A model generated the notes under the pieces. The model saw only the letters and a program-made list of their open reading frames with translations, was not told where the DNA came from and did not search any database. From assembly GCA_001303785.1 (NCBI GenBank), contig LJUJ01000007.1, positions 1-64,000 on the forward strand: 64,000 nucleotides of DNA, read 5' to 3'. The number at the start of each line of letters is the position of its first letter. Within the stretch, counting starts at the first letter, position 1. Below are positions 1 to 64,000 of this stretch, one piece after another. The stretch is from Caldifarciminota bacterium SM23_42. GTDB taxonomy: Bacteria; Hydrothermota; Tepidihabitantia; SM23-42. Both the position numbers and the translations under genes were made by a program.

Positions 1-1
1 G

Positions 2-481
2 ATAAATTGTGGCGAAGAATCGACCGCTGTGTATTGGGACAAAGCATTGGTGGAAATCGACTTGGTCCAATCTGGTAGAATTGATTTCTTTGTCCCCGAT
101 GAAGGGGATTCTGGCTGGCACAATCCTTTAGATCCAGGTGCAGACACCGTAATATTAGACTTCACGGTCGAAAACCAATCGAACAAGGAAGTGTCACTGA
201 CCGCGATGGGTTGTGATCTTTATGCAGAAGGTCAGTATGTTTATTACAAGCAAGATGTATATGTCCCGCCAGTAATACTTCCAGGAAATGGCTCCATGAG
301 TATCCAATTTTCGGTCATAATTACAGAATCCGTAGCTTATCAAATCGACCACAGCGATGGCATTGATGATTTCACCGGTACGGGAACATTCAGGTTTTGG
401 ATTACTGGCTATGATAACGAACTCTATGAGTATATCCGCCATAATTACGCATACAATGAAATGATGGTATCAAAGCCGTAA
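2..481 (+). CDS. Lipoprotein, 5' truncated by the window edge
   Basis: The reading frame is open back to base 2 and encodes Ile-Asn-Cys-Gly-Glu-Glu just before the first possible in-window start (GTG at 29). A Cys followed by small and acidic residues looks like the end of a lipoprotein signal peptide, so the true start probably lies upstream of the window and GTG 29 is probably internal. The remaining 159 residues are acidic and beta-rich, including a stretch near residue 50 (ILDFTVENQSNKEVSLTAMG) like the extracellular beta-sandwich domains that compare 'ordinary' and 'extra' terms. No enzyme motif is visible. Likely a surface-anchored protein of unknown function; the lipobox is inferred because its hydrophobic part is missing. 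Confidence 0.6.
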   Translation: MNCGEESTAVYWDKALVEIDLVQSGRIDFFVPDEGDSGWHNPLDPGADTVILDFTVENQSNKEVSLTAMGCDLYAEGQYVYYKQDVYVPPVILPGNGSMSIQFSVIITESVAYQIDHSDGIDDFTGTGTFRFWITGYDNELYEYIRHNYAYNEMMVSKP

Positions 482-553
482 CTGGTTTTGACGTAGAGAA
501 TCTATAGGACAGTAGAATTCCCTCAATATCACACTGCGAGGTGGAGAAAAAAA

Positions 554-1009
554 ATGGGTAAATATGATTCAGTTGCACCGTGTGGTGATTACTGCAGTGG
601 TTGCGGGCAATACAACGGGTCCATTGTCAATACAGCAAGGCAAATGAGAGATTTTACAGATCTATACGGGTTTGAATTTCGATCCAAAGGCGCATTCGAT
701 TACAGACAATTCGTGCTTGGCTTAAAGTGGTTCATCGACAACGCGAAATGTCCAGGTTGCCGACACGGGGGTGGCCCTGCTTGGTGTGAAGCGAAGAAGT
801 GTTGCATTGAGAAACAATTGCGCATCTGTTTTGAATGTACAGATTTCCCGTGCGAAAAGGTGAAGGCTGTAGCAGACCCAGATACAATGGATAGATACAG
901 AAAGTTCGAAGAAATGGGGTTCGATAAATGGGTTAAGGACCAAATTCAGAAAGCTCAACGAGGTTACGAAATACATCTGCAACGTGTGTTATCTCTGAGA
1001 CCACGGTAG
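554..1009 (+). CDS. DUF3795 family cysteine-rich protein
   Basis: A 151-residue protein with the DUF3795 cysteine pattern: CGDYCSGC near residue 10, CPGC near 72, then CEAKKCC and CFECTDFPC. The many paired cysteines suggest metal or Fe-S binding, but the family has no established reaction. The start is set by a purine-rich GGTGGAG ribosome site 9 bases before ATG. It stands alone, with intergenic DNA on both sides, and no signal peptide or membrane segment is seen, so a cytoplasmic location is likely. Confidence 0.75.
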   Translation: MGKYDSVAPCGDYCSGCGQYNGSIVNTARQMRDFTDLYGFEFRSKGAFDYRQFVLGLKWFIDNAKCPGCRHGGGPAWCEAKKCCIEKQLRICFECTDFPCEKVKAVADPDTMDRYRKFEEMGFDKWVKDQIQKAQRGYEIHLQRVLSLRPR

Positions 1010-1146
1010 ACATAAATTTGTATACACGAATTCTTATTAACAACTTAAGATTAGTGCACTTTTCTTACCTATCCTCTTCAAGGAAGAACTAGAGGAGCTT
1101 TGAAGGTAATCACTATCACTTGAAAATAGCCTTCGATCATAAATTC

Positions 1147-1174
1147 TTGACAGGGATACACTTCCAACTATAAT
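1147..1174 (+). promoter_or_regulatory. Sigma70-type promoter of the 1191 gene
   Basis: TTGACA (1147-1152), a 16-base spacer and TATAAT (1169-1174) form a perfect consensus pair. An AGGAGG ribosome site lies at 1181-1186, five bases before the ATG at 1191, so this is a promoter with a short conventional leader. The 16-base spacer recurs in every clear promoter of the window. Confidence 0.8.
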
Positions 1175-1190
1175 AATTTTAGGAGGCGAT

Positions 1191-1427
1191 ATGAGCACGT
1201 GGCTCAAATTTGATGCAAAAATCAGCGGTCAGATGCGCACCGTGTCGATCAATCTCGGAATTGTACAGTATGTATCAATTTATGAAAATATGGTTCTCTT
1301 TCATTTTTCAAAAGATGAGATTCTAGCAGTCGGTCCAGAAGAATCTCCGGCCCATCACAAAGCTGATGCGGAGACGATGGATTTAATAATGCAGGGGCTT
1401 CGAAGATACAAAGTACTTACTGTCTAG
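1191..1427 (+). CDS. Small hypothetical protein (78 aa)
   Basis: A 78-residue soluble protein that I do not recognise. The start is well fixed by AGGAGG five bases upstream and a consensus promoter before that. The sequence alternates hydrophobic and polar residues (VQYVSIYENMVLFHFSKDEI), which suggests beta strands, followed by a charged segment and a short C-terminal helix. No signal peptide, cysteine or catalytic motif is visible. It is a single-gene unit facing hisS; such a strong promoter implies it is made in quantity. Confidence 0.6.
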   Translation: MSTWLKFDAKISGQMRTVSINLGIVQYVSIYENMVLFHFSKDEILAVGPEESPAHHKADAETMDLIMQGLRRYKVLTV

Positions 1428-1500
1428 ACTAAGAGACAGATCCTGAACCCAAAAACCACCACGTACACCAATAGTCAAGTTTACAATATTGGTATTATAA

Positions 1501-2736
1501 TTAGATTCTTTCGATGAATGCTTTGAAGTCTTCTCTTTGAATCTTTGTCTGCTTGCCGGTTTTCATCTCTTTGACCGCATACACGCCTTCCTTTTCCTCG
1601 TCTTCACCGTAAATGACCGTATATGCAGTCCCGACTTTGTCGGCTTTCTTTATCTGTTGCTTTAACGGCGCGTCTGGATTGCCAGATATGCATACGTGGC
1701 CTCTGGCTTGTATATCGTTCCTTAGGCGGATTATTTCATCCATGTACCTTTCCCCCATGCCGACCACGTAGAAAGTTACTTCCTTATCGATGTGAGGCAC
1801 TTCCTTGGGCATGGTGAGCAGCAGCCGCTCTGGACCCATTGCCCAACCAGTACAAGGAGTATTCGGGCCGCCCAATTCTTTCATTAGCAGGTCGTACCGA
1901 CCTCCAGCAATGATCGTGTCCTGTGCACCCAATCCTCTGTGCTTGAACTCAAACACGGTTCTCGTGTAATAGTCCAATCCACGCACAAGTTTCTTATTCT
2001 CAGCATACTCAATGCCATACTTTCTAAGATACATTTTGACTCCGTCGTAATGCGCGGCGCAATCTTTGCAGAGGTTATCGGTGATCTTCGGTGCCTTATC
2101 ATATACCTTATGGCAAGTTTCTTTCTTACAATCAAAAATCCGCAGGAAATTATGCTCGAATCGTCTCCGGCAATCAGCACAGAGCTTTGATATGTTTGGC
2201 TCAAGGTACGTCCCGAGCCTTTCACGGTAAGCCCTGCGACATTCAGGACAACCTATTGAATTCAGCTCAATGTTGAAACCCTTGGCGCCGATCAGATCCA
2301 GATATCTCTTGCCCTGGTCGATGATTTCAGCATCATAGAACGCTTCACTCTCGCCGAGCAATTCAATACCGATTTGCAGGAATTCGCGATACCGGCCTTT
2401 CTGCGGCCTCTCGCGGCGGTACATCGAGCAAATATAGAGAAAACGTGCCGGGAGAGATAACTTGTTTTCAATAAAAGCCCTGAGTACCGGAGCGGTGCCT
2501 TCCGGTTTCAGTGCGTACCATTTTCTATTGACTTCAAACTTGTAGATCTCGTGCTCGACAATATCAGTCGTTTCACCGATCGAACGATCGAACAGCGTGG
2601 CAAATTCAAATGTAGGCGTTCTTATTTCTTGATATCCTTGCTGCCCAAAAAAGCTGCGCGCCACCGCATTCATTGTCTCGAGTCTTTTCAGTTCGTCCCC
2701 GAAGATATCCCTGGTACCCTTAGGCTTCTGATACAT
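1501..2736 (-). CDS. hisS: Histidyl-tRNA synthetase
   Basis: Charges tRNA-His with histidine in the cytoplasm. The 411-residue length is normal for bacterial HisRS. Class II motif 2 is seen as RRERPQKGRYREF, the histidine-binding motif as LVRGLDYYTRTVFEF near residue 260, and motif 3 as a C-terminal Gly-Pro-Glu-Arg segment. An insertion at about residues 160-230 carries four cysteine pairs or near-pairs (CPEC, CADC, CKKETC, CKDC), more than usual, and could bind zinc. The C-terminal anticodon-binding domain is intact. Its start lies inside the end of the VanZ-like gene, so it is probably the last gene of a co-transcribed set. Confidence 0.96.
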   Translation of the reverse strand: MYQKPKGTRDIFGDELKRLETMNAVARSFFGQQGYQEIRTPTFEFATLFDRSIGETTDIVEHEIYKFEVNRKWYALKPEGTAPVLRAFIENKLSLPARFLYICSMYRRERPQKGRYREFLQIGIELLGESEAFYDAEIIDQGKRYLDLIGAKGFNIELNSIGCPECRRAYRERLGTYLEPNISKLCADCRRRFEHNFLRIFDCKKETCHKVYDKAPKITDNLCKDCAAHYDGVKMYLRKYGIEYAENKKLVRGLDYYTRTVFEFKHRGLGAQDTIIAGGRYDLLMKELGGPNTPCTGWAMGPERLLLTMPKEVPHIDKEVTFYVVGMGERYMDEIIRLRNDIQARGHVCISGNPDAPLKQQIKKADKVGTAYTVIYGEDEEKEGVYAVKEMKTGKQTKIQREDFKAFIERI

Positions 2737-3079
2737 TACCCCTTACTCCTTTTTGTCTGAAAACAAAATAGCTTACGATGAGTGCAACGATACCAGCAAG
2801 AATGTCAAGCACTTCGAAATCACGGCCAGGAATTATCAGCTGCTGAAACTCGGCCAGAAGAACCACCGTAAGACCGAGAAGGAAGAACCCCTTCGCACTC
2901 ATCAGTTTGATTGCTAGCAGACCTAGTATGAAAAACACTACAAAATGATAAATCTTATCTACCCCCCATAATCTCATCTTTGGTACTTCTAGTTTTGGGT
3001 AGCCCGTAAGCACAAAGATAATTACAATCCACACAATGAGCATGACGAGCCGGGTATTCTTTTTCACTCTTCTTCCCAT
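2720..3079 (-). CDS. VanZ-like membrane protein
   Basis: A 119-residue integral membrane protein with four predicted hydrophobic segments. It has the VanZ-like signature: Asp-Lys before an aromatic helix (DKIYHFVVFFILG) and later a Glu-Phe-Gln...IPGRDFEVLDILA block, which supplies the conserved Glu, Arg and Asp of the family. VanZ proteins are linked to low-level teicoplanin resistance, but most chromosomal members have no known role. It overlaps the EIIA-like gene upstream by 16 bases and hisS downstream by 17 bases, suggesting coupled translation. Confidence 0.75.
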   Translation of the reverse strand: MGRRVKKNTRLVMLIVWIVIIFVLTGYPKLEVPKMRLWGVDKIYHFVVFFILGLLAIKLMSAKGFFLLGLTVVLLAEFQQLIIPGRDFEVLDILAGIVALIVSYFVFRQKGVRGNVSEA

Positions 3080-3507
3080 TCTGAAATCGCCTTGATGACA
3101 TCGATTGGGGCTATGCTTTCAAGAATGTCTGAACGCAGAGTATCATCGCTTAATAGTCGCAAAGTCTGAGCCAGAATGGCTGCAGAATCGTCTTTTTCTG
3201 AAAATAGGAAAAGAACAATAATATACGCTTGCATCGGGCCATAGTCTTCAAAGGATAAACCGGATGGATTGGTGGCAATAATGACCTCACTCTTCGATTT
3301 GTCCCTGAGCACAGCACGAGGCAGGAATATGCCTTTACCAATAGCCGTAGGCATGATTTTTTCTCGCTGTAGTATATTGTCCACGACACATAATTTATCT
3401 TGCTCGGCGCTGGTTTCTAACATGCGCACTAGCATGTCTCGATACTTCTCTGCAGTCACATTTAGTAGTATCCTATCTTTATCAAGATAATCTGCCAACA
3501 TCATCAC
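3064..3507 (-). CDS. PTS EIIA-like (PtsN-type) protein lacking the active-site His
   Basis: A 147-residue protein with the type-2 EIIA (fructose/PtsN) fold signature, including the GKGIFLPRA segment near residue 58. In working EIIA proteins this segment reads G-x-G-I-A-x-P-H and carries the phosphorylated His. Here that position is Arg, so it cannot accept phosphate in the usual way. The following blocks (GPMQAYIIVLFLF and LAQTLRLLSDDTLRSDIL) fit the family well. It may be a regulatory or binding domain that has lost phosphotransfer. GTG at 3507 is followed by ATG codons at 3504 and 3501, so the exact start is uncertain by one or two residues. Confidence 0.75.
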   Translation of the reverse strand: MMMLADYLDKDRILLNVTAEKYRDMLVRMLETSAEQDKLCVVDNILQREKIMPTAIGKGIFLPRAVLRDKSKSEVIIATNPSGLSFEDYGPMQAYIIVLFLFSEKDDSAAILAQTLRLLSDDTLRSDILESIAPIDVIKAISEWEEE

Positions 3508-3563
3508 ATTATCTCTATTTTCTATGGTTAGTCAACCAGTGTTACCAATTGTATCAAAGAATA

Positions 3564-3740
3564 TCACTCGTGTTCGTCACCGAGATAGCGTTCAAAGAGT
3601 TGCTTGGATGCCCCGCAATCCGGACATCCCCAATGATCGGGTAGGTCTTCGAAAAAGGTTCCCGGATTTATACCGGACTCAGGATCGCCTTTTTTGGGGT
3701 CGTATACATAATCACAGATCGAACAGCGCCATTCCTGCAC
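3564..3740 (-). CDS. Rubredoxin
   Basis: A 58-residue electron carrier found by reading the gap between two genes. Two Cys-x2-Cys pairs hold the single iron: CSIC near residue 6 and CPDC near residue 39. They flank the rubredoxin core with DYVYDP, a Gly-Ile-Asn-Pro-Gly-Thr turn, the FEDLPDHW block and a final LFE. The GTG start is preceded by GGAGG at six bases. It sits 14 bases behind the nucleoside phosphorylase gene. Rubredoxins pass single electrons in the cytoplasm, often to oxygen- or superoxide-reducing enzymes in anaerobes; no such partner lies in the window. Confidence 0.95.
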
Positions 3741-3754
3741 GACTCACCTCCTTG

Positions 3755-4480
3755 TCACGAAGTATTTTGATAAGCATGAGACACATCTAGCACCAACGTT
3801 ATGAGTTTATCCATAGCCTGAGCGAGTTCCTGGTCAGAAACAAACTTGGTGAACTCCTCTCCTCCGCCAACGATGTCAGATACAAGCAAAAACGAAGCAG
3901 CATTCAATCCACTCCGATTTGCCAGGTAGTAAATCAGACTAGTCTCCATCTCCACGGCAATGATGCCTTTCTCCCTTAGTTTCTGTACATAATCCGGAAA
4001 CGGGTTGTAGAAAACGTCAACGCTGGCCACACCGCCGAAGGTGATTTCGATGTGTTGTTCTTCCGCAACGTTGTGTGCGGTATTCAATATCTCGAATGTA
4101 GCGTAGGGTGCATGCGGTTCACCGTTTAGGTAAGTCCGTGTGGCTCCGTCAAAAGGGGACGCTGCAACTGCAGCAATCATGTCCAGTGGTTCAACATTGG
4201 CGCCGATTCCGCCGCACGTACCGATTCTGATAAGTGTTTTCACCCCAAGCTGAATGAGTTCTTCGACAACGATTGCCGCCGACGGACAACCCATGCCAGT
4301 AGTTTGCACGCTGATCTTCTTCTCTTTATAACTTCCAGTGTATCCGAGCAAACCCCGATTCTTGTTTACTAAATTCGATTCCTTTAGCATTTGCCCAACT
4401 CTTACAGCTCTTGCCGGATCACCAACCAGCAACACAGTCGGAGCATAATCCTCTTTCTTTGCTCTAAGATGTATCGGCAT
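3755..4480 (-). CDS. Purine/uridine nucleoside phosphorylase (NP-I family)
   Basis: Splits nucleosides with phosphate to free base and (deoxy)ribose-1-phosphate, for salvage in the cytoplasm. The 241 residues match the DeoD/Udp family: LLVGDPARA near residue 18 for phosphate binding, TTGMGCPSAAIVVEEL near 60, LIRIGTCGGI near 85, and AVEMETS near 176, whose Glu-Met-Glu contacts the ribose. The Asp of SDIVGGG (about residue 202) fits the base-contacting acid of purine-specific members, so DeoD-type is slightly favoured over uridine phosphorylase. AAGGAGG before ATG fixes the start. It leads a run with rubredoxin, the EIIA-like gene, VanZ and hisS. Confidence 0.85.
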   Translation of the reverse strand: MPIHLRAKKEDYAPTVLLVGDPARAVRVGQMLKESNLVNKNRGLLGYTGSYKEKKISVQTTGMGCPSAAIVVEELIQLGVKTLIRIGTCGGIGANVEPLDMIAAVAASPFDGATRTYLNGEPHAPYATFEILNTAHNVAEEQHIEITFGGVASVDVFYNPFPDYVQKLREKGIIAVEMETSLIYYLANRSGLNAASFLLVSDIVGGGEEFTKFVSDQELAQAMDKLITLVLDVSHAYQNTS

Positions 4481-4578
4481 CTAACCTCCTTCAAGTTTTG
4501 CTTGTAGTGATGGGGTGGCGAATTTTCGACAACCTAAATTGGTAATCGATAAGGAGCGGACGTGTGTCACCGTAAAGT

Positions 4579-5790
4579 CTATATCTCCGGAGCCGCCTCT
4601 CCCCCATCGTATGAAATGGCCTCGATAGATTTCAGCAAAGAATCACAATGACTCTCATACAGGGCCATATATTTTTGCTTGACCGACGGCGCGCGCGGAA
4701 CCTTGACCTTGAGTGGATTTATGGGTACGCCATTTTTGTGCAACTCGAAATGTAAGTGGGGTCCAGTGGAGAGTCCGGTCGAGCCAAGGTAGCCGATCAA
4801 TTGGCCTGCTTTCACTTGCTTACCCACGTACAGTCCCTTTGCGAATCTGGAGAGGTGTCCATAGCGCGATCTGAAGTTATTCTTGTGGCGTATCTCAACC
4901 AGGTTACCGTAACCACCTTTCCAGCCTTTGAAAGCAACCTTACCATCACCAATCGACGAAACCGGAGTCCCGATGGGTGCTACATAATCAAGACCGTGAT
5001 GTGGACGCCAAACCTTCAGTATTGGGTGAAATCTTCTTTTTGAAAAGTAGGAACTTATGTAAGAAAATCGCAGTGGGGATTTGAGCAGTGACTTTCTCAG
5101 AGATTTGCCTTCCAGATTGTAGTAGTCCTCGTGCCCGTCGGGATCGCAAAAATAGACGCCGTGGAAGTTTCCAGCCTCTCCATTGTAGCGGGCAAATATT
5201 ATTGTGCCATAATCCAAAAATACGGAATCACAGAAGGTTTTCTCCACGTAGATGAAGAACGAATCACCATCTTGTGTTTCGGTGAAAAAATCAACTTCCC
5301 ACGCAAAAACATCGGCAAATCTGATTACCAAGTTGGAGGTCTCGCCCACCGCCAGCATAGACTCATACAATGTGGACTGGATATCTCCCTTGATATAGGC
5401 GAATGCTGTGTCCATATATGGATATTTCATTGCGACCACAAAACAGCTGCTATCGCTAGTCACGTAGTAGGTGTTTTGAAGATTCTGACGGTAGGTCAAC
5501 GAGGAAAACTTTCCATTCCGTTTGACCAGAAGAATTGTATCGCCGGGCAGACATTTTCGGAAAGGAAACCCTGCATTCTTGAGTGCCGTGATAATTGTTA
5601 ACCGGCACTCGGCGACCGAAAGACCGTCGAGTATAGTTTCTAAATTCTCCCCACGTTTGACAATGTGCTTTGACTCAAAGATGACTGGTTCATCAACTTC
5701 TTGCGGCATCCTTGCACAACCTACAAGGATGAGCACAACTAGAAACAGCGTACTAAATTTGTGCTTGTATGTAATCCTTGACCCACTCAT
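4579..5790 (-). CDS. M23 (LytM) family peptidase, lipoprotein
   Basis: Predicted peptidoglycan endopeptidase anchored to a membrane as a lipoprotein. I place the start at ATG 5790 because it gives a short basic N-terminus, a hydrophobic stretch and the lipobox LVGC; a longer frame begins at 5829. Next comes an OapA/MepM-like N-terminal region (KRGENLETILDGL, LPGDTILLV). The C-terminal M23 domain has HHGLDY, with the first zinc His and Asp, and GPHLHFE, with the catalytic and zinc His. All zinc ligands are present, so it is probably active, cutting peptide cross-links during wall growth. It overlaps the end of the upstream regulator gene by 38 bases. Confidence 0.9.
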   Translation of the reverse strand: MSGSRITYKHKFSTLFLVVLILVGCARMPQEVDEPVIFESKHIVKRGENLETILDGLSVAECRLTIITALKNAGFPFRKCLPGDTILLVKRNGKFSSLTYRQNLQNTYYVTSDSSCFVVAMKYPYMDTAFAYIKGDIQSTLYESMLAVGETSNLVIRFADVFAWEVDFFTETQDGDSFFIYVEKTFCDSVFLDYGTIIFARYNGEAGNFHGVYFCDPDGHEDYYNLEGKSLRKSLLKSPLRFSYISSYFSKRRFHPILKVWRPHHGLDYVAPIGTPVSSIGDGKVAFKGWKGGYGNLVEIRHKNNFRSRYGHLSRFAKGLYVGKQVKAGQLIGYLGSTGLSTGPHLHFELHKNGVPINPLKVKVPRAPSVKQKYMALYESHCDSLLKSIEAISYDGGEAAPEI

Positions 5791-6655
5791 CGTATATCTT
5801 ATTCTGATAGGCAAATGAACAGCCCTCAACGACTAACCGATCAATCCTTGAAAGCCGATGCACTATTTCTTTGAAATCTGAAAAGCCCCACAAGTCGAAC
5901 TCTATTTGCAGATACCGCTTCTTAAATCGAGATGCGATATTACCGACAAACCCGATTTCTTTCAGTAACCTGCGTAACTCCTTGACCCGTAGTTTTGTAA
6001 CAACCGCAAGATGAATATGCATGTAGTTCTTAATAACATACCAGTTAAAATTCGGTGCAATTGACAAAATACCTTGACGGTTATTTTTTGTCCAAATCAG
6101 ACGCGATAATTGTATCTCGCGAGCCGATTTTGGGTTGTTTGTAATTGAATTGATTAAAGCATAATCTATTTTTTCTGCGTTGTATAATTCGGCAAGCAGC
6201 TGCCAGTCGTCAGTCAACAACACCCTTGGCATGCTAATATTGTATTCTCCGATCTTGTACACTTCTGCGTATTTCATGCCAACCAGTTTGATTGACAACA
6301 TCCTAATCTCCCGTAGGTTCTTCGCGTAAAAAAGCAATGAAAGATTTGGGCATACCCCTGGAGGAAAAGACATATTCTCAACCAACTCTTCTAAATAAGG
6401 GATTGAATCCCCAACTTTGAATTTTGCAGTGGCCTCGCCCGCGATACAACCCCAATACCACTTGCCGCCGTAAATCCCGGGGAGAAAAAGCTTAAACCCG
6501 TAGCTTGATATCAACCCTGCGTCTTCGAAATTCTTTATTCTCAGAAGCACTTCTTTGCGTGCTATGTGGAATTTGTTGACGAATTCGTGGATAGGCACAG
6601 TACCTTGTATCTCAAGTTGCCGAATGAGGTTCAAATCGATGGGGTCGATTATCAC
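5753..6655 (-). CDS. Tandem Lrp/AsnC-like winged-helix regulator
   Basis: A 300-residue protein with an N-terminal Lrp-type helix-turn-helix: DPIDLNLIRQL, then a second helix ending LRIKNFEDAGLI. This resembles 'one-domain wHTH plus sensing domain' regulators. The pattern repeats from about residue 147 (LLTDDWQLLAEL...NPKSAREIQLSRLIW...QGILS), followed by a second alpha-beta region. It therefore looks like two Lrp-like units joined head to tail. No ligand can be read. It starts with GTG six bases after a -10 box, and its end overlaps the M23 gene, which it could regulate or simply be co-transcribed with. Confidence 0.6.
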   Translation of the reverse strand: MIIDPIDLNLIRQLEIQGTVPIHEFVNKFHIARKEVLLRIKNFEDAGLISSYGFKLFLPGIYGGKWYWGCIAGEATAKFKVGDSIPYLEELVENMSFPPGVCPNLSLLFYAKNLREIRMLSIKLVGMKYAEVYKIGEYNISMPRVLLTDDWQLLAELYNAEKIDYALINSITNNPKSAREIQLSRLIWTKNNRQGILSIAPNFNWYVIKNYMHIHLAVVTKLRVKELRRLLKEIGFVGNIASRFKKRYLQIEFDLWGFSDFKEIVHRLSRIDRLVVEGCSFAYQNKIYDEWVKDYIQAQI

Positions 6656-6661
6656 TAGTCG

Positions 6662-6689
6662 ATTATAAACGAAAAGGCATGCAAGTCAA
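6662..6689 (-). promoter_or_regulatory. Leaderless promoter of the Lrp-like gene
   Basis: On the minus strand TTGACT (6689-6684), a 16-base spacer and TATAAT (6667-6662) lie directly before the gene. Only six bases separate the -10 box from GTG 6655 and there is no ribosome site, so transcription should begin at or within a base or two of the GTG. Confidence 0.8.
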
Positions 6690-6775
6690 TATACTTCGCC
6701 ATCCTCGGATGGCTCAGAATAAACTCCGTATTGGTTGTTCGTATATCGTATCCCTAAAGTGTGTAATATTGTTCG

Positions 6776-6799
6776 TCGTGGTACGAATACGAACCACGA
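6776..6799. terminator. Hairpin downstream of mnmE
   Basis: TCGTGGT (6776-6782) and ACCACGA (6793-6799) form a perfect seven-pair stem with a ten-base loop. It lies 28 bases past the mnmE stop codon. No T-run follows on either strand, so it is at best a weak or factor-dependent terminator or an mRNA 3'-end stabiliser. Confidence 0.35.
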
Positions 6800-6826
6800 A
6801 TAGCGACAAACGTTTTGCAGGGAGTC

Positions 6827-8173
6827 TCATTTCCCGACGCAAAATTCGTCGAAGATTCGATCGAGTATTTCTTTGCGCATCACCTGGCCAGTTAACTCAC
6901 CAACTTCATTCAATGCGCAGTGTAGTTCGTACGCGCAAGTTTCGCTCGTCGGGGCATTCCTAGCATCGATCAAGCATTTCCTTGCCTCGGTCAGTGCATC
7001 TATGTGTCGATGCCTGGTGATGAGGACATCATTTCTAAATTCCTGTGGCAGTAGAATGCGCTTGATGCTATCTTCCAATGCATCAATATTTTCACCTGTC
7101 TTAGCAGACAACTTAATTGAATCGGACAATATTTGTTGGTTGCCCAGTCTGACATTCAGGTCAATCTTGTTTACGAGCAACAACTTCGATTTGTGTTTGA
7201 CTCGATCGTACAAATACACATCTTCCTCATTCATAGACTCCGACCCATCGAACATTAGCAGAATCAAATCGGCGGTTTCAATGAGTGCTTTTGTCCTCTG
7301 CTGAGCGATTTCATCTGGCCCCGTAGCCCTTGACAAAATGCCCGCAGTATCATACAGCGTAATGTATATACCGCCAATCTGTACACCTTGTTCAAGGAAG
7401 TCCCTAGTCGTACCCGGCTGTTCGTGTACGATCGCTCGGTCGTGGCCCACCAGCCAGTTGAAAAGAGTTGATTTGCCGACGTTAGCTCGGCCTAGGATAA
7501 GTACTTTGTAACCCTCCTTGATCTTGAGCCCGAGGGACGCGCCTTTTAGCAGCTCACCGATAGTGGATATCATATCTTCAAGGTCTCTCGAGAATTTTGT
7601 CTGGTCGTACCGAACATCTTCTTCATCCGGAAAATCAATATCGGCCTCAATAAGAAAAAGCAAGTCTACCAATCGGGCGCGTATTTCGTATATCTTTTCC
7701 GAGAGCTTGCCCTCGTATTGTAGCATCGCCAGTCTGCGAGCTTGTTCACACGATGCGTACACAGTATCGAGAACCGCTTCGGCTTGAATAAGATCGATTT
7801 TGCCGTTGATGAGGGCGCGTTTCGTGAATTCGCCTCTTGCTGCAATTCTGGCCTTTAGGTTGATCAGGATTCTGATTATGCGGTCAACGATTAAGGGATT
7901 ACCATGACACGAAAGTTCAACCACATCTTCACCGGTATACGAATTGGGTTTGTAGAATATTGTAGCCAGCGCCATGTCGATGGTCTCGTTCGTTTTTGGA
8001 TCCATCACAATACCGTGATAGACACGCTGAGCTTGAAATACTGCGGTCGATTGCGTGGATATAAAAATTTCTCGTAGTAAAGGAATCGCCTGCTCACCGC
8101 TGAGTCTGACTACGGCGACACTTGAATATCCGGGTGGAGTCGTGCAGGCAACTATTGTGTCATTTGGATTCAT
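6827..8173 (-). CDS. mnmE: tRNA modification GTPase MnmE
   Basis: With MnmG, adds carboxymethylaminomethyl to the wobble uridine of certain tRNAs. Its 448 residues cover the N-terminal tetrahydrofolate-binding domain (ACTTPPGYSSVAVVRLSG), a helical domain and an inserted G domain with P-loop GRANVGKST, DTAG and NKID. The last residues are FCVGK, the MnmE signature with the catalytic Cys. I choose ATG 8173 over TTG 8185 because it begins the conserved N-terminus directly. It overlaps the jag stop and ends the ribosome-protein/membrane-insertion cluster, its usual place; mnmG is not in the window. Confidence 0.96.
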   Translation of the reverse strand: MNPNDTIVACTTPPGYSSVAVVRLSGEQAIPLLREIFISTQSTAVFQAQRVYHGIVMDPKTNETIDMALATIFYKPNSYTGEDVVELSCHGNPLIVDRIIRILINLKARIAARGEFTKRALINGKIDLIQAEAVLDTVYASCEQARRLAMLQYEGKLSEKIYEIRARLVDLLFLIEADIDFPDEEDVRYDQTKFSRDLEDMISTIGELLKGASLGLKIKEGYKVLILGRANVGKSTLFNWLVGHDRAIVHEQPGTTRDFLEQGVQIGGIYITLYDTAGILSRATGPDEIAQQRTKALIETADLILLMFDGSESMNEEDVYLYDRVKHKSKLLLVNKIDLNVRLGNQQILSDSIKLSAKTGENIDALEDSIKRILLPQEFRNDVLITRHRHIDALTEARKCLIDARNAPTSETCAYELHCALNEVGELTGQVMRKEILDRIFDEFCVGK

Positions 8174-8759
8174 CGTTCGGAGCAATGATTACGTTCTTAC
8201 TCGCTCCCTTCCCAATGCTGTAGAGTTTTACTCCCTTTATTTCGCTCAATTTGGCTTCGACTATCTGCTGCTCGCGCTTCGTAAGCGGATCGAGAGCCAT
8301 CTCACGTCCAGTCTGTAGTACTATGCGAGCAATTGCCTCAGCTTTCTTCTTCAAGAAATTCGTACGGCGCATGCGATATCCGCTCACATCGACCAATATC
8401 TTCAAATTGGGATGGAAGCGCTTCATAAGCCGAGTTATGATGTATTGCAGTGCCCAGAGTGTTTCACCTTTCTTCCCGATCAATATTGCATCGGCGTGCC
8501 TTGTCTTAATATTCAAATAGAATCCCTTTTCGTCTTTTGTTATGTTGATATTCGGTTTGAATCCGCAACTTTCAAGTATGAACTTGGTGAGCTCGAGCAG
8601 GTGCTGGCGAGGCTCTTTGACTTCCATCTTGATCTTGACATCTTCCGTTTCTTCAGAAATAAGTTCGTATTCTATTTCCTCTTGCCTCACCCTTAATGCC
8701 TTTAATCCGTTCTCGATAGCTTCTTCGAGAGTCTTCCCCGATGCTTCAGCCAGTTTCAT
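8160..8759 (-). CDS. jag: Jag/KhpB-type RNA-binding protein
   Basis: A 199-residue protein with three parts: an N-terminal Jag domain (about 1-50, EASGKTLEEAIENGL), a KH domain whose nucleic-acid loop is IGKKGETL near residue 103, and a C-terminal R3H-like region. Jag/KhpB binds RNA and affects cell growth and division genes in Gram-positives. In typical R3H domains the motif reads R-x3-H; here the matching segment is KREQQIVEAKL, which lacks both the Arg and the His in register. ATGA-type overlap with yidC on one side and overlap with mnmE on the other show coupled translation. Confidence 0.92.
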   Translation of the reverse strand: MKLAEASGKTLEEAIENGLKALRVRQEEIEYELISEETEDVKIKMEVKEPRQHLLELTKFILESCGFKPNINITKDEKGFYLNIKTRHADAILIGKKGETLWALQYIITRLMKRFHPNLKILVDVSGYRMRRTNFLKKKAEAIARIVLQTGREMALDPLTKREQQIVEAKLSEIKGVKLYSIGKGASKNVIIAPNDESK

Positions 8760-10258
8760 TTTAGTCCTCCTCTTTTAACAATAAAATGTTCGACCAGTGT
8801 TAAAATGTTGTATGTAAACCAATAAAGTTGCAGCCCGGAGGGTAGGCTTAGAAATATCCAAACCATTAATATCGGCATGAAAATGACCATCAATCGCTGC
8901 CGTGGATCGATGGTCGTGGTTAGAGATTGGACCAACATCATCACACCCATGCTGATTGGCAAGACATAATACGGATCTTTCGCAGAGAGGTCAGTGATCC
9001 AAAAAATGAAACTAGCCTGTCTGAATTCAATTGAAGTTGTTAGCGTCCTGAACAAAGCGAAGAATATGGGCATTTGAATCAACAAAGGCAAACAGCCTGA
9101 AAATGGATTGACCTTGTAGGTTTTGTAGAGGTGCATCATTTCCTGGTTCAAGCGCTGTGGTTCATCCTTGTATTTCTTCTGAATCTTCTTAAGTTCCGGC
9201 TGAATCATTTGCATTTTCTGCTGAGATGCGATCATCTGTCTCGACAGCGGGAAGAAAACAAGTTTGATCATTATTGCAAAAAGCATAATAGCGAAACCGT
9301 AATTTCTTATGAGCGAATACATGAAATTCAAAATCGCCATGATCACTCTTGAAACAGGACCCCAGAAGCCACCCGAAGCGATCTCTTCGTAACTCTTCCC
9401 GTACTCAGCCAGCTCCTCACGATTCATCGACAGCAGCAACACGGAAATATCGATTTCCGTCATGTTCTGTATCTCCGCCCCGTAGCGATTTTTTGCGCCA
9501 CCCATAAAGTAGCAGCCAAAAGCGGCTTTGTCGGTTTCCGGCTCCTCTGTATCACCCGACAGCTTGTAGAACCGTAGTCTATCAATGTCGGCGTTGTTAT
9601 TTATGGCCAATATAAAATATTTGGTGCGCAAAGCGAACCAGTCAAAATCTCCACGATATTCGAATGTATCCTTGATCTTTTTGGTAACATTCTCGACTTT
9701 TTCATCCTTGATATAGGCGTTGAAATTCCTTAGGTCGTCGGCGCGGTTCTTTGTTTCTGTCACATTCAAACCAGATTTCAGGCTTAATATCTGTGGCGTA
9801 TTTTCCGAGAAGACACGAAGCGAGAAGCCGTAATCTTGATCAAAACGGTAAATCTTCACAATCTGGACTCCATCTTCCGTGCGTTTGAACATAACTGAAT
9901 CACCATCTACCACGAAGTTGAAATCTGCGACTTGGTCAAGGCTATCGTTTGTTCTACTGACGAACATGTATTTGTTAAACGGCACGATGTCGATATCGTG
10001 TTCTCTCAAATACAGCGATTTGACCGAACCTCCGAAACTGGATAGTATGGCTTTGATATGCGGACGGTCGATAACAATCGTGTCCTGCGCAGTCGGCAGG
10101 TATTCCTGTTCAACAACCTGGAGTGGCTCAACTGCAGTATCCTCTGTCGACGTTTCAGCGGCTTCTTGCCGCTCAGCAGGACGGTTCAGCGTCGTCCAGA
10201 TAAACAGAATGCCAATGATAATCAAAAAGGCCAAGGCGATGCGTGCACGATCACTCAT
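8756..10258 (-). CDS. yidC: Membrane protein insertase YidC
   Basis: Inserts and folds inner-membrane proteins, alone or with SecYEG. The 500 residues show a first membrane anchor (ALAFLIIIGILFIW), a large periplasmic beta domain (about 60-310) and the 60KD_IMP core with five membrane helices (GFAIMLFAIMIKLVFFPLSR, and so on). The periplasmic domain is the Gram-negative form. The start at ATG 10258 rather than 10300 is favoured by AAGGA nine bases upstream and by giving a short N-terminus before the first helix. It overlaps yidD by eight bases and jag by four. Confidence 0.96.
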   Translation of the reverse strand: MSDRARIALAFLIIIGILFIWTTLNRPAERQEAAETSTEDTAVEPLQVVEQEYLPTAQDTIVIDRPHIKAILSSFGGSVKSLYLREHDIDIVPFNKYMFVSRTNDSLDQVADFNFVVDGDSVMFKRTEDGVQIVKIYRFDQDYGFSLRVFSENTPQILSLKSGLNVTETKNRADDLRNFNAYIKDEKVENVTKKIKDTFEYRGDFDWFALRTKYFILAINNNADIDRLRFYKLSGDTEEPETDKAAFGCYFMGGAKNRYGAEIQNMTEIDISVLLLSMNREELAEYGKSYEEIASGGFWGPVSRVIMAILNFMYSLIRNYGFAIMLFAIMIKLVFFPLSRQMIASQQKMQMIQPELKKIQKKYKDEPQRLNQEMMHLYKTYKVNPFSGCLPLLIQMPIFFALFRTLTTSIEFRQASFIFWITDLSAKDPYYVLPISMGVMMLVQSLTTTIDPRQRLMVIFMPILMVWIFLSLPSGLQLYWFTYNILTLVEHFIVKRGGLK

Positions 10259-10481
10259 TTTCGTAATTCCTTTTCGGTACGGGATCCCAGCCACCAACAA
10301 AGAACGGATTGCATCTCATGACACGCCATACACTCAAAACCATACCTCTAATAAAACCATGTTCACGAAGCGCCTCGATGGCATAGGTCGAGCATGTTGG
10401 CTCGAAGCGACAGACACGTGGTAACAACTTTCCAATAGTGATTTGGTAAGCCCTGATGATGTGGATCAAAATACAATTCAC
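10251..10481 (-). CDS. yidD: Membrane protein insertion efficiency factor YidD
   Basis: A 76-residue protein with the YidD hallmarks: an amphipathic N-terminus, the CRFEPTCSTYAIEAL cysteine block near residue 24, and the NPFFVGGWDPVP block near 58. YidD sits on the inner face of the membrane near YidC and helps insertion. The gene overlaps the end of rnpA by four bases and the start of yidC by eight, the standard rnpA-yidD-yidC order. Family length is 70-85 residues. Confidence 0.96.
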   Translation of the reverse strand: MNCILIHIIRAYQITIGKLLPRVCRFEPTCSTYAIEALREHGFIRGMVLSVWRVMRCNPFFVGGWDPVPKRNYENE

Positions 10482-10759
10482 CGTCCCCCCTTAAAGTACG
10501 AGATACTCTTCAGGGCTTCATTTAGTGTGATGGATGCTTCAGTACATAGTATGCATCTGATTCCCTTAAAATGCTCTTTATTCATGCGATATGCCTCCCT
10601 TAAAATTCTTCTCGCCCTATTCCGTTTTGCAGCGCAACCAATATTCCTGGAGGCAATAAAACCAGCTCTCTGCTCTTCAGAAGATATGTAGATGAATGTA
10701 ACCTTTCCGTACCTTCTTCTTCGACCGTGCGCGAATACTTGTCTGAGCTCGTTTTTCAA
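10478..10759 (-). CDS. rnpA: Ribonuclease P protein component, start uncertain
   Basis: Protein subunit of RNase P, which trims the 5' ends of tRNA precursors. The RNR signature AAKRNRARRILREAYR is present near residue 43. The first ordinary start codon is TTG 10759, but the frame continues upstream with the conserved RnpA beginning (Leu-Pro-Arg-Ala-Glu-Arg-Leu-Arg) and stays open into the end of rpmH. No ATG, GTG or TTG occurs in that stretch. Translation from TTG 10759 would drop the conserved N-terminus, so a rare start codon or a base error is possible. It overlaps yidD by four bases. Confidence 0.9.
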   Translation of the reverse strand: MKNELRQVFAHGRRRRYGKVTFIYISSEEQRAGFIASRNIGCAAKRNRARRILREAYRMNKEHFKGIRCILCTEASITLNEALKSISYFKGGR

Positions 10760-10824
10760 ACGTAATCTTTCAGCCCGTGGAAGTGTGTGTTTCTTTGTTT
10801 TGCTACCTGCTGACCGTGACTTGA

Positions 10825-10959
10825 TTATACAACGAGCCTCTTTCGTTTCTTTTTCCGTCTCCTCTTAAGAACCTGCTGGCCACCCTTGGTCTTCATACGT
10901 TGACGAAATCCATGTGTCTTTTTCCGCTTTCTGCGACTCGGCTGATAGGTGCGTTTCAT
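10825..10959 (-). CDS. rpmH: Ribosomal protein L34
   Basis: A 44-residue, very basic ribosomal protein of the large subunit, absent from routine ORF lists because of its size. It begins [18 protein letters not shown], the L34 signature, followed by [11 protein letters not shown] and a C-terminal run of Lys and Arg. It heads the rpmH-rnpA-yidD-yidC-jag-mnmE cluster. A consensus promoter ends six bases before the ATG and no ribosome site exists, so the mRNA is probably leaderless. Confidence 0.97.
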
Positions 10960-10965
10960 TCAGTT

Positions 10966-10993
10966 ATTATATCTAAAATACGGCGTAAGTCAA
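10966..10993 (-). promoter_or_regulatory. Leaderless promoter of rpmH
   Basis: Minus-strand TTGACT (10993-10988), a 16-base spacer and TATAAT (10971-10966). The ATG of rpmH begins six bases after the -10 box, so transcription should start essentially at the initiation codon. It faces away from the promoter of the HEAT-repeat gene. Confidence 0.85.
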
Positions 10994-11074
10994 CATTTTC
11001 TTGACAAACCGCGGGCAAGTTGCCTAAGGGTAAGACATTGGCCTTCACGCTGTCTGTTTTTTTGTAGAAAATTG

Positions 11075-11102
11075 TTGACTAATTTTAATATATGTCTATA
11101 AT
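11075..11102 (+). promoter_or_regulatory. Leaderless promoter of the HEAT-repeat gene
   Basis: TTGACT (11075-11080), a 16-base AT-rich spacer and TATAAT (11097-11102), then eight bases to ATG 11111. No ribosome site is present between the -10 box and the start codon. Confidence 0.82.
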
Positions 11103-11110
11103 TAGGCAGA

Positions 11111-12649
11111 ATGAAAGCCGAGGTGGACCAAATCATGCAAGGCCTGACCAAAGCGTTCAAGGCTCTGCAAATGTACGGCATGAACCATTCGTCGTTCCGC
11201 AGCTTTTATCTGCCATTCTGCGACAAAATGACTGATTTCTTGAAGAAAAGAAACGAGTTGAATCTGCAAATCGATAAATTCAAGATACTTCACGAAAACC
11301 ACATTGTCTACGAGGAAAGAGAAATGGATCTGAGTATCGCGTTTAAATTGTTCAAAGACGGCATTCGCAGCATCTCATTTATCGGTGGTTTGACGTCTGA
11401 TGAACTACTGTTATTGCTTGACGTGATAAGCCAACCGTCTAAAGATTATGATGTTGCGCTAGGTCTGTGGGAATGCAATTTCTCGCATATCAATTTCTAC
11501 GTGGTCGAGGAAGAAGAGGTTGTGGACTATCGAATTCCCGATGCCCCGGTCGAGTATGTAGATTATGACGAAAAGTTGAAACAACTCATAATGCGTGAAA
11601 AGATCGACATCGACGCGGTCATCATTCCTGACTTGAAGCCTGAAGAGGTAAAACATTTGATGAAGAGTATAACCGACGAAGAGAAAGCTACAATTCTTCC
11701 GCTTGTGGTCAAGACGCTAACTGACTTTCTAAGCACCGAACGTTCGCAGGAAGTTATCGATGGGTTGATCGAGATCCTTGAGAGTTGTGTAAACACAAAA
11801 GATTTTTATAACGCACGACGCATCGCCTACAAGTTGAGGGACTACCCCGAAATTAAATTCATAGATCGCTTTGAGAACGCAACCACTATTATGGGTTTCA
11901 AGGATACGTTGAATGTACCACAGAATGAGTTGTTTAATGAATTTCTGGCGTTCATCGGTTTCTTCGGCACGAAATCAATACCGTATCTCGTCCACCTGAT
12001 GCCGCATACTGAACGAGCTGACCGTCTGACTGCCCTGAGGCAGAGAATTGCGTACATTGCGCAGGACGACCCGGCACCGATAATTGATTTTCTGAAGAAC
12101 GAAGACACGCAATTGATGATTAATGCCATCGCAATAGTCGGCATCATGAAGGCGAGCAAAGCGGTGGAAGCCCTTGAAGCACTGATCGCCCACCCTGATG
12201 AACGGGTAAGGCTCGCGGTGTTAGAATCTTTGGGTAGCCTTAGACAACCAGACCTCGTTGTCAAATTCATGACCGATCCATCCATGGACGCACGTATCAA
12301 AGCCCTGCGCATACTAGGTATGCTAAAATACCCTCAAGTCTATCCGGTGTTGCTCGATAAGATAAAACATAAGAGCTTCCTAGCATTCGATTCTACCGAG
12401 CAGCGCGAGTATTTCAATTATCTCACGGCGAATGCTGACAGTAATCTGGTACGAATTCTGCAAAATCTTTTGTTTAAGCGTAAATGGTTCGGGCGGAAAA
12501 AATATCGTGTGATCAGGCGCTTGGCCGCAATGGCACTGGAACAGATTGGAAGTGAAGAGTCGCTACAGGTACTACGCACTGGTGCACAGAAAAGGAACAA
12601 AGACATACAGGCGGCATGTGAAATAGCACTAAAGGGGAAATCAACATGA
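11111..12649 (+). CDS. HEAT-repeat protein with an N-terminal domain shared with the next gene
   Basis: A 512-residue soluble protein. Residues 1-135 resemble the start of the HD-GYP protein encoded next: both have a helix followed by a short strand pair, 'I.F..G....EL..L.D.I', then HIN(F/V). The region from about 280 to 450 holds HEAT-like helical repeats (MINAIAIVGIMKASKAVEAL, RVRLAVLESLGSLRQPDLV, RIKALRILGMLKYPQVYPVL), which usually form a curved protein-binding scaffold. No signal peptide or enzyme motif is visible. The gene has its own leaderless promoter, and its stop overlaps the next gene's ATG. A signalling or scaffold role paired with the HD-GYP protein is inferred. Confidence 0.7.
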   Translation: MKAEVDQIMQGLTKAFKALQMYGMNHSSFRSFYLPFCDKMTDFLKKRNELNLQIDKFKILHENHIVYEEREMDLSIAFKLFKDGIRSISFIGGLTSDELLLLLDVISQPSKDYDVALGLWECNFSHINFYVVEEEEVVDYRIPDAPVEYVDYDEKLKQLIMREKIDIDAVIIPDLKPEEVKHLMKSITDEEKATILPLVVKTLTDFLSTERSQEVIDGLIEILESCVNTKDFYNARRIAYKLRDYPEIKFIDRFENATTIMGFKDTLNVPQNELFNEFLAFIGFFGTKSIPYLVHLMPHTERADRLTALRQRIAYIAQDDPAPIIDFLKNEDTQLMINAIAIVGIMKASKAVEALEALIAHPDERVRLAVLESLGSLRQPDLVVKFMTDPSMDARIKALRILGMLKYPQVYPVLLDKIKHKSFLAFDSTEQREYFNYLTANADSNLVRILQNLLFKRKWFGRKKYRVIRRLAAMALEQIGSEESLQVLRTGAQKRNKDIQAACEIALKGKST

Positions 12650-14007
12650 CCATATATACTGCCGGCAAAACAGTCGTTGCGTTACTATATCCACTGCTAA
12701 AGGCAGTTCAAGTATACGATATCAAAAATGACGTGGTTATTAACAGCGCAAAAAAGTTCGTTGAGTTTATCGAAGATCTGTTTTCGACCATTTCAAGTCT
12801 TGAATTTGTACGCTACCGTGATTACATATTCTTCAACAAACAAAGGCTGAAGTATGAGATAGACAGCTATGCGAACCTCACCTTTTTGAATAATCAGTTG
12901 AAGAATCTACGTATCAAGTCAATAACTTTTCTCCCCGGGATCAACCAACAAGAACTCATCGATTTCGCCGACATCCTCATAAAAGACAAGGTGACTTTTC
13001 TGAAACATTTTGTACTTAAAAGATATCCGCATATTAATGTACAATTCTTGAAGGCACATGAGGAAGCCGATGAGCTGGCAGAAAACGGTGAGGCCGCGAA
13101 GAAGACCTATTTTAAGGCCTTGAAGGTAACCAAGAATTTGATGCAAAATCTGTGGACCGGCCGACCGGTTGACGTAAAAAGTTCGCGTCGTATTGTTTAT
13201 AGTCTGGTCGACTCGATTTCCCGCGATGAATTTGGAATTCTCGCTCTCACGACCATCAAGAATTTTGATGAGTATACCTTCAACCATTCGTTGAACGTTG
13301 GCATTCTTGCGCTCGCCTTAGGACAGAGAATCGGTCTAGACCGCAAAAGCTTGGCTCGGCTCGGCACCTCGGGTATACTACATGACATCGGCAAAGTCGA
13401 AATTCCCAAGGAGTTGATCAACAAGACCCAGAAATTGACTGATCAGGAATGGGAAACATTGAAATTGCACTCTAATTTCGGAGTGCGTGAAATTCTTAAG
13501 ACTCGAGGCCTCGATGAAATTTCAATGGTCGCTATTGCCGTCGCCTACCAGCACCACTGGAACTTTGATGGCACTGGTTATCCCTTGCGAGAAAAAGACG
13601 AAGAACCAACGCTTTTTGCCCGTATCGTGAGAATATGTGATTCCTATGATGCGATGACCACGGCCCGCGCGTACCAACCTGTCCCGTATTTACCGCATTT
13701 TGCATTGAGGGTCATCTGGTCGAATCAGAACCGGCTCTTCGACCCGGTTCTTTCCAAAGTATTCACTCAGCTCTTGGGTATATATCCAGTGGGTAGTTGT
13801 TTAGAATTGAATACCGGAGAAATCGGATTGGTCATGCGCCAAAATCCAAGCACCATCGACTTGCCCATTGTGAAAATTATCGTTGACAAAAATAAGAAAA
13901 AGGTCGATGGCAAGACTCTTGACCTTGGAATGGAAACGGTAATAAAGATTGTCCGACCAACCTATCCGCAAATACACGGGGTTAATCCAGCTGCCTATTT
14001 TCTGTAG
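12646..14007 (+). CDS. HD-GYP domain phosphohydrolase
   Basis: A 453-residue protein with an uncharacterised N-terminal domain (1-135, shared with the preceding HEAT protein) and a C-terminal HD-GYP domain. The metal motif is HDIGKVEIPKELINK near residue 245, and the second signature is HHWNFDGTGYP near 302, so the cyclic-di-GMP phosphodiesterase residues look intact. HD-GYP proteins degrade c-di-GMP in signalling. A GGGGAAA ribosome site lies before ATG, and the start overlaps the HEAT gene's stop by four bases. A GGDEF partner is not visible in the window. Confidence 0.85.
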   Translation: MTIYTAGKTVVALLYPLLKAVQVYDIKNDVVINSAKKFVEFIEDLFSTISSLEFVRYRDYIFFNKQRLKYEIDSYANLTFLNNQLKNLRIKSITFLPGINQQELIDFADILIKDKVTFLKHFVLKRYPHINVQFLKAHEEADELAENGEAAKKTYFKALKVTKNLMQNLWTGRPVDVKSSRRIVYSLVDSISRDEFGILALTTIKNFDEYTFNHSLNVGILALALGQRIGLDRKSLARLGTSGILHDIGKVEIPKELINKTQKLTDQEWETLKLHSNFGVREILKTRGLDEISMVAIAVAYQHHWNFDGTGYPLREKDEEPTLFARIVRICDSYDAMTTARAYQPVPYLPHFALRVIWSNQNRLFDPVLSKVFTQLLGIYPVGSCLELNTGEIGLVMRQNPSTIDLPIVKIIVDKNKKKVDGKTLDLGMETVIKIVRPTYPQIHGVNPAAYFL

Positions 14008-14034
14008 AACCGATCTACATATTGGTGTGATAAT

Positions 14035-15219
14035 ATGCAAATGAGAAAATTATCGCTGGACAAGAAAGCCACAATAATCGAAGAACTCAAGCGTATCGAC
14101 ATCGACCCCGACGCCTATTCGATATTCATCAACAAAGCCAATCATTTGACGCTGAAGTTTGACAATCTCTCGTGCGCTCAGACACATATTCTCAAACAGA
14201 CGGCGCTCATCTGCGGCGCCGACGCCGCGATACCGAAAACCGCATATAGCGGCGGCCGGGGTAAGAGATTTCCACTCATATTGTTTGCCAATCGGCGCGA
14301 GACAGAAAAGATCGAACAACGATTACGCGAACAACCGTGGATGGATCCCGTACGGGAGGAATTGCGTAAAGCGCTATCAGACAGCGCAAGACCGACGCTC
14401 AGAATTGGCCGAAAAAAAATCGTGTTCAGTCGTACCTACATCATGGGTGTCATTAACCTTACGCCGGACTCATTCTACAGCGGCAGCCGGCATACCGATG
14501 CCGCAATCGTGGAAAGAGTGGTCAGCGACATGACCGCTCAAGGCGCTGATTTTATTGACGTCGGCGCCGAGTCTACCCGCCCCGGAAGCGATCCTGTGAA
14601 TGAAAAAGAGGAAATGCGCAGATTGAGGCGAATCTTACCGCTCGTGATGAAACACACAGATTTGCCGGTATCTGTCGATACCTACAAATCGAGAATCGCA
14701 GCGCTCGCCATCGACAAGGGGGCAGTCATAATAAACGACATATCAGGACTCACCTTCGATAAAAAAATGCCCGAGGTCATTTCACGCAATCGAGCCGGTG
14801 TCGTCATCATGCATATGAAGGGTAAACCCAAGACCATGCAAAGAAATCCGCAATACAATGACCTGATGAGTGAGATTCAGGGATTTCTTGAACAGAGAAT
14901 GGCATATGCGGTTGAATCCGGCATTGATCATGGTCGCATTATATTGGATCCAGGCTTGGGGTTTGGTAAGCGTTTGGAAGATAACTACGTGATTATCAGA
15001 CGTTTGGCAGAATTAGAAAACTTGAACCGTCCGATACTAGTCGGGCACTCCAGGAAGTCATTCATCGGTAAGCCATTCAAGCTCCTACCGGAACAGAGAC
15101 TGGAAGGCAGTCTAGGTGTCGAAGCACTGCTTATCAGAAACGGCGCGTCGATACTTCGGGTACATGATGTACTCGAAGCAAAGAAAGTTGCTGCGTTGAT
15201 CGACCTAATAGAACGATGA
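14035..15219 (+). CDS. folP: Dihydropteroate synthase, long form
   Basis: Joins p-aminobenzoate to hydroxymethyl-dihydropterin pyrophosphate in folate synthesis. Residues about 135-394 are the pterin-binding barrel: MGVINLTPDSFYSG, DVGAESTRPGS, the IINDISG block and LVGHSRKSF. An N-terminal domain of about 130 residues precedes it; this extended form occurs in several anaerobe and candidate-phylum lineages. Its stop overlaps the cdaA ATG by four bases, a common folP-cdaA pairing. A second in-frame ATG at 14041 is an alternative start. Confidence 0.94.
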   Translation: MQMRKLSLDKKATIIEELKRIDIDPDAYSIFINKANHLTLKFDNLSCAQTHILKQTALICGADAAIPKTAYSGGRGKRFPLILFANRRETEKIEQRLREQPWMDPVREELRKALSDSARPTLRIGRKKIVFSRTYIMGVINLTPDSFYSGSRHTDAAIVERVVSDMTAQGADFIDVGAESTRPGSDPVNEKEEMRRLRRILPLVMKHTDLPVSVDTYKSRIAALAIDKGAVIINDISGLTFDKKMPEVISRNRAGVVIMHMKGKPKTMQRNPQYNDLMSEIQGFLEQRMAYAVESGIDHGRIILDPGLGFGKRLEDNYVIIRRLAELENLNRPILVGHSRKSFIGKPFKLLPEQRLEGSLGVEALLIRNGASILRVHDVLEAKKVAALIDLIER

Positions 15220-15971
15220 AGCTTTTCGGTTTTCTATCAGTAAGAGCAATAGACATCATAGACATCATCGTTGTCGCATTTCTGTTGTATGCTTTCTTCA
15301 GATTCATCAAAGGAACAAAAGCGACATCAATACTTGTGGGTCTGCTCCTTTTCTTTCTCATCTCTTTCGTTTCGCGTTGGCTCGACCTGAAGGCGCTATC
15401 CTGGATAATGAATTCAATTTTAGCACTCTGGGTTGTAGCATTCGTAATCGTCTTTCAACCTGAGATAAGAAATGCCTTAGCCCGCATAGGCCGACAAAGA
15501 CCCATAAAATTCTTTCTCAAGCTGGAAGAAGTGGGTGTCATCGACGAAATCATCGACGCCGTGAGGAGGATGTCCGATGACCATATCGGTGCCTTAATCG
15601 TTCTGCAGAAGAATATCGGACTCAAAGATATTATAGATACGGGAGTGAACATCGATGCCCAGGTCAACTCTTCGCTGCTACGGACGATTTTTTTCCCGGA
15701 TACTCCATTGCACGACGGTGCGTGCGTCATTCAAGGTGACAAAATCACGGCGGCAGGTTGTGTGCTGCCTCTCAGCGAAAACCCTGGCCTCGGCATCACC
15801 TATGGTCTACGCCATCGAGCAGCCCTCGGCATGGCGGAACAGAGTGACGCCTTGTGCATTGTAGTATCTGAGGAAACCGGGAACATATCCTTTGCCTATA
15901 GAGGCAAAATTGTCACAAAAGTCGACATCGAGACGCTGAAAAAGTCAATGGAGACAATAATTCAGGAGTGA
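15216..15971 (+). CDS. cdaA: Diadenylate cyclase CdaA (c-di-AMP synthase)
   Basis: Makes cyclic di-AMP from two ATP. The 251 residues begin with three membrane helices (IDIIVVAFLLYAFFRF and two more), followed by the cytoplasmic DAC domain. The two catalytic signatures are present: DGA in LHDGACVI near residue 169 and RHR in YGLRHRAALG near residue 202. Length and layout are typical of CdaA/YbbP. The usual partner cdaR (YbbR domain) and glmM do not follow; sppA does. A c-di-AMP hydrolase gene of the PgpH type lies at 34832-36919. Confidence 0.95.
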   Translation: MKLFGFLSVRAIDIIDIIVVAFLLYAFFRFIKGTKATSILVGLLLFFLISFVSRWLDLKALSWIMNSILALWVVAFVIVFQPEIRNALARIGRQRPIKFFLKLEEVGVIDEIIDAVRRMSDDHIGALIVLQKNIGLKDIIDTGVNIDAQVNSSLLRTIFFPDTPLHDGACVIQGDKITAAGCVLPLSENPGLGITYGLRHRAALGMAEQSDALCIVVSEETGNISFAYRGKIVTKVDIETLKKSMETIIQE

Positions 15972-16084
15972 GGATTCAGTCCGAACCACAATGTCACTAA
16001 CGATAATCAAGCAACACAGTACGATAGAACGATGCGTCAGCAGGGTAGTCATGTTGGTTTATCATAAATCTCGACGGAGGAGGC

Positions 16085-16912
16085 ATGCAATCTAAACATA
16101 TCATCATCATCGCAGTCATCATAGCGGTAGTGATAGTGGGCCTCACGATTGGTTTTGGCCTACGAGGGCAGGCACCAGGCGGCAGTGTTGGAGTCGTCGA
16201 AATAACCAACGTCATCCATTCTTCAAAAAATATTGTCAAGGACATAAAGAACTTTGGTGATTCTCCTTCGATAAAAGCGATCATACTCAGAATCAATTCA
16301 CCAGGAGGCGTCGTTGCCGCGTCACAAGAAATCTACGATATCGTGAAACGGCAAAAGGACAAGAAGCCGATCATTACTTCAATGGAATCTGTAGCCGCTT
16401 CAGGTGCTTATTACATAGCACTGCCCAGCGACGTCATAGTCGCAAATCCAGGAACCGTGACGGGGTCGATTGGCGTGATCATGGAATGGCCAGTGATCGA
16501 GAAACTGCTCCAGAAATTGGGCATCGAATTCGAGGTCATCAAATCAAAAGAGCACAAAGATATCGGTTCCACCTACCGTCGGTTGAGCGAAAAAGAAAGA
16601 CGCCTGATGCAGGAAATGGTTACCGACGTATATGACCAATTCGTCCAGGCGACCGCCGAACATCGTGGTATACCCTTGGATAGTGTATTGAAATTGGCCG
16701 ACGGCCGTGTCGTCACTGGACGTCAGGCGAAGGCCTTGGGTCTCATCGACACGCTAGGTTCCTTCGAAGCGGCCGTCGAGATTGCGGGTGATCTTATTGA
16801 TATCGAAAAACCCCATCTTGTGTACCCGCCTAAGCGACTTAGCTTGATAGACATATTAGTAACACCAATGGAGCATATCACACTACCGAAGTTGTACTTC
16901 CTCTGGCGGTAG
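16085..16912 (+). CDS. sppA: Signal peptide peptidase SppA
   Basis: Membrane-bound serine protease that degrades leftover signal peptides. The short form, 275 residues, has one N-terminal membrane helix and a single S49 domain. The nucleophile Ser is in SVAASGAYYIA near residue 106, the substrate loop is LRINSPGG near residue 70, and the catalytic Lys is in IKSKEHKDIGS near residue 155. A strong GGAGGAGG ribosome site precedes ATG. Confidence 0.94.
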   Translation: MQSKHIIIIAVIIAVVIVGLTIGFGLRGQAPGGSVGVVEITNVIHSSKNIVKDIKNFGDSPSIKAIILRINSPGGVVAASQEIYDIVKRQKDKKPIITSMESVAASGAYYIALPSDVIVANPGTVTGSIGVIMEWPVIEKLLQKLGIEFEVIKSKEHKDIGSTYRRLSEKERRLMQEMVTDVYDQFVQATAEHRGIPLDSVLKLADGRVVTGRQAKALGLIDTLGSFEAAVEIAGDLIDIEKPHLVYPPKRLSLIDILVTPMEHITLPKLYFLWR

Positions 16913-16924
16913 GCATTAACTATT

Positions 16925-17191
16925 GTGATTAGTGCCAGACGCTTAATCTTATCCATCTTGATAATAATCGGCGCTAGTTGTAGCAGGCGCGACCCTACTC
17001 TTGATTTCGCAAAATACCTGCAGCAGGAAAAAAGATTACGGGCAAAGATAAGGAATACTCAGGTCCTGGAGGATTCACTGGAAATAATGAAAAAGAGATA
17101 CAAGATAGACCCGGACCATGAACTAATGCGACTGCAGAAGGAGCCAGCCGATTGGGTTGAGCTGCTACGGAAGTTGAGACGTGCCAAATAG
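16925..17191 (+). CDS. Small lipoprotein (88 aa)
   Basis: An 88-residue protein with a short basic N-terminus, a hydrophobic stretch and the lipobox IGASC, so Cys19 would be lipidated after cleavage. The mature part is a charged helix (DFAKYLQQEKRLRAKI and LRKLRRAK). No domain is recognised. It begins 12 bases after sppA and its end overlaps the GH84 gene by 11 bases, so all three are probably translated from one message. Confidence 0.65.
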   Translation: MISARRLILSILIIIGASCSRRDPTLDFAKYLQQEKRLRAKIRNTQVLEDSLEIMKKRYKIDPDHELMRLQKEPADWVELLRKLRRAK

Positions 17192-18044
17192 AGTCTTTGG
17201 AGTAATCGAAGGCTTCTATCGACGCCCCTACACTTTCGAACAAAGACTCGATTTGATTAAGTTCTTATCCGACCTCAAACTCAATACTTACATGTATGGA
17301 CCAAAAGCCGATCCTTTTCACCGTAAGAAATGGAGCGAACCATATCCAACACAAAAAATCAGGGAATTTGAGAAGTTGGTCGAACTGTGTAATGCCTTAT
17401 CAGTTGCCTTCGTTTACGCCCTGAGTCCAATAAACCGACTGAATCTGGAAAAAATCGTCCGGAAGATCGATTCGATAATCGCGGCTGGCGTAACTCAATT
17501 CAGCCTCTTCTTCGATGATATACCGGCTTCACTCAATCAAGAGACGGCTGATGAGCAAGTAGAAGTCGCAAACGGACTCTACGAACACCTCTCCGCTAAA
17601 ATTGAAAATGTAACACTTACATTCTGCCCAACTCAATATCGTGGGTTCAGAAAGACCCAGTATATCAAGACCATGAGCCATAAGCTAAGACGCGAGATCG
17701 ATGTATTCTGGACTGGGAAAAGCGTTGTCGCGAAAAAGATAACCGAAACCGAGATAGACAGAATCAACAGCATCGTCAAGCGGCCGGTCCTGATCTGGGA
17801 TAATATTTTTGCGAACGATTATATTCCTGGCCGAATTATGCGCTTTCCTTACCGCAATCGGGCGCCCGGGATTGTCCGAAAAGTCAGGGGCATACTCATC
17901 AACCCAATGAACAACTATAAAGAATCAAAGCCGCTCATCCATACGGCGGCTCAATTCTTCCACGATCCCTTCAACTACGATCCCGGGAGGGCGTGGATCA
18001 CTGCCCTTAACACAACCACCCATGCCGATTTTCGTCATCCATGA
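17181..18044 (+). CDS. GH84-type beta-N-acetylglucosaminidase
   Basis: A 287-residue glycoside hydrolase of the O-GlcNAcase/hyaluronidase-like family. The N-terminus FGVIEGFYRRPYTFEQR is the GH84 substrate-loop signature, followed by LNTYMYGPKADPFHR. The catalytic acid pair is FFDDIP near residue 113, and a later IWDNIFANDY block supplies the sugar-binding Asn and Asp of the family. No signal peptide is seen, so a cytoplasmic enzyme is inferred, unusual because most bacterial members are secreted. GTG 17181 overlaps the preceding lipoprotein gene and has only a weak ribosome site. Confidence 0.85.
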   Translation: MPNRVFGVIEGFYRRPYTFEQRLDLIKFLSDLKLNTYMYGPKADPFHRKKWSEPYPTQKIREFEKLVELCNALSVAFVYALSPINRLNLEKIVRKIDSIIAAGVTQFSLFFDDIPASLNQETADEQVEVANGLYEHLSAKIENVTLTFCPTQYRGFRKTQYIKTMSHKLRREIDVFWTGKSVVAKKITETEIDRINSIVKRPVLIWDNIFANDYIPGRIMRFPYRNRAPGIVRKVRGILINPMNNYKESKPLIHTAAQFFHDPFNYDPGRAWITALNTTTHADFRHP

Positions 18045-18304
18045 GCGCCATACCGCCCGACCGCACTGGGATTTCAGGCTCGAATCCGGCAGGCTTTTAA
18101 AATCCTGGGCTATGCTCAAGCAACCACCCAGAACACAAATTATTGGCAATTAATGATAATAGCCTAAAATTCGAGCTTTTCGGTATTCTACTTAAAGGAA
18201 AATATGTTTTATGTAGATTCCCGAGCGCTGGAAAGAACACTTGGCTCTTCTTTAAAACTAAGGAGGCTCGATCAGATCGCCGCAAAAGCCGTGCGGGCGG
18301 TTGA
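18022..18304 (+). pseudogene. Broken LigD-type 3'-phosphoesterase domain gene
   Basis: An intact start at ATG 18022 reads 43 codons matching the beginning of the LigD 3'-phosphoesterase domain (FVIHERHTARPHWDFRLESG, then KSWAMLKQPP) before TAA at 18151. About 10 bases on, in a different frame, the matching end of the domain appears: LKFELFGILLKGKYVLCRF, then AGKNTWLFFKTKE, ending TGA 18302. The middle of the domain, roughly 50 residues, is missing. Deletion plus frame loss is the simplest reading. The family repairs 3' DNA ends or works alone as a nuclease. Its start overlaps the GH84 stop. Confidence 0.75.
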
Positions 18305-18328
18305 CTTTCGAACGTATCGGGGTATAAT
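18301..18328 (+). promoter_or_regulatory. Promoter of the DUF3467 gene
   Basis: TTGACT (18301-18306), a 16-base spacer and TATAAT (18323-18328). Eighteen bases with an AAGGAGA ribosome site follow before ATG 18347. The -35 box overlaps the last codon of the broken phosphoesterase gene. Confidence 0.82.
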
Positions 18329-18346
18329 ACTAAAAGGAGATACGAA

Positions 18347-18643
18347 ATGGAAGAAGCGAAAAAACCCCTAAATGTCGAGATCAGTCCTGAACAATCTGAA
18401 GGCATATATGCCAACGGAGTGGGTATCCATCATACCCCCTCGGAATTCATCCTTGATTTTCTGCGCATTCTACCTGGGGCCCAGAAAGCAAAGGTCTTCG
18501 CACGCGTAATCATGACACCGCAGAACGTGGTTCTTCTCAGAAATGCCCTTGAGGACAATATAAAGAAATATGAGGAGCGATTTGGCAAGATCAAGATCTT
18601 CGGCAAAGAAGAAAAAGAAATCGGTTTTAAAAAAAGTAATTGA
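18347..18643 (+). CDS. DUF3467 family protein
   Basis: A 98-residue protein of the DUF3467 family, recognisable by YANGVGIHHTPSEFILDFLR near residue 25 and ARVIMTPQNVVLLRNALEDNI near residue 60. The function is unknown; members are small, soluble and widespread. The start is fixed by AAGGAGA at eight bases and by the upstream promoter. Its last 74 bases overlap the next gene in another frame. Confidence 0.85.
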   Translation: MEEAKKPLNVEISPEQSEGIYANGVGIHHTPSEFILDFLRILPGAQKAKVFARVIMTPQNVVLLRNALEDNIKKYEERFGKIKIFGKEEKEIGFKKSN

Positions 18644-19736
18644 TTTCTTTGTAAAATCTGAATACCACGCATATCTTGTTGGCGGCTATGTCCGCGACTC
18701 GACGCTGGGTCGTGAATCGGTTGATTTCGATATTGTTGTCGAGGGCGATGGTATCAGGATTGCCCGGCAACTGAATTCAAAACTGAAGGGAAAATTGACG
18801 AGTCATGCTGAATTCGGCACGGCTTCGATTTGCATCAACAGCCATCGGGTCGATTTGGCGAGCGCGCGGGCTGAGAAATATACTTCCCCGGCGCACCTAC
18901 CGCACGTTTATCCATCGACAATCGTGGAGGATCTGAATCGACGTGACTTCACCATCAATGCTATCGCCATGTCGATCTCGAAGGAGAATTTTGGTGAGAT
19001 ATTCGACCCGTTTGAGGGTCTGAGTGACATCAAGAAGAAATTGATAAGGATATTGCACAAACAGAGCTTTATGGACGACCCGACGCGTATTTTCCGTGCT
19101 CTAAGGTACAAAAATCGTTTCGGATTTAAGATGGAAGACGACACCGAGCGATTGATGCAGGAAGCCATACGAAAAGGCATGGTCGAAAGATTGACCGGTC
19201 AACGGGTTCTCAACGAATTACAACTGATCTTCGACGAAGATACGTATCCGGACACCATCGAGGATTTGGCATACTACGGGGTATTCAACCTGAAGCGTAA
19301 TGATCTCAGACTCATGCCTTCCTCGAACGATCATGCTTTCTATTTTTTGCTCTCGAAATTAGCGAAGAACACCCTGCCCCTGACAAAAGATACGCAAAAG
19401 ATTGTTGACGATTTTCGAAATCTACCAAAGGTAATTGCAAAATTGAACAAGGCAAGTGCGCACAGCACAATCTTTGGCATTCTCTCCCCTTTATCCTCGG
19501 AGGCGGCTGAGGCGATATCGTTAATCAAACCGGAATTGTCAGAAAAAACCAAGACATATCAGACTTTACGCAAAGTCAAACCGTTTATCACCGGCAAAGA
19601 TTTGCGCAAATATGGCTTCAAACCAAACAGACAATATGACAGAATACTGACCAAAATCTTCAATATGCAACTGGACAAGAAGATAATGAATCGGAAGCAA
19701 GCACTTGCTTATCTAAATACGGCTAAGAAAAAATGA
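18570..19736 (+). CDS. CCA-adding / poly(A) polymerase-type nucleotidyltransferase
   Basis: A 388-residue class II nucleotidyltransferase that adds CCA to tRNA 3' ends or poly(A) to RNA. The catalytic head has LVGGYVRDSTLG and VDFDIVVEG near residues 36-55, then the NRRDFTINAIAM block near 124 and the DDPTRIFRALRY RNA-binding motif. No HD domain is present. All visible starts (ATG 18570, TTG 18582) fall inside the DUF3467 gene; TTG 18582 has AGGAG in front but close spacing. The C-terminal part is lysine-rich. Its stop overlaps the protease gene's ATG. Confidence 0.85.
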   Translation: MRSDLARSRSSAKKKKKSVLKKVIDFFVKSEYHAYLVGGYVRDSTLGRESVDFDIVVEGDGIRIARQLNSKLKGKLTSHAEFGTASICINSHRVDLASARAEKYTSPAHLPHVYPSTIVEDLNRRDFTINAIAMSISKENFGEIFDPFEGLSDIKKKLIRILHKQSFMDDPTRIFRALRYKNRFGFKMEDDTERLMQEAIRKGMVERLTGQRVLNELQLIFDEDTYPDTIEDLAYYGVFNLKRNDLRLMPSSNDHAFYFLLSKLAKNTLPLTKDTQKIVDDFRNLPKVIAKLNKASAHSTIFGILSPLSSEAAEAISLIKPELSEKTKTYQTLRKVKPFITGKDLRKYGFKPNRQYDRILTKIFNMQLDKKIMNRKQALAYLNTAKKK

Positions 19737-20395
19737 GCTCCATACTGGGGTATGTAATATCGCTACCAGCGATTCTCCTCGTCATAACTGTACATGAATA
19801 CTTCCACGGATACGTAGCTTATCGACTCGGCGATCCGACGGCAAAATTTGCCGGCCGGCTTACCTTCAATCCAATCAAACATATTGATCCGTTTGGATTT
19901 CTTGCGTTTCTACTCTTCAGATTTGGATGGGCAAAACCGGTTCCGGTAAACCCTTACAATTTTCGAGACGTGAAGAAAGGTATGCTTTATACGTCAATTG
20001 CTGGTCCATTGTCAAATCTGGTATTCGCCATACCTTTGGGTCTGATACTACGATTCTTCCCCGATCTACTGAATAATAACCTTCTCCTACCGATTGGCGG
20101 CATCATCGGTTTTGGAATGTTTTATAGCCTGATCTTGTCGGCATTCAACCTGATACCCATCCCCCCGCTGGATGGTTCAAAAGCTCTGTTCAGTATCTTG
20201 CCGCCAAGATATGCTCATATTGAGTATTGGCTTGAACGTTACGGGTTCATGTTGCTTATCGGGTTAATATTTTTTGACAGGATTACTGGAGTTCCCATAT
20301 TATGGGGTTGGATTGGACCGTTTGTCAGCTTTTTCGGTCAACTTTTTGCGGGAACTCCGGCATTCTGGACCTTCATTCATAATTTTTTGGCATAG
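19733..20395 (+). CDS. Site-2 protease-type (M50) membrane protein
   Basis: A 220-residue membrane metalloprotease of the M50B group. The zinc motif HEYFH lies near residue 21 in the first helix, and the partner Asp is in PPLDGSKALFS near residue 145. Three further hydrophobic segments complete the core; there is no PDZ domain, unlike rseP later in the window. This compact form has no assigned substrate. It overlaps the nucleotidyltransferase gene by four bases. Confidence 0.88.
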   Translation: MSSILGYVISLPAILLVITVHEYFHGYVAYRLGDPTAKFAGRLTFNPIKHIDPFGFLAFLLFRFGWAKPVPVNPYNFRDVKKGMLYTSIAGPLSNLVFAIPLGLILRFFPDLLNNNLLLPIGGIIGFGMFYSLILSAFNLIPIPPLDGSKALFSILPPRYAHIEYWLERYGFMLLIGLIFFDRITGVPILWGWIGPFVSFFGQLFAGTPAFWTFIHNFLA

Positions 20396-20428
20396 TGAGT
20401 CTCAAATTATACACAAACAAGAGGTAGT

Positions 20429-22714
20429 ATGAGTAAATTGACAAAAATCATAGTAATAGTTGCCGCAGTCATCGTCATCTTGCTCCTTGCTGGTTATTTT
20501 GCCCTGAGGTCTTTCTTGACGCCAACATATATGCGGACGATTGCGCAGAAGATGGCCTCTGAGGCAATACAGCGTCCGGTACAGATCGGCAGAGTAGGGA
20601 TGAGAATTAGCTTTGGGATCGGCATCACCATCGATGATATTTCGATCCCCAACACGCAGGAATTCAGCGCAGAACCAATGATGGAGATTGGAAAAACGAC
20701 GCTCAGTGTAAAACTCTTACCGCTTCTCAGCAGGCGCGTGGTAATCAGCAGTATCACGCTAGATGGGGTGATGATCAATCTTGAACGTAACAGAAATAAA
20801 GAACTCAATTTTGCGGTTCTGATACCGCGCGAGACAAAAGGCGCCAGATGGAATGTCTCGCTTGCAGAATTGGAAATAAAGAAAAGCGAGTTGCGGTATT
20901 CTGACGCCCTCACACGTTCTCAGTATGTAGTGAGCGACATCAACCAAAAGGTAAGGTTCAGACGGAATAAAATCATGGTCTCGGGAAAACTGCAAACAGA
21001 CATTCCCAAGAGCAAAAATTTGCCTTCGTTACAGATAAACCTGAACAATGCCTTAGAATATGATACCGTGACAAAGAGCTTCGATATACGTCATATCGCC
21101 ATCCGCAGTAAGCCCGTGCAACTCAACGTATCAGGAAAAGTGGTGGAAAGCACGGTTCTGGACCTCAAAGGTGAGCTAGGGATCAAAAATATCTCCGAAC
21201 TCAAAGAACTCATACCGCGCGAAAGCCGACCCGAAGGGCTAAGCGGCGCCGTCAAGGCCGATCTTACGATTACGGGTACGACAAATGAACCCAAGATCGA
21301 CGGGCGTTGTGAAATCAACAACGTTAGCGTGACACTAAAAGGCATGACACGTCCGGTCGAAAAGATCGACGGCGAGTTCGCGTTTGGCCTGTCGGCAATA
21401 AGGAACATGATTATTCAAGCTAGCATCGGAAACACGGTGTTCAATATTGAAGGTGGCGTTTCCAGTTTAAACAAACGGCCGCTTCTTGATATAAGCGCCG
21501 TGGTAGATGGTGATCTCAAAGACTTCGAAGGTTTGACCAATGATCTGAAGGACATAAGTCTATCCGGTAGCGTCGCATCCGATATAACCCTGAAGGGGAC
21601 AATCGACAATCTCCGATACCTCGGTAATATAAAAATCAGCGGAGCCCGCATCGAAGGTATCGGGATGGAAAAACCAGTAAGCAATCTCAACTTAACCGGG
21701 ACGTTCCAGGAGAAGATGCTCAGGATAAGTACTTGTAATGGTAACATTGGTCGGTCAGATTTCTCATTCGGTGCTGAGGTTTCCAATTTTGAAAAACCGA
21801 TCATTCAGCTAAAAAACCGATCGAAATATATCGACCTTGATGAACTCCTACCCAAGACAAAGAAAGGTCAACAACCGAAGGGCAAACCACTGCCAATGAC
21901 TCTGAGAGGTAGCGTTAGTATCACAAAACTCACCGGTATGGATATGGAGTTCAAGAACATTAACACCGATTTTGAGTACAAGAACGGCATAATTGACGTG
22001 AAGAATTGCCGAGCCGAGACTTTTGATGGACAGGTCTATCTGGATTTTTATTACAATGCGAATTCGCCTGAGCCTTATCAGATTGCAACGCGCATGCAAT
22101 CGGTGGCCGCCGAGAAGATTCTGCAGCGTTTCCTCCATTTCGATCGACTCAAAGGTGATCTGAGTGGTCAAGCCGATTTTCAGGGTAAAGGTTTGGATCA
22201 AAGATCTGTACTGTCCAATCTGAATGCTACAGGTAATCTGAAGTTCTTTAAAGGCGAATTCAGCAACTTCCCGTTCCTGACCAAATTACTTGCTTGGCTA
22301 GGCTTGAAGGATTACAAAAATGTTCAATTCAACAACCTGCTTTGTTCCTTCAAGATAGCCGATGGTAAAACCGATGTCCAAGACTGGACTTTTTCAGCTC
22401 GCGTTGGCGATTTTCTGACCAGCGGCCGCATCGGACTCAACGGCAACCTGGACCTGCGCGTCGCGGCGACCCTTTCCAAACAACATTCCGGTATTGTGAA
22501 GAAGTATCACGGTGATTGGATTTTCTTTGACGACAAACAAGGCAGGACCGTGGTCGACATAATCGTCTCGGGGAGCTTCGCCTCGCCAGTATTCAAATTG
22601 GACAGGAACCGAGTCAAGGAACGCCTCAGTGGCAAAATCAAGGACGAATTCAAAAAGAAGGCCAAGGATTTTGAAGACCAACTGAAGAATCTATATGAAC
22701 GTTGGAAACCTTAG
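20429..22714 (+). CDS. AsmA-family envelope protein
   Basis: A 761-residue protein with one N-terminal membrane helix (IVIVAAVIVILLLAGYFAL) followed by a long beta-strand-rich region. AsmA features are the GRVGMRISFGIGITIDDISI segment near residue 53, repeated 'L.G......I....' strand pairs, and a C-terminal AsmA_2 block (SGRIGLNGNLDLRVAATLSK). Family members (AsmA, TamB, YhdP) form bridges between the two membranes and move phospholipids or help outer-membrane assembly. Presence of this gene supports a double-membrane cell. AGAGGT precedes the ATG. Confidence 0.86.
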   Translation: MSKLTKIIVIVAAVIVILLLAGYFALRSFLTPTYMRTIAQKMASEAIQRPVQIGRVGMRISFGIGITIDDISIPNTQEFSAEPMMEIGKTTLSVKLLPLLSRRVVISSITLDGVMINLERNRNKELNFAVLIPRETKGARWNVSLAELEIKKSELRYSDALTRSQYVVSDINQKVRFRRNKIMVSGKLQTDIPKSKNLPSLQINLNNALEYDTVTKSFDIRHIAIRSKPVQLNVSGKVVESTVLDLKGELGIKNISELKELIPRESRPEGLSGAVKADLTITGTTNEPKIDGRCEINNVSVTLKGMTRPVEKIDGEFAFGLSAIRNMIIQASIGNTVFNIEGGVSSLNKRPLLDISAVVDGDLKDFEGLTNDLKDISLSGSVASDITLKGTIDNLRYLGNIKISGARIEGIGMEKPVSNLNLTGTFQEKMLRISTCNGNIGRSDFSFGAEVSNFEKPIIQLKNRSKYIDLDELLPKTKKGQQPKGKPLPMTLRGSVSITKLTGMDMEFKNINTDFEYKNGIIDVKNCRAETFDGQVYLDFYYNANSPEPYQIATRMQSVAAEKILQRFLHFDRLKGDLSGQADFQGKGLDQRSVLSNLNATGNLKFFKGEFSNFPFLTKLLAWLGLKDYKNVQFNNLLCSFKIADGKTDVQDWTFSARVGDFLTSGRIGLNGNLDLRVAATLSKQHSGIVKKYHGDWIFFDDKQGRTVVDIIVSGSFASPVFKLDRNRVKERLSGKIKDEFKKKAKDFEDQLKNLYERWKP

Positions 22715-22750
22715 GTCAAATGCACCCCTCAAGATTAACGGTACCAAGAA

Positions 22751-23575
22751 ATGCCTGAGTTGCCCGAAGTCGAAACAATCAAGCGCGAATTGAGACCACG
22801 CATCCGTAACCAAAGAATCGTTGATTGTACGATACTGCGTCCCGACGTTATTGCCCATCCCAGACCCTCTTCATTTTGCAGAGAAATCATCGGCGAGAAG
22901 ATAAGAGACGTTACGAGAAAGGCCAAGTACCTAATACTGGAATTGAGCAATGGAAAGCGGATTATTATTCACCTGCGTCTTTCAGGCACAATGGCTCTTG
23001 CGCCCATTGACGTCGAGCCAGAGAAATTTACACGATTAGTGCTAAGATTGGAAGACTGTCAATTGCTGTTCAAAGAACCACGCGTATTGGGTCGAATCTA
23101 TCTATTGAAAAACCGGGAAAAGCCCAGCAATCTCAAGGGGTATTTTAGCCTCGGTTGTGAACCAATATCTTCGGATTTCGACTTCACGTACCTGCGTTCC
23201 AAAATCAAACACCGAAAAGCAAGAATAAAGTCACTGCTTTTGGACCAGAATATATGCGCCGGCGTGGGCAACATATATTCCGATGAAGCGCTGTATCGGG
23301 CCGGCATCAGACCGTTGAGAAGGGCCCACCGAATTACCAAGCAAGAGACCACAAGACTTATAGAATCTCTGAAGGACGTTCTGCACGAGGGTATAGCTAA
23401 TTTTGGGACATCGGTTTCAGACTACCGGAGAACCGATGGCAAGGATGGCAACTTTCAGAACTTCTTGTACGTCTACGGTCGAGAAGACGAACCTTGCCGT
23501 AAGTGTGGCACTATCATTAAACTCCAGAAAATCGGCAATCGCAGCACGCGCTACTGCCCTAAGTGCCAGAAGTAA
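22751..23575 (+). CDS. mutM: Formamidopyrimidine-DNA glycosylase
   Basis: Removes oxidised guanine and ring-opened purines from DNA and cuts the strand. The N-terminal proline nucleophile is exposed in MPELPEVETI. The helix-two-turn-helix region includes QNICAGVGNIYSDEALYRA near residue 165. The C-terminal zinc finger has CRKC near residue 248 and CPKC near 270. Length, 274 residues, is typical. No clear ribosome site precedes the ATG. Confidence 0.96.
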   Translation: MPELPEVETIKRELRPRIRNQRIVDCTILRPDVIAHPRPSSFCREIIGEKIRDVTRKAKYLILELSNGKRIIIHLRLSGTMALAPIDVEPEKFTRLVLRLEDCQLLFKEPRVLGRIYLLKNREKPSNLKGYFSLGCEPISSDFDFTYLRSKIKHRKARIKSLLLDQNICAGVGNIYSDEALYRAGIRPLRRAHRITKQETTRLIESLKDVLHEGIANFGTSVSDYRRTDGKDGNFQNFLYVYGREDEPCRKCGTIIKLQKIGNRSTRYCPKCQK

Positions 23576-23592
23576 CTACTACACTAAAGCGA

Positions 23593-23790
23593 ATCAGGAT
23601 ATCAAAATATCAGCGGGCAGAATATTAGAGCATCAGAACATCAGAAAACGCATATGGCATTTTTCTATCTGATACTCTGGTCTGCTGATATCCTGCTTGC
23701 TGGTACCCTTTGAGTACAGCGCATTAAGATATCAGAAATAGCGTGACGTATAGCGTATCCTGATACGTTTTCTGCCTGTAATCCGCATGG
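23593..23790. repeat. Intergenic repeat, copy A
   Basis: The gap between mutM and valS has no gene. It is dense in ATCAG/CTGAT words that can fold on each other (ATCAGAAAA at 23640-23648 against TTTTTCTATCTGAT ending 23673). Words shared with 56289-56383 include an exact 18-base run (CATCAGAACATCAGAAAA at 23631-23648), CTGGTCTGCTG (23677-23687) and CTGGTACCCT (23700-23709) in the same order. This marks a dispersed repeat family. Confidence 0.6.
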
Positions 23791-23792
23791 CG

Positions 23793-23820
23793 TTGACACA
23801 TATGTAAAATTATGTATATT
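23793..23820 (+). promoter_or_regulatory. Leaderless promoter of valS
   Basis: TTGACA (23793-23798), a 16-base spacer and TATATT (23815-23820). Six bases separate the -10 box from ATG 23827, with no ribosome site. Confidence 0.82.
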
Positions 23821-23826
23821 TAGCCT

Positions 23827-26427
23827 ATGAAAGAATTCCCGAGCCGATACGATCCAAAAGGCGTTGAGGAAAAGTGGTACGGATTCTGGTCCGATAGGAA
23901 TCTCTTCGCGGCCGATGCGGGTTCAAAAAAACCACCCTACACCATTATGATCCCCCTCCCCAACGTCACCGGACGGCTCACGCTCGGGCATGTTCTCAAC
24001 AATTCCATACAGGATATACTGATCCGCTATAAGAAACTCTGCGGATACGAAACGCTATGGCTGGTCGGTATGGATCACGCCGGTATCGCAACGCAGGTTG
24101 TGGTTGAAGAAAGGCTACTCAATGCAGGAATAAAGAAAGAGGATTTGGGCAGGGAAAAATTCGTGCAGGAGGTATGGAAGTGGAAGGAACAGTATGCGAA
24201 GATCATAAGGCAACAACTAAAGAGAGCCGGATATGCTCTTGACTGGTCAAGAGAACACTTCACCCTCTCCGAAGGATATTCCAAAAGGGTAATAAAGGTA
24301 TTCGTCGACTTATACAAGAAAGGATTGATCTATCGAGGCGAATACATCATCAACTGGTGTCCCAGGTGTCTCACCGCCCTTTCGGACGAACAAGTGGAAA
24401 CCGAAGAGGAACCGGGTAAACTGTACTACATAAGATATCCAATAGTACGCTCTGAAGAGCACATAACCGTCGCGACTACCAGGCCGGAAACCATGCTCGG
24501 CGACACGGCAGTATGCGTCAACCCGAAGGACAAACGGTATAAAAGATTTATTGGTGAAAGAGCACGCCTACCGATCATGGAGCGGGAAATTCCTATCATT
24601 GCTGATGAGTATGTTGATCCTGAGTTCGGCACCGGCGCTTTGAAAGTAACACCTGCTCATGATCCTTTTGACTTCGAACTAGCCAAGAAACACCATCTTG
24701 AATTCATCGACATAATGAATCCGGATGGAACCCTAAATGCACTCACCCGGCAATTCAACGGTAAGGACAGGTATGAAGCAAGAGAAAAAATCATAGAGCA
24801 ATTAGAGAAATCAGGATTATTAGAGAAAACCGAGAACTACGAACTTCCATTATCAAAATGTGAGCGCTGCAACACGGCGATAGAACCAAGAATATCCAAA
24901 CAATGGTTTGTGAGGATGAAGCCACTTGCACAACCAGCCCTTCGCGTCGTAAGAGAAGGTAAGGTAAGTATCTACCCAAAGCGATGGGTTAATCTCTACA
25001 ATCATTGGATGGAGAACGTTCGTGATTGGTGTATATCTAGACAGCTATGGTGGGGTCATAGAATACCAGTCTATTATTGTAGCACTTGTTATGATCCGGA
25101 TAAAGCTGATTCGGAGCAAGGTATTATCGTATCCGAAGACAAGCCGAAGCAATGTGCCAGTTGTGGCTCTAGTGATATTTACCAGGATGAAGATGTGCTG
25201 GACACGTGGTTTTCATCGTGGCTGTGGCCCTTTGCTACATTGGGTTGGCCTGAGGACACCGACGATTACCGCCGCTTCTATCCAACTCAGACCCTAGTCA
25301 CGGGTTGGGATATTATTTATCTGTGGGTCGCTCGGATGATCATGGCCGGGTTGGAATTCACCAAACAAGTACCCTTCACGGATGTCGCATTCCATGTCAT
25401 GATTCGCGACGAAAAAGGCAGGAAAATGTCAAAAAGCCTCGGCAATTCTCCCGAACCCATGGACCTAATCGACAAATACGGCGCAGATGCATTGAGGTTC
25501 GGCCTCCTGCTGATTACACCGCGTGAACAAGATGTGCTCTTTACCGAAAAATCGATTGATGTCGGCCGGAAATTCTGCAATAAGCTATGGAATGCGGCGC
25601 GTTTGATTTCACTCAATTCAGAACATGATGATGAATTCGCCCTCGATAAGCTCTCTGACTACGACGTTTGGATTTTACAAAAATTCAACGAATTGCTAGA
25701 TAGCGTTGAAGGTCACTTCGCGGCTTTCGAAATCAACGCAATAACGCGCGAGACATATGACTTTTTCTGGCACACGTTCTGTGATTGGTATCTTGAATTC
25801 ACGAAGATCGTACCGTCAGCACAGACCACAAGATTCCTGCTCAAACAGATGCTCATTATCCTCCACCCCTTCATGCCCTTCATAACTGAGGAGATATACC
25901 AGAGATTAGCCTTTCCCCAGGAAAGCATCATGCTCGAAACCTGGCCCCGCAAGGTCGGTGTGAGACAAGATGTTAACGATGTTAGTGATATCGTCAGATT
26001 GATTGCGGAAATAAGGAACATCCGCGGCATTTTCAAAATCAAAATGAAGGAGGGGCTCAGCATCATTGTTAATGCTGACGATAGAATCGTTTCCTTCCTT
26101 AAAGAAAATCAGGAGGTATTCAAGAGACTCGCTGGATTGGCAGATATCCAATACAACAGCAATACCGACGAACCAGCCGCCAGCATCATCATGCCCGAAA
26201 TCGAATGTTATATAATACTGACTGGAATCGACGTGCAAAAGGAAAAACAACGGCTTCTCGGGGAAGTGGATTTTCTTTCGGGTCGCATTAGAGAAATCAA
26301 ATATCGGTTGAACAACCCAAGTTATGTTAGCAAAGCCAGTAAGGAAACAAAAGAAAATGAAAAGATACGTCTTGAAGAATTCTTGAGCAAGAAGGAGCGT
26401 ATCCAGCGGGCAATTAAGAAATTATGA
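23827..26427 (+). CDS. valS: Valyl-tRNA synthetase
   Basis: Charges tRNA-Val. The 866 residues carry the class I signatures: the HIGH-like site PNVTGRLTLGH near residue 41 and KMSKSLGN near residue 535. The editing domain is intact (TTRPETMLGDTAV near residue 217), as are the Cys pairs of the insertion near 420-450 and the anticodon-binding domain. The C-terminal coiled-coil arm ends the protein. The first amino acid reads AAAGAATTC after the ATG. A leaderless promoter lies directly before it and the stop overlaps the next gene's ATG. Confidence 0.97.
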   Translation: MKEFPSRYDPKGVEEKWYGFWSDRNLFAADAGSKKPPYTIMIPLPNVTGRLTLGHVLNNSIQDILIRYKKLCGYETLWLVGMDHAGIATQVVVEERLLNAGIKKEDLGREKFVQEVWKWKEQYAKIIRQQLKRAGYALDWSREHFTLSEGYSKRVIKVFVDLYKKGLIYRGEYIINWCPRCLTALSDEQVETEEEPGKLYYIRYPIVRSEEHITVATTRPETMLGDTAVCVNPKDKRYKRFIGERARLPIMEREIPIIADEYVDPEFGTGALKVTPAHDPFDFELAKKHHLEFIDIMNPDGTLNALTRQFNGKDRYEAREKIIEQLEKSGLLEKTENYELPLSKCERCNTAIEPRISKQWFVRMKPLAQPALRVVREGKVSIYPKRWVNLYNHWMENVRDWCISRQLWWGHRIPVYYCSTCYDPDKADSEQGIIVSEDKPKQCASCGSSDIYQDEDVLDTWFSSWLWPFATLGWPEDTDDYRRFYPTQTLVTGWDIIYLWVARMIMAGLEFTKQVPFTDVAFHVMIRDEKGRKMSKSLGNSPEPMDLIDKYGADALRFGLLLITPREQDVLFTEKSIDVGRKFCNKLWNAARLISLNSEHDDEFALDKLSDYDVWILQKFNELLDSVEGHFAAFEINAITRETYDFFWHTFCDWYLEFTKIVPSAQTTRFLLKQMLIILHPFMPFITEEIYQRLAFPQESIMLETWPRKVGVRQDVNDVSDIVRLIAEIRNIRGIFKIKMKEGLSIIVNADDRIVSFLKENQEVFKRLAGLADIQYNSNTDEPAASIIMPEIECYIILTGIDVQKEKQRLLGEVDFLSGRIREIKYRLNNPSYVSKASKETKENEKIRLEEFLSKKERIQRAIKKL

Positions 26428-26834
26428 AATATCTTGGGTGGATACTCAGCATTCTGTTGGCCGTGGGTATGTATTATACATATCGCACGAAATATTTGCC
26501 CCTCATGGAAGACGTCAGCGAACTGCGCGAAGAGATATCTATGTGGGAAGATGTACTCAAGGGCGAGAAAGGCATAAAAGGCGAACGGCAGAGATTTACC
26601 ACCGAGCGGTTCTTTACCGGTGATAGACTCACGCCATTTGCCGAGGTGGAGATTCTCCGTAAGTTCGACATGCGTAATAAAGGCATTGAAATATACCTCA
26701 CCGCACCAAAGGCCTTCACTCGCGCCGGAGACCTCTTAAGATTCCTTGCCGAACAGCACATCAACTACAAGAACCTATCCCTTTTTGTTGTGGTCGATTC
26801 TACTGAACGTTTTGAATATAAGTTTATCAAATGA
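26424..26834 (+). CDS. Small membrane-anchored protein (136 aa)
   Basis: A 136-residue protein with one N-terminal membrane helix (LGWILSILLAVGMYYTYRT), a short coiled-coil-like helix (LMEDVSELREEISMWEDVL) and a compact alpha-beta end (about 85-136). This plan resembles a pilin or PilO-type membrane-anchored protein, but sequence evidence for a family is lacking. It overlaps valS and the next gene by four bases each, so it is translated with them. Confidence 0.55.
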   Translation: MKYLGWILSILLAVGMYYTYRTKYLPLMEDVSELREEISMWEDVLKGEKGIKGERQRFTTERFFTGDRLTPFAEVEILRKFDMRNKGIEIYLTAPKAFTRAGDLLRFLAEQHINYKNLSLFVVVDSTERFEYKFIK

Positions 26835-27205
26835 TGTCGACTAGACGCCGGTATTCGTCTCTACAATACCTCCTCGTGTCAATACTCGTCTTCGCAAGCG
26901 TTGCTTGCGCTGAGAAAAACGCTAACGTTGCTATGCTTTTGTGCGTCTTCCCCGGCGGCGGGCAGTTCTATACCGGGCACTACGTACAAGGCGTGATAAT
27001 AGGCGCGGCCGAAATTACGCTCGGCTACTATGCCTACACGTATCATGTCGACGATGAACGCACGAAAAGAAATTCGATGCTATGGTGGGGTCTGTTCGTA
27101 TTTGGTTATTCATTGGCTGATGCCTATGTTGGCGCGAAAATGCACGGCTTCGACGTCGAGGCCGATATCGATAGGGTAAGCATCAGCTACAAGATCAAAT
27201 TATGA
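26831..27205 (+). CDS. DUF5683-like membrane protein (124 aa)
   Basis: A 124-residue protein with an N-terminal signal or anchor (LQYLLVSILVFASVACA) and a FPGGGQFYTGHYVQGVIIGA block followed by two hydrophobic segments. The Pro-Gly-Gly-Gly-Gln-Phe-Tyr motif with glycine-rich membrane segments is characteristic of DUF5683-type proteins of unknown function. The Cys of VACAEK could be a lipobox, but the residues around it fit an ordinary signal peptide equally well. ATG ATG 26831 overlaps the stop of the previous gene. Confidence 0.6.
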   Translation: MMSTRRRYSSLQYLLVSILVFASVACAEKNANVAMLLCVFPGGGQFYTGHYVQGVIIGAAEITLGYYAYTYHVDDERTKRNSMLWWGLFVFGYSLADAYVGAKMHGFDVEADIDRVSISYKIKL

Positions 27206-27233
27206 TCGTCCTCGGTTACGACTCGCATTCAAC

Positions 27234-29267
<2,034 letters not shown>

Positions 29268-29283
29268 GATTACAAATTAAATG

Positions 29284-29311
29284 TTGACTTTTTTAAATGA
29301 ATGTGTAAACT
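29284..29311 (+). promoter_or_regulatory. Leaderless promoter of nadB
   Basis: TTGACT (29284-29289), a 16-base spacer and TAAACT (29306-29311), six bases before ATG 29318. No ribosome site is visible. Confidence 0.78.
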
Positions 29312-29317
29312 TGAGTA

Positions 29318-30850
29318 ATGCCTAAGCAGGTGGATTTTCTGGTTGTAGGTTCGGGCATTGCCGGATTAACCTTTGCTACCAAATCAGCAAAGCACGGTAG
29401 CGTATTGGTCCTCACCAAGAAAAGAAAGGCTGACTCTAGTACCAACTATGCTCAAGGGGGAATTGCGGCAGTATTTGGCGAGAATGATGCCGCGGAGTTT
29501 CACATCGAAGACACTATAAAAGCTGGCGAAGGTTTGTGTCATGAAGAGGCAGTTTCGATTATGGTGCGCGATGGCCCGACACTAGTCAAGGAGTTGCATT
29601 CCATGGGATGCCGATTCTCAATGAATTCGAAAGGGAATTTCGACCTCGCACGTGAAGGAGGGCATTCACGTAGACGCATTGTTCATGCAAAAGACTATAC
29701 TGGCCAGGAGATCGAAAGAGTCCTGCTCGAAGAAACAAAAAAGGCCGGCGTGACGATCAGCGAGAATGAAATCGCCCTCGACCTTGTTGTTCAGGATGAG
29801 GGGTGCACTGGCATCTACTACCTTGATGCCAATACACGCCAGATTGACGTGATCTACGCGAATGCCACAATCCTAGCAACCGGTGGCGTCGGGCAGGTTT
29901 ATCAACACACAACCAACCCACCCATTGCCACAGGTGATGGAATCGCTATGGCCTACCGGGTCGGGGCGAAAATCGCCAACATGGAGTTTGTTCAATTTCA
30001 CCCTACCGCGGTTTTCAACATTAAAATCGACGGACGTGCCTTCCTCATCTCTGAAGCGGTACGCGGCGAGGGAGGTGTGCTAAAGACAAAAGATGGTATC
30101 CCCTTCATGAACAAATACAGTGAGGCAGGCAATCTTGCGCCCCGAGACATCGTGGCTAGGGCGTGTTTAACTGAAATGTTAACGACGGATTCCAAGTACG
30201 TACTCCTTGACGTATCGCACCTCGAGGCTGATTTCATCAAAAACCGCTTCCCGACAATCTATGAGACCTGTCTTAGTTGGGGCATCGACATAACCCGTGG
30301 GCCGATACCTGTGGTGCCAGCAGCCCATTACTTGTGCGGTGGCATCCTGGTTAATGAATGGGCCGAATCGTCTATACCACGTCTGTTCGCGCTCGGTGAA
30401 TGCAGTTGCACGGGTGTACACGGCGCGAATCGGCTAGCATCCAACTCGCTGCTCGAGGCGCTGGTGTTCGCAGACCGTGCCGCCAGGCGGGTGCAGAATA
30501 TCAAGAACATCAGATTCACAAAACAGAGAAGCATGAAGACTACAGCGAAGATAGGACCGAATCTGATGTTTCAAATAAAAGAGATAATGGATCGATACGT
30601 AGGGCTACTACGGAGTGAGAAAAAACTACGAGAAGCGGAAGCACTAATTGATGGGTTCTACCGATTGTTTGAGGAAGGTATTCACATCATCAATGCGGAA
30701 TCACGAAACGTCACAGTTGTGTCAAAACTAGTCATCGAAAGCGCTCTCAAACGCAAGGAATCACGCGGTTTACACTACATGACCGACTACCCGAATAAGA
30801 ATCACAGTTTCACAACCGATACGATAACGAAGATCAGTGACCCAAATTAG
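29318..30850 (+). CDS. nadB: L-aspartate oxidase
   Basis: Flavoprotein that turns L-aspartate into iminoaspartate, the first step of de novo NAD synthesis. The FAD site is VGSGIAGLTFATKSA near residue 7. Catalytic and substrate segments include TNYAQGGIAAVFGENDAAEF near 43, the HFHPTAV-type block (FVQFHPTAVF), and a later GECSCTGVHGANRLASNSL segment. The C-terminal helical domain completes a normal 510-residue protein. Its downstream genes nadA and nadC are not in the window. Confidence 0.95.
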   Translation: MPKQVDFLVVGSGIAGLTFATKSAKHGSVLVLTKKRKADSSTNYAQGGIAAVFGENDAAEFHIEDTIKAGEGLCHEEAVSIMVRDGPTLVKELHSMGCRFSMNSKGNFDLAREGGHSRRRIVHAKDYTGQEIERVLLEETKKAGVTISENEIALDLVVQDEGCTGIYYLDANTRQIDVIYANATILATGGVGQVYQHTTNPPIATGDGIAMAYRVGAKIANMEFVQFHPTAVFNIKIDGRAFLISEAVRGEGGVLKTKDGIPFMNKYSEAGNLAPRDIVARACLTEMLTTDSKYVLLDVSHLEADFIKNRFPTIYETCLSWGIDITRGPIPVVPAAHYLCGGILVNEWAESSIPRLFALGECSCTGVHGANRLASNSLLEALVFADRAARRVQNIKNIRFTKQRSMKTTAKIGPNLMFQIKEIMDRYVGLLRSEKKLREAEALIDGFYRLFEEGIHIINAESRNVTVVSKLVIESALKRKESRGLHYMTDYPNKNHSFTTDTITKISDPN

Positions 30851-30890
30851 CAGGCACATAAATCAGTTGTCAACGTAAATAGGAAAAAGG

Positions 30891-31178
30891 ATGGAACAAG
30901 GAGAAATTGAAGTTCTGTTGGAGGTAGGACAGGCATACCTCTTAAACAAAGATTACAAAAAAGCGATATCAAAGTTCAGCGAAGCCCTCAGAATAAACCC
31001 TCATGACCCTGAAATATACTACTATCTCGGGTTAGCATATGAGGGTGCAGGTGAGTATCCGGAAGCCGTGAAGACCTACGAGAAGACGCTATTGCTCGAC
31101 CGTGGTCACGGCAACGCCGAGATTCGCCTTAGTGAGGTGAAGAAGGAGATGACGAAGGCCAAGAAAAAGAAGAAATGA
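30891..31178 (+). CDS. TPR protein (95 aa)
   Basis: A 95-residue protein made of two tetratricopeptide repeats: AYLLNKDYKKAISKFSEALR near residue 14 and AYEGAGEYPEAVKTYEKTLL near residue 49, followed by a lysine-rich tail. TPRs bind other proteins. An AAAAAGG ribosome site precedes ATG. The stop codon shares a base with the ATG of the zinc-ribbon gene. Confidence 0.85.
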   Translation: MEQGEIEVLLEVGQAYLLNKDYKKAISKFSEALRINPHDPEIYYYLGLAYEGAGEYPEAVKTYEKTLLLDRGHGNAEIRLSEVKKEMTKAKKKKK

Positions 31179-31309
31179 TGTGTCCACGTTGCCGTCAGAG
31201 AATGACTGAAATAAGAGGAACACACCATAAAAAGAAAAAATACCGGTGTCCGAAATGCGGCAAGGTACGTTTTGCTTCTCTTAAGAAAAGAAACGTTGAG
31301 AGGCGATGA
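31178..31309 (+). CDS. Small zinc-ribbon protein (43 aa)
   Basis: A 43-residue basic protein absent from ORF lists because of its length. CPRC at residues 2-5 and CPKC at 24-27 form a two-knuckle zinc ribbon; the linker is rich in His and Lys (RGTHHKKKKYR) and the tail is basic. The start ATG uses the last base of the upstream TGA (TGATG), strong evidence for coupled translation. It may bind nucleic acid or ribosomes, which is inference. Confidence 0.75.
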   Translation: MCPRCRQRMTEIRGTHHKKKKYRCPKCGKVRFASLKKRNVERR

Positions 31310-31333
31310 TGCATCAATCGGAAATTCTAAGAC

Positions 31334-31975
31334 ATGGAAGATTATTATAATATACTGGGCGTTTCGCCCAACGCCACAGCGGGAGAAATAAAGAGGGTGT
31401 ATCTCAAACTAGCACAAAAATACCATCCTGATCGCCACACAAACAAAGAAGCCAAGAAGGAGGCACATGATTTTTTCTCAAGGGTCACCGCCGCCTACCG
31501 TACACTCTCTGACGAGAAACTGCGGGCTAAGTACGACGAATCCCGGGTAAAGCGCAGCACCGATGCTGACGAGGCAAAGGATATACAGGCAAAGAATCTC
31601 TTTGCTCGAGCACTCGAGCACATCAATAACGGCGAGCCTTGGCCTGCCGTGAATCTCTTAAGAACTGCATGCAGCTATAGCGCATCTCCCGTATATCTCT
31701 CATATCTGGGTCTCGCCCAAGTTTATACAAAGCGGAATGAGAAGGACGGTTTTAAGAAACTCGAACACGCGGTCAAGCAAGAGATGTTCAACCCGACCTT
31801 ACACTTCAACCTTGGGCTTGCCCGGGAATTCGTGGGTAGGAATGCCGAAGCACTTCGGTCGTATCAAGAGGTACTCAACTGGAGTCCTAACCACAAGAAG
31901 GCAAAGCTGGCAGTGAGAAGGTTAAGTGTTGCAAGAAAGGGGTTCTTCGGAAAGCTGTTCCGAGGCAATAAATGA
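31334..31975 (+). CDS. DnaJ-domain and TPR protein
   Basis: A 213-residue protein with an N-terminal J domain (about 1-68, HPD in KYHPDRHTNKEA near residue 34) and a C-terminal TPR-like region (about 95-190). J domains stimulate the ATPase of DnaK, and the TPR part probably binds a client. There is no zinc-binding DnaJ core, so this is a specialised co-chaperone and not housekeeping DnaJ. Its stop overlaps the following ATG by four bases. Ribosome-site signal is poor. Confidence 0.88.
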   Translation: MEDYYNILGVSPNATAGEIKRVYLKLAQKYHPDRHTNKEAKKEAHDFFSRVTAAYRTLSDEKLRAKYDESRVKRSTDADEAKDIQAKNLFARALEHINNGEPWPAVNLLRTACSYSASPVYLSYLGLAQVYTKRNEKDGFKKLEHAVKQEMFNPTLHFNLGLAREFVGRNAEALRSYQEVLNWSPNHKKAKLAVRRLSVARKGFFGKLFRGNK

Positions 31976-32223
31976 AGAAAACGTCAACCTTAACATTGCT
32001 CGAAGAATTATGCTGTAAGTTGTCGATCATCGTTAAGTACGACAAATTCTTCGGTAAAGGAGGGTATTGCCGATTGCGCGATAAATCCTATTTTATTATT
32101 AACGAAAGATTATCGACTGATGCCAAGGAGCAGATATTCATAAAAGAGATGAGCACCTTTGACGTACAAAATCTATCGCTGCCATCTAAGTTGAAAGAAT
32201 TATTTGAGAAAAAATGTTCCTAA
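31972..32223 (+). CDS. Small conserved protein of unknown function (83 aa)
   Basis: An 83-residue protein with KYDKFFGKGGYCRLRDKSYF near residue 25, a glycine- and cysteine-containing turn that I associate with a small conserved family of anaerobic bacteria, though its role is unknown. A short helix (AKEQIFIKEMSTFDVQNL) and a basic C-terminus follow. It overlaps the DnaJ-TPR gene by four bases and ends 37 bases before the converging CNNM gene. Confidence 0.6.
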   Translation: MKKTSTLTLLEELCCKLSIIVKYDKFFGKGGYCRLRDKSYFIINERLSTDAKEQIFIKEMSTFDVQNLSLPSKLKELFEKKCS

Positions 32224-32260
32224 TGGAAAAAATGTAGCAAAACAACAATCTCACGCATTA

Positions 32261-33187
32261 CTATTTTTCGTCTCTTATTTCACCGACCAATTCTTCAATT
32301 AAATCCTCAAGTGTAACAATACCTAGCTGATTACTGCTGGAATCAGTTACTATTGCCATATGTTCACCTCTCTGCTTCATCATCATGAAGATGGTCATGC
32401 ACCTTTCATCTGCCTTGACGAAGAACGGTTCTCTGAGATTAGTCTCGTTAGAATAGAGATAGTCTTTTATATTGAATATGCCTATGATATTATTCCGTGA
32501 GCCTACATAGACTGGAACCCTGGTGTATATTCGCCCCTTGCTCTCGACGATAGCCTCCAACTCGTGGTCCTTAACACATACAAAGGCGGCATCTAACGGA
32601 ATCATTACTTCACCTACTATTCTTCTCGAAAAATTGAAAAGCCTTGATGCTAACCGACTCGCCTCTTCCTCATATTCACTCATGGCATGTACTATATCCA
32701 GTTGTCGTATGGCACCTGGTTCCGCATGATTCCTGAAGAGCAAGGCAATGAACTTGGCGATATTAGCGTAAAACCAAACAACCGGATAAGTCGCAACCTC
32801 TATGTAGTATATAATGCCGGAAAGTGCGGTCATGGTTTGCGCAGGATGCGAAAGTGCGAAGGATTTTGGGACGAACTGACCAAAGAAGAGTGAAAACAAA
32901 GAGAGCGTTATCGTCGAAACAACAATGCCGTTGCCGCCCATCAAATTTACAAAGAACCGTGCGTACAATGTAGAAGCGACTACGATTATGAAATTCTCAC
33001 AGACAAGAATGGTTGAGAAAAATCGTTCGGGAGCCGCGAGAAAATTGCTCATTCTTATTGCCCAGCTCTTCTTTTCGCGCCTTGCCTTCAGCAGCTTTAT
33101 CTTCTCGATGCTGACTAATCCCGTCTCGCTCGCCGTGAATATCCCTATGCTGATTGATAATAGCAGTGGTATGATAAAATCAATCAT
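32261..33187 (-). CDS. CNNM/CBS membrane protein, short form
   Basis: A 308-residue protein with an N-terminal DUF21/CNNM membrane domain (three to four helices, LLLSISIGIFTASETGLVSI to VATYPVVWFYANIAKFIALL) and a CBS pair (about 190-305) ending LEDLIEELVGEIRDE. The C-terminal CorC_HlyC domain found in its neighbour is missing. CNNM proteins move or regulate Mg2+. It starts four bases inside the end of the longer paralogue, so the two may work as one complex. Confidence 0.86.
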   Translation of the reverse strand: MIDFIIPLLLSISIGIFTASETGLVSIEKIKLLKARREKKSWAIRMSNFLAAPERFFSTILVCENFIIVVASTLYARFFVNLMGGNGIVVSTITLSLFSLFFGQFVPKSFALSHPAQTMTALSGIIYYIEVATYPVVWFYANIAKFIALLFRNHAEPGAIRQLDIVHAMSEYEEEASRLASRLFNFSRRIVGEVMIPLDAAFVCVKDHELEAIVESKGRIYTRVPVYVGSRNNIIGIFNIKDYLYSNETNLREPFFVKADERCMTIFMMMKQRGEHMAIVTDSSSNQLGIVTLEDLIEELVGEIRDEK

Positions 33188-34440
33188 TTCTTTTTGACCA
33201 AGACCGTCTCAATTATCCGGTCATGAACGTCCTCAATCGTCATCTCTATATCGGGAGTAGAGATCTTTTCGTCCTCACCGGGAATTCTGCCGAAGTGACC
33301 TAGTATATAGCCTGCCAATCTTTCGCCTTCCTCGGCAAATGGTTCGATGTGCAAAATACGCGCCAGTTCACCAATTGTAATATCCCCTTCGAAACGAAAA
33401 GTATTTGCTGAGAGTTTTTCATAAGGTAAATCCGCAATCTCATCGTATTCGTCGATTATTTCACCGAATAATGATTCCAAGATATCCTCAAGGGTTACGA
33501 TTCCCGTGAAGTCACCAAATTCATCAACGACAACGCCTATGTGTATGCCTTTCTTTCGAAACTCGCCGAGCAGGTTATCTAGATGCTTTGTTTCGGGGAC
33601 TATGTACGGCTCACGCATTAACTCTTCTATGCTTCGCGAACCCGACGCAGTAATCTCGTTCACGAAAAGATCCTTTGCGTAGAGTACTCCTATGACCTCA
33701 CCCTTTTTGTCCAAAACACAAACCCTCGAGTGTTTCTTGCCGGTGATGATTTCCTTAGCATCATCAATGCTTGACGTGACGTCGATACCAACCACCTTCT
33801 GTCTCGGTGTCATTACCTGGCTGACCGTCATCTTACCGAAATGCAATATCTGAAATCCAAATTCTTCCTCTCCCTCATCCAAAACCTTGAAGCGCTTGGC
33901 TTCACTCAACATCAACTTGATTTCTTTGTCGGAAACCGTATCTTGTCGGCGGGCAGCGTGGGGTCCTAACAGCTGCTGCAGTAACTTCTCCATAGTACGG
34001 GAGACCGGGTTGAATACCCAGGTGAGATATTCTACAATCCCCCCAAAACGGAGGGCGAGGGGTTCGGCATTTGAAATGGCAATGGTTTTCGGCGCGATTT
34101 CCCCGAAGACGAGTATCAACGACGTCATCAGTATGAATTCCACGATGAACAGCAACGTAGTATTCAGCTCGTATCGCTGGATCATGCTCAGCACTATTAT
34201 TGCTCCGACCGATGAGGCACCGACATTCACTAACAGGTTAGCCAAGAGTATCGTCGCCAGTGTCCTGCGTGGCTCACGCTTTATCCTTTCCAGAGTGAGG
34301 GCACCGCGTCGTCTCTCGACGAGTAGCGTTTTCAATCGAAAGCGTGATATCGAGAAAATGGCTGCCTCCATGCCGGAAAAGAAAGCACTCATACCTAGGA
34401 AAATACCGATGAGGACAATGTATACTAACATACTATTCAT
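33184..34440 (-). CDS. CNNM/CBS membrane protein with CorC_HlyC domain
   Basis: A 418-residue protein with CNNM membrane domain (LIGIFLGMSAFFSGMEAAIF and further helices), a CBS pair (about 190-320, including VVDEFGDFTGIVTLEDILE) and a C-terminal CorC_HlyC domain (about 335-415). Called hemolysin-like in older annotation, this family is now linked to Mg2+ or Co2+ transport. ATG 34440 is preferred to the frame's first start at 34491 because it begins right before the first helix and overlaps the ybeY stop by eight bases, a usual arrangement. Confidence 0.9.
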   Translation of the reverse strand: MNSMLVYIVLIGIFLGMSAFFSGMEAAIFSISRFRLKTLLVERRRGALTLERIKREPRRTLATILLANLLVNVGASSVGAIIVLSMIQRYELNTTLLFIVEFILMTSLILVFGEIAPKTIAISNAEPLALRFGGIVEYLTWVFNPVSRTMEKLLQQLLGPHAARRQDTVSDKEIKLMLSEAKRFKVLDEGEEEFGFQILHFGKMTVSQVMTPRQKVVGIDVTSSIDDAKEIITGKKHSRVCVLDKKGEVIGVLYAKDLFVNEITASGSRSIEELMREPYIVPETKHLDNLLGEFRKKGIHIGVVVDEFGDFTGIVTLEDILESLFGEIIDEYDEIADLPYEKLSANTFRFEGDITIGELARILHIEPFAEEGERLAGYILGHFGRIPGEDEKISTPDIEMTIEDVHDRIIETVLVKKK

Positions 34441-34804
34441 GAGCAAGATACTCCAGACATTTCTTTTCCATACACAAGCTTTCTTTTTCATCGCGATGGT
34501 GGTAGCCGATTACGTGTAGGAGACCGTGAAGAATAAAATAATACAGTTCCTCAACGTCCCTTGCTCTGTCCTGGGAAACGTATATTTCGGCAACGTCGCC
34601 CAGGTTGAAGGAAATCACGTTCGTGCTGTGTTTCTTGCGAAACCAAGTTTCATTAAGCCCTCTCAAATACTGATCATCAGCCAGTATCACATTTATCTCC
34701 GAAAAATCCTTCCCTTCATCTCCCAATGCCCTTCTCAGCAGCCGTCTGACCCTTCCTTTTTCGACCCTCATAGAACCCGACGCCTTGTAGATATTTATGC
34801 GCAT
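34433..34804 (-). CDS. ybeY: Endoribonuclease YbeY
   Basis: A 123-residue zinc enzyme acting in 16S rRNA 3'-end maturation and ribosome quality control. The zinc motif is HGLLHVIGYHH near residue 93, with the second half as GYHHRDEKES; the usual Asp is replaced by His in the H-x5-H-x5 pattern reading GYHH, though both metal histidines remain. The phoH-pgpH-ybeY-CNNM order is the classical neighbourhood. It starts 27 bases after pgpH. Confidence 0.93.
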   Translation of the reverse strand: MRINIYKASGSMRVEKGRVRRLLRRALGDEGKDFSEINVILADDQYLRGLNETWFRKKHSTNVISFNLGDVAEIYVSQDRARDVEELYYFILHGLLHVIGYHHRDEKESLCMEKKCLEYLAHE

Positions 34805-34831
34805 TTGTTGGTGTGCGTGGACGCGCTGCGG

Positions 34832-36919
34832 TTATTTACTGTTATTTTCCTCACTAGTCGTAACCCGCTTATTGGCCTGCTCGTAGTCGACTCGGGGATG
34901 AAAGACCCCCGTGAGAATGGGCATAAAAGCTGCTTTTATTTGTTCCAAATCATAACGGGTTATCGGACACTCATCTAACTGTCCATCGTTGAATTTCTTT
35001 TCAACACTCTCCTTTACTATCTTTTGCAGTTTAGTGACGGTAATATTTCGTTCTCCCCTTGCCGATGCCTCCACACTGTCCGCAAGCATCACCAAAGCCG
35101 TCTCTTTCGTCTTTGGCCTCGGTCCGGGATATCTATATGAATCTTGCGACACGTCTTTTGATTCTTCGGATGCCTTCCGATAGAACATATCGAGCATCGT
35201 CGTACCGTGATGCTGTTCGATTATATCTATCACCTTCCGGGGAAGCGCCATTCTTAGTGCTCGCTCAATTCCGTCCTTCACATGAGAAATTATCACGAGA
35301 GCGCTCATCTGTGGCTTTAGGTTGTCATGAGGATTCCGCATGTCGATCTGATTCTCGATGAAATATTCGGGTTTTTTCAACTTTCCGATGTCATGATAGT
35401 ATGCCCCAACGCGGGCAAGCACAGGGTCTCCGCCGATGTATCGAGCCCCAGCTTCGGCGAGGTTGCCGACGATGATTGAATGATGATAGGTACCGGGAGC
35501 CTCAATCGCCATCTCCTTAAAAATCGGCAGATTCAGATTACCCAATTCGAGGAGAGTCAGGTCGGTGGTGAAATCAAATAGTCTCTCAAACAGCGGCAGG
35601 AAAAGAACAAAGCATAGCGTGACGATCACACTGTTCGCTATCCCCTCTCCCAAGTAAAGGATGTTGATACCACCTTCCGTCAGATACATGTCAATGAAAA
35701 GAATAGCTCCGATATTGGCTAAGGCCAAATATATCAAAGGACGGTAGAAGGCGAGCCGGGAATTTATTGTTTGGCTCGAAAATGACGCAACGATACCACT
35801 GACAAAAAGAAAGGTAAAAATCCCTGCCGAGTTTAAAACGATGCCGAAAACGGCAGCGAATATTATGGTGAACAAGACACCTACATAAAAGTTAAAATAC
35901 AAAGCAAACATAAAAATGAAAAAGGCAATGGGCGTTAAATATCCTACACCTGCACCATAAGTGACTTTACCAATGATCAGGTATGCTGCCGATAACAAAG
36001 CCACAAAATAGAAATTTTTATTCTCGAATAGCTTCGATTGCGTTAACCTGTTAAACTTAAATAATAAAAAGAATATCGCAAGATACAGGATGTTCCGGAA
36101 GAGTAGCGTTTTGATTATTTCCCAGGTTCCAATGGATGTGTACGTACTTTCCAGGGCCAATATCTTTTCCATTGTCCCCATGTTGATACGCTTGTGTTTC
36201 TCGGCAATGATCTCTCCCCTCAATACTTTGCCTTTAGTCTTTGGAACATTCGCGAAGACTTCGTCTATCCTCTCATCAGTCCGCGGTTCATTGAATGTGA
36301 TATTAGGGATCATGAAGAATTGGGCCAGACTGCGATATTCTGCTCGTTGATTCATCGCTACTATGTTTTCTGCTTCATCCACCGAGTAGAGCCGGTCAAG
36401 CGACTCAACGGTCTCCTGAGCGCCACTCATAATCGCGATGATCCGGTAGTCGATGTCCTTCCTGTCCACAACGCCTGTAGCATAAACCTCGGCAAAGCTG
36501 CCACGTAACCGATCGAAGATTCTGTTATAATTGTTGCGCAGCAAATATCCGATGACCCCTGTGTTCAGCGCGTATTGTTTCTGTACCAGGTGTATAATGG
36601 AATCCCTGGATACTCGCAACCGACGTGTAGAGTCGATGACCTCCTCCAAACCATCGATTTCGGTTGCAACACCGCTAGCGATACCGGTGTTGAGTTCGAA
36701 AACGGGCGGAATACGCCGTGCGATTTCTTCGCGTTCTTCCTCTAGCCTCTGTTCGGTCTTAGGTATGAAGAAATCATAAGGAGCGATTATGTCGTAGGGC
36801 GCAATCTCACCGGCCGCGATATCATATTTCTGTGGTACAGCAGGGGGCGGAAAGATGATATTCAAAAGGAGGACCACCCCGATGGCTACGAGCAGTTTAG
36901 GTTGTATTCTTGGCCTCAT
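34832..36919 (-). CDS. pgpH: PgpH-type 7TM-HD protein, c-di-AMP phosphodiesterase
   Basis: A 695-residue protein: an N-terminal extracytoplasmic domain with helix, seven membrane helices (about 265-455) and a C-terminal HD domain. HD metal residues are in [17 protein letters not shown] near residue 480 and [14 protein letters not shown] near 508. Members of this family hydrolyse cyclic di-AMP to pApA. The synthase gene cdaA is at 15216, so both arms of the pathway are in the window. It overlaps phoH by 23 bases. Confidence 0.92.
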
Positions 36920-37802
36920 ACGCCTTTATTATCTTTTGCACAAGGTTATGTCTGACCACATCCTTCTCGCTCAGATAGATGAACTCAATACCGTTAATAT
37001 TCTTAAGCAAGTGTTGTATCTCAATCAAACCAGAAAAAACATTAGGCGGTAAATCCACCTGGGTGATGTCGCCGGTGACAACGACTTTGGAGCGCCACCC
37101 CATTCGAGTCAAAAACATCTTCATCTGCATGCCTGTGGTATTTTGAGCCTCATCCAAGATGATGAATGCATCATTCAGGGTTCTTCCCCGCATGTATGCG
37201 AGTGGTGCCACCTCTATTGTTTTCATCTCAAGATAGCGTCTGATTCGATCGTAGGGTAAGAAATCATTGAGTGCATCGTACAGCGGCCGTAGATACGGAT
37301 CTACCTTCTCCTCAATTGCCCCCGGCAAGAACCCCAATGATTCACCCGCTTCGACCGCAGGACGTGTCAGAATGAGCCGCTCGACCTTCTTCTCCATCAA
37401 GAAGGATACCGCTTTTGCCACGGCAAGATATGTCTTACCGGTCCCGGCCGGTCCGATGCTCACGACAATGTCGTGGCGATCTATTGATTTAATATATTCA
37501 GACTGGCCCGAGGATTTTGCCTTGATCAGTCTCTTAGGCGTGGAAATCGAAACGCCTGAATGTGTACTGCGCTTTTTCTCACCTATGACAGCGCCCTCGA
37601 TATCATATTCCTCATTATTCAAACGCGATCGGACGACTTTCTCTGCGGCCTTTACTTTCTTCTCCTCACCTTTCAAGTGTATGTAATCGTTACGCATGGA
37701 TACGATGATTCCAAAACGAGACTGTATTTTTTTAAAAAACTCGTCCTGGAATCCTGAAACTTTTGTTGGGTCAGAACCTGCTAATGGAATTGATACTTTC
37801 AC
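36897..37802 (-). CDS. phoH: PhoH-like ATPase (PhoH/PhoL family)
   Basis: A 301-residue P-loop protein with an N-terminal KH-like part (about 1-75), then the PhoH domain: Walker A as [16 protein letters not shown] near residue 118, [20 protein letters not shown] near 165, the Walker [20 protein letters not shown] near 218 and arginine-rich sensor segments. Family members bind ATP and are tied to RNA processing with YbeY. GTG 37802 is the only available start. It is preceded by a perfect inverted repeat and its end overlaps pgpH. Confidence 0.9.
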
Positions 37803-37808
37803 TTCAAC

Positions 37809-37835
37809 GGGAGGGGCGGATACTCAGCCCCTCCC
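37809..37835. terminator. GC-rich hairpin between the LysM gene and phoH
   Basis: GGGAGGGGC (37809-37817) and GCCCCTCCC (37827-37835) are exact complements with a nine-base loop. It lies just after the LysM gene's stop codon and seven bases before the GTG of phoH. No T-run follows, so it may be a weak terminator, an RNA end-stabiliser or a translation control element. Confidence 0.5.
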
Positions 37836-37842
37836 TCGCATA

Positions 37843-38439
37843 TTAATCATGAGGTATTACAAATTCCTGATTCGTGTATATTAAGTCAGGGTCACTAATC
37901 TTGTCTTTGTTCGCCTCATATATATCGGGCCATCGTTTTGCATCTGAATAGATCGAAAGATATGATGCAATCAACCAAAGACAATCCCCTGGTATAACTG
38001 TGTATTGGTCAAGCGTCGGGATGAGCAATACCCAGCCTGGATATATAAGGTTTGGATCTGAAATCTTATCCTGATTCGCTTCGTATATCCAAGGCCATTT
38101 TGAACCATCATGATACACCTTACGCATGCCCGCTATCTTCGAGAGCCAATCACCATCCACCACGGTGTAGCGGCCCCACTGGCAGCGCATCCATGCATCT
38201 CTCAATTCCGTAACCTTATCGTTCAGCGTCGCATTTTGAGTTTCCATCCCGGACACTGAGGTTCTCAGTTCTTCGACCTCGGCCTCGAGTGCACCGATGG
38301 CTGCATTCAACTGATCCAGCTCAGCTCTGATACGTGTGAGTTCGGCCTGTGCCTCTTTTTCGGTCATCTTTTCCTGAGCAAATGTTAAGACAGGAATCAC
38401 GAAGCATATGATTAGAGCAAATGACAGTATCTTATTCAT
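37843..38439 (-). CDS. Secreted coiled-coil protein with two LysM domains
   Basis: A 198-residue protein with a signal peptide ending around LTFAQEKM, a coiled-coil (about 22-85, with AELTRIRAELDQLNAAIGAL) and two LysM-type peptidoglycan-binding modules (RYTVVDGDWLSKIAG near 92 and YTVIPGDCLWLIAS near 148). Each ends 'ISDP.LIY......IP', so the two modules are clearly duplicates. It likely binds cell-wall glycans in the periplasm. AGGAGGCCAA precedes ATG. It follows the small lipoprotein gene by ten bases. Confidence 0.86.
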   Translation of the reverse strand: MNKILSFALIICFVIPVLTFAQEKMTEKEAQAELTRIRAELDQLNAAIGALEAEVEELRTSVSGMETQNATLNDKVTELRDAWMRCQWGRYTVVDGDWLSKIAGMRKVYHDGSKWPWIYEANQDKISDPNLIYPGWVLLIPTLDQYTVIPGDCLWLIASYLSIYSDAKRWPDIYEANKDKISDPDLIYTNQEFVIPHD

Positions 38440-38449
38440 TTTGGCCTCC

Positions 38450-38707
38450 CTATTTCATACAGCGGGTATCAATCTTAGTCTGTAACATGTCGATTTCTTC
38501 CTGCAACTCAGTCATCATATGGTCGAGTTCGGCTCTCTGTGTTTCGAGCATTTCCTTTTCAGCTTCCAGATCCGCAAGTCTTGCCTGAGCAGCTTCGAGG
38601 GCGGCCCGAGCCTCAGCTAGAGCATCGAGCGTTTCCTGCTTCGCCATCTTAGGTCCGCAACCGATAATCAAGACGGCCAGGAATAATAACGCAAGTGTCT
38701 TCCTCAT
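38450..38707 (-). CDS. Small coiled-coil lipoprotein (85 aa)
   Basis: An 85-residue protein: MRKTLALLFLAVLIIGCGPK gives a signal peptide and lipobox, then a continuous coiled coil (about 25-80, ALAEARAALEAAQARLADLE) in the style of Lpp. ATG 38707 is chosen over the longer frame beginning at 38776 because GGAGGAGG stands just upstream and the longer frame crosses the promoter. It may tether the envelope or assist the LysM protein encoded downstream. Confidence 0.82.
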   Translation of the reverse strand: MRKTLALLFLAVLIIGCGPKMAKQETLDALAEARAALEAAQARLADLEAEKEMLETQRAELDHMMTELQEEIDMLQTKIDTRCMK

Positions 38708-38741
38708 AATACCTCCTCCCTGCATTTTTGTCATACTGTAA

Positions 38742-38769
38742 ACTATAGTCATATATCGTGGCATGTCAA
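38742..38769 (-). promoter_or_regulatory. Promoter of the lipoprotein-LysM operon
   Basis: Minus-strand TTGACA (38769-38764), a 16-base spacer and TATAGT (38747-38742). A leader of roughly 28 bases with a GGAGGAGG ribosome site follows before ATG 38707. Confidence 0.78.
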
Positions 38770-38871
38770 TAGCCAAAAATAATGATTAAGCACACTTTCT
38801 CCATCTGTCCCAGAGGCTATATGTAGCTGTATCCAGAGCCCGATATCCGAACCGCCGCAGGGGTTCGTGTG

Positions 38872-38899
38872 TTGACTTTTGCTCGATTATGACTATCAT
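38872..38899 (+). promoter_or_regulatory. Leaderless promoter of ispD
   Basis: TTGACT (38872-38877), a 16-base spacer and TATCAT (38894-38899). Five bases separate the -10 box from ATG 38905, with no ribosome site. Confidence 0.78.
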
Positions 38900-38904
38900 T
38901 TGGC

Positions 38905-39570
38905 ATGACAAACCACGTGGTTATCGTTGCCGCCGGAAAAGGCAGGAGATTTGGAGGTAACAAACAATTCTTCCGCATTCACGGACGCCCGTTGCTCGTT
39001 TATTCAGCACTTACCCTTGAAAATCATCAGAAAATCGACGCGATGACCCTAGTTGTACCACAACGGGAAATCAAGCGCACAAGAAAAATAATCAAAGAGT
39101 TCAAGCTGGAAAAGGTGCGTCACATCGTGGCCGGCGGTCGACGACGCCAAGATTCAGTATTAAAGGGGTTGAAGACAATAACCGGACGAAACGGGGTTGT
39201 TATCATCCACGATGCAGCAAGGCCGCTTGTTTCCAAAATCATGATAGGTAGAGGCATTTCGCTATGCCGCAAGTACAAATCGGTCATTCTCGGCGTACAT
39301 GTGCATGATACCGTGAAAAGAGTCGCGCACCGACTCGTGCGGGAAACCATTCCCCGCAGAGATCTCTTTCTCGTTCAGACCCCCCAATTTTATGATCTGC
39401 AGACTATTAGAAAGGCAATGGTACTTGCCGATTTTCGTGTTGAATATACTGATGAAGCTGCGATGCTTGAATCAATAGGCTGGCCAGTCTATGCGTTCCA
39501 GGGCGATCGGTACAACATCAAGGTCACCAACAAGAGTGATCTCAAGTTCGTACGGAAATTACTAGCGTGA
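38905..39570 (+). CDS. ispD: 2-C-methyl-D-erythritol 4-phosphate cytidylyltransferase
   Basis: Third step of the MEP isoprenoid pathway: joins CTP to methylerythritol phosphate. The 221 residues have the CTP-binding start VIVAAGKGRRFGGNKQFF near residue 6, IHDAARPLVS near 100 and the VHDTVKRV and FRVEYTDEAAMLES segments that contact substrate. The stop overlaps the GTG of dxr by four bases. Confidence 0.95.
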   Translation: MTNHVVIVAAGKGRRFGGNKQFFRIHGRPLLVYSALTLENHQKIDAMTLVVPQREIKRTRKIIKEFKLEKVRHIVAGGRRRQDSVLKGLKTITGRNGVVIIHDAARPLVSKIMIGRGISLCRKYKSVILGVHVHDTVKRVAHRLVRETIPRRDLFLVQTPQFYDLQTIRKAMVLADFRVEYTDEAAMLESIGWPVYAFQGDRYNIKVTNKSDLKFVRKLLA

Positions 39571-40685
39571 AACGGGTTATCATATTAGGCTCAACAGGAT
39601 CGATAGGCTGCAATGCCATCGATGTTATCAGTCGATTAGAGAACTACAGCATTGTGGGACTCGCGGCTTATGGCAATTACCAGCGGCTCACCGAACAGGC
39701 AAAAAAGCTCAGACCGCAAGCCGTGACAATCATCAACCAGAAATTCTATAAGAAACTCAACGCACAAATGGGGCGGGCATTAACCTTCTCGGGTGAAGGA
39801 GGTGTAAGAGAAATGATCGACGCCGTCAAGGCCGACACGCTCATTTGCGCATTGGCGAGTTCTCTGGGCATTAGAGGCGTGATACAGGCAATCGAGAAAA
39901 AGATGGAGATATGTCTGGCTACGAAAGAAATCCTGGTCAATTTTGGGCATTTGATTATGGGTAAGGTCAAGAAGCTGGGCGTTCGACTCATCCCGATTGA
40001 CAGCGAACATTCGGCCGTATACCAGTGCCTTGAAGGCCGTAACATGAACGATGTGTTGAATATTATTCTTACTGCCTCGGGCGGACCCTTTTTAAAGAAA
40101 TCAATCAGAAATGTCCGTAAAGAAGAGGTGTTGCGTCACCCGGTATGGAAAATGGGAAAAAAGATTACCGTCGATTCAGCAACCATGATGAACAAAGGTT
40201 TGGAAGTGATTGAGGCTCACCATCTGTTCGATGTACCGGCCAACATGATACAGGTCGTCATACATCCCGAGGCGATCTGTCATTCACTGGTTCAATTCAA
40301 AGACGGCACACTTCTTGCACAACTCTCGACGCCAGACATGAAACTACCGATTCAATATGCACTCACCGCGCCCCATCGCCTTCCTTCATCGACCCCTTAT
40401 CTTGATATCGCTAGGGTGAAATCACTCACTTTCACGGTTCCCAACGTCAGGAAGTTCCCGTGCCTGAGACTTGCTTACGAGGCCTTAGAGATAGGCAAAA
40501 CAATGCCCGCGGTGGTCAACGCAGCAAACGAAGAGGCAGTTAGACTATTTCTTGAAGATAAAATAGTTTTCAGCAAAATTGCGGGGATAATTGAAGGAGT
40601 TATGAATAAACATCAACCACTTGATGGCAACCTGGATTGCTATCTCGAAGCAATAAGCTGGGCAAAATCCCAGGCGAAGGCATAG
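39567..40685 (+). CDS. dxr: 1-deoxy-D-xylulose 5-phosphate reductoisomerase
   Basis: Second step of the MEP pathway, NADPH-dependent. The 372 residues show the nucleotide motif GSTGSIGCNAIDVI near residue 8, the metal-binding segment PIDSEHSAVYQCLEG near 145 and the downstream TVDSATMMNKGLEVIEAHHL block with substrate residues. A GTG start overlaps ispD. The usual neighbours uppS and cdsA are absent; rseP follows directly. Confidence 0.96.
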   Translation: MKRVIILGSTGSIGCNAIDVISRLENYSIVGLAAYGNYQRLTEQAKKLRPQAVTIINQKFYKKLNAQMGRALTFSGEGGVREMIDAVKADTLICALASSLGIRGVIQAIEKKMEICLATKEILVNFGHLIMGKVKKLGVRLIPIDSEHSAVYQCLEGRNMNDVLNIILTASGGPFLKKSIRNVRKEEVLRHPVWKMGKKITVDSATMMNKGLEVIEAHHLFDVPANMIQVVIHPEAICHSLVQFKDGTLLAQLSTPDMKLPIQYALTAPHRLPSSTPYLDIARVKSLTFTVPNVRKFPCLRLAYEALEIGKTMPAVVNAANEEAVRLFLEDKIVFSKIAGIIEGVMNKHQPLDGNLDCYLEAISWAKSQAKA

Positions 40686-40687
40686 TC

Positions 40688-42013
40688 ATGTTAGTCACCA
40701 TACTTGCCTTCCTATTTGTACTTGCATTTTCAATAACAATCCACGAATTCGGCCATTTCTTGATTGCTAAGTTGTTCAAGATCCCGGTCGAAAAGTTCTC
40801 AATCGGCTATGGCCCACCACTCATTCGGCGAAGAATTGGCGAAACTGACTTTCGAATCGCCTATTTTCCTTTAGGTGGCTATGTGAAGATTGCCGGAGAA
40901 GACGAAGGGGAAATAGCAAAGAAAGCACTGAAAGACACCGAATCCACTGAAGGAAATACGACACAGAAAACACCGGAAAAACAGGCTGTGGGCTTCTATG
41001 ATGCGCCAATACACAAAAGAGTGCTTATTGTCCTGGGCGGTCCAGTATTCAATATCTTATCAGCGGTTTTTGTGTTTATCGTCATCTTCTCGGTCTTTGG
41101 ATTACTAGTGAACCCTTACATGAAGATTGATGTTCTAACGGGCAGTGAGGCGCAGGATGCTGGATTAATGCGTAATGACTCTATAGTGAGTGTTTCCGGC
41201 AAAACGGTTAGTGATTGGGAGGAGCTGCTCGACGTACTTGTTGAACATGATGGTCATGCAGTTACGATAGGCTTGGTACGAGACGGCGATTTTATGGAAA
41301 AACAGTTCGTAGTCAATACAGATTCCCTCGGCATCATGCCCTTGATTCCTCCGATTCTGGGATCGTTAAAACTGGATGGACCCGCACACAAGGCGGGCAT
41401 GAAACAGGGGGACCTTATCCTGAGAATCGATGACGAAAAAATGGAGACGTGGCATCAAATGGTCAACAAGATCCGCGTGTCGATAGACATCCCCCTCCAT
41501 TTTGTCTGGCAAGGCGATGCTATGATAAAAGAAGCAACAATCACACCCGTTTCCTTCTACGACCACACGACCCAAGATACGGTCGGGCAAATAGGCGCCA
41601 TCATGCCCTTGGTGCGCAAACACCTCCCCTTCATCGAAGTCGTGTCACTTGCGACTCAAAGAAGTGCTGAAGTATTCTGGCTAACGCTGAAAACAATTTA
41701 CCAGCTAATCATCGGGCGCATCTCTCGACGCGCTATAGGCGGACCCATTGCAATAGCTCAACTGAGCGGGGAATCGGCTCGCTGGGGTTTTGAGAACCTA
41801 CTTGGACTGTTGGCAATCATATCAATCAATCTGGGTCTGATAAACCTCTTCCCGATTCCTGCTTTGGATGGTGGTCATGTGATGATATCCATGATCGAAG
41901 CAGTTAGGAACAAACGATTCTCTCACCGGACACGACTGATAATCCAACAGGTCGGCTACGCAATCATTCTACTGCTTATCATCTTCGTTACCTTCAACGA
42001 CATCACTAGATGA
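40688..42013 (+). CDS. rseP: Regulated intramembrane zinc protease RseP
   Basis: Site-2 protease that cuts membrane-spanning anti-sigma factors and signal-peptide remnants. ATG 40688, two bases past the dxr stop, puts the zinc motif TIHEFGHFL in the first helix near residue 18. Two PDZ-like regions (about 150-225 and 240-310) lie in the periplasm. The second metal site is NLFPIPALDGGHV near residue 395. Three more helices complete the 441 residues. An upstream in-frame start at 40637 would overlap dxr and is less likely. Confidence 0.93.
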   Translation: MLVTILAFLFVLAFSITIHEFGHFLIAKLFKIPVEKFSIGYGPPLIRRRIGETDFRIAYFPLGGYVKIAGEDEGEIAKKALKDTESTEGNTTQKTPEKQAVGFYDAPIHKRVLIVLGGPVFNILSAVFVFIVIFSVFGLLVNPYMKIDVLTGSEAQDAGLMRNDSIVSVSGKTVSDWEELLDVLVEHDGHAVTIGLVRDGDFMEKQFVVNTDSLGIMPLIPPILGSLKLDGPAHKAGMKQGDLILRIDDEKMETWHQMVNKIRVSIDIPLHFVWQGDAMIKEATITPVSFYDHTTQDTVGQIGAIMPLVRKHLPFIEVVSLATQRSAEVFWLTLKTIYQLIIGRISRRAIGGPIAIAQLSGESARWGFENLLGLLAIISINLGLINLFPIPALDGGHVMISMIEAVRNKRFSHRTRLIIQQVGYAIILLLIIFVTFNDITR

Positions 42014-42041
42014 CTCACGCCATCTGTAAATCGATAGATTT

Positions 42042-43346
42042 ATGAAGATACTCTTCTATAACCCAGCACCCAGTCAGCGGCGCTATACGCCATTCGAAGC
42101 ACTAAGAGGCAGCCCCTTTTTCAGACGGCCAAATTATGATGCGATGCGTTTGGCGTATTTATCCAGAAAACATCAGTTCACATACTGCGACGAACACATC
42201 GAGGGAGTCGGAGATAATGTGCCGGACATTGTTGTGATCCACACACCCTTGAATCTAGCGCGCCATGTGGAGAATTTGGTTGTCCAGAAATGGGACGAAG
42301 AGACTAAGACGATCTGCTACGGCTCATTTCCTTCTCTGTTCCCAAAGCAAAGCAAAGAATTCTGCTCGTCGGCCGTCGTCGGAGATATCGCGGCCGTATG
42401 GAACAACATTCTCGCTGACTGCAAGAAACACAAAATCGCTAGTGTCTATAAGGCCGACAAGAATACACAGTTCGATGTTGACCGGCGGCTAGAGTCCAAA
42501 TATGGTTTCACACCATTCTTCTCACAAATCAGGACGGCCTATGGATGCCAATGCACCGAAGAAAACAAAGACTACTGCTACGAAAATATACTCTACGAGA
42601 ACCCTAGTCAATGGAGCATCGATAAAGTCACCGAAACGATTTCAAAACTTCAAAGGAAAGCAGTATATGTGCTCGATGATGATTTCATGTATGACATCGA
42701 GCGCGGAATGCGCATTCTTGAAAAGTGCTGGCGCTACAAAAAAATGTGGATATTCCAAACAACCGGTGCTATCTTCAGGAATCCTGAATTCTTCCCCATA
42801 CTACGGGATGATGGCGTTCGTGTCATTTACCTGAAGGAAGACTGGTTGGGGCACGATCTGATTCACAACCTGGACAACCCTGATTACGTAAAAGAAAAGG
42901 AACATCAGGTGAACATGATACATAACTACAGAATCACGGTAGGTTGCAAGATACGACTAGGTTATGAAGGCGAGCGCCACAATTTCTATCACCAGCTGCT
43001 GAAATTTCTGGTAAAACTGAGAATTGACGTGATCGAATTAGCAGTGCAAACACCGTTACCGGGAACCCGAACTTACAGAAAGCATGCAGCCAAGAAACAG
43101 ATCGTCGAAGATTTCTCACTGTATGATCAGTGGATGCCGGTTGTTAACACGCCTGGTATGGCGCCTCAAGCCCTGTACTCGATGATGGAATGGCTACGAG
43201 ACCGTTTCTACTCGTGGGACTCAATAATGCTTCGTAACATCATCGTATCACCAAAACTTGGCTTTTATAACACAGTATTTTTCTATCTCATACCGAATCT
43301 TTCGTATCGGAGTAACTTCCTGGAAAAAGTGGGCTACCCACCGTAA
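42042..43346 (+). CDS. B12-binding/radical-SAM-like protein with an unusual Cys pattern
   Basis: A 434-residue protein. Residues about 1-130 resemble a B12-binding Rossmann domain (IVVIHTPLNLA, then CYGSFPSLFP in the position of a G-x-H-P-T-like turn). The rest follows the radical SAM barrel: the Cys region near residue 170, VYVLDDDFMYDIERGMRILE near 222, and a TPLPGTRTYRK block near 348 that is common in B12-radical SAM proteins. The Fe-S motif should read C-x3-C-x2-C but is GCQCTEENKDYCYE, C-x-C-x7-C. It may bind an altered cluster or be inactive. The substrate is unknown. Confidence 0.7.
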   Translation: MKILFYNPAPSQRRYTPFEALRGSPFFRRPNYDAMRLAYLSRKHQFTYCDEHIEGVGDNVPDIVVIHTPLNLARHVENLVVQKWDEETKTICYGSFPSLFPKQSKEFCSSAVVGDIAAVWNNILADCKKHKIASVYKADKNTQFDVDRRLESKYGFTPFFSQIRTAYGCQCTEENKDYCYENILYENPSQWSIDKVTETISKLQRKAVYVLDDDFMYDIERGMRILEKCWRYKKMWIFQTTGAIFRNPEFFPILRDDGVRVIYLKEDWLGHDLIHNLDNPDYVKEKEHQVNMIHNYRITVGCKIRLGYEGERHNFYHQLLKFLVKLRIDVIELAVQTPLPGTRTYRKHAAKKQIVEDFSLYDQWMPVVNTPGMAPQALYSMMEWLRDRFYSWDSIMLRNIIVSPKLGFYNTVFFYLIPNLSYRSNFLEKVGYPP

Positions 43347-43362
43347 CCCACCCCCTTAACTG

Positions 43363-44055
43363 TCATCGCAGGTTTAGATATTTGTGGATTTGAGGGATAA
43401 CGCGCACGTCAGCAAGTTTACTCATTGCTTTCTTCTGCAGCTCAAGCAAACCGGGTATTGCTCTACCGAACTCAGGTTGAATCACCAGCGGGATGTTTCT
43501 GTTTACCTGTGCTATGATCTTGCAGGTGGCGTCTAGTTCTCGGGGAAGGAAATTCTCATTGATCACAATCTTCACAAAAACGTCCTTGTTCCTGGCAATT
43601 GCCAGCGACTGCTCGTGTTCACGCCATAATTCAGGACGACCGGTCGCACTAGGGATTTTGAAATCGATGCAGATCATATCAAAATAATCAATGATCTGTT
43701 GTAGGTTTTCGGGAAGGGAACCATTGGTGTCGAGGTAGAGAGACTTACCGGACGCGACCAGGCGGTCGCACAGCTCCCGCAAAAAGCGAATCTGTAACAG
43801 CGGCTCGCCGCCGGTTATCGCCACCTGCCTTTCCAATATCTTTTCTAACAATGCATCGACTTCTACCGGATTCTCGTGTTTCTGCCCCTCGTAAAGAAAG
43901 GGACCCTCCATATGCTGTGCCTCTTTCGTATCACAATAACTACATGATATGTTGCATCCCAGCAATCTAACGAAAGTCATCCGCTGACCAACCCGCACGC
44001 CTTCACCTTGTATCGAAGTGAAGATCTCCCTTACAAAGCCCCTTATTTCACCCAC
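43363..44055 (-). CDS. queE: 7-carboxy-7-deazaguanine synthase
   Basis: Radical SAM enzyme that forms the 7-deazaguanine ring in queuosine and related pathways. The 230 residues include EIFTSIQGEGVRVGQ near residue 10, the Fe-S motif CNISCSYCD near residue 34 (C-x3-C-x2-C, with Asp) and the ITGGEPLLQ SAM-binding block near 80. Other genes of the pathway (queC, queD, queF) are not in the window. The start lies 13 bases inside the end of the DUF366 gene. Confidence 0.94.
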   Translation of the reverse strand: MGEIRGFVREIFTSIQGEGVRVGQRMTFVRLLGCNISCSYCDTKEAQHMEGPFLYEGQKHENPVEVDALLEKILERQVAITGGEPLLQIRFLRELCDRLVASGKSLYLDTNGSLPENLQQIIDYFDMICIDFKIPSATGRPELWREHEQSLAIARNKDVFVKIVINENFLPRELDATCKIIAQVNRNIPLVIQPEFGRAIPGLLELQKKAMSKLADVRVIPQIHKYLNLR

Positions 44056-44600
44056 TTGACCTTACACCGTGCGTTGTGTATTCCTTCAAGATCCTGAACG
44101 TATTCTTTCATGACAAGATCAGCGAACTCCAACGGGTCAATGCTGTAATCCTCTAATCCTTTTGCCTTCACCGGAGTGTTCGCCGATGAGATATTGATGC
44201 CATAGTGAATCAACGAAGATATTGGAGTAACGGTGGCGACTGAAACAGACAGCTTAGCATCGCCGTCGTATAAATCAGTACCCACGCGCCTCACCACCGA
44301 GCCACGTATCATGTTGTTCAGCAAGTCCTTGATGATGTTGCAAAGCAAGACCTGTCTGAGCACATTTTTTTCGAGATCGGTATCGTAGTGTTCAACGATG
44401 AAGTGAAGCATGTTTTCTGAATATATTCTACTACCATCCTTGACGTCTTCGATATCGACCATTGCTTCCACTTTCACGTCACAGGGTCCACAGAAAGCGA
44501 CAATCGAATCGCCGACCACGCCGAAGTGCGTGTAAGCGAAATTACTACGGAGCTGCTCGCCGGTATATGTTATCTGCTGCTTTGCTAAGAAATATTTCAT
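44043..44600 (-). CDS. DUF366 family protein
   Basis: A 185-residue protein that matches the DUF366 family, best known from archaea. Recognisable segments are YTGEQLRSNFAYTHFGVVGD near residue 12, AFCGPCDVKVEAMVDIEDV near 35 and the later SLIHYGINISSANTPVKAKG. The family has no established function. The gene overlaps queE by 13 bases and the TPR gene by four, so a role alongside queE is plausible but unproven. Confidence 0.78.
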   Translation of the reverse strand: MKYFLAKQQITYTGEQLRSNFAYTHFGVVGDSIVAFCGPCDVKVEAMVDIEDVKDGSRIYSENMLHFIVEHYDTDLEKNVLRQVLLCNIIKDLLNNMIRGSVVRRVGTDLYDGDAKLSVSVATVTPISSLIHYGINISSANTPVKAKGLEDYSIDPLEFADLVMKEYVQDLEGIHNARCKVKWVK

Positions 44601-44854
44601 TCTCCGATAAGCTTATCCAAATGCTCTTGCGCAGACGCAAAATCAGGATTCAATTTCAGGGCCAGTCTGAATGACTCACGGGCTTCGCTCACTTCGTTCA
44701 AGGCCTCGTAAGCAATGCCCAGGTTATAATACAATCTTGGATTTGCCTTACTGATCTTTTCAGCCCTTTTCAGGACCTTTATGGCTTCTTCGTACCGCTG
44801 GCTGAGTATGTAGAAATCACTCAGCTCAATCAGATCCTGTTGTTCTTCGCTCAT
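44597..44854 (-). CDS. TPR protein (85 aa)
   Basis: An 85-residue protein with two or three TPR helices pairs: ILSQRYEEAIKVLKRAEKIS near residue 12 and AYEALNEVSEARESFRLALK near residue 48. No signal peptide. It resembles the 95-residue TPR protein at 30891. It overlaps the TrkA-type gene and the DUF366 gene by four bases each. Confidence 0.85.
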   Translation of the reverse strand: MSEEQQDLIELSDFYILSQRYEEAIKVLKRAEKISKANPRLYYNLGIAYEALNEVSEARESFRLALKLNPDFASAQEHLDKLIGE

Positions 44855-45537
44855 AGTTTCTTAATCTTGTCGATGTCTTCGTTGCGTCCGAGTAATATGA
44901 GCACATCACCGGAGATCGTCTCATCGGCACCGCCCGGGCCAATGATAACCTCTTCTTTGAAATCGGTGGACCCGTCGGGCTTTGAATATGGTAACTTCCT
45001 CTTGATCGCGATGACGCTAACCTGGTACTTGTCGCGTAGTTTCAGTTCGGACAGAGTCTTATTGGCGAATTTCTTCGGCAACACCATCTCGACAATACCA
45101 TGGGTTTCAGAAACTTCGATGAAATCGAATATTTTGGGACTCGCGAGACCTTGAGCAAGCTTCTCAGCCATTTCTCTTTCCGGAAGCGTAATTCGATCCG
45201 CGCCAACCTTCTTAAGAATCCTGGAGTGTAGGTCGTTCTGTGCCTTAACGATGACCTGCTTGACACCGAGTTCCTTGAGGGTAAGGGTAATCATGATACT
45301 ATCCTCAATGGTCTCGCCCATACTGACAATCACTGTGTCGAACTCCTTAATGCCCAATTCGATCAGCGATTTTGCGTCTGTAGCATCTAGAACCACTGCC
45401 TGCGACACTACACCCTCCATCGCGTTAACCAGTGATTCGTCCTTATCGATGGCTAAGACTTCAAAGTTCATTTCACTCAGGGCACGGGCAATACTCGACC
45501 CGAACCGGCCCAAACCAATCACCGCAAACTGTTTCAT
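44851..45537 (-). CDS. TrkA/KtrA-type K+ channel regulatory protein
   Basis: A 228-residue protein with an N-terminal RCK/TrkA_N domain, whose nucleotide motif is VIGLGRFGSSIARAL near residue 5, and a C-terminal TrkA_C domain (about 140-228). It would gate a membrane Trk/Ktr potassium channel in response to ATP, ADP or NAD(H). No channel subunit gene is in the window. In other bacteria KtrA/KtrC-type proteins bind cyclic di-AMP, and c-di-AMP genes are present in this window; whether this protein binds it is not visible. Confidence 0.9.
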   Translation of the reverse strand: MKQFAVIGLGRFGSSIARALSEMNFEVLAIDKDESLVNAMEGVVSQAVVLDATDAKSLIELGIKEFDTVIVSMGETIEDSIMITLTLKELGVKQVIVKAQNDLHSRILKKVGADRITLPEREMAEKLAQGLASPKIFDFIEVSETHGIVEMVLPKKFANKTLSELKLRDKYQVSVIAIKRKLPYSKPDGSTDFKEEVIIGPGGADETISGDVLILLGRNEDIDKIKKL

Positions 45538-45546
45538 CTATCCTCC

Positions 45547-46056
45547 TCACTTGTTGCTGAGACCTAGTTTTTTCCGCAGATGTTTGATCAATCCGCCGTC
45601 ATTGATTATTTCCAATATGAAAGAGGGTAATCTCGTCGATTCGACGGTCTCATTGGTTCTCGTGTTCTTTACCATACCCCGATCAAGGTCAATCTCGATA
45701 TCATCACCGTGATCGACCACGCGCGTTACGCCTGGTGCCACGAGTACTGGTAACCCGAGATTTATTGCGTTGCGGTAGAAAATGCGGGCAAAAGATTCAG
45801 CAACGACTGCACCAATACCAAAGTATTTGAGACAAGTGGCTGCTTGCTCACGCGAGGAGCCGCAGCCGAAATTTTTACCACCGACAATAATATCACCCGC
45901 TCGCGCCGTCTTCAGAAATTCCGGGTATACAGTTTCAAAGCAGTGTTTTGCCATCTCCTCACGATCCGTGGTGATGCTCAAATATCTACCCGGATATATC
46001 ACATCAGTATTTATACCGTCGCCGAATTTGTAGGCCCGACCCTTTATCATTTGCAT
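45547..46056 (-). CDS. leuD: LeuD-type hydro-lyase small subunit, pair 1
   Basis: A 169-residue small subunit of the isopropylmalate isomerase/homoaconitase/dimethylmalate dehydratase group. The [11 protein letters not shown] motif near residue 62 is intact. The substrate loop reads YLSI near residue 30. In characterised archaeal enzymes this loop is YLVM or YLVY in isopropylmalate isomerases and YLRT in homoaconitases, so the substrate cannot be told from it. It follows its large subunit by 17 bases. Confidence 0.9.
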   Translation of the reverse strand: MQMIKGRAYKFGDGINTDVIYPGRYLSITTDREEMAKHCFETVYPEFLKTARAGDIIVGGKNFGCGSSREQAATCLKYFGIGAVVAESFARIFYRNAINLGLPVLVAPGVTRVVDHGDDIEIDLDRGMVKNTRTNETVESTRLPSFILEIINDGGLIKHLRKKLGLSNK

Positions 46057-46073
46057 AAAGCTTTTCTAACCTC

Positions 46074-47330
46074 CTAGTTCGGTGCGGTTATCTCACCAGC
46101 AATCGCTGACTGAGCAACCGTTGCTGGAGATGCCAGAAAAACAAAGGCTTCCGAACTACCCATTCGTCCTTTGAAATTACGGTTGGTCGTCGATATGCAG
46201 ACCTCGCCCGGTGCCATGAGTCCTTGATGTGCACCGAGACACGGGCCGCAACCTGGATTGAGCACCAAGGCACCGGATCTTATGAAAACCTCAACATAAC
46301 CTTTTCTCACCGCCTCCAAATACACCCGACGGGATGCAGGGATTACCAGAAGACGCACCCCGGGTGAGACCTGCTTACCATCGAGGATTTCGGCCGCGCT
46401 CGCCAAATCCTCTAACCGACCGTTGGTACAGGAACCGATCAGCGCCTGGTCGATTCTCATGCCCGCAACTTCGGCAACCGGTTTAACATTGTCGACCGAG
46501 TGCGGACATGCAACCATGCTCTCCAGATCGTTCACATTAATATCCAAGTCTTCTACATACTCAGCATCTTGATCAGGCAATAGGGTACTGAAAGGCTGGT
46601 TTGTACGACTCCGGACATAATCCACGGTCTTCTTATCTGGCACGACGAATGCAACTTTTGCACCCATCTCCATTGACAGATTGGTTAACACCATCCTTGA
46701 CGCAATGCTCATATTGCTTATCGTCTCACCGCTGAACTCGATCGCCTTGTAGTCCGCACCAGCCGCACCCAGTTTACCAACTATACTGAGTATTAAATCC
46801 TTTGCCGAGACATGCTTATTGAAATCACCTGAAATCTTGATTCTCATCGACTCCGGAACCATGAACCACAATTCGCCCGTTGCCCACACCCCGGCCATTT
46901 CTGTAGCGCCGATACCAGTAGCGAACGTACCAAAGGCACCGTGGGTTGTCGTATGCGAATCCGTACCGACCAGCACGTCACCGGGCCGGGAATGACCGTT
47001 CTCGGGGAGTACCTGGTGGCAAATGCCTTCATTGAGATCATAAAAGTGCTTAATGCCCTGCTCCTTGACAAACATTCGAATACGTTGATGGGTCGCCGCA
47101 GTTTTCTCGCTTTCGGCAGGAATTCGGTGGTCAAAAAGAAGAACGATGCGCTCGGCATCCCATACCTTTTCAATGCCGATCTCTCTGAAGGCACGCAGAA
47201 CAACGTCTGCGTTCTCATGCGACATCGCCACATCGATCTGCGCCGTGACTATTTCGCGAGGCTTGACCGTATCATTACCCGAAGCCTTGGCTAAGATTTT
47301 CTCGGCAATGGTCATTTGATTTTTTCCCAT
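46074..47330 (-). CDS. leuC: LeuC-type hydro-lyase large subunit, pair 1
   Basis: A 418-residue large subunit with the 4Fe-4S ligands at SCTNGRLEDL near residue 300 and a NPGCGPCLGAHQG block near 358. VGTDSHTTTHGAFGTFATGIG near residue 120 matches the homoaconitase/LeuC archaeal-type branch. ATG 47330 is chosen because it follows the lyase stop by seven bases; ATG 47315 is an alternative. It may act on citrate, isopropylmalate or a relative. Context with a citrate-type enzyme favours an aconitase-like role. Confidence 0.92.
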   Translation of the reverse strand: MGKNQMTIAEKILAKASGNDTVKPREIVTAQIDVAMSHENADVVLRAFREIGIEKVWDAERIVLLFDHRIPAESEKTAATHQRIRMFVKEQGIKHFYDLNEGICHQVLPENGHSRPGDVLVGTDSHTTTHGAFGTFATGIGATEMAGVWATGELWFMVPESMRIKISGDFNKHVSAKDLILSIVGKLGAAGADYKAIEFSGETISNMSIASRMVLTNLSMEMGAKVAFVVPDKKTVDYVRSRTNQPFSTLLPDQDAEYVEDLDINVNDLESMVACPHSVDNVKPVAEVAGMRIDQALIGSCTNGRLEDLASAAEILDGKQVSPGVRLLVIPASRRVYLEAVRKGYVEVFIRSGALVLNPGCGPCLGAHQGLMAPGEVCISTTNRNFKGRMGSSEAFVFLASPATVAQSAIAGEITAPN

Positions 47331-47337
47331 AGGATGC

Positions 47338-48099
47338 TTATTCTGGCTGCCGCTCCCAAGGACCATCGTACTCGGTCTCCTGCACACACATACGCCTCAT
47401 GGCCTTTTGAGTGCTCATTTCCTCATACACATGAGCAATCATGCCTGCAACCCTTCCGATGAGGAAAAAAGCCTTGCCCAGACGCCAATCGAAATCCATA
47501 TCCGAAATTATCGCTGCGATTGCGCCGTCCACGTTTATTGGCAAAGGTTTCTTCTTAGAGAATTCATCCCTCAGAGCAATTGAAAGCTTCGTGTGGTCCT
47601 TACTGAAACCCAAATCATTGGCTAGCCCGCAAAGGCGATTGGTGCGCGGATCCTCGGTATGGATGCGATGACCGAATCCGGGCATGCGCTTTTTCTCTTT
47701 CTTTAATTGTTCCAACAACCTCTGGGCGGTTTCTTTAAAATTCCAACCTTTCTCATGCATGATTCTCACCCATTCTTGCAGAATGTGCGCACCATCTTCG
47801 ATGGCTCCCCCATGTACATCGCCCACCGCGAGCATGCCGGCTGCAACTGCACTCGGCAATGGTACACCAGCGGAGGCTACCACTCTCGCCGCATGGGTCG
47901 AAGGAGGCGTGACCCCATGATCGACCGAAGAAGTAATCAGCGCATCGATCATCTTCGCTTCGTTCGTGTCTGGCATTCTGCCTTTGAGTAATAGAAAAAA
48001 GACCGAAGCGAATGGAGCGTTACCAATCAAGTCTTCTTGACGGTAACCGCGCGTTACGATATGGTTGGGTTCAATCTTGGATATGCTTGTCTTCCACAT
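47338..48099 (-). CDS. Short citryl-CoA lyase / citrate synthase-like protein
   Basis: A 253-residue protein that matches the C-terminal lyase part of ATP-citrate lyase and citryl-CoA lyase better than full-length citrate synthase (about 380-430 residues). The three catalytic residues are in place: His in GDVHGGAIEDG near residue 96, His in MPGFGHRIH near 140, and Asp in PINVDGAIAA near 187. The start is ATG 48099 because GGAGGT precedes it; the frame's first start overlaps sucD. It may cleave citryl-CoA to acetyl-CoA and oxaloacetate, or condense them. It lies between sucD and leuC. Confidence 0.82.
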   Translation of the reverse strand: MWKTSISKIEPNHIVTRGYRQEDLIGNAPFASVFFLLLKGRMPDTNEAKMIDALITSSVDHGVTPPSTHAARVVASAGVPLPSAVAAGMLAVGDVHGGAIEDGAHILQEWVRIMHEKGWNFKETAQRLLEQLKKEKKRMPGFGHRIHTEDPRTNRLCGLANDLGFSKDHTKLSIALRDEFSKKKPLPINVDGAIAAIISDMDFDWRLGKAFFLIGRVAGMIAHVYEEMSTQKAMRRMCVQETEYDGPWERQPE

Positions 48100-48138
48100 A
48101 GCCACCTCCACGCTTCTCAGATAAAGCTGTTCGCTCAA

Positions 48139-49017
48139 TCATCGTGCTCCACCAAGGGCCTTTTTTACCAATGCGGGTATCTGACTCAAGGTTTCGGCAA
48201 TGATTGCTCCGTTTTTCTCTAATGCATCAATCTTACTTGCGGCAGTACCCATACTACCCTCGATTATTGCGCCGGCATGGCCCAGTCTCTTACCTTGCGG
48301 CGCCGCCTTGCCCGTGATATAGGCGACGACTGGCTTTGACATCGTGCTGATAAAAGGCGCGGCCAGTTCTTCATAGACGCCACCTATTTCGCCAGCCATT
48401 ACCACGGCATCGGTTTCGCTATCCTTATCAAAAAGATTCAGTATTTCCTCAAAATTCGTGCCCAGGATTGGATCGCCACCTAAACCGACCGAGGTCGATT
48501 CACCAAGGTCTGCAAGATTAAGGGAATTGGCAATATAGTATGTAACCGCTCCGCTCCTCGCAACCGTCCCAATTCTTCCGGGCTGAAAGGCAATCTTGGG
48601 TAACATACCAACAAGCGCCTTGCCCGGAGATATTATTCCCGGAGTATTCCCACCGATGATCATCACGCCTTTGGATTTTGCCACGTGTCTTGCGTAAAGC
48701 ATATCGTGCACTGGTATCCGCTCGGTTATGACGATGATGCTCTTGATGCCTGCCTCTATAGCTTCGAGAATTGCATCCTTGGCAAACCGCGGAGGTGCCC
48801 AGACACTGGAAACATTAGCCTCGGGATGTTGGGCCAAGCAATCCTGGACCGTATCATATACCGGAATTCCTTCGACGTTTTGCCCGCTCTTGCCCGGAGT
48901 CACTCCACCCACGATCTTTGTGCCGTATTGGAGCATGAATCGTGTGTGCAAAGATGCGTTAGCACCGGTAATCCCCTGCACAATGGTCGGGATGTCTTTA
49001 TCAACTATGATAGCCAT
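48139..49017 (-). CDS. sucD: Succinyl-CoA synthetase alpha-like subunit
   Basis: A 292-residue protein with the CoA-binding Rossmann domain (QGITGANASLHTRFMLQYGT near residue 14) and the phosphohistidine loop GKRLGHAGAIIEG near residue 242. Length and sequence are those of SucD. A homologous alpha subunit exists in citryl-CoA synthetase of the Hydrogenobacter type, which is longer. Since a citryl-CoA lyase-like gene follows, that activity is worth considering. It follows sucC by ten bases. Confidence 0.93.
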   Translation of the reverse strand: MAIIVDKDIPTIVQGITGANASLHTRFMLQYGTKIVGGVTPGKSGQNVEGIPVYDTVQDCLAQHPEANVSSVWAPPRFAKDAILEAIEAGIKSIIVITERIPVHDMLYARHVAKSKGVMIIGGNTPGIISPGKALVGMLPKIAFQPGRIGTVARSGAVTYYIANSLNLADLGESTSVGLGGDPILGTNFEEILNLFDKDSETDAVVMAGEIGGVYEELAAPFISTMSKPVVAYITGKAAPQGKRLGHAGAIIEGSMGTAASKIDALEKNGAIIAETLSQIPALVKKALGGAR

Positions 49018-49027
49018 GACTCACCGA

Positions 49028-50212
49028 TCAATCTTGTGTTTGTGCGGCACGAATCGTCTCTTCAATGACGTGCTCGATGGGAGTATCATATGCATATACT
49101 TTTATTTTGCTGAAAAGCTCTGGGTTTTCTGCCTTCGCCTGCTCGAGTATTTTCCTTCCCTGTTCCTCCATGTTGCCGGCCATCCTCATGATCATGGGTT
49201 TTTGCGGACGATTTTCCACGACATACTTAACCACGGCCTTTGCCCAATCATCACAGCGTGATATGCCGCCAAACCGAGCCCCGAAAATGGCTTTTACCCT
49301 TGGGTTATCAAGCAGAAGGCTGAGCATAGCCCGCAGCTTTTCTTGAGTGGGCGCTCCGCCTGAATCCATGAAGTTGGCCGGTCTACCGCCATAATGCTGT
49401 ATCAAATCGATTGCCGCAATACCAAAACCGGCGCCACCTGGGAAAACTCCGATATCGCCGTCCAGGTCAACGTAAGGAATACCCGCTTGCTTAGCGATTT
49501 TTTCGCGCTCGGTCAACTCTCCAACCTCGTGGCGGGCAACAATACCCAATTCGCGCAGCTGGGGATGTCTAAACATCGCATCCTCATCCAGGTCAACCTT
49601 AGCATCCAATGCATAGACCGTTCCCCCACCACATATAACCAAGGGGTTAATCTCGGCGACCTTACAGTCATAACCCCTGAAAATATCATAAAGCTTATTG
49701 ATGATGTGGGCGCCCGACGCCAGCAGTACACCACTCAAACCGAGACCGCTTGCAATATTTCTGGCCATAAATGCGTGTAAATCTGCACCTGGGTTCAAGT
49801 AATATTTCAATATGGCATCGGGTTCCTTACGCGCAATTTCTTCAATATCCATTCCGCCACGTTGGCTCGCAATTATCATAGGCCTGTGTTCGAGCCGGTC
49901 CACCACAACAGCGAGGTATAGCTCCCTTTCGACTGATACCTTTGCTTCCACCAAGACCTTGTCCACGGTGTGTCCGGCGTGCTTCTTGCCGAGCATGCCG
50001 GCAATCTTTTCCTCGGCTTCGCCTCTTTGGGTGGCAAACTGCACGAGACCCGCCTTGCCGCGCCCGCCAGCAAATGTCTGCGCCTTGATGACCACTGGAT
50101 ATATTACCTTATATAACTCACAAAGACTATTCTCGTCGACGACGACGCTATTCGGGACAGGCAGCATATGCCGTCGGAATAGTCCCTTGGCCTCGTATTC
50201 ATAGAGTCTCAT
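49028..50212 (-). CDS. sucC: Succinyl-CoA synthetase beta-like subunit
   Basis: A 394-residue ATP-grasp protein with GGRGKAGLVQ near residue 47, the GGAGFGIAAIDLI segment near 265 and a C-terminal ligase fold (IFGARFGGISRCDD near 318). In typical SucC the last block reads VNIFGGI-R-CD, so the AR replacement there may be a substrate clue. It forms a complex with SucD to make a CoA thioester from ATP or GTP, or the reverse. A leaderless promoter lies before ATG 50212 and separates it from the HD gene. Confidence 0.93.
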   Translation of the reverse strand: MRLYEYEAKGLFRRHMLPVPNSVVVDENSLCELYKVIYPVVIKAQTFAGGRGKAGLVQFATQRGEAEEKIAGMLGKKHAGHTVDKVLVEAKVSVERELYLAVVVDRLEHRPMIIASQRGGMDIEEIARKEPDAILKYYLNPGADLHAFMARNIASGLGLSGVLLASGAHIINKLYDIFRGYDCKVAEINPLVICGGGTVYALDAKVDLDEDAMFRHPQLRELGIVARHEVGELTEREKIAKQAGIPYVDLDGDIGVFPGGAGFGIAAIDLIQHYGGRPANFMDSGGAPTQEKLRAMLSLLLDNPRVKAIFGARFGGISRCDDWAKAVVKYVVENRPQKPMIMRMAGNMEEQGRKILEQAKAENPELFSKIKVYAYDTPIEHVIEETIRAAQTQD

Positions 50213-50221
50213 ATTGGCTCT

Positions 50222-50249
50222 ATTATATTTAATCCGATAAGGAATGCAA
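50222..50249 (-). promoter_or_regulatory. Leaderless promoter of sucC
   Basis: Minus-strand TTGCAT (50249-50244), a 16-base spacer and TATAAT (50227-50222), nine bases before ATG 50212. It lies in the gap after the HD gene and would drive sucC, sucD, the lyase gene, leuC, leuD and possibly further genes. Confidence 0.7.
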
Positions 50250-50258
50250 TAGGTAGCG

Positions 50259-50768
50259 CTACTTTGACCGCGCTATGTCGAAATCAATGAAATCACAATG
50301 ATGTATTACTACGGCTTCTCTTGAACGCGCGACAGCTTCACCCTCCTTGGAGTGTGCCGCGATTATGTGTGCAATATCTAATGGCAGACCTACTTCCAAG
50401 GCTAACCCATACCCAGAGACCGGGTGACGCACGAGTCTGCCAAACTTGCTTTTGACGACGGCCTTGCGTTTCCTCGAGTATTCGAGCAGTTTTCCCACAT
50501 CGTGTAAGAGACCGGCAGCAATCAGCACATCGCGATTCAGATCGTGCCGGGCACTGGCAACTGCCATTGCCATCCTGGTGACGGTACGCGTGTGTTGTAT
50601 CAACGTTCGTTTCGTCTTGGTCAGGAGCGTGAATGGAACGTCATCTATTCTCCTCCACCCGCCCCGCTTGATTGCTAGCAGCCAAGCCTTTATCACACCA
50701 TGCCTCAGCTGCTTGTCTCCTATCTCATTGATTTCTGGAAAAATCTTCTCGATGTATTCTCTATTCAT
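50259..50768 (-). CDS. HD-domain hydrolase (169 aa)
   Basis: A 169-residue protein with a HD domain: HTRTVTRMAM near residue 64, LLHDVGKLLEY near 87, and HHCDFIDFD near 157 at the end. Metal residues appear complete, so it may be a phosphohydrolase. No nucleotide or signalling domain is attached. ATG 50768 fits the conserved start MNREYI better than the upstream frame start 50786. It sits at the end of the dehydrogenase-leuC-leuD run; its link to the TCA-like genes is unknown. Confidence 0.8.
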   Translation of the reverse strand: MNREYIEKIFPEINEIGDKQLRHGVIKAWLLAIKRGGWRRIDDVPFTLLTKTKRTLIQHTRTVTRMAMAVASARHDLNRDVLIAAGLLHDVGKLLEYSRKRKAVVKSKFGRLVRHPVSGYGLALEVGLPLDIAHIIAAHSKEGEAVARSREAVVIHHCDFIDFDIARSK

Positions 50769-50788
50769 GAAAGACCCACCCTTCAAAC

Positions 50789-51280
50789 CTAATGTGCACT
50801 CTTCAAATAAGCAAGTAAACCTCCGGCGCGCATTATCTGCAGCTCGAGCTTCGATAGGGTGACGGCTTGCAGCTCTTCGGTTGTCGTCTCATTCTTGATC
50901 GTACCCTTGACGACGTCAACTTCGATAATATCACCGTCTCGTACACGTTCTGTTTCGGGAAGAACGAGAATTGGCAAACCCGTATTCACGCAGTTGCGGT
51001 GAAATATTCTCGCAAATGACTCGGCGATCACTACAGATACGCCAATACCCTTGATCGCAACCGGCGCATGCTCACGCGATGAACCGCAGCCGAAGTTGCT
51101 TCCGGCCACGATGATATCACCGTTCTTCACGCTGCTTATGAATTCATCACCCCTGTTCGTTCCCTCCATGGCATGACGGGCCATTTCTTGCTTGTCGGTC
51201 AAAGGCAGATACTTGCCAGGATATATCTGGTCTGTATCGATATCATCGCCAAATTTCCAGACTCGACCCTTGATTATCAT
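50789..51280 (-). CDS. leuD: LeuD-type hydro-lyase small subunit, pair 2
   Basis: A 163-residue small subunit. [12 protein letters not shown] near residue 61 is intact; the substrate loop reads YLPL near residue 25, different from the first pair (YLSI) and from the known isopropylmalate (YLVM/YLVY) and homoaconitase (YLRT) loops. It overlaps the large-subunit gene by four bases and lies 20 bases before the HD gene. Confidence 0.9.
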
Positions 51281-52521
51281 ATGCTCCTCGGATCAGTGAT
51301 TTCTCCGGTCAAGGCAGTTGCCGCTGCGGTTATCGGAGAAGCAAGGTAGACTTCAGCACCCTTGCCCAGCTTGCCTACGAAGTTGCGATTAGATGTCGAG
51401 AGCATGACCTCACCAGGAGCCAGTATTCCTGGATGACCCGTGGTACACAAGGCACACCCTGGATTGGTTACAACTGCTCCACTCGCGAGGAACAGCTCGT
51501 GCAACCCAGATTCCACAGCAGCCTTTGCGACCTCCATGGTTGCGGGCACGATTATCAATCTCACGCCGGCTTTTATTCTCTTCCCTTTCAGGAAACGGGC
51601 AACCACTTCAAGGTCTTCGTAGCGGCCATTGGTACATGAACCAATGAAAACCTGGTCAACTTTTGTACCAGCGACTGCCGCCACTTCTTTCACATTGTCG
51701 GGCGAGTGAGGACATGCTATCTGTGGGGTGAGATCGTCGACCGTATACTCATGATTGCTCGCGTAAACCACATTCTTGTCCGGGTACACGGGTTCAACCG
51801 GACCATCAGTACGTGACTTTATGAAATCGATGATATGCTGATCGGGCACGACAAATCCAACATCCCCAGACATTTCCGTCACCATGCTACACAATGTGAT
51901 ACGTTCGGCCAGGTCCATTGCTCGAATAGTCTGTCCCGTGAATTCAATTGCCCGGTTCAGTGCTCCGCTCGTGGTTAAATCTTTTAAAATGTGTAGAATA
52001 AGATCCTTGGCTCCGACATGAGTTTTAAAGTTCCCGCTGACCGTTACCTTGATTGTCTCAGGTACTCGGAACCACAATTTACCCTTGAACATCGCCCCTG
52101 CAATATCAGTGGTGCCCATTCCGAAACCGGCGGCACCCACCGCACCGAGGAGGTTCATGTGGCTGTCCGTACCCACGATTATGTCCCATGGTCTGACCAT
52201 ACCGTTCTCCAGCAATATATGTTGGCCCACGCCGGTATTGACATCGAACAGCATCACCCCTTGACGGTTGGCAAAATCCCGGAGCATCTTCTGGTTTACG
52301 GCGACTTTTTCGCTACGCGCCGGAACATGGAGATCAAAGGTGATTGCTACCCTCCGGCGGTCAAAAACTGAAGCGGCACCAAGGTTGCTCTCGTATTCCT
52401 GTATCACGTTTGGACCACCGAAATCACGCATCGCCACAAGACTCAGGTCTGCCCATATATAATCACCTGGCTTCACATCCATATGTGAGGCGCGTGTGAA
52501 TATCTTTTCGATAATCGTCAT
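51277..52521 (-). CDS. leuC: LeuC-type hydro-lyase large subunit, pair 2
   Basis: A 414-residue large subunit with Fe-S ligands at IGSCTNGRYEDL near residue 297 and NPGCALCTTGHPGIL near 355, and VGTDSHMNLLGAVGAAGFG near 116. The usual second Fe-S segment reads NPGCGPC; here it is NPGCALC. ATG 52521 begins the conserved MTIIEKI; a longer frame starts with TTG 52542. With an isocitrate-type dehydrogenase 36 bases upstream, an aconitase-like role is favoured, but leucine or lysine pathway roles remain open. Confidence 0.9.
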   Translation of the reverse strand: MTIIEKIFTRASHMDVKPGDYIWADLSLVAMRDFGGPNVIQEYESNLGAASVFDRRRVAITFDLHVPARSEKVAVNQKMLRDFANRQGVMLFDVNTGVGQHILLENGMVRPWDIIVGTDSHMNLLGAVGAAGFGMGTTDIAGAMFKGKLWFRVPETIKVTVSGNFKTHVGAKDLILHILKDLTTSGALNRAIEFTGQTIRAMDLAERITLCSMVTEMSGDVGFVVPDQHIIDFIKSRTDGPVEPVYPDKNVVYASNHEYTVDDLTPQIACPHSPDNVKEVAAVAGTKVDQVFIGSCTNGRYEDLEVVARFLKGKRIKAGVRLIIVPATMEVAKAAVESGLHELFLASGAVVTNPGCALCTTGHPGILAPGEVMLSTSNRNFVGKLGKGAEVYLASPITAAATALTGEITDPRSI

Positions 52522-52557
52522 CGGTGTCAAATCATGCTGCAAGAACTATCAAACAGA

Positions 52558-53649
52558 TTAGCATTTATCGGCAATCGCTTTTGCCATATCAAGGCTTGAT
52601 ACATCACCACCCATGTCATATGTCCGAACCTTGCCTTCTTTGATCACGGATGCGATAGCATTTTCGACTCTTGCTGCATCCGCTTTTTCACCCAACCATT
52701 CAAGCATCATCTTTGCGGCAAGAATGGTCGCGATCGGGTTCACCTTGTACATGCCGGCATACTTCGGCGCTGAACCGTGTGTCGGTTCGAAGACTGCATA
52801 ATCATCTCCGATGTTACCACTCGACCCAAAACCGAGGCCTCCGGTCATTTGCGCACACAAATCCGAGATGATATCCCCATATAAATTGGGCGCAACCAAA
52901 ATGTCGTAGTCCAACGGTCGCTTCAGCAGCCACTGACATAGCGAATCAACATTGGCATCACCGGCTTCAATGTTGGGATATGATTCTGCTATTTTATGAA
53001 AGATTTCCAAAAACAATCCATCTGTCGCACGCACAACGTTTGCCTTGTGCACACACGTGACTTTCTTACGGTTGCTATTCTTGGCAAATTCGAAAGCGGC
53101 CTTGACTATTCTTTCACAACCGCGCGGCGTGTTAATCTTACATGAGATTGCGGCATCTCGTGCCACTTTCTCCATACCCTTTACCTTGAACATCTCTTCG
53201 GGCACCGGATAAAATTCGACCCCTGAGTAAAGGTCCTCGGTATTCTCTCGGAATATCACTATGTCAATATTCTCTTTGTAGTTTAAGGGGTTTCCCGGAT
53301 ACGCGCGGCACGGTCGCTTACAGCTGTATAGTTCAAACATCTGGCGCATGCGTACGATCGGACTTCGGTACACGTAACCCTTGTTCCTTAACTCGGGGAC
53401 TAATTCTTGGTCAGCAATTGTCCGCGGTTTCGATGTTATGGCGCCGAACATCGCAGCACTCGTGGTTTTCATCATATCCACGGTTCTCTTTGGCAGGGGT
53501 TCGCCTTCCGTACACCAAAATTCCCAGCCAACATCACCAGGCACGTATTCCGCGTCCAATCTTATCTTGTCGAGAACGATTCTTGTGGCATCAAGCACAT
53601 CCTTGCCAATTCCATCACCTGGCAGCCAGGCAATTCGGTATTTTGCCAT
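52558..53649 (-). CDS. Isocitrate/isopropylmalate dehydrogenase family, isocitrate type
   Basis: A 363-residue beta-decarboxylating dehydrogenase. VIFRENTEDLYSGVEF near residue 131 is closest to isocitrate dehydrogenases; the active-site Lys and Asp blocks (KANVVRATDG near 203, NLYGDIISDL near 258) are present. The cofactor segment HGSAPKYAG near residue 294 has Lys-Tyr as in NADP-dependent isocitrate dehydrogenases. The later TYDMGGD lacks the Arg that the E. coli enzyme uses, so the preference may be mixed. It leads the leuC2-leuD2-HD run; AAAAGGAG precedes ATG. Confidence 0.87.
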   Translation of the reverse strand: MAKYRIAWLPGDGIGKDVLDATRIVLDKIRLDAEYVPGDVGWEFWCTEGEPLPKRTVDMMKTTSAAMFGAITSKPRTIADQELVPELRNKGYVYRSPIVRMRQMFELYSCKRPCRAYPGNPLNYKENIDIVIFRENTEDLYSGVEFYPVPEEMFKVKGMEKVARDAAISCKINTPRGCERIVKAAFEFAKNSNRKKVTCVHKANVVRATDGLFLEIFHKIAESYPNIEAGDANVDSLCQWLLKRPLDYDILVAPNLYGDIISDLCAQMTGGLGFGSSGNIGDDYAVFEPTHGSAPKYAGMYKVNPIATILAAKMMLEWLGEKADAARVENAIASVIKEGKVRTYDMGGDVSSLDMAKAIADKC

Positions 53650-53781
53650 TTCAGACTCCTTTTACTTCCATTCAATTCCATGTTACGCTTCGATCTAGCC
53701 GATGAACTTTCTTCCGAGTCATCTGACCCTAAAACCACACAGATGATCTCATCGCTACAGAAAATGTTCCTTTCCTTCGGA

Positions 53782-54906
53782 CTATGATTGGTTGCACGTA
53801 CCCTGATAGATACGCCACTGCTTATACAACTTACCCCTCATCTTCTTGATGCCGTTGTTTACCTCATAATTGTCTTCTAGCGTCCATGATAACTCACCGC
53901 CCCTCATCCCAAGGCGCTGCCCTGCCCTGAACGACTCCAGGTAGAGCAATGATTCCAACCCCTTTTTCTGAAACTGCTTGCGAACCCCCATGATCATTAG
54001 CCTGACTTCTTTGATTTTGCCCTTGTAGTACAGGAACTTGAGCATTTCGATGGGACCGAGTTTACCACTCAATTTCTTCAGCACCTCATTATAATTGGGC
54101 ACGGTCAGAGACACCGCAGCCGGAATATTATTTATCTCGATGATAAAAACGAGTTCGGGAACAATAAGGGGCTTGAGGTTCTTGGCGATATGCTTGAATT
54201 CGGCATCGGTCATGGGTACAAATCCCCAATTGGGACTCCATGCATCGTTATAGACCTCTTGTATCTTCCTCACCTCGTTAGCGAAATCCTTCATGTTCAC
54301 GGTCCGCACCTTGATATCCTGCACTCTACGTCGTATGATGCTAACGAGACGCTCAAGGTATTCAAAAGGCGCATCCTTAGTTTCAATGTAATAAGCATTG
54401 AGATCCTTAGCCTTCACTAGACCAGAGGATTGGGCAAGGTCGTGATAGTATTCAGGGGTGTAGGTCATCATGACAAAAGGCGAAGAAAAATAGCCTTCGA
54501 GGAGAAACCCACATTCCTCATTGGTGGAGGGATTCATCGGACCAATGAACTTATCCATGCCCTTTTTGCGCTGGAATTCCTGCACAGCAGAAAACAAAGC
54601 CCGGGCTGCCTCCGGGTCTTGCTCACACTCAAAGAACCCGAAGTAACCAGTATTCTCCTTCCAGAAGTCAATATAGTTATGGTCAACAATGCCCGCAACG
54701 CGCCCAATCAGGTGTTTATCTCGGAAAGCCAGGTAAAGCTCACGCTCGGAGTGTTGCCAAAAGGGATTCTCATTCTTGTCGAGTAAGTTGTAAACTTCTC
54801 GCTTTAACGGAGGAACCCAATAGCGGTTTTTATCGTATAGTTTATATGGAAATTGAACAAATTGCTTTAATGTATCCTCATTCTCTACCTGAACAATCGA
54901 TACCAT
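53782..54906 (-). CDS. GNAT-superfamily acyltransferase, possible ceramide synthase
   Basis: A 374-residue GNAT-fold protein (conserved starts RYWVPPLKREV near residue 28, NPSTNEECGFLLEGYF near 125, MGVRKQFQKKGLESLLYLES near 308). This large form includes E. coli YghO and the bacterial ceramide synthase of Caulobacter, which joins a fatty acid to a sphinganine. The gene shares one base (TAATG) with the end of the serine palmitoyltransferase-like gene, so a joint sphingolipid role is likely. Sequence alone does not fix the acceptor. Confidence 0.72.
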   Translation of the reverse strand: MVSIVQVENEDTLKQFVQFPYKLYDKNRYWVPPLKREVYNLLDKNENPFWQHSERELYLAFRDKHLIGRVAGIVDHNYIDFWKENTGYFGFFECEQDPEAARALFSAVQEFQRKKGMDKFIGPMNPSTNEECGFLLEGYFSSPFVMMTYTPEYYHDLAQSSGLVKAKDLNAYYIETKDAPFEYLERLVSIIRRRVQDIKVRTVNMKDFANEVRKIQEVYNDAWSPNWGFVPMTDAEFKHIAKNLKPLIVPELVFIIEINNIPAAVSLTVPNYNEVLKKLSGKLGPIEMLKFLYYKGKIKEVRLMIMGVRKQFQKKGLESLLYLESFRAGQRLGMRGGELSWTLEDNYEVNNGIKKMRGKLYKQWRIYQGTCNQS

Positions 54907-56093
54907 TATTTTATCAAACCCGATTCCCTAGCGCAACGCTCGAATACGTCAAGGACTATATCAATATCTTCGTCAGTATGAGTCGCCATGTAGCTGGTTC
55001 TGATCAGCGCCCGGCCAGGAGGTGTTGCCGGAGAAATGACCGGATTTGCAAAGACTCGGTTTGCGTACAGCATCTTCCAGAAGGCGAAGCACATCTCATC
55101 CGGACCGATGATGACTGGCACGACCGGGGTCTCTGACTCACCCACATCAAGACCGATCTTCTTGAAACCTTCCAGAATGCGTCTGGTAATCGCCCAGAGA
55201 CGTTCCCGTCTTTCAGGTTCGTTTCTTATAGCCTCCAAAGAAAATTGCGCACTTGCCACTGAGGCGGGAGTCATGCTGGCTGAAAAAATCAACGCACGCG
55301 CGGTATGCTTGACATGCGTAATAACAGCTTCTTCGGCAACCACAAACCCACCCAGCGAAGCGAACGCCTTGCTGAAAGTACCCATGATAATATCAACGTC
55401 ATCCAAGACACCGAAGTGTTCACATGCACCACGTCCATTTTGACCGAGAACACCGATGCCATGAGCATCATCGACGAGGAGCCGTGTATTGTATTTCTTC
55501 TTCAAACGAACGATCTCGGGAAGATTGGCCAGATCGCCTTCCATGCTGAAGACCCCATCAACAATTATCAGCTTGCCCTTTTCTTCGGGAAGCGACTTGA
55601 GAATCCGCTCTAATTCACCCATATCGTTGTGCGGGTATTTCTTCAAATCAGCAAAGGACAAGCGACAACCATCAATGATCGAGGCATGGTTTTGACGATC
55701 GATGATCAAGATGTCGTCCTTCCCAGCTATCGATGATATGATACCCAGGTTTGTTTGGAACCCAGTCGAAAAGACAATTGCACCACCCTTGTTGAAGAAT
55801 TCTGCAATCTCCTCTTCCAAGCGCACATGTATGTCAAGCGTCCCATTCAGAAATCGAGACCCTGAGCAGGTTGAACCGTATTTCTTCACGGCGTCGATTA
55901 CTGTTTCTTTCATACGCGGATCAGCCGCAAGCCCCAGATAACCGTTCGAGCCAATCATGACAAACTCCTTGCCATCGATGATTACTCGATGGTCCTGCGT
56001 GGATTGAATTGGCGTAAAGAAGGGATATATTCCTAGACTCTGGGCGGATTTTACGGTGTTGACCATTGCCTCACACTTCTTGAATAAGTCCAT
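54906..56093 (-). CDS. Serine palmitoyltransferase-like PLP enzyme
   Basis: A 395-residue alpha-oxoamine synthase. The PLP lysine is in GTFSKAFASLGGF near residue 238. GSNGYLGL near residue 48, KKYGSTCSGSRFLNGTLDIH near 70 and LVDDAHGIGVLG near 204 match serine palmitoyltransferases especially well, including FFTPIQSTQD near the N-terminus. KBL and 8-amino-7-oxononanoate synthase are the alternatives, but no threonine dehydrogenase or biotin genes lie near. It would condense serine with an acyl thioester to 3-keto-sphinganine. A leaderless promoter precedes ATG. Confidence 0.8.
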   Translation of the reverse strand: MDLFKKCEAMVNTVKSAQSLGIYPFFTPIQSTQDHRVIIDGKEFVMIGSNGYLGLAADPRMKETVIDAVKKYGSTCSGSRFLNGTLDIHVRLEEEIAEFFNKGGAIVFSTGFQTNLGIISSIAGKDDILIIDRQNHASIIDGCRLSFADLKKYPHNDMGELERILKSLPEEKGKLIIVDGVFSMEGDLANLPEIVRLKKKYNTRLLVDDAHGIGVLGQNGRGACEHFGVLDDVDIIMGTFSKAFASLGGFVVAEEAVITHVKHTARALIFSASMTPASVASAQFSLEAIRNEPERRERLWAITRRILEGFKKIGLDVGESETPVVPVIIGPDEMCFAFWKMLYANRVFANPVISPATPPGRALIRTSYMATHTDEDIDIVLDVFERCARESGLIK

Positions 56094-56101
56094 GTTAGGG
56101 A

Positions 56102-56129
56102 ATTATATACATATCACTGCTTAAGTCAA
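56102..56129 (-). promoter_or_regulatory. Leaderless promoter of the serine palmitoyltransferase operon
   Basis: Minus-strand TTGACT (56129-56124), a 16-base spacer and TATAAT (56107-56102), eight bases before ATG 56093. No ribosome site lies between. Confidence 0.84.
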
Positions 56130-56454
56130 TACTATTCCAAATAACACTTCGTCAATGGGTTTCGAAAAACGTATCGTTGTTCGAGATTCGGTTTTCGCAC
56201 GGCGAACCTCCTGAATATCGATAACGAGGAACTAAACCGTATAGCCTTTCGAAACCGACAAACAATTCATAACAACGAGCTATCAGACCATCAGAACATC
56301 AGAAAAAAAGGTGCGTGGCCTCAAGCGTATAGCGTTTTGGATCTGGTCTGCTGGTAAACTGATTTCCTGCATGCTGGTACCCTCATCTTCCGGTATGCTG
56401 TCCTTGAGGGCAGTGTATCAGAGAGGCTGCCTGTCCGTGGAACTGTCCAGTGAT
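56130..56454. repeat. Gene-free stretch with intergenic repeat, copy B
   Basis: No gene is visible in this 325-base stretch. It contains GGTTTCGAAA (about 56159) and TTTCGAAACC (about 56247), which are complementary and far apart, and from 56281 words shared with 23593-23790, including the exact run CATCAGAACATCAGAAAA (56289-56306), CTGGTCTGCTG (56343-56353) and CTGGTACCCT (56374-56383). It follows the stop of purB and may be a transcript end region. Confidence 0.55.
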
Positions 56455-57732
56455 TTACCGTTTCTTAGAGATGATATGGCGCAAGAACCACTTGATATCA
56501 AAGATCTTTTCGAGTTCTCCAGCGCTGAGATACTTCTTCACCCGTCTATCCTCCTGCATGATCGCTCTCAGGTGTAGTCTTTTTTGCACCGCTTCAAACG
56601 AAGCCTTTTGAACCTTACTGTAGGCAAGTGTGCGATCCATGCCCTTTTCGATCAGAGCGTTCATTAGTAGCTGCGACGCATAAACTCCACGACTCAATTC
56701 GATGTTCTCGAGCATACGCTTTTGGAACACGCGCAGGTTGCCGATAACCCACAGCATCTTCTTTGTAGTATAGTGTACCAGGTATAGCATGTCCGGAATG
56801 ATGACCCTCTCTACTGATGAGTTTGTGAGATCCCTCTCGTGCCAGAGGTTGACGTTCTCAAGGGCACTGAACATATAACCACGGATAACTTTGACCAGTC
56901 CACACACCCTCTCACAGGTGATAGGGTTTTGCTTGTGAGGCATCGCCGACGAACCTTTCTGTCCTTTTGTAAAAGGTTCTGCTACCTCGCCGATTTCGGA
57001 GCGTGAAAGATTGCGGATTTCTGTCGCAATGCGGTCAAGACCACAAGCATACAAATTGTAGGCTGCCACGAGTGCCGCGAATCTGTCTCTAGGTAGTATC
57101 TGGGTACTCACCGTTTCCGGCTTCAAGCCCAGTTTTCTCATCACCTTCTTTTCAATACGGGGCGGCAGTATCGTGTAAGTACCCACTGCCCCGGACAATT
57201 TCCCGTACGATATCTCACTTCTCGCGGTTACCAGCCGTTCGTAGTTTCTCTTCATCTCTTCGTACCACGATGCGATTTTGTAGCCAAATGTTATGGGCTG
57301 AGCAAACACGCCGTGGGTTCGCCCCATCTGCGGAGTGTTTCGGTACCTCAACGATAATTTCCCCAGTAGTTTCATCAATTTCTTTATATCTTGCAGGATA
57401 ACATCCGTAGCCTCGATGATTATTAATACAAAAGCGGTGTCGACCAAATCATATGAAGTCAGACCAAAGTGTAGCCATCTTCCCTCTCGTTTGATCTGCT
57501 CTCGTACTGCTTCGAGAAAAGCGATTACATCATGATTGGTTATTCTCTCAATCTCCTCCACCCTAGCTGGTTTCACCTTTACGCGTCTCAGCTTGCTGCT
57601 CAAACCTTTAGGGATAATCCCTTCGGCTTCTTCTACCTCGGCAACCGTTCTTTCGACAAAGAGCCACTTCTGGAATTTATATTCCTGGCTCAATACTTTT
57701 GTAAGTTCTTCTGTTTGATAACGTTTTATCAT
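56455..57732 (-). CDS. purB: Adenylosuccinate lyase
   Basis: Cleaves fumarate from two purine intermediates, in IMP and AMP synthesis. The 425 residues carry the family signature GSSAMPHKQNPITCERVCG near residue 261, whose Ser is catalytic. TSYDLVDTAF near residue 89 and GRTHGVFAQPITFG near residue 138 supply the substrate His. The start overlaps the HtrA stop by four bases. Other purine genes are not nearby. Confidence 0.96.
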   Translation of the reverse strand: MIKRYQTEELTKVLSQEYKFQKWLFVERTVAEVEEAEGIIPKGLSSKLRRVKVKPARVEEIERITNHDVIAFLEAVREQIKREGRWLHFGLTSYDLVDTAFVLIIIEATDVILQDIKKLMKLLGKLSLRYRNTPQMGRTHGVFAQPITFGYKIASWYEEMKRNYERLVTARSEISYGKLSGAVGTYTILPPRIEKKVMRKLGLKPETVSTQILPRDRFAALVAAYNLYACGLDRIATEIRNLSRSEIGEVAEPFTKGQKGSSAMPHKQNPITCERVCGLVKVIRGYMFSALENVNLWHERDLTNSSVERVIIPDMLYLVHYTTKKMLWVIGNLRVFQKRMLENIELSRGVYASQLLMNALIEKGMDRTLAYSKVQKASFEAVQKRLHLRAIMQEDRRVKKYLSAGELEKIFDIKWFLRHIISKKR

Positions 57733-59186
57733 ACTCCCAAATATAGTTGTATAACTCGACCATTACGGTCAATGATAAAACTCATGTCGCGTTGAGACCG
57801 TATCGCCTTTTGAAAATCCGTTCGGTTATGAATACGCACATTACCCACCATCAATATAACATCACCGGGTGCCACACCCAACTTGTGCCCAGCACTATTC
57901 GATTCGACCTTGGTTACTACCACACCGTCGTTATAGGGTAGATTATACTCTCGGACAAGCCTCTTGTTAATCTCCTGGACGTGGATACCGTATACTACGA
58001 CCATCGTCTTCAGGAAATCGGACTCTTTAAATTCTTCGACCACGAAGTTTACCTTACGTGTATCACCCTTGCGGATCAGCGTGATAACAAGATCGTCATC
58101 TACATATACGTTTGAGATACACCTGTTCCAATCAGCAATTTTTGCGATCGGGCGATCATTGATCGCTAGGATTACATCACCCTCCTTGATTCCGGCACGA
58201 CTCGCTGCACTCTCATCGTCCACGCCGCTCACGAGAACACCATGCTGCTTAATATCGAGCGACTCGGCGATGTCCCCGGTGACTTCTTTTATCCACAAGC
58301 CAATCCAAGGTACCCTGACTCGACCGTGCTGGCGTGATTCATCGATGAATTTCTTGACATCGTTTATCGGCTTGGCAAAGCCAATGCCTTCCGAGCCGCC
58401 ACCCGACGTGAATATCGCGGTGTTCACGCCAACAACCTCACCCAGAACATTGACCAATGGGCCACCCGAATTACCTGGATTTATGGCCGCGTCGGTTTGA
58501 ATCATTCCTTTATATACCCGGTCCTCTCTCGTCGATTTGATTGAGCGATTGAGTGCAGAAACGACGCCGACGGTTACTGTCGGCCGAGTATCCTCGAGCA
58601 GAAAACCGAAGGGGTTACCAAAAGCCACCACCCATTCACCGATCATCAAATCATCCGAATTGCCTAGCTCGGCAAACGGTAGATCATTTGCATCAATCCT
58701 GAGCAACGCCAGATCATGACTGAGCTCAGAGGTGATCACGCGTCCGTCGAACTGTCTACCGTCAGGAAGCGTAACCTGTATCTTCGTAGCATTGGTTATC
58801 ACGTGTTCATTGGTGATGATGTACCCGTCCGGCGAAATAATCAACCCTGTACCTAGACTCCTGATCTGTTGTTTGTAGTAACGCTCTGGGAAGAAATCCC
58901 TAAAGAAATCGTGAAAGAAATCATCGGCAAACGGAGAGAACCGTGGCGAAGCTGATACAACCTTGGTCTGAACAACGGTGATCGAAACAACGGCGGGGCT
59001 CACTCGCTGGGCAGCGACAACAATCGCGTTCGCCCTTTGCTTTGAAACTTCGGCATTAAGGCTCACCAAGTGCGCGCCTTCGTAGTAATAGGCTGCAGGT
59101 CTAGGCTTGATCACACTGTACAACCTAACCGCCACGAGACCAAGAATTAATCCAACGACAACAAAAACGTAATCCCTACCGTTCAT
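57729..59186 (-). CDS. HtrA/Deg-type periplasmic serine protease
   Basis: A 485-residue protein: an N-terminal membrane anchor (VFVVVGLILGLVAVRLYSVI), a trypsin-like domain and two PDZ domains. The catalytic triad is visible as His in ITNEHVI near residue 128, Asp in SHDLALLRI near residue 161 and Ser in NPGNSGGPL near residue 240. The role is degradation of damaged periplasmic proteins. ATG 59186 is chosen over GTG 59195 because GGAG lies eight bases upstream. It overlaps purB and follows truA. Confidence 0.94.
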   Translation of the reverse strand: MNGRDYVFVVVGLILGLVAVRLYSVIKPRPAAYYYEGAHLVSLNAEVSKQRANAIVVAAQRVSPAVVSITVVQTKVVSASPRFSPFADDFFHDFFRDFFPERYYKQQIRSLGTGLIISPDGYIITNEHVITNATKIQVTLPDGRQFDGRVITSELSHDLALLRIDANDLPFAELGNSDDLMIGEWVVAFGNPFGFLLEDTRPTVTVGVVSALNRSIKSTREDRVYKGMIQTDAAINPGNSGGPLVNVLGEVVGVNTAIFTSGGGSEGIGFAKPINDVKKFIDESRQHGRVRVPWIGLWIKEVTGDIAESLDIKQHGVLVSGVDDESAASRAGIKEGDVILAINDRPIAKIADWNRCISNVYVDDDLVITLIRKGDTRKVNFVVEEFKESDFLKTMVVVYGIHVQEINKRLVREYNLPYNDGVVVTKVESNSAGHKLGVAPGDVILMVGNVRIHNRTDFQKAIRSQRDMSFIIDRNGRVIQLYLGV

Positions 59187-59247
59187 AGACCACACTCCAT
59201 ACTGAACATCCTTATCGGAACCTTACGAAACCATGACACACACAACA

Positions 59248-59967
59248 TTAATACTTTACCGTAACGAGGAATAACCCCTGGGGCGGTGCATAGTTGATGT
59301 CTCGCTTAGGCGCATCGAAGAAACCATCAACTTCTGCGGTTGAAAATCTTCCTCTTCCTATGTCAACCAAGAATCCCACTATCCCCCTTACCATTTTACG
59401 TAAGAACCTATCGCCTTCAACGGTTATTACTATTCGAGTATCCTCGCGGGTCACGCTGATGTCGTGAACATCACACACTGTGTTATCGTTGCCATTACGT
59501 ACCGAGAAATTCTCGAAATCCTTCCTTCCGACCAGCGCGGGGATTACCTTTTGCATCAAGGAAACATCAGGGGTATGTTTAATAAACCAGTAATATCTTA
59601 GCCTGAAAGGTGATGGCTCTAAGGTAATGTTGTATCGATAAATCTTGGCCTTTGCTCCATACCGGCTATTGAATTCGTCCGGGACTACGGTGATATCCTT
59701 GACATATACATCATCACCGACCAAGCCGTTCGTGCCCTTTCTTATCGAAAGCAAGGGCAAATCGGATTCAGTGTGGAAATTGGCAACCTGGCCAAGCGCG
59801 TGAACACCCTGATCAGTCCTACCGGCACCCGTCAACTTGATTTCTCCGCCGGTTATCTTCTTCAAAGCACCCTGGAGTTCGCCCTGCACGGTCCGTCGGT
59901 TGGGCTGATACTGCCAACCGAAGAAGCGTGTGCCATCATATTCGATTATCATGCTAAGATTGCGCAT
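59248..59967 (-). CDS. truA: tRNA pseudouridine synthase TruA
   Basis: Makes pseudouridine at positions 38-40 of tRNA anticodon stems. The catalytic Asp is in GRTDQGVHALGQ near residue 52, and the RFLRKMVRG block near 182 is typical. Length, 239 residues, is normal. The leaderless promoter places the -10 box eight bases before ATG. Confidence 0.96.
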   Translation of the reverse strand: MRNLSMIIEYDGTRFFGWQYQPNRRTVQGELQGALKKITGGEIKLTGAGRTDQGVHALGQVANFHTESDLPLLSIRKGTNGLVGDDVYVKDITVVPDEFNSRYGAKAKIYRYNITLEPSPFRLRYYWFIKHTPDVSLMQKVIPALVGRKDFENFSVRNGNDNTVCDVHDISVTREDTRIVITVEGDRFLRKMVRGIVGFLVDIGRGRFSTAEVDGFFDAPKRDINYAPPQGLFLVTVKY

Positions 59968-59975
59968 CTCGATTA

Positions 59976-60003
59976 ATTATAGTCAGGGCATGCCAAAAAT
60001 CAA
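59976..60003 (-). promoter_or_regulatory. Leaderless promoter of truA
   Basis: Minus-strand TTGATT (60003-59998), a 16-base spacer and TATAAT (59981-59976), eight bases before ATG 59967. The -35 box is weaker than elsewhere in the window. Confidence 0.7.
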
Positions 60004-60304
60004 TATGCGTGTCGAACTCGCAGTATCATCTTATTCGCAGGACCGCTTCACTTGCAGTATCGCTACGCTCGCAGGAAACGCAGATACCTCCCACGGACAC
60101 TGATTTTCTGATATTCTGCCTCCTGATCCGATGTTCCGCAGAACGAGCCTAAAGGCTCTACTCCTGGTTCCGCTCTCCGACGCTCCGATGCTCCGTCTCT
60201 CCGATTCTCAGCAGGAATGACATGTTGACATGGTGACATAGTAACTACAATGTACAGCAGTAATCTAATTGCGAAGCAATATGATAATCTAATAGCCTGG
60301 AGTG
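60004..60304. repeat. Gene-free stretch with short repeats, copy C
   Basis: This 301-base stretch has no convincing gene. It holds GAGCCTAAAGGCTC (a short palindrome), a CTCCGA-rich irregular tract (about 60175-60210), TCTGATATTCTGCCTCCTGAT (about 60100-60120), which resembles words in copies A and B, and GACATGTTGACATGGTGACAT. It is probably a degenerate copy of the same intergenic family. Confidence 0.4.
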
Positions 60305-61771
60305 TTATGCGAGCGGTAGCTTGATCTTGAAGGTCGTACCCGCACCCACCTTACTCTTTACCTCGATCTTGCCGCCGTGTGCTTCAATTATGTTTTTGGC
60401 GATCGCCAGCCCAAGACCGGTACCGCCCTTCTTGGTAGTAAAAAAAGGCTCGAAGATTTTCTTGAGGTCTTTCTTGCTGATGCCGCATCCATTGTCATGA
60501 ATCTCAACACAGCCCTCTTTTGCGTTCCGGTATGACTTGATCTCAACCGTGCCCTTCTCATCACTGACTTCATAAGCGTTATTCAAGATATTCGTGAGGC
60601 CAGCCTTGAGTTTATTCAGATCAGCAAGGATGAAGAAATCATCGTCCTTGCGTCTCAAATTCACCGTGTGTTGATTAGCTCGTAGCATGCTGTCAATTAG
60701 TGCCTCATTCATTACTTCACTGATCCTTATGCGATTCTTGTTCTTCGGCGTGAACTGTGCAAAATTGAGAAAGTCTGTTACAATCTCATTCAACCGTTTG
60801 GTCTCATTCAGAGCCATATCAATAAAAGGCATCACACTCTTCCTGCGCTTGGCATCACGGATGACTTCAAGCGAGCCCCTTATCGAGGAAAGTGGATTCC
60901 GAATCTCATGGGCAAGCGAACCACCCAATTCGGCCAATAGCCTAGTCTGATTAGCGATCCTTGATCTTTCCTCGAGCTTCTTGACGTCGGTCATGTCCTG
61001 AAGTATTGCCAGCCCCGCCTTTCCGTTGAAGATACGAGCAACCGACAGAATGTAGAACCGATTGGCAAACCTCAACTCGACTGAATTGGATGTATCGCGG
61101 TTCTTCAAGAACTTCGCGACATGAAGGTGCACTGTAGCACGTAACCGACTGTCCGGCATGTTCGTATACAGGATGTCGCCCGCACCATCCACTGTAATCA
61201 CACCCGAGGGGAGGTTCTTTATTATGTCCTCGGTCGTCAAACGCAACCGCGTTGCTTCTTCAACTCTGATTTGATACCGCTCTGATAATGCACCACTCAA
61301 GATTCCAGTTAGTAGAAAAAGCAGCGCAAGAATATAGAACCTGTACATCACCATGGACATGGTGTAGCTCTCGACACCGCGACTCTCAAGAAGCACTAAA
61401 CCGAAGAAAAACACAACAGCACTGAGCGACATAATATAAGCACCCCGACGATACAGGTAGATGGCACTGGCGATGATCAATATCGTATAGAGTAAGGGAA
61501 ACATGCCTTCGATACCACCCGTGTAATGTATTATTGCGCCCACGAGCACTATATCCGTGATAAAAATCGCATAGAGTAGGGCATTTTCAGGAATTCTTCT
61601 TTGTAACAACCAAAAGAGTACTGAGAGCACCACCGATACCAAGATGAGATACCATAGAGGACTTGGTGCTCGGTAGAGTGCAGGATAAGACGTTAGTAGA
61701 ATGAACGTTACTACAAATGGATGTATTACTATGAGCCCGGTTATTCTGTCGAGCTTCTTAGGCTTGGCCAT
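60305..61771 (-). CDS. PilS-like sensor histidine kinase
   Basis: A 488-residue protein with six N-terminal membrane helices (about 10-180), a PAS-like segment (IKNLPSGVITVDGAGDI near 195), a HisKA region with LAHEIRNPLSSIRGSLEVI near residue 285 and an HATPase domain (NDNGCGIS-like block near 425, then FTTKKGGTGLGLAIAKNI). This is the NtrB/PilS plan and PilC and PilT genes lie beside it. A PilR-type regulator gene is absent from this window. The site LAHEIRNPLS is intact for phosphotransfer. Confidence 0.85.
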   Translation of the reverse strand: MAKPKKLDRITGLIVIHPFVVTFILLTSYPALYRAPSPLWYLILVSVVLSVLFWLLQRRIPENALLYAIFITDIVLVGAIIHYTGGIEGMFPLLYTILIIASAIYLYRRGAYIMSLSAVVFFFGLVLLESRGVESYTMSMVMYRFYILALLFLLTGILSGALSERYQIRVEEATRLRLTTEDIIKNLPSGVITVDGAGDILYTNMPDSRLRATVHLHVAKFLKNRDTSNSVELRFANRFYILSVARIFNGKAGLAILQDMTDVKKLEERSRIANQTRLLAELGGSLAHEIRNPLSSIRGSLEVIRDAKRRKSVMPFIDMALNETKRLNEIVTDFLNFAQFTPKNKNRIRISEVMNEALIDSMLRANQHTVNLRRKDDDFFILADLNKLKAGLTNILNNAYEVSDEKGTVEIKSYRNAKEGCVEIHDNGCGISKKDLKKIFEPFFTTKKGGTGLGLAIAKNIIEAHGGKIEVKSKVGAGTTFKIKLPLA

Positions 61772-61846
61772 TGCGATTATTTGTTGTTACCTAAGTTACG
61801 TTCTCAGATGTGCTTAAATATTCTATTAAACCTACTCGCGCCTTGC

Positions 61847-63052
61847 CTATTCGGTAATCGTCGACGCCAGCTGAAAAATCGGGAGATACATTGAAATGAC
61901 TATGAATCCGACGACACCACCTAGCACAACCATAATTACCGGTTCAAGCGCAGCAGTCAGATTCTCGACTGCCTGGTCCACTTCGGCGTCATAGAAATCA
62001 GCCACCTTTGAAAGCATTTCATCCAAGCCGCCAGACGCTTCGCCAATGGCAATCATCTGAGTCACCATGGGCGGAAATACGGTAGTTTTGGTCAGTGGAT
62101 CGGCAATATTCTCGCCACCCTTTATTGACGAACGTGCCTTCAGGATTGCGTCCTCGATAACCCAATTACCAGAACTCTTCGCCGTGATCTCAAGGGCGTC
62201 AATGATAGGTACACCACTCGAGAGTAGTGTCGACAATGTCCTCGAGAGACGTGCGATTGATTGCTTGCGGAGCAAACCCCCAAAAACCGGTAGTTTAAGC
62301 AGTATCGGATCGATCGATTTTGCTCCGGATTCGGTCTTATGCCACCGGCGCAGAATAGTGAATAGGGCGATGAGAATTATGACCAGTGGTATCGCCCACA
62401 CCTTTAACCAGTTAGACAGGCCAACTACTAACTGCGTCATCGCCGGCAAATCAGCACCAACGCCCTCGAACATGCGTGCGAAAACCGGAATCACGAAGAT
62501 GAGTAGGATTGCAATAGCACCGATCGCTACCGTCAAAATAATCACTGGATAAATCATTGCCCCTCGTATCTTACGTATCAGGGCCGCTGCTTTTTCCAGA
62601 TAGTTCGCCAAACGCACAAGTATTACATCAAGTGCACCGCCCGTCTCGCCGGATTCTACCATATTCACGTAAAGGTTATCGAAAACCTTTGGTTGCCGGC
62701 GCAAAGCATCTGCCAGCGAAAGTCCACCCTCGACATCGGTTCTTACCTCACCCAGGACACGTCTCAAAGCTGGACTCTCTGTCTGCTTGGCTAAGATCTC
62801 AAGACAGCTCAAGAGCGGCAAACCGGCATTCAACATAGTTGCGAATTGCCGAGTGAACACAGCCAAGGCTCGTCTTGAGACCCGGGCACCGAACAATCCC
62901 ATACCTTTCTTCTCTTCCTTGATCTTGATCGAAGTCGGAATGATCTTCTTCTGCCGCAAAGCAGCAACAACATCAGCTTGCGAACTGGCCGCAATCTCAC
63001 CGCTCGCCGCGGCGCCGGTCGCTGTTCTGCCCTTCCATACAAATAATGGCAT
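61847..63052 (-). CDS. pilC: Type IV pilus inner-membrane protein PilC
   Basis: A 401-residue platform protein with two tandem T2SSF domains. First copy: LAVFTRQFATMLNAGLPLLS near residue 63 and GETGGALDVIL near residue 135. Second copy: LSRTLSTLLSSGVPIIDALE near 265 and a matching GEASGGLDEML near 343. Three hydrophobic segments are seen. It forms the inner-membrane base of the pilus motor, next to pilT. AAGGAGG precedes ATG. Confidence 0.95.
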   Translation of the reverse strand: MPLFVWKGRTATGAAASGEIAASSQADVVAALRQKKIIPTSIKIKEEKKGMGLFGARVSRRALAVFTRQFATMLNAGLPLLSCLEILAKQTESPALRRVLGEVRTDVEGGLSLADALRRQPKVFDNLYVNMVESGETGGALDVILVRLANYLEKAAALIRKIRGAMIYPVIILTVAIGAIAILLIFVIPVFARMFEGVGADLPAMTQLVVGLSNWLKVWAIPLVIILIALFTILRRWHKTESGAKSIDPILLKLPVFGGLLRKQSIARLSRTLSTLLSSGVPIIDALEITAKSSGNWVIEDAILKARSSIKGGENIADPLTKTTVFPPMVTQMIAIGEASGGLDEMLSKVADFYDAEVDQAVENLTAALEPVIMVVLGGVVGFIVISMYLPIFQLASTITE

Positions 63053-63080
63053 CGAACCTCCTTATCTTATCCCCAAATAG

Positions 63081-63108
63081 ATGGTATGTAAGAACAACTC
63101 ATATTCAA
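63081..63108 (-). promoter_or_regulatory. Promoter of pilC
   Basis: Minus-strand TTGAAT (63108-63103), a 16-base spacer and TACCAT (63086-63081), followed by a roughly 28-base leader with AAGGAGG. The -10 box is a weaker match than the others. Confidence 0.5.
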
Positions 63109-63172
63109 GTAACTAGTAAACTGTACGAATAAAGTCATGATAATTAATCGAATGACGATTACCATAAATATT

Positions 63173-64000
63173 TTACTTTAGCACAGGAGATTTTTGCTCA
63201 ACCATGTGCTCGAACTCCTCAATGTTGGGTGAATAATCAAATGCCGTTTCCAGAGTTATCAACCGCTTAGCATATAGTGTGTACAGCGCCTGATTCATCG
63301 TTTGCATCCCGTATTTCTGTCCAGCCTGAATCGAAGAGTATATCTGGTGTTCTTTTTCGTCCCTGATCAGCGCTCTGATCGCCGGTGTGCCGACCATGAC
63401 TTCGGCAGCAAGAACCCGGCCACCGCCAATCTTCGGCAGCAATTGCTGGGTTAGCACACCCTCTACCACAAATGCAAGCTGCGAACGCACCTGGCCCTGC
63501 TGATGAGGTGGGAATACATCGATGACACGGTGAATAGATTCAGCTGCAGAATTTGTGTGCAGTGTCGCCATAGTCAAGTGACCAGTCTCGGCAATGGTGA
63601 GAGTGGTACCGATAGTCTCGGGATCGCGCATCTCACCAACCATCACGACGTCCGGGTCTTCACGCAAGACATACTTCAAGGCATTAGCGAACGATTTCGT
63701 GTCGCTCCCGACCTGACGCTGATTAACGATCGCCTTCTTATGTCTAAACAAGTATTCGATGGGATCCTCGACCGTGATAATATGGGAACGCCGTTCATTG
63801 TTCACGCGGTCGATCAGCGCCGCAAGCGTCGTCGATTTACCGCAACCTGTCGGACCGGTTACCAATACTAGACCCTTGGGTCGTTTCGCCAACTGCTCCA
63901 CGACACCAGGTATACCTAGTTCCTTGAAACCTCTGATCTCAAAAGGAATGGTCCTGATTGCAGCCGCTGCACTACCGCGCTGTTGAAAACAATTGCCTCG
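63173..64000 (-). CDS. pilT: Type IV pilus retraction ATPase PilT, 5' truncated by the window edge
   Basis: The frame is open to base 64000 and continues out of the window; GTG 63901 is internal. The visible 275 residues include the end of the N-terminal domain (RGNCFQQRGSAAA), Walker A GPTGCGKST, the Asp box, Walker B VMVGEMRDPET and the His box GHLTMATLHTNSA. C-terminal features match PilT better than PilB. It drives pilus retraction with PilC. The rest of the gene should lie just upstream. Confidence 0.93.
   Translation of the reverse strand, partial: RGNCFQQRGSAAAAIRTIPFEIRGFKELGIPGVVEQLAKRPKGLVLVTGPTGCGKSTTLAALIDRVNNERRSHIITVEDPIEYLFRHKKAIVNQRQVGSDTKSFANALKYVLREDPDVVMVGEMRDPETIGTTLTIAETGHLTMATLHTNSAAESIHRVIDVFPPHQQGQVRSQLAFVVEGVLTQQLLPKIGGGRVLAAEVMVGTPAIRALIRDEKEHQIYSSIQAGQKYGMQTMNQALYTLYAKRLITLETAFDYSPNIEEFEHMVEQKSPVLK

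Follow-up and report, generated by a model that had tools for sequence, protein, structure and literature searches.

A serine palmitoyltransferase-like gene paired with a tandem-GNAT gene in candidate division WOR-3: predicted first steps of a bacterial ceramide pathway

Do two overlapping genes in an uncultured bacterium begin a sphingolipid pathway? The window, by which we mean the whole 64,000-nucleotide stretch of DNA analyzed here, comes from a MAG of candidate division WOR-3 (Caldifarciminota; 2.53 Mb in 59 contigs, 97% complete). The original prediction, made from the letters of the window, was that a serine palmitoyltransferase (SPT)-like enzyme and a GNAT-fold protein of the Caulobacter ceramide synthase type are read from one promoter, in the order of condensation and N-acylation.

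The locus

The features of the locus are the following.

54906-56093, minus strand: serine palmitoyltransferase-like alpha-oxoamine synthase, predicted step 1, 395 aa (open reading frame, family models, PDB match, tree, residues)
53782-54906, minus strand: tandem-GNAT N-acyltransferase of the YghO / bacterial ceramide synthase (bCerS) family, predicted step 2, 374 aa (homology, AlphaFold, genomic link)
54906, minus strand: one-base overlap TAATG of the SPT stop and the GNAT start (sequence)
56129-56102, minus strand: sigma-70-like promoter, TTGACT-16 nt-TATAAT, 11/12 consensus matches, with a putative start of transcription

Both reading frames do share base 54906, as had been claimed, and the same one-base overlap occurs in 6 genomes of the phylum; the two genes may be translationally coupled through it. 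Only 8 nt separate the -10 box from the ATG, which leaves no room for a leader, so the SPT-GNAT message is predicted to be leaderless, in agreement with the single leaderless promoter first proposed. Of 20 relatives in which the SPT start was found, 18 likewise have TTGAC and, a few nt before the start, a -10-like box. This layout is not peculiar to the pair, being found at several other window genes, and leaderless transcripts may be widespread in WOR-3. The adjoining genes are an adenylosuccinate lyase-type gene upstream and, downstream, genes of the isocitrate/isopropylmalate dehydrogenase and aconitase types (named by eye); no other lipid genes were recognized next to the pair. Across the window, TTGACT/TATAAT-like promoters lie 5-8 nt before the start codons at 11111, 23827, 29234(-), 38776(-), 38905, 56093(-) and 59967(-).

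The two enzymes

We compared the first enzyme with solved structures and curated family models. Its top PDB match was the Sphingobacterium SPT (8guh/3a2b, E 1.5e-124, 419 bits), with lower scores for KBL (240 bits) and for the cysteate acyltransferases 28eh/7u7h (232-239 bits). The SPT model was also the highest-scoring in NCBIfam (SerpalmtaseCFB, 537 bits), under its curated cut-off of 640, each such cut-off being a database threshold set for one named subgroup and not a biochemical defining feature. The catalytic residues are all kept (K242, H136, D208, H211, R365, N50). In SPT a Ser precedes the PLP Lys and an Ala stands at +30, where KBL has Gly and Asn. The window enzyme has A272 at the site equivalent to SulA Lys281, where KBLs carry Asn and BioF carries Thr; Lys281 distinguishes SulA, a sulfonolipid enzyme, from SPT (PMC9304779).

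A family tree including KBL and BioF, suggested at the outset as a check, grouped the window enzyme with the SPTs. It falls in a clade with both characterized SPTs (3A2B, 2JG2; UFB 95 / SH-aLRT 82), together with 11 other sequences that are WOR-3 or nested among WOR-3, while the KBL of its own genome and that of E. coli lie outside the SPT clade (99/95). The AU test against an SPT-KBL grouping was marginal (p 0.046), and a tree with WOR-3 SPTs, KBL and BioF on one side was not rejected (p 0.17), so the phylogenetic support is good without being overwhelming. The genome's true KBL is a separate gene (TIGR01822, 636 bits against a cut-off of 493). From these comparisons the window synthase is very probably an SPT-like enzyme, with serine-condensing activity predicted.

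The second protein had no match in Pfam or NCBIfam. A PDB search with the single sequence returned nothing, and a profile search with the family gave weak GNAT matches only. One of its homologues does match Acetyltransf_1 of Pfam, and a fold search with the AlphaFold model (pLDDT 94.6) matched the tandem-GNAT structures 2wpw, 7q3a and 5kf1, which settles the GNAT fold predicted for it. Homology to YghO and other family members runs over the full length (28-37% identity over 97-99% of the query; 32% for E. coli YghO), plasmid-borne homologues occur in Roseomonas, Sphingomonas, Rubrobacter and others, and we built a 45-member alignment of the family. The neighbors of yghO in E. coli are genes for an SPT-type enzyme, an ACP, an epimerase-type reductase and a fatty acyl-AMP ligase (FAAL). 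Because yghO (ECD_02850) and Caulobacter CC_1154 are listed together as genes for the N-acyltransferase of the dihydroceramide pathway (PMC9386255), YghO served, on that authority, as proxy for CC_1154 in the homology comparison. Sequence comparison of this kind supports the assignment of the window protein to the YghO / bacterial ceramide synthase family, as originally suggested, and long-chain-base N-acylation is its predicted activity.

Gene pairing, the candidate reductase and the cell envelope

The named relatives whose GNATs are 63-75% identical are MAGs assigned to candidate division WOR-3 / Ca. Stahlbacteria, which the NCBI taxonomy places in phylum Caldifarciminota. SPT (E <= 1e-100) was present in 79 of 147 WOR-3 genomes, about half of the phylum, and GNAT (E <= 1e-30) in 94. 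Both occurred together in 77 of the 79 SPT genomes (Fisher p 4e-22, relatedness not corrected for); they lie no more than 200 nt apart in 56 of the 79, and in 18 they are either unlinked or split between contigs. We retrieved 25 WOR-3 loci with the GNAT, that of the source genome included, and each has an SPT adjoining it. Over many phyla, 55 of 81 sampled GNAT-family members had an SPT-like gene within 8 kb, and a CerR is often near such pairs. The adjacency of SPT and GNAT is far beyond chance.

No 3-keto reductase had been seen in the window, and a genome search for an SDR-type ceramide reductase had been proposed. That search yielded one candidate on another contig:

C24:59822-60769: CerR-type extended SDR candidate (profile score, tree, synteny)

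With a profile of CerRs linked to SPT/GNAT clusters this protein scored 309 bits, the next SDR of the genome 196. In a tree it nests among the cluster-linked CerRs, apart from HpnA and NDUFA9-like proteins, with moderate support (80-88). The candidate was found in 35 of 41 relatives. It is unlinked to the SPT-GNAT pair, and in most relatives examined it keeps a conserved order with genes for a porin-like outer membrane protein, a NusG-like protein and tryptophan--tRNA ligase (named by eye). The Bacteroides KDSR BT_0972, a short-chain dehydrogenase of ~31 kDa (PMC9278070), was not taken as a CerR reference. By profile, tree and gene order the C24 protein is likely the third enzyme of the ceramide pathway. 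Since the reductase gene need not lie near the pair, surveys that require a full gene cluster would miss such lineages.

Some further observations concern the reductase family. The NusG-like gene that follows the candidate in the source genome (L119:7261-7752, minus strand) does so in most relatives examined as well. One genome that is 94% complete (G006) has a CerR with neither SPT nor GNAT. In the WOR-3 family f4, CerR-like SDR genes form arrays of 4-6 (L193:1068-7822, L194:1129-5553, L195:3911-9332, L196:3222-7317).

A dedicated acyl carrier protein, also expected at the outset, did not turn up: the source genome gave one ACP gene, near a FabG-like gene on C12, so that a dedicated AcpR of the Rhodobacteria type (PMC9386255) is absent from it or was missed. 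An LpxC was found in 38 of 41 relatives, among them every one of the 29 near-complete genomes, and the source genome has LptF/LptG genes, which makes the cell probably a lipid A-bearing diderm. Sphingolipids would then probably add to lipid A and not replace it.

Predicted pathway, alternatives and known systems

Judging by its sequence relationships, the pair very probably codes for the two enzymes that open the known pathway of bacterial ceramide synthesis. The SPT would join L-serine, or possibly alanine, to an acyl thioester and so form a 3-ketosphinganine; the acyl donor is probably either acyl-CoA or acyl-ACP made with the housekeeping ACP. The bCerS-type tandem-GNAT would N-acylate this to 3-keto-ceramide, or acylate a base that had already been reduced, and the CerR-type extended SDR on C24 would reduce the 3-keto group. 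The Caulobacter enzymes are divided between compartments, Spt and bCerS being cytoplasmic and CerR periplasmic (PMC11087976). The products would go to the outer membrane. The family membership, catalytic residues, pairing, co-occurrence and CerR candidate set out above lie in the DNA itself; substrates, products, order of steps, localization and head group we infer. Taken as a whole, with the two genes as steps 1 and 2 and the C24 reductase acting on the 3-keto group, we think this account has a strong chance of being right.

Use of alanine (or glycine) in place of serine, leading to 1-deoxysphingolipids or 1-deoxyceramides, would be a variant of the ceramide explanation and compatible with it. 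WOR-3 members are presumed anaerobes, which counts for this variant, and nothing in the sequence speaks against it, as the residues examined do not separate serine from alanine use. For euxinic waters of the Black Sea, 1-deoxysphingolipids have been reported and ascribed to anaerobic bacteria (PMC11334938). We regard the variant as rather unlikely.

The GNAT might instead N-acylate some other amine and merely be co-transcribed with the SPT. Its substrate cannot be read from sequence, the family occurs in 17 of the 68 WOR-3 genomes that lack this SPT, and some SPT-bearing genomes hold extra copies. Against this stand the near-constant company of SPT and GNAT in WOR-3, the same pairing in many phyla with CerR often near, and the assignment of the Caulobacter and E. 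coli B members to dihydroceramide synthesis (PMC9386255), so that we consider another substrate improbable.

If the PLP enzyme took cysteate and the GNAT N-acylated capnine, the pair would make a capnine-type sulfonolipid. SPT has close kin in the cysteate acyltransferases, and a cysteate synthase paired with a cysteate acyltransferase does occur in related WOR-3 genomes. The window enzyme, however, has Ala and not Lys at the Lys281 site (PMC9304779), on which ground we rejected a sulfonolipid identity for it; it scores 419 bits to SPT against 232 to the solved cysteate acyltransferase, no cysteate synthase adjoins it, and the Lys-bearing WOR-3 paralogues form a separate clade. This makes a sulfonolipid product very improbable.

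Those paralogues deserve description of their own. In family f4 an alpha-oxoamine synthase that carries the Lys281 signature of SulA lies beside a cysteate synthase at both of the two loci examined (L203:4071-6580, minus strand; L206:2688-5321, plus strand), and the Lys-bearing paralogue is also found at L202, L204 and L205. The cysteate synthase scores 519-522 bits with TIGR03844 (cut-off 325), and the top PDB match of the Lys-bearing synthase of L203 is cysteate fatty acyltransferase (E 2.6e-119). We therefore predict a sulfonolipid gene pair outside Bacteroidota; it looks unlike the window enzyme and so provides an internal contrast within the phylum.

Three other loci (L199, L200 and L201, in genomes G012, G007 and G034) have a further alpha-oxoamine synthase paralogue, 39-44% identical to the window SPT. 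SPT is again its highest NCBIfam model, below the cut-off, and no GNAT or CerR match was found near it.

The source genome itself holds, directly after secA on C31 (L123:3828-4946, plus strand), a full-length alpha-oxoamine synthase homologue of 372 aa. It has lost the PLP lysine (Arg instead), the stacking His and the Asp/His pair, cofactor residues whose loss makes it probably catalytically dead. Were it the partner of the window SPT, the two would form a bacterial heteromeric SPT parallel to the eukaryotic LCB1/LCB2 pair; with a shared genome as the sole link, we hold this to be a long shot.

Least credible is that the PLP enzyme is a KBL or BioF of threonine or biotin metabolism and the GNAT an unrelated acetyltransferase: the superfamily is the same and the NCBIfam models for bioF (381 bits) and glycine C-acetyltransferase (365 bits) do respond, both under cut-off, but the separate KBL, the tree and the diagnostic residues led us to reject that identity, and the conserved pairing with the YghO family also argues against it.

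The ceramide pathway is thus our preferred reading, and the sphingolipid interpretation first offered is supported, most of the sequence checks having come out in its favor. The novelty of sphingolipids in a candidate phylum was overstated. The pathway itself is known, and the survey PMC11334938 already infers sphingolipid potential from genes, candidate phyla included, in 40 phyla altogether, 38 of them in the Black Sea. What is new is accordingly modest. We found no paper that links WOR-3 or Stahlbacteria with sphingolipids, although WOR-3 may be among the 38 phyla of that survey; the lineage is not known to make them. What is added is the prediction that much of an uncultured phylum, the SPT being present in 79 of 147 genomes, makes sphingolipids alongside lipid A, with named genes to be tested in a surrogate host. 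Ceramides would also be a possible lipid biomarker for WOR-3.

Among known systems, the genome resembles the pathway of Caulobacter crescentus and E. coli BL21 (spt, aca/bcerS/yghO, epi/cerR, acpR, aasR) in having an SPT, a bCerS-family tandem GNAT and a CerR-type extended SDR. It differs in that only SPT and GNAT are adjacent, with CerR on another contig, and in that no dedicated AcpR was found and no AcpR- or AasR-type gene lies beside the pair; with one ACP gene, the window system departs from the five-gene Caulobacter/Rhodobacteria type. SulA and cysteate fatty acyltransferase share superfamily and chemistry with the window enzyme, which lacks the Lys281 signature that the f4 paralogue has. 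On a plasmid of Rubrobacter radiotolerans an SPT is likewise followed by a GNAT, overlapping by a few bases, and there, unlike here, an NAD(P) oxidoreductase follows directly. The closest solved relative is the SPT of Sphingobacterium multivorum (PDB 3A2B/8GUH), which has the same active-site residues, while the WOR-3 SPTs form a clade of their own.
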